A stretch of 27,112 nucleotides of DNA, from IMG/VR virus record IMGVR_UViG_3300027712_000120, positions 1 to 27,112 of that record; one strand, given 5' to 3'. Below, in pieces: positions 1-27,112 of this stretch. A program made the position numbers and the translations under genes. The first letter of the stretch is position 1. Each line of letters starts with the position of its first letter. The DNA is from a virus. The notes beneath the pieces were generated by a model. The model was not told the DNA's origin, ran no database searches, and saw only the letters and a list, made by a program, of their open reading frames with translations.

Positions 1-1
1 C

Positions 2-685
2 GGAATCGAAACTAAGTTTTCTTTCCTATTTAACGAATCACTTATTACCAGAGCTCGTAATTATCTGGTAGACGAATTTCTCCGAACCGATTATACACAT
101 ATGTTGTTTATTGATTCGGATATTCACTACTCACCACAAGACATTATTGCACTACTCGCATTAGATAAAGATGTAATTGGTGGTCCCTATCCTAAGAAAT
201 CTATTAATTGGAGTAATATTGCTGCAGCTGCAAGAGCACATCCTGAATTAGACCCAAAAGAATTAGAAAACTTGGTGGGTGAATATGTTTTCAATGTGGT
301 TAAAGGAACACAATCATTTCAAGTATCAGATCCACTCGAAGTATTAGAGATTGGAACTGGTCATATGTTAATCAAACGCCATGTATTCGAAAAGATGCAA
401 GAGGCCTATCCGTTGATTAAATACAAACCAGACCATGTTGGCCAAGCTAACTTTGATGGTAGTCGATATATTCATGCCTACTTTGATACAGTTATTGATA
501 CTACCGAATCTATTACAGGTGGTGGTTCAGAAAGATATCTAAGTGAAGATTATATGTTCTGCCAAATGTGGCGTAAAATTGGTGGTAAAATCTTCTTATG
601 TCCTTGGATGAAAACGCAACATATTGGTACATATGCATTTACTGGTAATATGCCAGCTGTTGCACAATTTACTGGCAAACTATAA
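2..685 (+). CDS. Glycosyltransferase-like protein, 5' end outside the window
   Basis: The reading frame is open from base 2, so the gene starts upstream of the window; the internal ATG at 101 is not the true start because the frame before it reads sensibly (ESLITRARNYLVDEFLRTDY). The pattern 'LxxxFxxTDYTHMLFIDSDI' followed by 'DVIGGPYPKKSI' fits GT-A fold glycosyltransferases seen in aquatic T4-like phages: DSD would be the metal/nucleotide-sugar DxD motif, and the later 'GGGSERYLSEDYMFCQMW' would be the acceptor/catalytic side. Expected role (inference) is transfer of a sugar from an NDP-sugar to phage DNA, a virion protein or a host glycan; acceptor unknown. The stop is one base from the start of the next gene, suggesting co-transcription. 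Family fairly sure, substrate unknown. Confidence 0.72.
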   Translation, partial: GIETKFSFLFNESLITRARNYLVDEFLRTDYTHMLFIDSDIHYSPQDIIALLALDKDVIGGPYPKKSINWSNIAAAARAHPELDPKELENLVGEYVFNVVKGTQSFQVSDPLEVLEIGTGHMLIKRHVFEKMQEAYPLIKYKPDHVGQANFDGSRYIHAYFDTVIDTTESITGGGSERYLSEDYMFCQMWRKIGGKIFLCPWMKTQHIGTYAFTGNMPAVAQFTGKL

Positions 686-686
686 G

Positions 687-1124
687 ATGTCAACATTTAT
701 ATTACCAGAAATTCCTCAAGAAGAAAAGATTAAATCTTTAAGAGAAAAATTTGTTAAAGAAGCACCATACCAACCTGGCTATGAAAGTGCTTCATCTTCT
801 GATATTATAAAAACATCACAAAATGCCACAACGGGTGGCCGCAAGTTTGATGGTGGTAAACCTCAATATGGTTTACTACCACCACTTGCATTAAAAGCAA
901 CAGTTGATATTTTAACATTTGGTGCTCAGAAATATGAACCTGATAATTGGAAATATGTACCAGATTCCAAGCGCAGGTATTTTGATGCATTACAAAGACA
1001 CCTTTGGGCATGGAAAGAAGGTGAACAAAATGACCAAGAAACAGGAAAGAATCACTTAGCTCATGCTATGTGTTGCCTAATGTTTCTATATGAACATGAT
1101 GTTAAATATTCGCCTGAAAAGTAG
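687..1124 (+). CDS. dATP/dGTP pyrophosphohydrolase-like protein (DUF5664/MazZ N-terminal family)
   Basis: About 145 residues from ATG 687, one base after the previous stop; an upstream in-frame ATG at 624 lies inside the preceding gene and is unlikely. Family landmarks are GGRKFDGGKPQYGLLPP, then TFGAQKYEPDNW, then a helical part with RYFDALQRHLWAWKEGE and NHLAHAMCCLMFLYE, whose acidic and histidine residues would bind the metal. This matches the phage family formerly called DUF5664 and now linked to dATP/dGTP diphosphohydrolases, which cleave dNTPs to dNMP and pyrophosphate. Placement before the replication genes and near dCMP deaminase agrees with a nucleotide-pool role. In 2-aminoadenine phages the related MazZ works with PurZ; no purZ is visible here. 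Activity is inferred from family only. Confidence 0.7.
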   Translation: MSTFILPEIPQEEKIKSLREKFVKEAPYQPGYESASSSDIIKTSQNATTGGRKFDGGKPQYGLLPPLALKATVDILTFGAQKYEPDNWKYVPDSKRRYFDALQRHLWAWKEGEQNDQETGKNHLAHAMCCLMFLYEHDVKYSPEK

Positions 1125-1142
1125 TATTGAATGTAGTATAAT
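1112..1142 (+). promoter_or_regulatory. Candidate promoter for the clamp/clamp-loader genes
   Basis: A TATAAT -10 hexamer at 1137-1142 lies in the short gap before gene 45. A GCCTGA box at 1112-1117, 19 bases upstream, weakly resembles the TGCCnCA box in the two better promoter copies at 4177 and 6972. A transcript would start near 1149 and include the GGAG ribosome site at 1161-1164. No good TTGACA is present. Confidence 0.4.
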
Positions 1143-1171
1143 GAAGTTTCAATTACAATATGGAGTATGTT

Positions 1172-1855
1172 ATGCAATTATCGAATGACACATTAAATGT
1201 CCTTAAAAACTTTGGTAATATCAATCAAGGTATTTTTTTCAAACAAGGCAAGGTATTAAAAACCATGTCATCAGGCAAGAACATTCTTGCTGAAGTAACA
1301 ATCAAAGAAGATATTCCCACAAACTTTGGCATCTATGATTTGAACAAATTCTTATCTGTGGTTTCTTTACATAAAGATAATCCAACATTTGAGTTTAGTG
1401 ATAAAGAAGTTAAGATTGTTGGCCAAAAAGGTCGTAGTAAAATCAAATATCGTTTTTGTGAACCATCAATGATTAATACTCCACCAGATAAACAGTTGAC
1501 TTTACCATCCATTGATGTGTCGTTCACATTATTGGCTGAAGATTTCGATTGGGTTATGAAAGCTGCTGGCGTGTTGGGTTCTCCACAAGTTGCTGTTGAA
1601 TCGGATGGTTCTAAAGTAACAGTTCTTGCCTTTGATTCATCTGATAGTTCTGCCCACACCGATGCACTTGAAGTTGCTGATGGTAATGGTGATAAGTTCC
1701 GTTTCATCTTTAAAACAGAACATCTTGCTAAGTTATTTGGTGGTTCGTATGATGTTCAAATATCATCTAAAGGTATTTCTAACTTCAAACATAAAGATGT
1801 AGAATTACAATATTGGGTTTCTATTGAAACTGGTTCAACATTCACAAAGGCTTAA
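1172..1855 (+). CDS. 45: DNA polymerase sliding clamp (T4 gp45-like)
   Basis: Homotrimeric ring that tethers the phage DNA polymerase to DNA and, in T4, also activates late transcription. The N-terminus MQLSNDTLNVLKNFGNINQ is the signature start of T4-like clamps, and 227 residues is the usual length. The upstream in-frame ATG at 1160 is rejected because its ATGGAG forms the ribosome-binding site for ATG 1172. Other recognisable segments are TFEFSDKEVKIVGQKG and the C-terminal KGISNFKHKDVELQYWVSIE. It heads the clamp, clamp loader, regA order found in T4. A candidate promoter lies at 1137-1142. Identity is firm from family pattern. Confidence 0.93.
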   Translation: MQLSNDTLNVLKNFGNINQGIFFKQGKVLKTMSSGKNILAEVTIKEDIPTNFGIYDLNKFLSVVSLHKDNPTFEFSDKEVKIVGQKGRSKIKYRFCEPSMINTPPDKQLTLPSIDVSFTLLAEDFDWVMKAAGVLGSPQVAVESDGSKVTVLAFDSSDSSAHTDALEVADGNGDKFRFIFKTEHLAKLFGGSYDVQISSKGISNFKHKDVELQYWVSIETGSTFTKA

Positions 1856-1856
1856 T

Positions 1857-2051
1857 ATGTTAAAGATTTTCAAAAATTCATATAAAGGAAATCTTTCGGA
1901 TTCTATTGCTATTAATCCTGACCATGTGATTGCAGTATATGAAACTAAAGATAGTATTGATGTTCCTGTTACAATGATTTATTGTGGTGTAGTAACATAT
2001 GAAGTAGAAGATAGTTACCTTGAAGTTATTGCAAGGTTAAGTGAGAAGTAA
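1857..2051 (+). CDS. Conserved small phage protein, function unknown
   Basis: 64 residues from ATG 1857, starting one base after the clamp stop; an earlier in-frame start would lie inside gene 45. The sequence reads like a compact beta-rich protein, with SDSIAINPDHVIAVYE and VTYEVEDSYLEVIARL. I recognise the 'INPDHV...SYLEVIARL' style from small proteins next to the clamp in aquatic T4-like phages but know no function. No signal peptide, membrane segment or metal motif is visible. The position suggests co-expression with replication genes. Confidence 0.7.
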   Translation: MLKIFKNSYKGNLSDSIAINPDHVIAVYETKDSIDVPVTMIYCGVVTYEVEDSYLEVIARLSEK

Positions 2052-2083
2052 TTTTATGTTGTATTATATTATGAGGTATCGTG

Positions 2084-3019
2084 ATGGAACAATTATTATG
2101 GACAGAGAAATATCGTCCTAAAAGTATTACTGACTGTATTCTTCCTGAACGGCTAAAAACACCGTTTCAGGAATATGTTAATCAAAGTAACATACCAAAT
2201 CTTCTTTTGAGTGGCGGTGCTGGTGTCGGTAAGACCACAGTTGCAAAAGCCATGTGTGAAGAAATTGGATGTGATGTTATGGTCATAAATGGTTCCGATG
2301 AGGGTCGTTTGATTGATACTTTTAGAACCAAAATCAAAAACTTTGCTTCATCTATGTCGCTTGCTGGCGGCAGAAAAGTTATTATCATTGATGAAGCAGA
2401 TTACTGTAATGCCGAATCAGTTCAACCTGCTTTGAGAAACTTCATTGAAGAATTTGCGGGAAACTGTTCGTTCATCTTTACTTGTAACTTTAAAAACAAA
2501 TTAATTGAACCTCTCCATAGTCGGTGTGCAGTTATTGATTTTACACTAAAGAGCAACGAAAAGGCTCAGATGGCCTCTGCGTTTATGAAGCGGGTTCAGT
2601 TTGTTCTGCAAAGTGAAAATGTTGAGTATGATGATAAGGTTATTGCAGAATTAATCAAGAAACACTTTCCAGATTTTCGCCGTGCTATTAATGAGTTGCA
2701 ACGTTATTCTCAACTTGGTAAAATTGATACAGGTGTCCTATCTCAAATTTCTGATGTAACGATTAATGATATTGTTAAATATATCAAAGATAAAGATTTT
2801 GGTGCGATTCGTAAATGGGTTGCAAGTAATGATATAGATGCTGTAGCATTTTATCGTAAACTGTATGATAACTTATATGATGTTTTAAAACCACAATCTA
2901 TCCCACAAGCCGTTCTTATTTTGGCTGACTACCAATATAAGGGAGCATTTGTTGCTGACCAAGAGATAAACACCGTAGCTTGCCTTACTGAGTTAATGAT
3001 TAGTGTTGAATTCAAATGA
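2084..3019 (+). CDS. 44: Clamp loader ATPase large subunit (T4 gp44-like)
   Basis: AAA+ ATPase that, with gp62, opens and loads the sliding clamp at primer-template junctions. From ATG 2084 the protein is 311 residues. Motifs in order: N-terminal LWTEKYRPKSI; Walker A SGGAGVGKTT at about residues 43-52; Walker B IIIDEAD at 100-106; sensor 1 IFTCN at about 131-135; and the arginine-finger motif SRC at 146-148. A GTG at 2081 is directly in front, but TGAGG at 2072-2076 is well spaced for ATG 2084. It overlaps the next gene by 4 bases (ATGA). Identity is firm. Confidence 0.95.
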   Translation: MEQLLWTEKYRPKSITDCILPERLKTPFQEYVNQSNIPNLLLSGGAGVGKTTVAKAMCEEIGCDVMVINGSDEGRLIDTFRTKIKNFASSMSLAGGRKVIIIDEADYCNAESVQPALRNFIEEFAGNCSFIFTCNFKNKLIEPLHSRCAVIDFTLKSNEKAQMASAFMKRVQFVLQSENVEYDDKVIAELIKKHFPDFRRAINELQRYSQLGKIDTGVLSQISDVTINDIVKYIKDKDFGAIRKWVASNDIDAVAFYRKLYDNLYDVLKPQSIPQAVLILADYQYKGAFVADQEINTVACLTELMISVEFK

Positions 3020-3303
3020 ATGAGATAATTTTCAATATTTTTGATTGGATCCGTGACGATTGGAAATCTCATTCGCTTCGTTTTGTTGTTGAGTTATTAG
3101 CATGGGCAATTTCTATTGGATGCTCTATTACAATGGCTCTCACAGTTCCTAATCCACCACTTCTTATACTATATCCAATTTGGATATGTGGTTGTGCCAT
3201 GTATTTGTGGTCTGCTTACACCCGTAAGTCTTTTGGAATGGTTGCTAATTATTTATTACTTACTACTATTGATACAATTGGTTTAGTAAGGATGATGACA
3301 TGA
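3016..3303 (+). CDS. Small membrane protein between clamp loader genes
   Basis: 95 residues with an N-terminal amphipathic stretch and about three hydrophobic spans: roughly residues 23-44 (VVELLAWAISIGCSITMAL), 47-66 (PPLLILYPIWICGCAMYLWS) and 72-92. No enzymatic motif is visible. It overlaps both neighbours by 4 bases (ATGA), so it is translated with genes 44 and 62 although T4 itself has no membrane gene between them. It may anchor something at the host membrane or be a small inner-membrane protein of unknown role; no firmer call is justified. Confidence 0.75.
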   Translation: MNEIIFNIFDWIRDDWKSHSLRFVVELLAWAISIGCSITMALTVPNPPLLILYPIWICGCAMYLWSAYTRKSFGMVANYLLLTTIDTIGLVRMMT

Positions 3304-3677
3304 GTAATCCATTCGACTATGTAAATGCCATACTTCAAAACAAAAAGCAGATTATAGTTGATGATTTGACAGAAAAAGATTACATACCATTCATGGTTAA
3401 TCGTTCACTATCGTATCATAAAGACTGTATAATCTACGCCAATGAGATGAATCGTAGGCATTTTCTTGACAAAAAACTTCAAAATGACTTTTTACTAAAT
3501 ACAGTAAGGTCCCAAAAGAGGCCTTTCGCCAAGTGGGTAAAGTCTGAGAAAAGTGAAGATATAGAATGTGTGAAATTAATCTACGGTCTATCAGATTCCA
3601 AAGCTCGTGAAGCTTTGCGCTTACTTAGTGATGAACAAATCCAAAAACTAAAAGAAAAAACCAATACGGGTGGATAA
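3300..3677 (+). CDS. 62: Clamp loader small subunit (T4 gp62-like)
   Basis: 125 residues, non-catalytic partner of the gp44 AAA+ subunit in the clamp loader. The family pattern is visible in NPFDYVNAILQNKK, the middle NRSLSYHKDCIIYANEMNR with HFLDKKLQNDF, and RPFAKWVKSE. It is shorter than T4 gp62, as usual for marine relatives. The start overlaps the preceding stop by 4 bases and regA follows after 5 bases, reproducing the T4 44-62-regA order, which supports the call. No odd features seen. Confidence 0.87.
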   Translation: MSNPFDYVNAILQNKKQIIVDDLTEKDYIPFMVNRSLSYHKDCIIYANEMNRRHFLDKKLQNDFLLNTVRSQKRPFAKWVKSEKSEDIECVKLIYGLSDSKAREALRLLSDEQIQKLKEKTNTGG

Positions 3678-3682
3678 ACATC

Positions 3683-4090
3683 ATGGTAGATTTAAGCAAG
3701 TTCGTTGAAATAACACTCAACGAACAGGATGACTTTTTAAAAGTCCGTGAAACATTAACACGGATCGGTGTGTCATCACGCAAAGAAAGAATTCTATATC
3801 AGTCTTGCCATATTTTACATAAGCAAGGCCAGTATTACATCGTGCATTTCAAAGAACTATTTGCTTTAGATGGTAAGCCATCCAATATTTCAGAAAATGA
3901 CATTCAAAGACGAAATGCAATCGCTAAGTTGTTGGAAGAATGGGGTTTAATTACCATTGTTAATCCACAAATTATGATTGACAATATTGCACCACTACAT
4001 CAAATCAAAATTATTTCATTCAAAGAAAAGCATGAATGGGAATTGGTAACAAAATATAATATTGGTAAGAAACCAGACCAATTATATTAG
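3683..4090 (+). CDS. regA: RegA translational repressor
   Basis: RNA-binding protein that in T4 represses translation of many early mRNAs, including the clamp and clamp-loader genes, by occluding the start region. 135 residues. It aligns by eye with T4 RegA: VEITLNEQDDFLKVRETLTR, then the highly conserved LYQSCHILHKQGQYYIVHFKE, then RRNAIAKLLEEWGLI, and finally ISFKEKHEWELVTKYNIG. The N-terminus is extended by about 6 residues (MVDLSKF) compared with T4. It is the last gene of the clamp operon; the unusual structured segment 4091-4190 follows. Targets here are not identifiable by reading alone. Confidence 0.95.
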   Translation: MVDLSKFVEITLNEQDDFLKVRETLTRIGVSSRKERILYQSCHILHKQGQYYIVHFKELFALDGKPSNISENDIQRRNAIAKLLEEWGLITIVNPQIMIDNIAPLHQIKIISFKEKHEWELVTKYNIGKKPDQLY

Positions 4091-4190
4091 TATTCACCTT
4101 AGGACCGCTAAGTTGCGAATCGTGGACAAAACGGCTACAACGATAGGGTAGCGCTAGAGCCCGTAACTAGCAATATTGCCGCATCACTTT
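4091..4190 (+). other. GC-rich structured intergenic segment, possible ncRNA or 3' UTR element
   Basis: The only sizeable non-coding gap in the left half. My hand count gives 48 G+C in these 100 bases, well above the genes around it. Visible structure: hairpin CTTAG/CTAAG (4098-4102 with 4108-4112); stem ATCGT/ACGAT (4119-4123 with 4140-4144); a possible H-type pseudoknot with GGGT 4146-4149 pairing GCCC 4159-4162 and GCTAG 4153-4157 pairing CTAGC 4167-4171; and the perfect palindrome GCAATATTGC (4170-4179). CGGC 4132-4135 could also pair with GCCG 4178-4181. No tRNA T-arm, no U-tract terminator and no convincing ORF are seen. It sits between regA and the promoter at 4177-4207. Function unknown. 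Confidence 0.5.
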
Positions 4191-4207
4191 GTTAAATCTG
4201 TTATAAT
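4177..4207 (+). promoter_or_regulatory. Promoter module copy 1 (TGCCnCA box plus extended -10)
   Basis: TGCCGCA at 4177-4183 and TTAAATCTGTTATAAT at 4192-4207, which contains an extended -10 (TGnTATAAT). The same arrangement, with identical spacing and an identical 16-mer, occurs at 6972-7002 before DNA polymerase. There is no TTGACA. It may be a middle-type promoter; the box loosely resembles T4 MotA boxes (TGCTTTA) but lies farther from the -10. The transcript would begin only a few bases before ATG 4217. Confidence 0.6.
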
Positions 4208-4216
4208 GGATATATT

Positions 4217-4390
4217 ATGAAAACAACCTCAAATTTTAAATTAAGCAAATCAACAAAGCGTGTATTGGCAACTTTGCCAACAGATATGCGTGGCAATTTT
4301 AAACACATGATGATTGATGCTGAAGTTTCTTTTGCTCGTGCTAAGTTAGCAAAACTAAGCAGGAACAAGAATGAAGAAAAAGTATCTTGA
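4217..4390 (+). CDS. Small basic conserved phage protein, function unknown
   Basis: 57 residues, ATG 4217, ending 20 bases into the dCMP deaminase gene in another frame. It is rich in lysine and arginine (SNFKLSKSTKRVLATL, then FARAKLAKLSRNKN) and looks like a short helical protein. The start lies 10 bases after a strong -10 hexamer, so the mRNA leader would be only a few bases; a GGA at 4208-4210 could act as a weak ribosome site on longer transcripts. Small 'FKLSK..KR' proteins are familiar from aquatic T4-like phages, but I know no function. The overlap with the next gene suggests translational coupling. Confidence 0.65.
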   Translation: MKTTSNFKLSKSTKRVLATLPTDMRGNFKHMMIDAEVSFARAKLAKLSRNKNEEKVS

Positions 4391-4832
4391 TGCTCACATG
4401 AAGGCAGCTGAGGTATATTCTCAGTTATCTTCCGCTAAAAGATTACAAGTTGGTTGTGTTGTTGTAAAAGATAACACAATCATTGGCATTGGTTATAATG
4501 GTATGCCTAGTGGTTGGGAAAATGAATGTGAGAAAAGAACCTACATAGAATTGGATGATAAGTATCAATTCTTAGATGAAGATGGTTCTCACTATTCTTT
4601 GAAAACCAAACCTGAAGTTCTCCATGCAGAAACAAATGCACTTGCAAAGATTGCTCGTAGCACCAATTCGAGTGATGGTTCAGCATTGTTTGTAACTCAT
4701 GCACCTTGTTTAGATTGTGCTAAATTAATTCATCAGTCTGGTATTAATTCTGTGTATTATCGTAATACATATCGTGATGACATGGGTATTAAGTTTTTAA
4801 AAAAATGTAATATTGAGGTAAAGCAAGTATGA
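4371..4832 (+). CDS. cd: dCMP deaminase
   Basis: Zinc enzyme converting dCMP to dUMP, feeding dTMP synthesis. 153 residues, within the usual phage range. Zinc and catalytic motif HAE at residues 85-87 (EVLHAETNAL) and PCLDC at 112-116 supply the His, Glu and two Cys of the cytidine/deoxycytidylate deaminase fold; the N-terminal VGCVVVKDNTIIGIGYNG is the conserved beta sheet and substrate region. The acidic insertion between residues 52 and 80 is typical of deoxycytidylate deaminases. It is translated from within the preceding small ORF and overlaps the next gene by 4 bases. All key residues are present. Confidence 0.93.
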   Translation: MKKKYLDAHMKAAEVYSQLSSAKRLQVGCVVVKDNTIIGIGYNGMPSGWENECEKRTYIELDDKYQFLDEDGSHYSLKTKPEVLHAETNALAKIARSTNSSDGSALFVTHAPCLDCAKLIHQSGINSVYYRNTYRDDMGIKFLKKCNIEVKQV

Positions 4833-5044
4833 AAACCTATACAAGTAAAGTTTTGGAGATTTGTGAGAATGGTGATGCTATCGTTGAATTACCTGATGAA
4901 CTCATGGAAGAAATGGGTTGGAAAGTAGGCGATAATTTAAAATATGAACAAAAAGATGGAAAAGTTTTTATTAAGAACATAAGTATAAATGATACAGATA
5001 GATATGGACAATCGGGAACTAATAAAGTTCCTACACAGGATTAA
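4829..5044 (+). CDS. AbrB/SpoVT-like small protein
   Basis: 71 residues. The first 50 residues (SKVLEICENGDAIVELPDELMEEMGWKVGDNLKYE) have the swapped-hairpin AbrB/MazE pattern, in which 'LPDELMEEMGWKVGD' is the hallmark. Such proteins bind DNA or act as antitoxins, but no toxin gene is adjacent. The C-terminal tail after residue 50 is low in hydrophobics. It overlaps dCMP deaminase by 4 bases. A role in regulation is plausible but not shown. Confidence 0.7.
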   Translation: MKTYTSKVLEICENGDAIVELPDELMEEMGWKVGDNLKYEQKDGKVFIKNISINDTDRYGQSGTNKVPTQD

Positions 5045-5123
5045 AGTTAGATTGCCTTATGCAAATGCTCAATTACGAGCAGAGATTGAAGCATTGATTG
5101 AAAGATTGAAAATAGGACATTAA
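5004..5123 (+). CDS. Small ORF, hypothetical helical protein
   Basis: 39 residues from ATG 5004, overlapping the end of the AbrB-like gene in another frame. It ends in an amphipathic helix (LRAEIEALIERLK) that reads like real protein rather than random translation. No clear Shine-Dalgarno is visible, so translation would probably be coupled to the preceding gene. It is the last coding sequence before the GIY-YIG cassette and could be the remnant of a longer gene cut by that insertion. No function assigned. Confidence 0.4.
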   Translation: MDNRELIKFLHRIKVRLPYANAQLRAEIEALIERLKIGH

Positions 5124-5148
5124 TTTAACATACTGAACATTCGATTAT

Positions 5149-5156
5149 TATAAATA
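5149..5156 (+). promoter_or_regulatory. T4-type late promoter for GIY-YIG gene 1
   Basis: Exact TATAAATA, the T4 late promoter consensus, 23 bases before ATG 5180, followed by AGGAG at 5166-5170. The preceding bases (ATTAT) and the order promoter, AGGAGAAAA, start are the same as for the second GIY-YIG gene at 18321. Confidence 0.72.
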
Positions 5157-5179
5157 TGTATTAATAGGAGAAAATTCAT

Positions 5180-5860
5180 ATGTTTGGTTATATCTACTGT
5201 GTAATAAATTTAATTAATGACAAGTTTTATATCGGTAAAAAATATGGAAATTACGATAGCTTATATTATGGTAGTGGAAAAATTATTAAAGAATCCATAC
5301 AAAAATATGGTTTAATTAATTTCAAGATTTATAAAATTTGTGATTGTTTTGATGAAAAAGATATCAATGAAAAAGAAATATATTATATAGATTTATTAAA
5401 ACCTAATTATAATATAGCAAAAGGCGGCACCGGAGGAAATACACTTTTATTTTATGGAGAACAAGATAAAAAACAAATAATAAAAAAAAGAGCAAGTTCT
5501 TTATCTGCCAATTGGAAAAATAAAACTCTTGAGGAGCGCAAAGAGTGGGGAAATAAAATAAGTTTTTCAAAGAAGGGAAAAACATATAATAGGATTGGTT
5601 ACCATCACAGTCCTGAAGTTATAGAAAGAATAAAGGAATCCAATAAAAAAACTGCGGAAAAAAGAACTTCTGATTGGTTTCAAAATCACAAAAAAGCCGC
5701 AGAAAAAAGAAAAGGGATACCAAATAAAAAGGCATACAAATCTGTTGAAATTCTTGGAGTTGTATATGAATCCTTTAAAGAAGCTTCGTTAAGGCTAAAT
5801 GTTAGTAGGGTTACAATTAATAATTGGGTGAAAAAAGGTAAAGGAAAATTAATATGCTAG
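5180..5860 (+). CDS. GIY-YIG homing endonuclease 1
   Basis: 226 residues. GIY-YIG domain in the first 90 residues: GYIYCVIN (3-10), FYIGKK (16-21) and YYGSGK give the catalytic Tyr-Tyr-Arg/Lys surface; the metal-binding glutamate is in NEKEIYYIDLLKP, followed by YNIAKGGTGG. The C-terminal half is lysine-rich with NUMOD3-like segments (KGKTYNRIG, KGIPNKK) and ends in a NUMOD1/HTH-like module (SFKEASLRLNVSRVTINNWV) for DNA recognition. It is free-standing, not intron-encoded, with its own late promoter and strong ribosome site. It is more AT-rich than its neighbours, typical of an invading element. Its stop overlaps the start of the cytidylyltransferase gene by 7 bases. Confidence 0.9.
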   Translation: MFGYIYCVINLINDKFYIGKKYGNYDSLYYGSGKIIKESIQKYGLINFKIYKICDCFDEKDINEKEIYYIDLLKPNYNIAKGGTGGNTLLFYGEQDKKQIIKKRASSLSANWKNKTLEERKEWGNKISFSKKGKTYNRIGYHHSPEVIERIKESNKKTAEKRTSDWFQNHKKAAEKRKGIPNKKAYKSVEILGVVYESFKEASLRLNVSRVTINNWVKKGKGKLIC

Positions 5861-6315
5861 CTTTGTCGGATGAGTTTGTTGGCCGTCCAGTAGGATTTAC
5901 TTGTAGTTCTTGGGATTTGTTACACGCTGGGCATATTTTAATGCTTGCCGAATGTAAACAGATTTGTGATTATTTAATTGTTGGCTTGCAAACAGACCCA
6001 ACAATTGATAGACCAGAAATTAAAAACAAACCAGTCCAATCCATTGTTGAACGCTATGTTCAGCTATCAGCCGTTAAATTTGTAGATGAAATTATTGTCT
6101 ATGACACAGAAAAAGACCTAGAAGATTTATTAATGTTTTTGCCCATCACTATGCGTATTTGTGGTGAAGAATATAAAGAAAGACATCTAACAGGTCGTGA
6201 TATCTGTGATAATCGTGGTATTAAAACATATTACAATTCTCGCACCCATCGGTTCAGTTCTTCCGAGTTAAGACAAAGAACTTATCAATCTGAATTAAAT
6301 AAGGTAACAAAATGA
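5854..6315 (+). CDS. Cytidylyltransferase-like nucleotidyltransferase (TagD/RfaE type)
   Basis: 153 residues of the HxGH nucleotidyltransferase superfamily. HAGH at residues 24-27 (WDLLHAGHILML) binds the NTP; RYVQLSAVKFVDE is the conserved middle; and RFSSSELR at 133-140 matches the ISSTxLR-type motif. These enzymes join CTP (or ATP) to glycerol-3-phosphate, heptose-1-phosphate or similar, giving a CDP- or ADP-alcohol/sugar. The GIY-YIG gene has been placed immediately before it, so its original upstream neighbour is unclear. The substrate cannot be read from sequence; a surface-polymer or cofactor precursor is possible. The family call is strong. Confidence 0.85.
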   Translation: MLALSDEFVGRPVGFTCSSWDLLHAGHILMLAECKQICDYLIVGLQTDPTIDRPEIKNKPVQSIVERYVQLSAVKFVDEIIVYDTEKDLEDLLMFLPITMRICGEEYKERHLTGRDICDNRGIKTYYNSRTHRFSSSELRQRTYQSELNKVTK

Positions 6316-6536
6316 ACATTCGTGAACTGGCAAAAAGAATAGCCATCGAAAAAAAACTTCCACGGGCTGACAAGTATGACTTGTTTCTCCGTGATTTTGA
6401 TAACATGGTTGAACTTGTTGGTTTAGTTCAAGACCCAACTTTGGACATGAATGATTTTCGTGGTCGTGAAATGCTATTTCCCAAACGCTGGGTTACCTTA
6501 ACAGTATTGCCGGCGAGTGAACCAGTAAATGTATAA
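6312..6536 (+). CDS. Small conserved phage protein, function unknown
   Basis: 74 residues, starting with a 4-base overlap (ATGA) with the cytidylyltransferase. The sequence is charged and partly helical (NIRELAKRIAIEKKL, then YDLFLRDFDNMVELVGLVQD) and ends in a short beta-like segment (RWVTLTVLP). No motif recognised. Tight packing with both neighbours and natural residue composition support a real gene. Confidence 0.65.
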   Translation: MNIRELAKRIAIEKKLPRADKYDLFLRDFDNMVELVGLVQDPTLDMNDFRGREMLFPKRWVTLTVLPASEPVNV

Positions 6537-6687
6537 AGTGTATTATTACTTTAGTAGCAGCTCTCAAGTTGCAGATGAAGAATTCGCAACTTTAAAAGAA
6601 GCTACTGAATTTGCCAACAATCAACCAATCGAATCAGTTTTAGAGATTAAAAAATATGACAATAAAATTAGTGACCTTCAAGACTAA
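6529..6687 (+). CDS. Small conserved phage protein, function unknown
   Basis: 52 residues from ATG 6529, overlapping the preceding gene by 8 bases and the next by 32. It reads VYYYFSSSSQVADEEFATL, then KEATEFANNQPIESVLEIKKYDN: a beta strand followed by a helix and another strand, like the small 'ESVxEIKKYD' proteins of aquatic T4-like phages. It has no known function. The long overlap with the next gene argues for translational coupling. The residue pattern is protein-like throughout, so I consider it real although short. Confidence 0.62.
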   Translation: MYKVYYYFSSSSQVADEEFATLKEATEFANNQPIESVLEIKKYDNKISDLQD

Positions 6688-6970
6688 CCATACCATTATG
6701 GGTGAAGTAACAGAATCATCCAAAGAAACTTTCATTACTGTAAAGCAACCCGTTCAAGTTGTATCGGTACCACCAAGAACATCTACCAATCCAGGTAGTG
6801 TTGCTTTCTCTCCATTTTTAGAATGGGCAAAAGAATTCAGGACTGGTTTCAAACTTAATTATGGTGATATTTTAACCATATCAACACCAGTAGAAGAATT
6901 AGAAAATCAATACAATCAAATTTTTGATTCTGGTATTGTAGTTCCGCCAAAAAAATCAATCATTACATAA
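6656..6970 (+). CDS. LSM/Sm-like conserved phage protein
   Basis: 104 residues. IKLVTFKTNHTIMGEV followed by ITVKQPVQVVSV and, near residue 80, NYGDILTISTPVEELENQYNQIF resembles the short beta-barrel Sm/LSM-like proteins found just upstream of DNA polymerase in aquatic T4-like phages. In such families the barrel binds RNA or forms rings, but no function is known for the phage version. The start ATG 6656 lies inside the previous small ORF. It is the last gene before the polymerase promoter. Confidence 0.65.
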   Translation: MTIKLVTFKTNHTIMGEVTESSKETFITVKQPVQVVSVPPRTSTNPGSVAFSPFLEWAKEFRTGFKLNYGDILTISTPVEELENQYNQIFDSGIVVPPKKSIIT

Positions 6971-6988
6971 GTGCCTCAGACACTTTTT
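6969..6988 (+). terminator. Weak terminator-like hairpin before DNA polymerase
   Basis: AAGTG 6969-6973 pairs with CACTT 6981-6985, with one more C-G pair possible inside across a mismatch, followed by T's at 6984-6988. The stem is only about 5 base pairs, so termination would be weak. The TGCCTCA promoter box lies within it, so this may just be coincidental sequence of the promoter module. Confidence 0.3.
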
Positions 6989-7002
6989 AAATCTGTTATA
7001 AT
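6972..7002 (+). promoter_or_regulatory. Promoter module copy 2, before DNA polymerase
   Basis: TGCCTCA at 6972-6978 and TTAAATCTGTTATAAT at 6987-7002. The 16-mer and the spacing are identical to the copy at 4177-4207. With the -10 ending at 7002, transcription would start at about 7009, which is the polymerase ATG itself, giving a leaderless or nearly leaderless mRNA. Confidence 0.6.
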
Positions 7003-7008
7003 ATATGA

Positions 7009-8298
7009 ATGACTAGATATTATACAAATGTTGCCTGTGTTGGCAATAACATTTTCTTTCGTGGCGTTAAAGACGGCAGGCGAGTTAAACTTAAAATAGG
7101 TTACTCGCCTACTTTGTTTTCGCCTAGCAAAAAACCCACACAATTCAAATCTCTTACTGGTGAACATCTTGAACCGATGAAGTTTGAGAACATTCGTGAA
7201 GCTCGTGATTTTGTAAAAAGATATAATGAAGTTTCTAATTTCAAAATTTATGGCCAAACTCGATATGAATATGCCTTCATCGCTGATGAACATCAAGGCA
7301 TGGTCGATTGGAATATGGATGATATCTTGGTTGCTATATGTGATATCGAGGTTGGTTCGGAGAATGGATTTCCTGACCCATATAAAGCAGAAGAACCTAT
7401 CACAGCAATCTGTATATCCTTTCTAAAAGGTGAAACAGTTGTATTTGGTTGTGATGATTATATTGTTCAAGGTTCTGAAACTTATTTTAAATGCTCAGAT
7501 GAAACTGAACTATGTAAAAAGTTCTTGGCATATTGGGTTGAAAATTGTCCTGATGTATTGACTGGTTGGAACACCAAATTTTTTGATATACCATATCTCG
7601 TCAATCGTTTCCGTAAAATTCTTGGTGAAGAAGAAACTAAGAAGTTATCTCCATGGAATATGATTGGTGAACGCAAGGCTGTTGTAAACAATCGTGAGTT
7701 GATTGCGTATGACATGGTTGGTGTATCATCACTAGACTATATTGAACTATACAGATGGTATGCGCCAGGGGGCAAATCACAAGAATCATATAAATTGGAT
7801 AATATTGCCAATGTAGAACTTGGTGATAGTAAATTGTCATTTGATGAATATGATAACCTTCATGCTTTGTATCGTGAAAACTTCCAAAAGTTTATTGAAT
7901 ATAACATTCAAGATTGTAATCTTATTGTTCGCATGGAAGAAAAACTAAAGTTGATTGAACTTGGTTTAACTTTGGCCTATGATACAAAGACCAACTATGA
8001 AGATATCTTTGCACAAACTCGTATGTGGGATTCAATGACATATGCTTATCTCTTAGAGAAAGGTATTGTTGTTCCACCAAAAATTGTTCAAAGTAAAACA
8101 TCAGCATTTGAAGGTGCTTATGTTAAAGACCCACAAGTTGGTATGCACCACTATATTGCTAGCTTTGACCTAAATTCACTCTACCCTCACCTTATGATGC
8201 AGTATTCCATAAGTCCTGAAAATATTGTAGATAGAAATTATGTCGAAAACAGAAAAAAAGAGGTAATGCAAGAGTTAAGAATGAGAAATACTAAATAA
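7009..8298 (+). CDS. 43: DNA polymerase, N-terminal part (T4 gp43-like, split gene)
   Basis: Family B DNA polymerase fragment of 429 residues holding the N-terminal domain, the 3'-5' exonuclease and the first catalytic motif of the palm. Exo I is CDIEVGSENGFPD with D112 and E114, the same numbering as T4 gp43; Exo II is TGWNTKFFDIPYLVNR; Exo III is YNIQDCNLIVRMEEK. Motif A is SFDLNSLYPHLMMQ around D387. After YSISPENIVD the protein ends in a short tail unlike the family (NYVENRKKEVMQEL...) and stops. The start is supported by the T4-like N-terminus (YYTNVACVGNNI). No Shine-Dalgarno is visible. Motifs B and C are in the separate gene 8861-10219, so activity would need assembly of the two products. 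Confidence 0.93.
   Translation: MTRYYTNVACVGNNIFFRGVKDGRRVKLKIGYSPTLFSPSKKPTQFKSLTGEHLEPMKFENIREARDFVKRYNEVSNFKIYGQTRYEYAFIADEHQGMVDWNMDDILVAICDIEVGSENGFPDPYKAEEPITAICISFLKGETVVFGCDDYIVQGSETYFKCSDETELCKKFLAYWVENCPDVLTGWNTKFFDIPYLVNRFRKILGEEETKKLSPWNMIGERKAVVNNRELIAYDMVGVSSLDYIELYRWYAPGGKSQESYKLDNIANVELGDSKLSFDEYDNLHALYRENFQKFIEYNIQDCNLIVRMEEKLKLIELGLTLAYDTKTNYEDIFAQTRMWDSMTYAYLLEKGIVVPPKIVQSKTSAFEGAYVKDPQVGMHHYIASFDLNSLYPHLMMQYSISPENIVDRNYVENRKKEVMQELRMRNTK
8245..8258 (+). repeat. 14-base direct repeat, copy 1 (mate at 8835-8848)
   Basis: GAAAACAGAAAAAA occurs in the 3' tail of the first polymerase part and again at 8835-8848 at the 3' end of the HNH gene. Both copies are read in the same register as Glu-Asn-Arg-Lys-Lys. 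The two copies bracket most of the endonuclease insertion. Confidence 0.55.
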
Positions 8299-8317
8299 GT
8301 AGATGTGGTTACTTATT
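8291..8317 (+). promoter_or_regulatory. Hairpin overlapping a late-promoter-like sequence before the HNH gene
   Basis: A perfect 8-bp hairpin, AATAAGTA 8294-8301 with TACTTATT 8310-8317 and an 8-base loop, follows the polymerase stop and ends just before the HNH start region (AGAAGA 8318-8323, ATG 8328). CTAAATAA at 8291-8298 resembles late promoter variants of T4-like phages. A late transcript would lose the 5' arm, as known for T4 homing endonuclease genes such as I-TevI; this is an inference here. Confidence 0.42.
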
Positions 8318-8327
8318 AGAAGAATCA

Positions 8328-8861
8328 ATGAAATACAATATTACCAAAGATAAACTCTATGAATTGTTTATTATCAAGAATATAAGAAGGAGTGAGGTTG
8401 CTGAATATTTTGGTTGTTCGGATGCCAATATTAAAAAACACCTACAAAAATTTGAAATTAAGAAACCCTTTGATTTAGAGTGTAAAAATAAAGAACGAAA
8501 GGCCTTAGTAAATTGTTTATATTGTGGTAACGAATATAAAACACAAAAGTTTCGGACTGAAAGTGATAAGTATGATTCAAAATATTGTAGTTATTCCTGT
8601 GCTCAAAAAAGTAGATATTTGGGTGAGGACCATAAACGTAGAAATGGAAATGAAATTGCAGCAAGGCGTAGAGCTAGAATTAGGAATCAAACTCCAAAAT
8701 TAAGCAAAGAAGAAAAGAAAAAGTTACAAGAATATTATTTGATTTGTCCTAAAGGGTGTGAAGTAGACCATATACAACCAATTGCAAAAGGTGGTTTACA
8801 TCATCCAGACAATTTACAAATATTAACCAGAACTGAAAACAGAAAAAAGTGGTGTAAATAA
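8328..8861 (+). CDS. HNH homing endonuclease inserted in the DNA polymerase gene
   Basis: 177 residues. The N-terminal region (residues 1-45) is an HTH-like module (RRSEVAEYFGCSDANIKKHLQKF). The middle has a Cys-rich element (CLYCGNEY, then KYCSYSCAQKS), probably zinc-binding. The C-terminal HNH domain is CEVDHIQPIAKGGLHHPDNLQILTRTENRKK, with the catalytic His in VDH and Asn in PDNLQ. It is free-standing, in a different frame from both polymerase parts, and overlaps polymerase part 2 by one base (TAATG). That leaves no room for the 3' core of a group I intron after the ORF. All key residues appear intact, so it may be active. Confidence 0.9.
   Translation: MKYNITKDKLYELFIIKNIRRSEVAEYFGCSDANIKKHLQKFEIKKPFDLECKNKERKALVNCLYCGNEYKTQKFRTESDKYDSKYCSYSCAQKSRYLGEDHKRRNGNEIAARRRARIRNQTPKLSKEEKKKLQEYYLICPKGCEVDHIQPIAKGGLHHPDNLQILTRTENRKKWCK
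8835..8848 (+). repeat. 14-base direct repeat, copy 2
   Basis: Second copy of GAAAACAGAAAAAA, coding Glu-Asn-Arg-Lys-Lys at the end of the HNH domain. See the copy at 8245-8258. Confidence 0.55.
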
Positions 8862-10219
8862 TGTTTCGTAATGTAAAAGAATTAACCACCGAAGAACTAC
8901 AAAAAGAACTTCAAGCCATAGAATTATTTGAACAAGAAATTGGTAAAGTCAATGTTGAAAATATGTTGAATAAATCAATTGATACTTCTTTTCTTGGTCC
9001 ATTGAATTGCACACTTACTCCCAACGGCCAACTGTTTCGAACTGACAAGAAAGGCTTTTTGCCTCAAATGTTGGAAGATATATATGTTGATAGAAGTAAA
9101 TTTAAAAAGTTAATGTTAAAAGCTAAACAAGATTATGAAAATGAAACTGATCCAATTAAACGCAAAGAAATTAAAAACCTTGTTGCTAGATATGACAATC
9201 TACAACTTGCGAAAAAGGTTTCTCTCAACTCTGCTTACGGTGCTTTGGGTAGTCAGTATTTCCGTTTCTACGATTTACGGATGGCTCTTGGTGTCACGAC
9301 TGCCGGACAATTAAGTATTCGTTGGATTGAAGCCAAGATTAATACTTACATGAATAAGATTTTGAATACAACTGGTATAGATTATGTAATTGCTTCTGAT
9401 ACAGATTCGATTTATCTCCGTATGGGTGAATTAGTTGATAAGTTTATTAAAGACCAATCAGATAAACAGAAAGTGGTTTCTCTTATGGATAAAATCTGTG
9501 AAGAAAAGATACAACCTTATATTGATGAATCGTATGATGAGTTGGCAAGTTATGTTCATGCCTACGCACAGAAGATGGTAATGAAGCGTGAAGGTCTTTC
9601 TGACAAAGGAATTTGGACTGCTAAGAAGCGTTATATTCTTAATGTGTATAACAACGAAGGCGTTCAGTATAATGAACCTCAAATGAAAGTTATGGGTCTT
9701 GAAATGGTTAAGTCATCTACGCCAAGTGCTATTCGGCAGAAGATGAAAGAATCAATCAAGATTATGTTGCAAGGAACAGAAGATGATATTCATAAGTTTA
9801 TTGCTGACTTTAAGGCTGAGTTCAATACATTACCGCCAGAAGAAATCTCTTTTCCTCGTGGACTAAATGGTTTACAAGAGTATTCAGATAAAATTACAAT
9901 GTATAAGAAAGGCACACCGATCCATGTTAAGGGTGCTATTCTGTATAATTACTATCTGAAACAACTAGGCTTAACTAAACAATATCCATTGATTCAGAAT
10001 GGCGAAAAGTTGAAGTTTACTTATTTGAAACAACCTAATCCATTTAAAGATATGGTTATTTCATATCCAGTTCGGTTGCCAAAAGAGTTTGGCATCCATG
10101 AATATATTGATTATGATATGCAATTCAATAAAGCGTTTCTTGAACCAATTAAAGTAATTTTAGATTGTATGCAATGGACAACAGAAAAGGATAGTTCATT
10201 AGAGGACTTTTTTGGATGA
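8861..10219 (+). CDS. 43: DNA polymerase, C-terminal part (T4 gp43-like, split gene)
   Basis: 452 residues carrying the fingers, the rest of the palm and the thumb. After a short N-terminal stretch it resumes the family sequence at TLTPNGQLFRTDKKGFLPQ. Motif B is KKVSLNSAYGALGSQYFRFYD (about residues 117-137), motif C is SDTDSIYL with D180 and D182, and KKRYILNV plus KVMGLEMVKSSTPSAIR are the later conserved blocks. It starts at ATG 8861, overlapping the HNH stop by one base, so translation probably depends on coupling to the endonuclease gene. It probably pairs with the 7009-8298 product; split 43 genes are known in some Aeromonas T4-like phages. It overlaps the next gene by 4 bases. Confidence 0.93.
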   Translation: MFRNVKELTTEELQKELQAIELFEQEIGKVNVENMLNKSIDTSFLGPLNCTLTPNGQLFRTDKKGFLPQMLEDIYVDRSKFKKLMLKAKQDYENETDPIKRKEIKNLVARYDNLQLAKKVSLNSAYGALGSQYFRFYDLRMALGVTTAGQLSIRWIEAKINTYMNKILNTTGIDYVIASDTDSIYLRMGELVDKFIKDQSDKQKVVSLMDKICEEKIQPYIDESYDELASYVHAYAQKMVMKREGLSDKGIWTAKKRYILNVYNNEGVQYNEPQMKVMGLEMVKSSTPSAIRQKMKESIKIMLQGTEDDIHKFIADFKAEFNTLPPEEISFPRGLNGLQEYSDKITMYKKGTPIHVKGAILYNYYLKQLGLTKQYPLIQNGEKLKFTYLKQPNPFKDMVISYPVRLPKEFGIHEYIDYDMQFNKAFLEPIKVILDCMQWTTEKDSSLEDFFG

Positions 10220-10776
10220 ACAATATAAAGATACTAAAAACAGGAATCAATGTGTCAAAAATACTGGCACAATTGAAACAATATCCTGAAGATTGGGAAG
10301 CACAAAAGAAAATGGACGGCCATATAGAATCATTACTCAGTCGTGGCTATGATGATATACCCGTTGGAGTTTTACAATTGGTTCTTGGTGGCGTTGAGGA
10401 TATAAATGATTTTGTTGGTGATACTGAAATTTGTGTTCCAACTCCAGCATATTACAAACACACAGAGATTATTGGTTTCCTAAAGAGGCACTTTAAAGGT
10501 TTCAAACGATGTGGTTTTCTATCACTAGAAAAAGGTGGTGAAGTAGGTTTACACATTGATGAAGGCAAATATTATTTAAATAAAGATAGGTTTCATTTAT
10601 CAATTCAAGGTACTTACGAATATACTTGTGGCGAAGATACTGTTACTGTTGAACCTGGCACACTACTTTGGTTTAATAATAAGAAGATGCATGGTACGCA
10701 AAACATTGGAGATTGTATTCGTATAACTTTTGTATTTGATGTACCACATAAGAAAAATCTAACATACTATTCATAA
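10216..10776 (+). CDS. Aspartyl/asparaginyl beta-hydroxylase-like 2-oxoglutarate oxygenase
   Basis: 186 residues. The C-terminal two thirds fit the Fe(II)/2-oxoglutarate double-stranded beta helix of the Asp/Asn hydroxylase family: H113-x-D115 in GEVGLHIDEG, HLSIQG at 127-132, distal H159 in WFNNKKMHGTQNIG, and R169 in CIRITFVFDV for 2-oxoglutarate. The substrate is unknown; a virion or host protein, or a small molecule, are possible. It sits between polymerase and a membrane protein with 4- and 1-base overlaps, so it is expressed with replication genes. A second, different 2-oxoglutarate enzyme lies at 14324. Confidence 0.8.
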   Translation: MNNIKILKTGINVSKILAQLKQYPEDWEAQKKMDGHIESLLSRGYDDIPVGVLQLVLGGVEDINDFVGDTEICVPTPAYYKHTEIIGFLKRHFKGFKRCGFLSLEKGGEVGLHIDEGKYYLNKDRFHLSIQGTYEYTCGEDTVTVEPGTLLWFNNKKMHGTQNIGDCIRITFVFDVPHKKNLTYYS

Positions 10777-11606
10777 TGCTACAAATATTCTTACCTTTTG
10801 CAACAGCAATATCACTATCTGCTATTGCTGCTTTTTATTCTGTTATAGGTCTTGCACAGATATTTCCTGGTTCTTTTTGGCCAATCATATTGATGGGTTC
10901 GGTCCTTGAAATTGCGAAGTTAGTAACAGTATCTTGGTTGTATAATAATTGGTCTGTTACTGTGCGGATGATGCGGTATTATTTCTGTATAGCTATCGTA
11001 TTACTTATGGCAATAACAAGTATGGGCATTTTTGGTTATCTATCAAGAGCTCACATTGAATCTAATGTGATAGTTGGTGCAAACACAGTTCAATTGAAAA
11101 CAATCGAAACGCAAGAAAAGATTGCTCGTGATAAATTGGATTACCTATTGAAAAGAGCGGGTGATCCAACTACTGCTTCAAATAAGATTGATAAACAAAT
11201 ACAAGAAACACAAACAGAATTAACAAGGCTATCTAAAGAGAAGTTGCCTTTGATGGCAGAAGAAAATAAATTAACGGCAGAAATTGGTCCGATTAAGTAT
11301 ATTGCTGAAATCTTTTATGATAAGAATGATACTGGTTTTATAGATAAAGCTGTAAGATTAGTTATCTTCACCATCATTATAGTATTTGATCCACTTGCCG
11401 TTCTTCTATTAATTGCCGCAAATCAAACATATCAACGAATAAAAAAAGAAGAATTAGAACCTATCGAACTTCCTAAAAGAAAGGCAAAGAAGAAGAAAAA
11501 GGTTGACATAGAGCCCTCTAATAGTTTAGAATCCTTTTATGTTGATGATGACCACGAATTAATACACAAAAACAAAATAACAACCCTTGATGGAGGCTCC
11601 TTTTAA
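10776..11606 (+). CDS. Membrane protein with coiled coil, function unknown
   Basis: 276 residues. Three hydrophobic segments lie in the first 95 residues (about 5-28, 35-56 and 70-90, the second containing EIAKLVTVSWLYNNW). A long charged helical region follows (about 100-175, with QLKTIETQEKIARDKLDYLL and IDKQIQETQTELTRL; coiled-coil-like), then a fourth membrane segment (about 192-216) and a lysine-rich tail (KRKAKKKKK). Similar proteins with 'LEIAKLVT' occur in aquatic T4-like phages next to uvsX, without known function. The start overlaps the previous stop by one base. A host inner-membrane location is expected. Confidence 0.75.
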   Translation: MLQIFLPFATAISLSAIAAFYSVIGLAQIFPGSFWPIILMGSVLEIAKLVTVSWLYNNWSVTVRMMRYYFCIAIVLLMAITSMGIFGYLSRAHIESNVIVGANTVQLKTIETQEKIARDKLDYLLKRAGDPTTASNKIDKQIQETQTELTRLSKEKLPLMAEENKLTAEIGPIKYIAEIFYDKNDTGFIDKAVRLVIFTIIIVFDPLAVLLLIAANQTYQRIKKEELEPIELPKRKAKKKKKVDIEPSNSLESFYVDDDHELIHKNKITTLDGGSF

Positions 11607-11607
11607 T

Positions 11608-12669
11608 ATGAGTTTAATGGATAAAATTAAAAAGAATTCAACGATTAAAGATAGTTCAATTCTATCTAAATCAAAGTTCTTTACAGATAAAGATATGATA
11701 CCAACTGATGTGCCCATGATTAATGTGGCATTAAGCGGTAAGTTAGATGGTGGAATTATTCCCGGTCTAACAATGTGGGCTGGTCCGTCTAAACACTTTA
11801 AGACCGCCTTCTCATTATTAATGGCAAAGGCTTACATGGACAAATATCCAGAGGCCGTATTGTTGTTCTACGATTCTGAATTTGGAACACCTATCAAGTA
11901 TTTCGAAACATTCGGCATCAACATGGAGAGAGTCCTGCACACGCCATTGACTGATATTGAACAGTTGAAGTTTGACATTATGCAACAGTTACAAGATGTA
12001 AATCGTGGCGATAAGTTAATGATTATCCTTGATTCAATTGGTAATTTGGCAAGTAAGAAAGAGGTTGATGATGCTCTCGATGGCAAATCAGTTGCCGATA
12101 TGTCCCGTGCTAAACAAGTTAAAAGCTTGTTCCGCATGGTAACACCACACTTAAACTTGAAAGATATTCCAATGGTTGTTGTGAATCATACTTACAAAGA
12201 GATTGGTATGTTCCCAAAAGATATCGTTGGTGGTGGTACAGGTTCTTATTACTCTGCTGATAATATCTTTATTCTTGGTCGCCAACAAGAGAAAGATGGT
12301 ACCGAGATTGTTGGTTATAACTTTATTATTAATGTGGAGAAATCTCGTTACACTAAAGAGAAATCAAAGATTCCTATTTCAGTAACATTTGATGGCGGTA
12401 TTAGTAAGTATTCAGGCCTTGTTGATATTGGTATTGAAGGTGGTTTTATTTCTAAACCAAGTCCTGGTTGGTATGCAAAAATTGACCAAGATACTGGTGA
12501 AGTTGGTGATAAAGTTCGTTTTGAAGGTACTCAGACAGATGAGTTTATGATACCTCTATTGAAGTCTAACAAGTTCAAAGAATATGTAAATCAAAAATAT
12601 GGAATAGCTTATGGGAACATTATGGGAGAAACTGACCCAATTCTTCTCCAAGAGGAAGAAGATGCCTAA
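11608..12669 (+). CDS. uvsX: UvsX recombinase (RecA/RAD51 family)
   Basis: Forms filaments on single-stranded DNA and drives strand invasion for recombination-dependent replication and repair. From ATG 11608 (GGAGG at 11592-11596) the protein is 353 residues; the TTG at 11587 is inside the previous gene. T4-like landmarks are SKFFTDKDMIPTDVPMINVALSG, Walker A GPSKHFKT at 59-66, FYDSEFGTP, Walker B MIILDSIGNLASKKE, then SVADMSRAKQVKSLFR and the loop 2 region GGGTGSYYSADN, ending with VEKSRYTKEKSKIPI. All motifs are intact. It overlaps the next gene by 8 bases. Confidence 0.95.
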   Translation: MSLMDKIKKNSTIKDSSILSKSKFFTDKDMIPTDVPMINVALSGKLDGGIIPGLTMWAGPSKHFKTAFSLLMAKAYMDKYPEAVLLFYDSEFGTPIKYFETFGINMERVLHTPLTDIEQLKFDIMQQLQDVNRGDKLMIILDSIGNLASKKEVDDALDGKSVADMSRAKQVKSLFRMVTPHLNLKDIPMVVVNHTYKEIGMFPKDIVGGGTGSYYSADNIFILGRQQEKDGTEIVGYNFIINVEKSRYTKEKSKIPISVTFDGGISKYSGLVDIGIEGGFISKPSPGWYAKIDQDTGEVGDKVRFEGTQTDEFMIPLLKSNKFKEYVNQKYGIAYGNIMGETDPILLQEEEDA

Positions 12670-12970
12670 AGAAAATGAAGATTATCGCTTTATCGACTTT
12701 ACGGATTCTGAATTAACCGGTATACAAATCCTAAAAGATGAGTATGCTGGTGTTGTATATCACTATGGCAAAGTAAGAGTTAAAGAACAAGGTGAAATGG
12801 GTGTGTTGGAATTTGGATATACTCTTGTTAATCCTGGTAAACACGACATAAACCTATTGCAAAAAGATGATAATTTTGTTACAATCATGGGTGACATATT
12901 AACAGAGATACTTACAAAACAGGCAAATGAAACGATTAGAAAAAACGATACTGAAGAATTTAATTTATAA
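12662..12970 (+). CDS. Conserved phage protein, function unknown
   Basis: 102 residues from ATG 12662, which overlaps the uvsX stop by 8 bases; an in-frame ATG at 12611 lies deep inside uvsX and is unlikely. The sequence is acidic and beta-rich (DYRFIDFTDSELTGIQIL, then AGVVYHYGKVRVKE and MGVLEFGYTLVNPG), with a C-terminal helix (FVTIMGDILTEILTKQ). The position between uvsX and the helicase gene suggests a replication/recombination accessory role, but this is only context. It overlaps the helicase gene by 44 bases. Confidence 0.7.
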   Translation: MPKENEDYRFIDFTDSELTGIQILKDEYAGVVYHYGKVRVKEQGEMGVLEFGYTLVNPGKHDINLLQKDDNFVTIMGDILTEILTKQANETIRKNDTEEFNL

Positions 12971-14324
12971 TGAAGAATATGCTCGTAAGGTAATCCCATT
13001 TATTAGACCAGATTACTTTTCAGATATAAATGAAAAGAATATCTTCAAAGAAGTTCAAGATTTTGCATTAAAATATAAAACACTTCCTACTCACGAAGCT
13101 CTTGTAATCAATTTCACAGAAAATAAAACGCTGTCTGAATCAGAAGTTCGGACAGCGATTTCTATTTTGGATGAAGTGCAACAAGATAAAGAGTTAAGTG
13201 AACAACAATGGCTAATAGAACAAACTGAAAAGTTTTGCCAAGATAAAGCTATTTACAATTCTATCATGGAAGCAGTTAGTATCCTTGATGATAAAACTGG
13301 TAAGAAAGCCAAAGGTGAAATTCCAAAGTTATTGAGTGATGCTCTTGGAGTATCATTTGATAATTCTGTTGGCCATGATTATATAAATGATTCTGATTCC
13401 CGTTATGATTTCTATCACAAAGTAGAATCAAGGGTTCGTTTTGACCTTGACCTATTCAATAAGATTACTAAGGGTGGTTTTCCAATTAAGACCTTGAATG
13501 TGGCCTTGGCTGGAACTGGTGTTGGTAAATCTCTGTTTATGTGCCATTGTTCTGCTAGTTCAATTAGTCAAGGACATAATGTATTGTATATCACGATGGA
13601 AATGGCTGAAGAAAAGATTGCTGAGCGTATTGATGCTAACTTGCTAAATATAGATTTGAATGAATTACAAACAATTAGCCGTGAAGATTATGCTCACAAA
13701 TTTGATATACTAAAGAACAAGACACAAGGTAAACTAATCATTAAAGAATACCCTACTGCGGCTGCTCATGCAGGACATTTTCGTGCTTTGTTAAATGAAT
13801 TGAAATTGAAGAAGAACTTTACACCAGATATTATTTTTATCGACTATCTTAATATTTGTTGTTCAGCTCGTATTAAAATGGGTGCAAGTATTAATTCATA
13901 TGCATATATCAAGTCTATTGCTGAAGAACTTAGAGGTCTAGCTGTAGAGTTTGGTGTTCCAGTTGTAACTGCGACACAAACAACGAGAAGTGGATTTACA
14001 AACACAGATGTAGGTCTTGAAGATACGAGTGAATCTTTTGGTTTACCTGCAACTGCCGACTTTATGTTTGCTTTGATTAGTACCGAAGAACTCGAGCAGC
14101 TGAATCAGATTATGGTAAAACAGTTGAAGAATCGTTATGGTGATCCTAATCTATACAAACGATTTGTAATTGGTGTTGACCGTGCTAAGATGAGGTTATA
14201 TGATGCTGAACAATCAGCGCAAGCCAATATTGTAGATTCTGGTCAAGATGATGATAAACCTTTAAATACCTTTGGTAACCGTGAAAGGAAATTTAACTCT
14301 AAATTTGAGGGAGTAAAAGTATAA
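12927..14324 (+). CDS. 41: Replicative DNA helicase (T4 gp41-like, DnaB family)
   Basis: Hexameric 5'-3' helicase that unwinds the fork and works with the primase. 465 residues. It follows T4 gp41 closely by eye: an N-terminal helical domain, then SFDNSVGHDYINDSDSRY, then the RecA-like core NKITKGGFPIKTLNVALAG with Walker A GTGVGKS near residue 200, YITMEMAEEKIAERID, Walker B FIDYLNIC, AEELRGLAVEFGVPVVTATQ, and SFGLPATADFMFAL, and finally QLKNRYGDPNLYKRF. The ATG lies 44 bases inside the preceding gene, implying coupling. The stop and the next start share one base. Identity is firm. Confidence 0.95.
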   Translation: MKRLEKTILKNLIYNEEYARKVIPFIRPDYFSDINEKNIFKEVQDFALKYKTLPTHEALVINFTENKTLSESEVRTAISILDEVQQDKELSEQQWLIEQTEKFCQDKAIYNSIMEAVSILDDKTGKKAKGEIPKLLSDALGVSFDNSVGHDYINDSDSRYDFYHKVESRVRFDLDLFNKITKGGFPIKTLNVALAGTGVGKSLFMCHCSASSISQGHNVLYITMEMAEEKIAERIDANLLNIDLNELQTISREDYAHKFDILKNKTQGKLIIKEYPTAAAHAGHFRALLNELKLKKNFTPDIIFIDYLNICCSARIKMGASINSYAYIKSIAEELRGLAVEFGVPVVTATQTTRSGFTNTDVGLEDTSESFGLPATADFMFALISTEELEQLNQIMVKQLKNRYGDPNLYKRFVIGVDRAKMRLYDAEQSAQANIVDSGQDDDKPLNTFGNRERKFNSKFEGVKV

Positions 14325-14887
14325 TGGAATATATTAGTTATTGGGATAATGTTTTGACCAAAGATGTATGCAAAGCAATTATCGACCGATTTGAAGATAA
14401 AACTGAACAACAAGAGTTGATTCTCTACGAAGGCCACCGAAGATTTAATGAAATTAATATTACAAAACATTTAGATGATTGGTCTGATATTCAAAATATA
14501 TTGTTAGATAGTATGCAATTGCATCTTGGAAAATATATGCGCCAATTTGGAATTGATGGTAAGAATTGGCCAAAAGATTTGGCATATGAAGAATTTCGTA
14601 TTAAGAAATATGAACCAAATGATTTAGATGAATTCAAATTACACGTTGATGTGGGTGATTATGCTTCAGCTCGTAGATTCTTGGTGATGTTCTTCTACTT
14701 AAATGATGTTGAAGAAGGTGGTGAAACGATATTCAAAAAAGGATTAGGTTCTAAGGTTGAATTATCAGTTAAACCACAAACAGGAAGAATGGTTATGTTT
14801 CCGCCCATGTGGACACACCCACACGCTGGTTTAAAACCAATTAGTGGACCAAAATACATAGTGGGCGGTTATTTACATTACTTATGA
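14324..14887 (+). CDS. Prolyl 4-hydroxylase-like 2-oxoglutarate/Fe(II) oxygenase
   Basis: 187 residues of the P4H-type oxygenase family. Iron ligands are H107 and D109 (FKLHVDVGDY) and a distal histidine in WTHPHAG, probably H167. K177 in GPKYIVGGYLHY fits the 2-oxoglutarate-binding basic residue. The core FLVMFFYLNDVEEGGETIF is the conserved beta-helix strand pair. These proteins are frequent in aquatic T4-like phages; substrates are unknown, and hydroxylation of a virion or host protein is the usual guess. Adjacent overlaps are 1 and 4 bases, linking it to the helicase and to a HExxH protein. Confidence 0.88.
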   Translation: MEYISYWDNVLTKDVCKAIIDRFEDKTEQQELILYEGHRRFNEINITKHLDDWSDIQNILLDSMQLHLGKYMRQFGIDGKNWPKDLAYEEFRIKKYEPNDLDEFKLHVDVGDYASARRFLVMFFYLNDVEEGGETIFKKGLGSKVELSVKPQTGRMVMFPPMWTHPHAGLKPISGPKYIVGGYLHYL

Positions 14888-15483
14888 AGCATAAAACCCT
14901 ATACAATAGACTGCACTCTTATTCGCCAAAGTTTTTTGGTGTTAAAAGACCAGGTCAAATAATGTATTGGGTTCGTAAGATGTTATCACCATATAATGTT
15001 AAAGTAAATAAAATTGTTGATAAAACAAATACTTGTTATTCTGCTTTAACTATTGGTGGGTTTTATGACCCATCATTGGAGTTTGGTGATAAAGATATAG
15101 AAATGTATTTGATGTTTAAGCAATCAGATAAAGAGGTTTCATTAGATGAGAATTATATTCATATTATGATAAATGAAATCTTCAAAACTTTGGTACATGA
15201 AAAGAAACATCGTTACCAATTTAGTCGTAGAGGTAGTGCTTATGGTCCAAGATACTGTTGCCGTAAAAAGATAGATGATGAAGAACTGCTTAAAGAATTG
15301 GAATATTACGGTGACCCCGATGAGATAGATGCTTACGCACAAGAGGCAGTAATTGAACTTAGGCTTGATGGGTATTCAGAAACATACAAAAAATACAAAG
15401 AATTGTTTGACAAACACGATAAAAAGGTGTATAATAGCTTTCTAAAGAAGTTTTACAAATACAACAATAAAATTACATTATGA
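14884..15483 (+). CDS. HExxH metalloprotein, putative zinc metallopeptidase
   Basis: 199 residues, basic. The HExxH motif is HEKKH at residues 105-109 within IFKTLVHEKKHRYQ. A downstream YYGDPDEIDAYAQEAV (141-156) would supply the third metal ligand (E147 or E154), as in gluzincin-like short peptidases. The N-terminal 60 residues lack a recognisable domain, and the C-terminus is a lysine/tyrosine-rich helix. Whether it cleaves protein is not shown. The 3' end of the gene contains a perfect consensus sigma70 promoter (15407-15435) that would serve the next gene. The stop overlaps the next start by 4 bases. Confidence 0.65.
   Translation: MKHKTLYNRLHSYSPKFFGVKRPGQIMYWVRKMLSPYNVKVNKIVDKTNTCYSALTIGGFYDPSLEFGDKDIEMYLMFKQSDKEVSLDENYIHIMINEIFKTLVHEKKHRYQFSRRGSAYGPRYCCRKKIDDEELLKELEYYGDPDEIDAYAQEAVIELRLDGYSETYKKYKELFDKHDKKVYNSFLKKFYKYNNKITL
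15407..15435 (+). promoter_or_regulatory. Perfect consensus sigma70 promoter
   Basis: TTGACA at 15407-15412, a 17-base spacer, and TATAAT at 15430-15435. Both hexamers and the spacing are exact for the bacterial housekeeping sigma factor. It lies inside the end of the HExxH gene, so a transcript would start near 15442 and include the next gene at 15480. It is the only such exact match I found in the window and suggests immediate-early transcription. Confidence 0.72.
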
Positions 15484-16595
15484 GTTTGAATAGAGAGCAG
15501 GCACTTCATTGTGCCTCGGTGTTTGAGGATTACTTTGGTAGCTTCAACCGCATTGATGAGTATATGCGTGAGCAGAAACTTAACTCGCTGGCCGAAAGAC
15601 CGAATGCTTTGCCTGGCTGTGGGCCAGAAGAAGATTTGTTTTCTGATTTTACTATTTCCCCAAAAGATATGGAGTTTGAGTTGATTGAGTTGCCTGCTGA
15701 TAGGTGGTCGCTTTACCTTGACATCATTTCTTCTCATAATAATCTATCTTCACCAGGCAGAAATATAAGACTGGCTGTGTTGGAGAAAAGAACTGGTAAG
15801 TGGGTCGGATTCATACGGATAGGGTCTCCAACGATAATGATGAAGCCTCGCAACCAGTTACTAGGCTGCGTGATTACAAACGAAACGGCAACGACCAAAT
15901 CGTTTAACAATGCAACTGCCATGGGGTTTGTTATTGTACCTGCTCAGCCGTTTGGGTATAATTACCTTGGCGGTAAATTGCTGGCTGCTATATGTTGTTC
16001 GCATGAGGTTCGTGAGATGCTGAATAAGAAGTATAAGATGAACACCTGCCTATTTGAAACCACCAGTCTGTATGGCACATCAAAGGCAATCTCACAGTAT
16101 GATGGTATGAAACCCTATTTGCGATTCAAAGGCACAACTGAATCAGACTTTCTGCCAATGATGCATGGCAAACCATATGACGATATTAAAGAGTATGTTG
16201 AGAAGATTGAGGGTGGTTCATTTGTTCCAGAAGATGCCAGCAGTCGTAAGTTAAAGATTAGTACCACTATTATCGCTATGACCAAGGCTGCACTAAAACC
16301 ATATGGTGAAGATTATGCTAGATTTATGGCAACCATAACCAAGGCCAAGTCACTAACTGAACAAAAGCGATACTATGTGTCCAACTATGGTATCAAAAAC
16401 TACATTGATATTACTCTTGGAAAGACAGATAAGATTGAAAAGGATGAGAACTATGACAAGTATCATCTGGCTAATATTACAGAGTGGTGGCGCACTAAGG
16501 CTATCAACCGTTATGAGAATTTGAAGGTAGATGGTCGCTTAAGGACTGAAATGGAAGTCTGGACTGGTGATAAAGAGCTTGACATTATCCGATAG
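15480..16595 (+). CDS. Uncharacterised protein, possibly DUF4338/GNAT-like
   Basis: 371 residues. The middle part (KRTGKWVGFIRIGSP, then TKSFNNATAMGFVIVPAQPFGYNYLGGKLLAAICCSHEV, then CLFETTSLYGTSKAI) is reminiscent of the DUF4338 family (found in DruA of Druantia defence) and of GNAT-like proteins, but I cannot confirm this by reading. The C-terminal third is helical and charged. Composition differs from neighbours: by hand, 29/60 G+C at 15541-15600 and 30/60 at 15841-15900, against 18/60 at 16981-17040. It has its own perfect sigma70 promoter. These features suggest an acquired, early-expressed accessory gene, perhaps acting on the host or on DNA; function unproven. Confidence 0.55.
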   Translation: MSLNREQALHCASVFEDYFGSFNRIDEYMREQKLNSLAERPNALPGCGPEEDLFSDFTISPKDMEFELIELPADRWSLYLDIISSHNNLSSPGRNIRLAVLEKRTGKWVGFIRIGSPTIMMKPRNQLLGCVITNETATTKSFNNATAMGFVIVPAQPFGYNYLGGKLLAAICCSHEVREMLNKKYKMNTCLFETTSLYGTSKAISQYDGMKPYLRFKGTTESDFLPMMHGKPYDDIKEYVEKIEGGSFVPEDASSRKLKISTTIIAMTKAALKPYGEDYARFMATITKAKSLTEQKRYYVSNYGIKNYIDITLGKTDKIEKDENYDKYHLANITEWWRTKAINRYENLKVDGRLRTEMEVWTGDKELDIIR

Positions 16596-16604
16596 CCATG
16601 GTAG

Positions 16605-16612
16605 GATAAATA
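16605..16612 (+). promoter_or_regulatory. Late-promoter-like element GATAAATA
   Basis: GATAAATA, one mismatch from the T4 late consensus TATAAATA, lies 26 bases before ATG 16639 in the only gap between the two genes, followed by AGGAG at 16628-16632. The flanking TTATCC...GGATAA (ending in this element) could form a hairpin. Confidence 0.5.
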
Positions 16613-16638
16613 CTTCAATAAATTGATAGGAGTATTTT

Positions 16639-18246
16639 ATGGCAACAAATTTAGTACCATATGAGAGTTGGTTGAATAGTATTGTACAATATTTTCCAAC
16701 TTTAACACAAAAACAAGTACAAATTAAAAGTAAAAGTTCTACGGCTAAGAGTTTGAATTTTACTGTTGAAGTTGGTAGAAAAAATGACCGGTGGGAATTC
16801 AAAAAAAATTTAGAAACTTTGTTACGACAAAAAGGAAAAGGATTAAAAGTTGATTCAACACTTAGGGGTGGTAAAGATACAAAAATAGTATTTGTTGATA
16901 AGTTTTATGAAAAGATGGGTCTTCAAATCCCAATCAATTTAGAATTTAAAGATGATAAACCAAAAACAGCTACAACAGAACAACAAGAGTTAGGCTCTGC
17001 TTATATCTTTACACAAGCATTAGTTAAAAATAAAAAATACAAACTGCCAAAAGGTGTATCAGACTCTAAAAATTTAACACCACCACAATTAAATGATATC
17101 TTTGAAGGTGATTTACCAGAATTAAAGAAAATATTTGGTATTCCTGAAAATCAAACTTTTGAATATTATGATTGGTTAAATGCATTTTATTTCCAACAAA
17201 AAGTGTTAATTGAAAAATACGGATCTCCAAAATTTTCAAGATTTGATAGAAATGGTGGTTTTATGGATTATATTTCCAAGTTAGTTAAAATTAAATTTGG
17301 AATATCAAAAAAAGATACTTGGGATCCAGCTGATGTTTGGGCTGTTGATGGCTCACAGTCCGATATAGAAAAAAGAATCAACAAAGCGTTAGAAGAAATT
17401 GAAGATTATTCTGTTATGAAAAAATCATATGCAAATAATCCTGAATTGTTGGAAAGCAAGATTAGAATTGGAATAATTAAATTAAATTCTATATTGATAG
17501 ATTTATTAACAGAAGAAAAAGTAGTTGGTATATCATTAAAATTAAGCGACAAAGGTGCTCATATTGAAGAAATCAATTTAGTAAAAGTAAAAGAACTAAG
17601 AGAATCTAATAAAGGTCTAATAGATACTGTAACCGATGGTTTTGAGGTTAATCCTAGAAATGATTTTACTTGTAAATTTGAAATACCTCAAGGTAAAGAA
17701 ACTTTCACACAAGATGTTAGAGTTGTTGCAAATGATAAAAAGAATGGTGGAATTTTTGATTTTCAAATCAAAGCAAATAGTTCTGAAAGTACCACAGGAA
17801 GCAATTTGAAGTTTGAAGTTACTATCAAAGGTATGTCAAAGGCTAGAGGAGGAAAAGTTCCTGTTGATGCGTTACAAAAGTTGATAGATGGAATTCAAAA
17901 AAATGCATTTCAGAATGAATTTTCTAAATTTCCAAGAAATGTAGGTGAATTTAATAATAAAATTTCAACATACAAAACTATGTTTCAAAAATTAAAAACA
18001 AAAGGTGTTGATTTTGGTGTGCCGTTTGAAGATTTTGTTAGTAATGTAACTAACGCTTTTACGAATAAGAATAAAACTTTTACAACAAATGCAACTTGTA
18101 AATTAATGGGTTTTGAATTTTTATATTTTCTTGTGACACTTAGTGAAGAACAAATGAAAGAACTTTTAACCGATATGTCTTTTTTAGCTCAAAAGAAAAA
18201 CACTAGAAAAATGGATACTTTTGGTCCATTCATAAAGATAGCATAA
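16639..18246 (+). CDS. Conserved phage protein, candidate PD-(D/E)XK nuclease-like
   Basis: 535 residues, strongly AT-rich and lysine-rich. The central region has the order expected of a restriction-like nuclease core: E118 in QQELGSAYIF, D229 in KDTWDPADVW and S299-L-K301 in VVGISLKL. The pattern 'W(D/N)PADxW ... GISLK' is known from uncharacterised proteins of aquatic T4-like phages. The C-terminal third (GGIFDFQIKANSSES onwards) looks like a separate domain with no recognised motif. It is preceded by a late-promoter-like element, which would fit a late or packaging/structural role instead of an early nuclease. The function is a hypothesis from motif order only; an inactive fold or structural protein is equally possible. 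Confidence 0.5.
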   Translation: MATNLVPYESWLNSIVQYFPTLTQKQVQIKSKSSTAKSLNFTVEVGRKNDRWEFKKNLETLLRQKGKGLKVDSTLRGGKDTKIVFVDKFYEKMGLQIPINLEFKDDKPKTATTEQQELGSAYIFTQALVKNKKYKLPKGVSDSKNLTPPQLNDIFEGDLPELKKIFGIPENQTFEYYDWLNAFYFQQKVLIEKYGSPKFSRFDRNGGFMDYISKLVKIKFGISKKDTWDPADVWAVDGSQSDIEKRINKALEEIEDYSVMKKSYANNPELLESKIRIGIIKLNSILIDLLTEEKVVGISLKLSDKGAHIEEINLVKVKELRESNKGLIDTVTDGFEVNPRNDFTCKFEIPQGKETFTQDVRVVANDKKNGGIFDFQIKANSSESTTGSNLKFEVTIKGMSKARGGKVPVDALQKLIDGIQKNAFQNEFSKFPRNVGEFNNKISTYKTMFQKLKTKGVDFGVPFEDFVSNVTNAFTNKNKTFTTNATCKLMGFEFLYFLVTLSEEQMKELLTDMSFLAQKKNTRKMDTFGPFIKIA

Positions 18247-18247
18247 A

Positions 18248-18325
18248 ATGAAATTCACACAATACTTAACAGAAGCAAAAAAAGAAGGTGCTAATCTGAA
18301 CACATTGAAGATGAAATTATTATAA
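18248..18325 (+). pseudogene. Truncated N-terminal fragment of a KxDG-protein gene
   Basis: ATG 18248 starts 25 codons, MKFTQYLTEAKKEGANL..., then stops inside the late promoter of the GIY-YIG cassette. One frame over, at 18298, it reads EHIEDEIIIN, which matches EHIADEVINRGV of the gene continuing at 19069. It therefore looks like a diverged copy of the 5' end of that gene, cut by the cassette and carrying a small indel just after KEGANL. The downstream counterpart has its own start region (MYKFKDF...KEGKNLHLE) at 18987. Confidence 0.6.
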
Positions 18326-18328
18326 ATA
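18321..18328 (+). promoter_or_regulatory. T4-type late promoter for GIY-YIG gene 2
   Basis: Exact TATAAATA, 18 bases before ATG 18347, with AGGAG at 18335-18339. The block ATTATTATAAATA...ATAGGAGAAAA closely matches that of GIY-YIG gene 1, indicating a cassette that carries its own control signals. Confidence 0.72.
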
Positions 18329-18346
18329 CATGATAGGAGAAAAATC

Positions 18347-18994
18347 ATGTATGGATTCATATATCTAACAACTAATAAAATTAATGGTAAAAAGTATATT
18401 GGAATGTGTAAAAATACACACCGAGAAAACTACATTGGCTCTGGTAAATTGCTAAAACAGGCTGTCAAAAAATATGGCAAAAAGAGTTTCAAAAGAGATG
18501 TTTTACAAGAATGTAAAACTTTTGATGAACTTAGTGAAGCTGAAATTTATTGGATTAAATTTTATAATGCAGTAGAAGATTCTAACTTCTATAATTTAAC
18601 TTCTGGTGGTTTTGGTGGTAATAGTGAGTATTTAAAAGATTATTGGTCACATCTAAATAAGGAAGAAAAAAAAGTTTGTAGAAATTGGTCAAAAAGAAGC
18701 ATGGTTGGTTTTAATAATCCTATGTATGGGAAAAAACATAGTATAGAAACCAAAAAAATGATTGGATTAAAATCGGTAAATAGAAATTGGAATAAAAATA
18801 CACCTTGGATGATTGGTGAAAATAATCATATGAGTAAGAGGGTTTTAGTTGAGATGAATAAAATAAAAAAAGAATATTCTTCATTATCATTTTTTAGCAA
18901 AATGGTTCCTAATATTCCATATTCCACATTAAAAAGTATTGCACAAAAGAATAGATTTTCTAAAAAATATAACTTAAAAATAACTTATGTATAA
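18347..18994 (+). CDS. GIY-YIG homing endonuclease 2
   Basis: 215 residues. GIY-YIG domain: GFIYLTTN (3-10), KYIGMCKN (about 16-23), YIGSGKLLKQAVKKYG, then the metal-binding glutamate in ELSEAEIYWIKFYN and the YNLTSGGFGGN closing segment. A NUMOD3 motif (FNNPMYGKKHSIETKKMIG) lies near residue 122, and a basic C-terminal DNA-binding tail follows. It is free-standing, with a late promoter and ribosome site nearly the same as GIY-YIG gene 1, though the proteins differ beyond the catalytic core. It is inserted at the 5' end of the KxDG gene, whose N-terminal sequence is found on both sides. Its stop overlaps the ATG at 18987. Confidence 0.9.
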   Translation: MYGFIYLTTNKINGKKYIGMCKNTHRENYIGSGKLLKQAVKKYGKKSFKRDVLQECKTFDELSEAEIYWIKFYNAVEDSNFYNLTSGGFGGNSEYLKDYWSHLNKEEKKVCRNWSKRSMVGFNNPMYGKKHSIETKKMIGLKSVNRNWNKNTPWMIGENNHMSKRVLVEMNKIKKEYSSLSFFSKMVPNIPYSTLKSIAQKNRFSKKYNLKITYV

Positions 18995-19076
18995 ATTCAA
19001 AGACTTCACTATGGAGGGCCAACAAGATGTAATTCTATCCGAATCTAAAGAAGGAAAGAATTTACATCTTGAGTAA
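18987..19076 (+). CDS. Short ORF encoding the N-terminus of the KxDG protein, out of frame
   Basis: 29 codons, MYKFKDFTMEGQ...ESKEGKNLHLE, then TAA. The sequence looks like the natural N-terminus of the following protein (KEGKNLHLE followed by EHIADEVINRG is the expected continuity), but four bases (TAAT) separate GAG from GAA, so one extra base breaks the frame. It could be a leader ORF whose stop overlaps the TTG start at 19069 (reinitiation), a frameshift site, an insertion scar (GTAATGA would be the extra 7 bases relative to an uninterrupted LEH reading), or a sequencing error. Confidence 0.5.
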   Translation: MYKFKDFTMEGQQDVILSESKEGKNLHLE

Positions 19077-20253
19077 TGAACACATAGCCGATGAGGTCAT
19101 TAATCGTGGTGTTACTGGTGCTCGTGAAGCAATTAATTTTCTCCGTTCTCTCCGTGATATGCTTGCTGGCCACTCCACAAATAAAGTAAGTGTTACCACC
19201 AAATGGGATGGAGCGCCAGCGGTTATATGCGGCACCAATCCTGAGAATGGTAAATTCTTTGTTGGTACTAAAAGTGTGTTTAACGTAACAGGTAAATTAA
19301 ATTATACCGATGCTGATATTGACAACAATCATCCTGGTGAAGGCCTCAATGATAAACTCAAAGTAGCTTTGCGTTACTTACCAAAACTTGGTATCAAAGG
19401 TATTCTGCAAGGTGATATGATGTTTACAAAAGGCGATATCACAACACACAAGATTGATGGTGAAACGCTGGCTACCTTTCAGCCAAACACAATCGTCTAT
19501 GCTGTACCAGCTGATTCTAAGTTAGCAAAAACAATGCTGGCTGCACAAATGGGTATCGTGTTTCATACTTCATATACAGGCAAGAAGATGTCTGACATGA
19601 AGGCTTCATTTAATATTGACATTAAAAATTTAACAGTAACAAAAGATGTTTGGTATAAAGATGCTTCATTCATTGATGCTTCAGGTACTGCCACATTTAC
19701 TGAAGATGAAGAAGAAGAAATATCAGGTATAATTTCTAAGGCGGGAACATTATTTCAACAGATTAATCCAATGACACTTAATCGTATTGCTGCCAGCGAA
19801 ACAATGCAGATTCAGATTAAGAAATTTATTAATAGTAAAGTGCGTGCTGGTGAAAAGATTAAGAATACCGCAACACATACAACTGAAATGATTAGGACTA
19901 TTGAAGCTGAATTAAATAAAGACATTCTGGCCGTTAAACTAGATAGAACAAAGAAAGACCGAATCGCAAAGAAAAATGATTTAATGCGTTTCTATCGTAA
20001 CAATTCTGCTGAGCTAAAAAAGATGTTTGACTTGATGAACTTAATTGATGATGCCAAGATGATGATTGTTCGTAAGCTGCAAGAGATAAAACAAATTACT
20101 GGCACATTTGTAAGAACGGATGATGGATTCAAAGTAACATCACCTGAAGGATTTGTGGCAGTATCTAAAACAACTGGCGGTGCAACTAAGTTGGTAGACA
20201 GAATGGAATTTAGTCACCAGAATTTTACCGCTGCAAAAAATTGGGACAAATAA
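19069..20253 (+). CDS. KxDG nucleotidyltransferase-like protein (ligase fold, DUF6267-like)
   Basis: 394 residues if started at TTG 19069; a better N-terminus lies out of frame upstream (18987). TTKWDGAPAVICG places K45-W-D47-G48 as the KxDG motif of covalent nucleotidyltransferases (DNA/RNA ligases, capping enzymes), where the lysine carries AMP. GKFFVGTKSVFN (61-72), GILQGDMMFT (111-120) and TIVYAVP fit later motifs of that fold. The C-terminal half is helical and charged. Homologues are common in aquatic T4-like phages, but to my knowledge the activity is unproven. It might seal RNA or DNA, or add NMP to a substrate. AAGGA at 19051-19055 is the nearest ribosome site. Confidence 0.65.
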   Translation: MSNEHIADEVINRGVTGAREAINFLRSLRDMLAGHSTNKVSVTTKWDGAPAVICGTNPENGKFFVGTKSVFNVTGKLNYTDADIDNNHPGEGLNDKLKVALRYLPKLGIKGILQGDMMFTKGDITTHKIDGETLATFQPNTIVYAVPADSKLAKTMLAAQMGIVFHTSYTGKKMSDMKASFNIDIKNLTVTKDVWYKDASFIDASGTATFTEDEEEEISGIISKAGTLFQQINPMTLNRIAASETMQIQIKKFINSKVRAGEKIKNTATHTTEMIRTIEAELNKDILAVKLDRTKKDRIAKKNDLMRFYRNNSAELKKMFDLMNLIDDAKMMIVRKLQEIKQITGTFVRTDDGFKVTSPEGFVAVSKTTGGATKLVDRMEFSHQNFTAAKNWDK

Positions 20254-20537
20254 TGGCTGATATTAAATATGACCTTAATGCTGTAATGAAAGAATATGGT
20301 CAATCTTTTGACTTTGGATTTACTGCAACCGATGAAGAAGAATATAATTCTGCAATTGCTGAGAAAGATGTTACTGTTCAACATTACAAGCACAGATTAA
20401 CCGAAGTAGAAAAGTTAGTTCTACCATTTCTCACCAAACTATTGCAGACTTCCGACCAACCAATCATTAAATGGCCTAATCGTAAACCTATTCTTGAAGC
20501 ACAGATTCAAAAAATTCTTAATCTAACAAGAGGATAA
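20253..20537 (+). CDS. Conserved phage protein, function unknown
   Basis: 94 residues from ATG 20253, sharing one base with the previous stop; the in-frame TTG at 20241 is inside the preceding gene. An N-terminal acidic part (YGQSFDFGFTATDEEEYN) is followed by a helix (KHRLTEVEKLVLPFLTKLL) and a basic segment (IKWPNRKPILEAQIQKILNLTRG). Proteins with 'WPNR...' ends near this kind of neighbour occur in aquatic T4-like phages, function unknown. It is one base from the next gene. Confidence 0.72.
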   Translation: MADIKYDLNAVMKEYGQSFDFGFTATDEEEYNSAIAEKDVTVQHYKHRLTEVEKLVLPFLTKLLQTSDQPIIKWPNRKPILEAQIQKILNLTRG

Positions 20538-20538
20538 A

Positions 20539-20904
20539 ATGTCAGTTCGCAGAACATTGTGGGTTAATAATACCCTAGAGCAACTGAATGAAGCATCTTA
20601 TGTTGGTAATATTGGTATGATGGAGTTGGTAAAGTTTTATTCAAAAGCTTCTCCTAAAGATAAAAGTATGTTACAATCGCTTATTCTTCATAAGAAAAAT
20701 AAAGAAGCATGGAGTTTAGTCCAAGATGTAACTGGAGTTAAACTACATAAGAGTGTGCAAGAAAAAGTTAGCCCAAATATTTTATCAAAAGCTGGTGCAG
20801 GTCAATGGGGTACCGATGAACTAGCAAATAATTATAAAAATGATACACCTGGCCAGTCTGTTAAAAAGATTGCCTCGTTTAAGGAATACCGCAAGACTAA
20901 GTAA
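20539..20904 (+). CDS. Conserved phage protein, function unknown
   Basis: 121 residues, mostly helical and basic: SYVGNIGMMELVKFYSKASP, then LILHKKNKEAWSLVQDVTGVKL and the tail SVKKIASFKEYRKTK. This pattern (NIGMMELVKFY... NKEAW.LVQDVTGVKL) is familiar from aquatic T4-like phages beside the KxDG gene, without a function. A linked role with that gene is a contextual guess. It is the last gene before the sugar cluster; 21 bases separate it from the next start. Confidence 0.72.
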   Translation: MSVRRTLWVNNTLEQLNEASYVGNIGMMELVKFYSKASPKDKSMLQSLILHKKNKEAWSLVQDVTGVKLHKSVQEKVSPNILSKAGAGQWGTDELANNYKNDTPGQSVKKIASFKEYRKTK

Positions 20905-20925
20905 CTAATACAATTGGAGTATATT

Positions 20926-21768
20926 ATGCGTGATTTGATTATTGGTGCAACCACCAACTATGACTGGGATAAATTAAAGTATTGGGTTAATTCTATTAAC
21001 CAATCTGGTTTCAAAGGCGATAAAGTAATGATTGCCTTTAATATTTCATTTGCTACTGTCAATAAATTAATAGAAGCAGGCTTTCAGGTCATCACACCTG
21101 GCAAAATTAACGAAGAAAAACAATGTTATGAATACCAATCTTCTCTACCAATCCATGTAGAGAGATTTGTTCACATTTATAATTTCTTAAAAGATAATGA
21201 ATATCGGTTTGTTATTACTACCGATGTAAAAGATGTAATTTTTCAGCAAGACCCAACAACATACATTGGCCTAGAAATGCCTGGTTCCAAGTTGATGTTT
21301 GCTTCCGAATCAATCAAATACAAAGATGAACCATGGGGAAATCAGAACCTCATTGAAACCTTTGGTCCCTATTTCCATAATATTTTCAAAGAGAATGAGA
21401 TTTATAATGTAGGTGTTTTGGCAGGTCGTGGAAATGCGATGCGTGATTTATGTGCGATGATATTCGTGATGTCGGTAAATCGTCCTATCCCAATCGTGGA
21501 TCAATCCACATTCAACTTTATGATATCGCAAGAGCCATATAAATCAGTTGCTCGTTACATGAAGTCGGAAGATGGGTGGGCTTGCCAATTAGGCACAACT
21601 GCCGACCCAAGCAAGCTTGCTGAGTTTAAACCATTCTTATTAGAAGAATCTCCTAAAATGGTTGAAGGCAAAGTTACAACATCCAAAGGAAAAGACTTTA
21701 CAATTGTTCATCAATATGATAGAGTACCAGAATGGAAAAAGGTTATAGAGGAAAAATATAATGACTAA
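20926..21768 (+). CDS. Glycosyltransferase-like protein
   Basis: 280 residues from ATG 20926; the TTG at 20914 belongs to its ribosome site TTGGAG, a leader nearly identical to that of gene 45 (TACAAT, TGGAGTAT, TTATGC). The core RFVITTDVKDVIFQQDP has the DxxD-type nucleotide-sugar site of GT-A-like enzymes, with PIVDQSTFNFM as the later conserved acceptor-side motif and IVHQYDRVPEW near the end. It probably transfers a sugar or cyclitol from an NDP donor. It opens the sugar cluster and overlaps the epimerase gene by 8 bases. Family likely, substrate unknown. Confidence 0.68.
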   Translation: MRDLIIGATTNYDWDKLKYWVNSINQSGFKGDKVMIAFNISFATVNKLIEAGFQVITPGKINEEKQCYEYQSSLPIHVERFVHIYNFLKDNEYRFVITTDVKDVIFQQDPTTYIGLEMPGSKLMFASESIKYKDEPWGNQNLIETFGPYFHNIFKENEIYNVGVLAGRGNAMRDLCAMIFVMSVNRPIPIVDQSTFNFMISQEPYKSVARYMKSEDGWACQLGTTADPSKLAEFKPFLLEESPKMVEGKVTTSKGKDFTIVHQYDRVPEWKKVIEEKYND

Positions 21769-22789
21769 AAGAGTATTAATTACGGGCGGTGCAGGATTTA
21801 TCGCTCATCACCTGATTGAAACAATCCTTGATAATACGGATTGGACAATTGTTTCGCTTGACCGATTAGACTTCTCTGGTAATTTGAATCGCCTTGAAGA
21901 TATTATGAAGAAGTATTCGCCTGAACAAAAGAAACGAGTTGAGATTGTATTCCATGATTTGCGAGCTGAAGTAAACCCACAAACTGCTGGCCTGATTGGT
22001 GATTGTCAATTAGTATTGCATCTTGCAGCTGGTTCTCATGTAGACCGCTCAATTGAATTCCCAATGGAGTTTGTGCAAGACAATGTAATTGGTACAGTTA
22101 ATCTATTACAGTTTGCTCGCACACTAAAGAACTTAGAGAAGTTTGTTTATTTCTCAACAGATGAAGTGTTTGGCCCAGCGCCAGAAGGTGTTGACTATAA
22201 AGAAAGAGACCGCTATAATGCTACGAATCCATATTCAGCATCTAAGGCCGCAGGTGAAGAAATGTGTGTTGCATTTGAAAACACATACAATATGCCAATC
22301 ATCGTTACTCATACAATGAATGTATTTGGTGAACGCCAACATCCTGAAAAATTTATTCCTAAGGCAATTCGTTATGCTCGTGATGGTGAAACACTTACTA
22401 TCCATTCTGATAGAAGCAAAACAAAGGCAGGTTCACGCCATTATGTTCATGCGAAAGATGTTGCTGATGGTTTGATGTTCATTCTTAATCTGCCTGATGA
22501 TTACATTCGTATTCCCGATTTTGGTGGTGCAAAGATTCCTAAGTTTAACATTGTCGGTCCCGATGAAGTAGATAACTTAGAACTAGCTAAATTAATTGCT
22601 GAAGCACAAAACAAGGAACTTAAATATGCGATGGTTGACTTTCATTCATCCAGACCTGGCCACGATTTGCGTTACGCTTTGTCTGGTGATTATATGGCAT
22701 CTTTAGGGTGGAAACCAAAAATTTCGTTGCGTGAACGAATCAAAGGAATGGTTTTTTGGTCTTTAAAAAATGATAAGTGGTTAAAATGA
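21761..22789 (+). CDS. NAD-dependent NDP-sugar epimerase/dehydratase (RmlB-like)
   Basis: 342 residues of the extended short-chain dehydrogenase family. The NAD site is ITGGAGFIAHHL at residues 7-18; HLAAGSHVDRSI is the conserved substrate loop; STDEVFG with PYSASK (about residue 157) supplies the Thr-Asp-Glu and Tyr-Lys catalytic residues of dTDP-glucose 4,6-dehydratases. RHYVHAKDVADG and the C-terminal SRPGHDLRYALSG are also typical of RmlB. It would form a 4-keto-6-deoxy sugar nucleotide or epimerise one. It overlaps its neighbours by 8 and 4 bases, so it is part of the sugar operon. Confidence 0.88.
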   Translation: MTKRVLITGGAGFIAHHLIETILDNTDWTIVSLDRLDFSGNLNRLEDIMKKYSPEQKKRVEIVFHDLRAEVNPQTAGLIGDCQLVLHLAAGSHVDRSIEFPMEFVQDNVIGTVNLLQFARTLKNLEKFVYFSTDEVFGPAPEGVDYKERDRYNATNPYSASKAAGEEMCVAFENTYNMPIIVTHTMNVFGERQHPEKFIPKAIRYARDGETLTIHSDRSKTKAGSRHYVHAKDVADGLMFILNLPDDYIRIPDFGGAKIPKFNIVGPDEVDNLELAKLIAEAQNKELKYAMVDFHSSRPGHDLRYALSGDYMASLGWKPKISLRERIKGMVFWSLKNDKWLK

Positions 22790-23457
22790 AACTAAAAGAA
22801 ATCTTTTGGAACTTAGAAAAAGGTTCAACTAAGTGGTCTGGTTACTTTGATGTGTATGAAAAACATCTAAGTAAATTTATTGGCAATTCACCAAGAATCT
22901 TAGAGATAGGAGTTCTCGGTGGCGGTTCAATTGAAATGTGGCAGAAATATTTTGGTGAAGATACTGCTGTGATTGGTATTGATATCAATCCTGAATGTCT
23001 AACATACAAATATGATGGTGATGTTCAAATCATTATGGGTAACCAAGGTGATGAGAATTTCTGGAAACAATTTGCGGAAGAAAATGGTAAGTTTGATATT
23101 ATCATTGATGATGGTGGTCATACCATGGATCAGCAAGTAACCACACTAAGATGTATGTTTCCATATTTGAATGATGGTGGTGTGTTTGCTGTTGAAGATA
23201 CACACACAAGTTATTGGACTAATTGGGGTGGCGGTTACAAAGAACCACAAACATTCCTTGAATATTCCAAAAAAATAACTGATGTTCTTAATCAACAACA
23301 CTTTCAAGGTAATAACTACATTTTACCAACAATGCTAGAGAACTATAAAGGTTTATATTCAACAACATTCTATAATAGTATGGTTGTATTTGAGAAAGAG
23401 AATCTCAAAGAATTTGGTATCACAGACAACAAACAAAATGTTGGAAGAGATTTATGA
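22786..23457 (+). CDS. SAM-dependent methyltransferase, sugar O-methyltransferase-like
   Basis: 223 residues from ATG 22786 (4-base overlap with the previous stop; the GTG at 22777 is inside the previous gene). SAM-binding motif I is ILEIGVLGGGSIEMW, motif II is IGIDINPEC and motif III-like is FDIIIDDGGHTMDQQ, followed by FAVEDTHTSYWTNWGG. The combination 'DDGGH ... EDxHTSYW' is characteristic of the MycE/ElmM group that O-methylates deoxysugars in antibiotic glycosides. In this cluster it would methylate a sugar or cyclitol of a surface glycan or metabolite. Enzyme class is confident, substrate inferred from context. Confidence 0.82.
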   Translation: MKLKEIFWNLEKGSTKWSGYFDVYEKHLSKFIGNSPRILEIGVLGGGSIEMWQKYFGEDTAVIGIDINPECLTYKYDGDVQIIMGNQGDENFWKQFAEENGKFDIIIDDGGHTMDQQVTTLRCMFPYLNDGGVFAVEDTHTSYWTNWGGGYKEPQTFLEYSKKITDVLNQQHFQGNNYILPTMLENYKGLYSTTFYNSMVVFEKENLKEFGITDNKQNVGRDL

Positions 23458-24158
23458 AAATAGCACTTTGCTTATCAGGACAACCCCGTAGTGTAAAACA
23501 AGGCTATGAGTTTGTTAAAAAAAACATATTAGACGGTAACGATGTTACCGTTTTTTGTCAAGTTTGGGAAGCAGATGGTGCAGAAGATATTGAAATTTAT
23601 AAACCAGAAGTCGTGTTGATGGAGAAATCATTAAACACCGACCTATCGAAATACACCAATGTTCCGCCACCTCAACCAAACTGGAAAGTAAAAGACCCAG
23701 CTCGTTCTACTTGGAATCAATTGTATGCTATTAAAGTAGCAAACACACTTAAATCGGTGCATGAACAAAATGAGAATATGAAATTTGATTGGGTTATTCG
23801 TAGTCGTTATGACTTTGCAATCAATGTTAAAATTCCATTTGCAGAACTAGACAATAGTAAGTTGTATATTCCAAATTGCAGGCAAGTTCCAAATCGTGAT
23901 TTTGGTAATGACCAGTTTGCCTTTTCATCTTCAGAAAACATGGACAAGTATGCTGACACATACACACACTTAGATAAATTCTATGATAGTGGCATACAGA
24001 TGATGTGTGAAGATATGATGAGTGCTAATTGGAAAGAAAAAGGCCTTGTTGGTGAAAACTTGGTGTATTGTAACATCAATCATCCATTTCCACCGGGTGC
24101 TTACAATGGCACATGGCATAGTTTGATTAGGATTGATTTTGAGCAATGGCTGCGATAG
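23454..24158 (+). CDS. Putative glycosyltransferase
   Basis: 234 residues, overlapping the methyltransferase stop by 4 bases. The N-terminus KIALCLSGQPRSVKQGYEFV, the central TWNQLYAIKVANTLKSVHEQ, FDWVIRSRYDFAINV and NDQFAFSSSENMDKYA match a family of bacterial and phage glycan-locus proteins of glycosyltransferase type (RSRYDF in place of a DxD). No membrane segment. It probably acts on the same glycan as the other cluster genes. An unusual terminator-like hairpin lies within codons 27-35. It overlaps the nucleotidyltransferase gene by 13 bases. Confidence 0.62.
   Translation: MKIALCLSGQPRSVKQGYEFVKKNILDGNDVTVFCQVWEADGAEDIEIYKPEVVLMEKSLNTDLSKYTNVPPPQPNWKVKDPARSTWNQLYAIKVANTLKSVHEQNENMKFDWVIRSRYDFAINVKIPFAELDNSKLYIPNCRQVPNRDFGNDQFAFSSSENMDKYADTYTHLDKFYDSGIQMMCEDMMSANWKEKGLVGENLVYCNINHPFPPGAYNGTWHSLIRIDFEQWLR
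23531..23556 (+). terminator. Perfect terminator-like hairpin inside a coding region
   Basis: ACGGTAAC (23533-23540), loop GAT, GTTACCGT (23544-23551), then T's to 23556: an 8-bp perfect stem with a three-base loop and a six-T run, in the right order for intrinsic termination on the + strand. It lies about 80 bases into the gene. It may act as an attenuator or be a coding coincidence. Confidence 0.45.
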
Positions 24159-24868
24159 TAATTTGCATGGCTGGTTTGAACACCAGATTCCATGATGTGG
24201 GTTTTGATATACCAAAGTATCTTTTACCTTGGGGTGAAGAAACAATCATACACGAAATTATTAAACAACTAGGTAAGTTTGATGAGGTCTTGTTGTTGGC
24301 CAATAAGCGTGATGTTTATTTTATGCCTGACTTGGTAAAAACAATTGAACCACTTGGTCTTACTAAAGATAACATTCATTACATTGGTGATACAAGTGGT
24401 CAAGCACACACCGCATACATTGGTGCTTCATTACTGAAAGATAGGTTTCAATCATTCTTTGTTCACAATGCTGACACACTATTAGTTGGTAGAAACTTTG
24501 AAGAAATAGAATCAACCATGTCTGATGGTTATGTTGATGTGTTTGTTGCCAATAATCCAAAGTATTCTTATGTCAGGTCAAAAGATGGTGTTGTGACCGA
24601 GATTGTTGAAAAGTCTGCTATCTCTCCATTTGCAAGCTCTGGTATGTATGGATTTTATAGTGCTGATTTGTATCAACAAATGTATGAAGCGTTATCACAA
24701 GGATTTACTGGTAAAGAAATGTATATTGCCAATGTCTTAGATTATATGATAAAGAATGATAAATTTGTTGGTTTAAATGAATTGAATAATGAATATGAAA
24801 CAATAGTTCTTGGTAGTCCACAAGAATATGGACTTGAATTAGCTAAACAGAGTTTAAAATTAAGATGA
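24146..24868 (+). CDS. Sugar/cyclitol-phosphate nucleotidyltransferase
   Basis: 240 residues with the NTP_transferase fold. The nucleotide-binding signature is IVICMAGLNTRFHDVGFDIPKYLLPWG, a variant of GxGxRF...PK (R14, K24), and FFVHNADTLL supplies the metal-binding aspartate. VTEIVEKSAISPFASSGMYGFYSADL is the usual later core. Such enzymes join a sugar-1-phosphate to an NTP. Because kinase and cyclase genes follow directly with 4- and 1-base overlaps, the natural hypothesis is activation of a cyclitol phosphate, as ValB/AcbR do in pseudo-sugar pathways. Family strong, substrate inferred. Confidence 0.8.
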   Translation: MAAIVICMAGLNTRFHDVGFDIPKYLLPWGEETIIHEIIKQLGKFDEVLLLANKRDVYFMPDLVKTIEPLGLTKDNIHYIGDTSGQAHTAYIGASLLKDRFQSFFVHNADTLLVGRNFEEIESTMSDGYVDVFVANNPKYSYVRSKDGVVTEIVEKSAISPFASSGMYGFYSADLYQQMYEALSQGFTGKEMYIANVLDYMIKNDKFVGLNELNNEYETIVLGSPQEYGLELAKQSLKLR

Positions 24869-25827
24869 AAATTACTAAGTTAAAAGGCGGCTCTTTAAGT
24901 AGCACTTCTTTGTATGAAGATGGTGATAACAAATTTATTCGTAAAGCTATCAGCACAAAAGATAACCGTGAATATGGTTATGTTCGTTGGTATTCTCAAT
25001 TAAAAAAACTGCAACGATTTGGTGGAACAGGGCTATTTCCTAAAGTTTTGAGTATTGGTACCACAGATGGTGGTGTATATTTCGATATTGAATATCTTAA
25101 AGGTTATAGAGATATTAAAACTATTCTTAAAGAAGATACTTTAACTGTTCCACAAATTGAACAAATTAATGAAGCAGTATGGCGCTCTTTTGATAATCTA
25201 CACCGTAAAATGTATTTGCCAGTTAAAGGTGCAGGCGCATTGTATTTCAAAGAAGAAGTCATACAGAAGTTGTCTGATGCCTTTAAATATCAAAAGTTTT
25301 ATAATTTCTATGAGTCTGGTTTGTTTGATGCTTTTGAATACAATGGTCGTATTACTCATGGCATTCAAAACTTTTTACCAGAACTAAAAAACTTCTTTGA
25401 TGAATTAAGTTTGACCACAGAAGAAAACATTCATGGTAATCCAACACTTGAAAACATGATGTATTCTTTTGAAGATGATAGGGTGATTTTTATTGACCCA
25501 TATGAAGAAAGTTGTATTGATTCTCGCCTCTTAGATTATTCACAAGTATTACAATGCTCAAGAAGTTACTATGGTCATATAAATGATGGTGAAGTAACCG
25601 TTGATGGGCCAAGTGTTGGATATCATGGCGATATTCCAAATAATTTTATTGTATTCAATAAAAAGTTTGAAGATAAAATAGACCCAGCAGATAGAAAAGC
25701 AATAGACGTGTTAGAGGCAACACAATTCATTCGTATGTTACCATTTAAGTGTGCAGCTGGTGAAATGGAAAAAGCAATTTTCTTTTATGTTCATTCTTGC
25801 CACCTATTAAGTAGAGCTTTCGAATAA
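24865..25827 (+). CDS. APH-fold kinase, putative cyclitol or sugar kinase
   Basis: 320 residues. The N-lobe has a glycine-containing strand and a conserved lysine candidate (GGSLSSTSLYEDGDNKFIRKAI). The C-lobe has the catalytic loop HGNPTLENMM (H190, N192, N197) and the metal-binding IDP (D211) in VIFIDPYEES, the layout of aminoglycoside and choline/sugar kinases, with HGN in place of the more common HGD. That change at the usual catalytic Asp (N192) is notable and could lower or alter activity. The gene sits between a nucleotidyltransferase and a sugar-phosphate cyclase, suggesting phosphorylation of the cyclase product, like AcbM/ValC. Fold likely, role inferred. Confidence 0.68.
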   Translation: MKITKLKGGSLSSTSLYEDGDNKFIRKAISTKDNREYGYVRWYSQLKKLQRFGGTGLFPKVLSIGTTDGGVYFDIEYLKGYRDIKTILKEDTLTVPQIEQINEAVWRSFDNLHRKMYLPVKGAGALYFKEEVIQKLSDAFKYQKFYNFYESGLFDAFEYNGRITHGIQNFLPELKNFFDELSLTTEENIHGNPTLENMMYSFEDDRVIFIDPYEESCIDSRLLDYSQVLQCSRSYYGHINDGEVTVDGPSVGYHGDIPNNFIVFNKKFEDKIDPADRKAIDVLEATQFIRMLPFKCAAGEMEKAIFFYVHSCHLLSRAFE

Positions 25828-26969
25828 TGGAAAATGTATTAACTAAATTTGATAACTATAAACGCACATGGTCTGTCAAGGCAGAACTACCAATTGAGTT
25901 TACACTAAAGTATTCTAGTGATGTATTCAGTTGGAAAAATCACGACTTGTTGAGTTTTGGTGAGTCCAATCGTAGAGTGGTGGTCATAGACCAGACTGTA
26001 TATAAACTATATGGTCAACAATTAGAAGATTACTTTAAAACATTTCAGATAGAATTGAAATTGTTTATCATTGATGCCACAGAAGAAAACAAAGATTGGG
26101 AACACACAGACCAGATTCTAAGGTTCTTTGAAGAAGTTGGTGTCTTGCGTAGAGAAGCAATCATCGTGATTGGTGGTGGTGTTCTACTTGACTTGGTTGG
26201 TTTCTGTTGCTCAATTTATCGTAGAGGCATTCCTTATGTTAAAGTGCCAACTACATTGTTGGCTATTGTAGATGCTTCAGTTGGTGTTAAAGTTGCGGCC
26301 AACCACTTTGGTCGTAGAAATCGTATTGGTGCATATTACCCACCAATTGCCACACTACTAGACAAGAAGTTTATTGCTACACAAGATGAAAGAAACATTG
26401 TTAATGGTATTGCAGAGATATTTAAACTTGCAGTAATCAAAGACAAAGAATTGTTTGAGTTACTTGAAGCAAGTGCAGAGCAACTAATCACCGAGAAGTT
26501 CCAGTTTGGTGCGGTACCAGTTCGTGTAATCAATTCTGCCATTACAGGTATGATTGAAGAATTGGCACCAAATTTATGGGAAAGAAAACTAGACCGATGC
26601 GTTGACTTTGGCCATTCATTCAGTCCTATTATTGAAATGCAAAATGTGGCCACACTACAACATGGTGAGGCGGTTGTATTAGATTGTCTGTTGAGTTCTT
26701 GTTTGGCTAATGTTCGTGGTTATATTGATACTGAAACACTAGAAAGAATCTTTAAGACGGCACATCGTTTAAAATTGCCTGTATTCCATAAAGATTTTTG
26801 TAATTTTGACTTGCTTAAGAAGTCATTATCTGATGCAATGAAACATAGAAACGGTAATCAATACTTACCAGTTCCTGTCGGCATTGGTAACTATAAAATA
26901 TTAAATGATGTAACTGATGATGAAATAAAGAAAGCTTCGGATTTATTTGAAGAAGTTAAATATGAATAA
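25827..26969 (+). CDS. Sugar-phosphate cyclase, 2-epi-5-epi-valiolone synthase-like
   Basis: 380 residues of the dehydroquinate synthase superfamily. NAD site GGGVLLDLVGF (116-126), RRGIPYVKVPTTLLAIVDASVG (132-153), and zinc ligands E197 (NGIAEIFK), H263 (DFGHSFSP) and H279 (LQHGEA), with the 16-residue spacing of the two histidines seen in DHQS. Features point away from DHQS and toward EEVS (AcbC/ValA): RNRIGAYYPP instead of KNLIGxF, and FGHSFSPIIE instead of FGHTxGHAIE. EEVS converts sedoheptulose 7-phosphate to 2-epi-5-epi-valiolone, the first step to C7-cyclitols. It shares one base with the kinase gene and overlaps the next gene by 8. Subfamily is a reading-based judgement. Confidence 0.8.
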   Translation: MENVLTKFDNYKRTWSVKAELPIEFTLKYSSDVFSWKNHDLLSFGESNRRVVVIDQTVYKLYGQQLEDYFKTFQIELKLFIIDATEENKDWEHTDQILRFFEEVGVLRREAIIVIGGGVLLDLVGFCCSIYRRGIPYVKVPTTLLAIVDASVGVKVAANHFGRRNRIGAYYPPIATLLDKKFIATQDERNIVNGIAEIFKLAVIKDKELFELLEASAEQLITEKFQFGAVPVRVINSAITGMIEELAPNLWERKLDRCVDFGHSFSPIIEMQNVATLQHGEAVVLDCLLSSCLANVRGYIDTETLERIFKTAHRLKLPVFHKDFCNFDLLKKSLSDAMKHRNGNQYLPVPVGIGNYKILNDVTDDEIKKASDLFEEVKYE

Positions 26970-27112
26970 GACCATTTTGATTACTGGCACCACAAGTGGT
27001 GTTGGTGCAACATTAGCATCCTCTTACATCGAGAAAGGTTGGAATGTAATTGGTCTTGCTCGTGGTGAATCATTTTTTCAACAATCAAACTACAAACACT
27101 TTAGAGTTGATG
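26962..27112 (+). CDS. Short-chain dehydrogenase/reductase, N-terminal part (runs off the window)
   Basis: Starts at ATG 26962, overlapping the cyclase stop by 8 bases, and is still open at the window end (50 residues visible). TILITGTTSGVGATLASSYIEKGWNVIGLARG is the TGxxxGxG NAD(P)-binding start of the SDR family. In this place it would oxidise or reduce the cyclitol or a related intermediate; AcbL-type dehydrogenases perform this in acarbose synthesis. The catalytic Tyr-x-x-x-Lys lies beyond the window, so only family membership is supported. Confidence 0.75.
   Translation, partial: MNKTILITGTTSGVGATLASSYIEKGWNVIGLARGESFFQQSNYKHFRVD

Follow-up and report, generated by a model that had tools for sequence, protein, structure and literature searches.

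Nucleotide activation of carbocyclic pseudo-sugars is chemistry familiar from soil bacteria that make drugs. C7-cyclitols have so far been described from only a few drug-like natural products and from sunscreens, the described products including alpha-glucosidase inhibitors (PMC4426668, PMC9200736). In acarbose synthesis, EEV is converted to a cyclitol alcohol, which is phosphorylated on C1 (AcbU), transferred to GDP (AcbR) and used by AcbS; the GDP-valienol of this pathway is a biochemical precedent for an NDP-cyclitol (PMC9200736). Of the enzymes known to act on cyclitols, the kinases are similar to ROK or adenosine-kinase proteins and the nucleotidyltransferases to glucose-1-phosphate adenylyltransferases (PMC9200736). 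A second point of comparison is provided by the pelagimyophages and cyanomyophages, T4-like aquatic phages whose variable regions contain genes for nucleotide sugars and for glycosyltransferases, as in the phages described here. Pelagimyophage glycosyltransferases are held to modify the host O-chain (PMC7029224).

The window analysed here, a linear virus record of 27,112 bases, ends in a single forward operon of 6.2 kb. Four genes with overlapping ends occupy positions 24146–27112 of the + strand: (i) a sugar-1-phosphate nucleotidyltransferase-like protein of 240 aa (NTase; 24146..24868; PF00483, NTP_transferase, 7.9e-7), proposed to be a cyclitol-phosphate nucleotidyltransferase; (ii) an APH-fold small-molecule kinase of 320 aa and proposed cyclitol kinase (24865..25827), assigned from an AlphaFold2 model with structure comparison, its conserved family and its cyclase neighbour; (iii) a sugar-phosphate cyclase of 380 aa of the 2-epi-5-epi-valiolone synthase (EEVS) type (25827..26969; Pfam DHQ_synthase 1.1e-33 and DHQS_C 7.7e-21), assigned from ValA similarity, tree and pocket residues; and (iv) the 5′ end of a classical SDR (26962..27112; adh_short 3.2e-5 for the fragment), where 50 codons from the ATG at 26962 precede the contig end that cuts the rest. 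The NTase and kinase genes overlap as ATGA, the kinase and cyclase genes as TAATG, and the cyclase and SDR genes by 8 nt. An earlier note on this DNA had proposed the same series, and open reading frames, Pfam matches and the kinase fold agree with it. The note's start for the operon, at 24146, does not stand: the operon begins at about 20914, and another four genes precede those of the note. These are, all on the + strand, GT1, a putative GT-A glycosyltransferase (Nucleotid_trans-like) and the first gene of the operon (20914..21768; weak PF03407 match, E 0.029, and synteny); an accessory extended SDR of the dTDP-glucose 4,6-dehydratase type (21761..22789; PF16363 1.1e-50; TIGR01181 1.8e-69, under that model's cut-off); an accessory methyltransferase (Methyltransf_24; 22777..23457; PF13578 6.4e-7; phrog_21658 6e-22); and GT2, a DUF7796-like protein predicted to be a GT-A fold glycosyltransferase (23454..24158; AlphaFold2, Foldseek and structure comparison).

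We interpret the four overlapping genes as a mobile, self-contained route to a nucleotide-activated C7-cyclitol that is then transferred to a glycan, and give this reading a probability of roughly 0.7. The C7-cyclitol activation pathway put forward in the earlier note is supported by the EEVS-type cyclase and by conserved linkage; the individual reactions and their order are what we infer. From host sedoheptulose 7-phosphate the cyclase would form 2-epi-5-epi-valiolone or a near stereoisomer, the ring ketone would be reduced by the SDR (an aldo/keto reductase in Prochlorococcus), and the APH-fold kinase would phosphorylate the cyclitol, most simply on the new C1 hydroxyl; phosphorylation at C7 would be allowed by the same genes. 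The NTase would then make the NDP-cyclitol, and one of the operon's putative GT-A glycosyltransferases would attach the cyclitol to a glycan of the virion or the host surface.

This scheme, predicted here from genes, parallels the acarbose and validamycin pathways (AcbC/ValA, AcbU, AcbR/ValB), in which a cyclase of the EEVS type acting on sedoheptulose 7-phosphate is likewise followed by reductase, kinase and nucleotidyltransferase roles leading to an NDP-cyclitol used by a transferase. The phage unit differs in having four genes only, with no C2 epimerase, dehydratase or phosphatase gene, and in the families that fill the shared roles: an APH-fold kinase rather than a ROK- or adenosine-kinase-like one, a GlmU/RmlA-like NTase rather than a relative of glucose-1-phosphate adenylyltransferase, and GT-A candidates rather than GT-B pseudoglycosyltransferases. 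Its carriers, unlike those clusters, are viruses and, in cells, polysaccharide loci. The parallel drawn in the earlier note thus holds for function and fails for family homology of the kinase and NTase: because the known cyclitol kinases and nucleotidyltransferases (PMC9200736) belong to other families, the likeness is functional only.

Judged by its sequence, the window cyclase is an EEVS-type, ValA-like sugar-phosphate cyclase. Among solved structures, phmmer places ValA (4P53) first with 302 bits, followed by DDGS (5TPR) with 226 and 3-dehydroquinate synthase (DHQS; 3OKF) with 139, and identity to known EEVS of the ValA type is 46% over 337 aligned residues, with the same active-site residues where tested. 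The copy in the related locus L025 is 97% identical to the window cyclase. The zinc ligands E197, H263 and H279, which are invariant across the cyclase alignment, and the segments RNRIGAYYPP and FGHSFSP all lie at the positions given in the earlier note. A fingerprint of active-site residues tells bacterial EEVS from DDGS (eLife gadusol paper, PMC4426668). The EEVS-type residues D260, H340, F265, M242 and E245 occur in 22/22 viral cyclase rows, so that the absence of EEVS pocket residues, named in the note as evidence against its reading, was not found at the positions that separate the families. The published fingerprint reportedly comprises 14 residues, and the EEVS pocket numbers that we take to be those of the ValA structure paper match the alignment numbering here. 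In the alignment D260 corresponds to ValA D281, with Ala at this site in DDGS and Asn in DHQS, and H340 to ValA H360, with Thr in DDGS and Val in DHQS; P267 distinguishes the cyclase from DHQS and not from DDGS.

An IQ-TREE phylogeny of 80 sequences (supports given as bootstrap/SH-aLRT) agrees with this assignment and with the note's preference for EEVS over DHQS, in that the cyclase groups with ValA-type EEVS when DHQS, EEVS and DDGS are compared. The viral cyclases fall into a single clade (97/89) whose sister is a pair of Prochlorococcus cyclases (100/96), and both join further cassette cyclases (99/90) in the EEVS part of the tree, where internal branching order is weak in places. DHQS and an EboD-like sequence branch apart from the cyclase group at 100/98, and DDGS with a further cyanobacterial group forms a separate clade at 100/100; EboD and DDGS belong to the same superfamily, on separate branches. 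A DDGS identity is rejected by that separate clade and by the missing DDGS pocket residues (Ala, Trp, Thr). The viral subclade is also set apart by its tie to an APH-fold kinase, known EEVS being tied to actinobacterial natural-product clusters. Since the tree was built without EVS, aminoDHQS and DOIS references, a 2-epi-valiolone-like product is possible too.

We give hardly any credence to the view that the cyclase is a DHQS or aminoDHQS paralogue serving aromatic or mC7N metabolism while the kinase, NTase and SDR handle a separate, ordinary sugar. The best NCBIfam model is indeed aroB (TIGR01357), but its 219 bits fall under the cut-off of 305, and DHQS is excluded by the tree, which has no aminoDHQS reference, and by the pocket (D260 and P267 where DHQS has N and H). 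Moreover, phages and cells of several phyla carry the four genes as one unit. Cyclase matches in isolated phages are only 25–31% identical, some of them labelled aroB/3-dehydroquinate synthase and some lying in bacterial-size or unannotated records.

The conserved four-gene set is common to many uncultured T4-like aquatic phages. Viral contigs were scanned with the cyclase, the best 80 of 113 matches being kept, and 83 viral loci were analysed, which are cyclase-selected and not independent; 12 are cut by contig ends. NTase, kinase, cyclase and SDR are contiguous in 70 of the 71 untruncated loci, the exception being L162, where other genes lie between NTase and kinase. A reverse search of viral contigs with the kinase, which returned mostly the same contigs as the cyclase search, found the cyclase directly 3′ in 79/79 loci. 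The insertion place is usually between genes that we labelled lig and NUDtox; in four viral loci (L118, L119, L141 and L159) the four-gene unit stands in different, unrelated surroundings, which indicates that it moves as a block. Values of dN/dS for NTase, kinase and cyclase against five relatives are 0.05–0.25, a sign of purifying selection. Because of this selection and the conserved gene order in viral loci, the four-gene set is not a chance assembly.

The NTase carries its signature residues G10, R14, P23 and K24, invariant in the family alignment. Profile searches match it to GlmU, mannose-1-phosphate guanyltransferase, RmlA and the pyrophosphorylase-like protein 4EVW, the last being the nearest solved structure; phages of the L162 type use a very different NTase (23% identity). 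The SDR is complete in relatives (for example L025:11133-11813), where G10, G14, G16, N100, S126, Y139 and K143 are invariant and the protein is of the classical type, with TGxxxGxG, an Asn-Ser-Tyr-Lys tetrad and a conserved Glu-Trp-His C-terminus. From its gene position, the SDR would reduce the cyclase-derived ketone.

The kinase is the least conventional member of the unit. It has no Pfam match and no useful NCBIfam or PHROGs assignment, phmmer against the PDB gave chance matches only, and none of the isolated phages searched carries it. An AlphaFold2 model from a 27-sequence alignment (pLDDT 93.4) aligns with APH(4)-Ia (Z 19.2 over 262 residues at 3.0 Å) and also with methylthioribose kinase, maltokinase, glucosamine kinase and LicA, and at the level of the model the APH/choline-kinase fold is confirmed. 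The earlier note had seen its reading at risk if the kinase and NTase belonged to families with unrelated established substrates. This did not occur, the kinase having no Pfam family and always a cyclase neighbour in the viral loci recovered with it.

The canonical APH motif HxDxxxxN is absent. The family reads HGNxxxxN (H190-G191-N192-x4-N197, with D211 following), Asn192 replaces the usual APH catalytic Asp and is invariant in the kinase alignment, and HGN is found in all 20 viral and cellular members listed with a complete motif. With Asn at this site in every member examined, the catalytic competence of the kinase is uncertain. There is a small though real chance that the family has lost phosphotransfer and plays another role, so that the activated compound differs; the JAK2 pseudokinase domain, which tops the PDB profile search with a weak E of 0.006, points the same way as the invariant Asn. 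Against this, the His, the second Asn, the DFG-like Asp (D211) and the entire fold are retained under purifying selection.

EEVS-type cyclases are widespread in the genome scan, and the kinase adjoins the cyclase in only a minority of them: a Woesearchaeon (L028), three Myxococcales (L030, L034 and L038), a member of the Balneolaceae (L037), a member of the Fibrobacteria (L045) and Polynucleobacter sp. 80A-SIGWE (L055), with partial sets at L029 and L031. The carriers thus fall in Myxococcota, Fibrobacterota, Balneolota, Polynucleobacter and an archaeon, and the kinase is absent from the EEVS loci retrieved from actinobacteria. In three phyla that were sampled evenly it turned up only in the seed genomes, so the kinase is rare in cells. 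In two Prochlorococcus loci (L036 and L047), NTase, kinase and cyclase are followed by a gene for a 359-aa protein in the SDR position, which in L036, the one scanned, is an aldo/keto reductase (Pfam 1.6e-45). That a non-homologous reductase stands in for the SDR here is good evidence for a reduction step in the pathway.

The surroundings of four cellular loci were scanned with Pfam, and in three of the four the set sits among surface-polysaccharide genes: ManC, Wzz and GDP-mannose 4,6-dehydratase (GMD) in L055, Polysacc_synt_2 and an ABC exporter in L037, and a polysaccharide flippase in L028. The fourth, L036, has the aldo/keto reductase and a CTP_transf_3 cytidylyltransferase. This surface-glycan context, together with the O-chain view of the pelagimyophage genes (PMC7029224), favours a host or virion glycan as acceptor.

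Two other fates of the cyclitol have to be weighed. One is that 2-epi-5-epi-valiolone, 2-epi-valiolone or a relative ends as a soluble photoprotectant or inhibitor rather than as a glycan unit, which we consider unlikely. Sunscreens and alpha-glucosidase inhibitors do derive from DDGS and EEVS products (PMC4426668, PMC9200736), and the missing EVS reference in the tree leaves some room for such a product; the kinase and nucleotidyltransferase, however, point to activation for transfer, putative GT2/GT3 genes are adjacent in 68–69 of the 83 viral loci, three cellular cassettes lie within polysaccharide clusters, and the DDGS pocket residues are missing. The other is decoration of the phage DNA with the cyclitol. 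T4 glucosylates hydroxymethylcytosine, and the operon has no evident membrane protein, but the cellular copies in surface-polysaccharide loci speak for a different acceptor. In addition, no PF00303 thymidylate-synthase-family hydroxymethylase was found in the main T4-like lineage contigs searched, which may be incomplete (G001–G006, G008, G011 and G012), and this argues against T4-style decoration; we regard DNA as a very unlikely target.

By helicase, gp23 and polymerase the nearest isolates are cyanomyoviruses, at about 52–65% identity. The identity of a typical cyanophage was nevertheless dropped, as psbA was found in 0/12 contigs and transaldolase in none of these 12, which may be incomplete.

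EEVS and NDP-cyclitols are already known. In the open-access literature searched, we found no phage-encoded EEVS or C7-cyclitol cyclase, and no description of such a pathway in phages, of the four-gene unit that includes an APH-fold kinase or of that unit's placement in polysaccharide loci; the LPS-type and deoxysugar genes of pelagimyophages and cyanomyophages (PMC7029224) serve ordinary sugars, unlike the C7-cyclitol cyclase here. Taking the viral and cellular copies together, we lean slightly towards a broader interpretation, in which a minimal four-enzyme NDP-C7-cyclitol route, made up of families that known natural-product pathways do not use, serves scattered bacteria and archaea as a transferable surface-glycan module and was acquired by a large aquatic group of T4-like phages for host-surface or virion modification, a second phage lineage adding a RuBisCO-like protein. 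If true, microbes and viruses would also build glycans from activated pseudo-sugars that a compact pathway supplies. Some of the glycan-making capacity that is still uncharacterised in abundant aquatic phages would be accounted for in this way, and the resulting glycans may be ones that ordinary glycosidases and host recognition do not handle.

The flanking glycosyltransferases are themselves frequent, GT1 being present in 64/83 and GT2 in 68/83 viral loci; the 4,6-dehydratase-type SDR is present in 16/83. The AlphaFold2 model of GT2 (pLDDT 81.4) gave a Foldseek match to GT6-type enzymes (E 2e-6) and aligns with COLGALT1 (Z 11.6, 181 residues, 4.0 Å), and GT2 may be considered one candidate for the cyclitol transferase. 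In relatives a further glycosyltransferase gene, GT3, lies downstream of the SDR; relatedness between GT2 and GT3 is not detectable. One subgroup of relatives adds, after GT3, an RfbH-type 3-dehydrase, an epimerase, GT4 and a 2OG-Fe(II) oxygenase. In the RfbH-type protein, a His takes the position of the PLP lysine within an SFYPAHH motif and a Cys-x-Cys-x8-Cys cluster is present; among solved structures CDP-4-keto-6-deoxyglucose-3-dehydrase matches it best. Motif and match together indicate that phages of this subgroup also carry 3-deoxysugar genes.

Viral and cellular members of the APH-fold kinase family share a catalytic loop that reads HGN, not HGD, and this site falls at residue 192 of the window kinase (24865–25827). 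On contigs of a second phage lineage that extend far enough, kinase, cyclase and SDR are immediately preceded by genes for the divergent nucleotidyltransferase NTase2, a small cupin and a RuBisCO-like protein (L162:760–3329; the other loci are L279, L281, L283–L286, L288, L289, L291, L292, L294 and L302). The RuBisCO-like protein of this lineage matches PF00016 (3.5e-43), has 2cwx as its closest solved structure and, in L162, retains a KxDE motif. In Prochlorococcus single-cell genomes, the SDR position right after the cyclase is occupied by a gene for a 359-aa protein (L036:5981–7060 and L047:5496–6575), which in L036 is an aldo/keto reductase.

The accessory module found beyond the SDR in one viral subgroup includes an RfbH-type 3-dehydrase (L025:12523–13809), in which the PLP lysine is replaced by His and the Cys cluster is present. 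An epimerase accompanies it, and the two point to a 3-deoxysugar pathway in phages.

Elsewhere in the window, 5854–6315 encodes a cytidylyltransferase-like protein (PF01467) that may act as a nucleotidyltransferase on heptose phosphate or glycerol phosphate, and locus L116 has a gene resembling it upstream of its cassette. Asp/Arg-hydroxylase-like (10216–10776) and 2OG-Fe(II) oxygenase-like (14324–14887) genes are located close to replication genes. An HNH endonuclease ORF (8328–8861) interrupts the family B DNA polymerase gene (7009–10219), which is thereby split in two, and the gene at 18347–18994 encodes a GIY-YIG homing endonuclease that carries a NUMOD3 motif.
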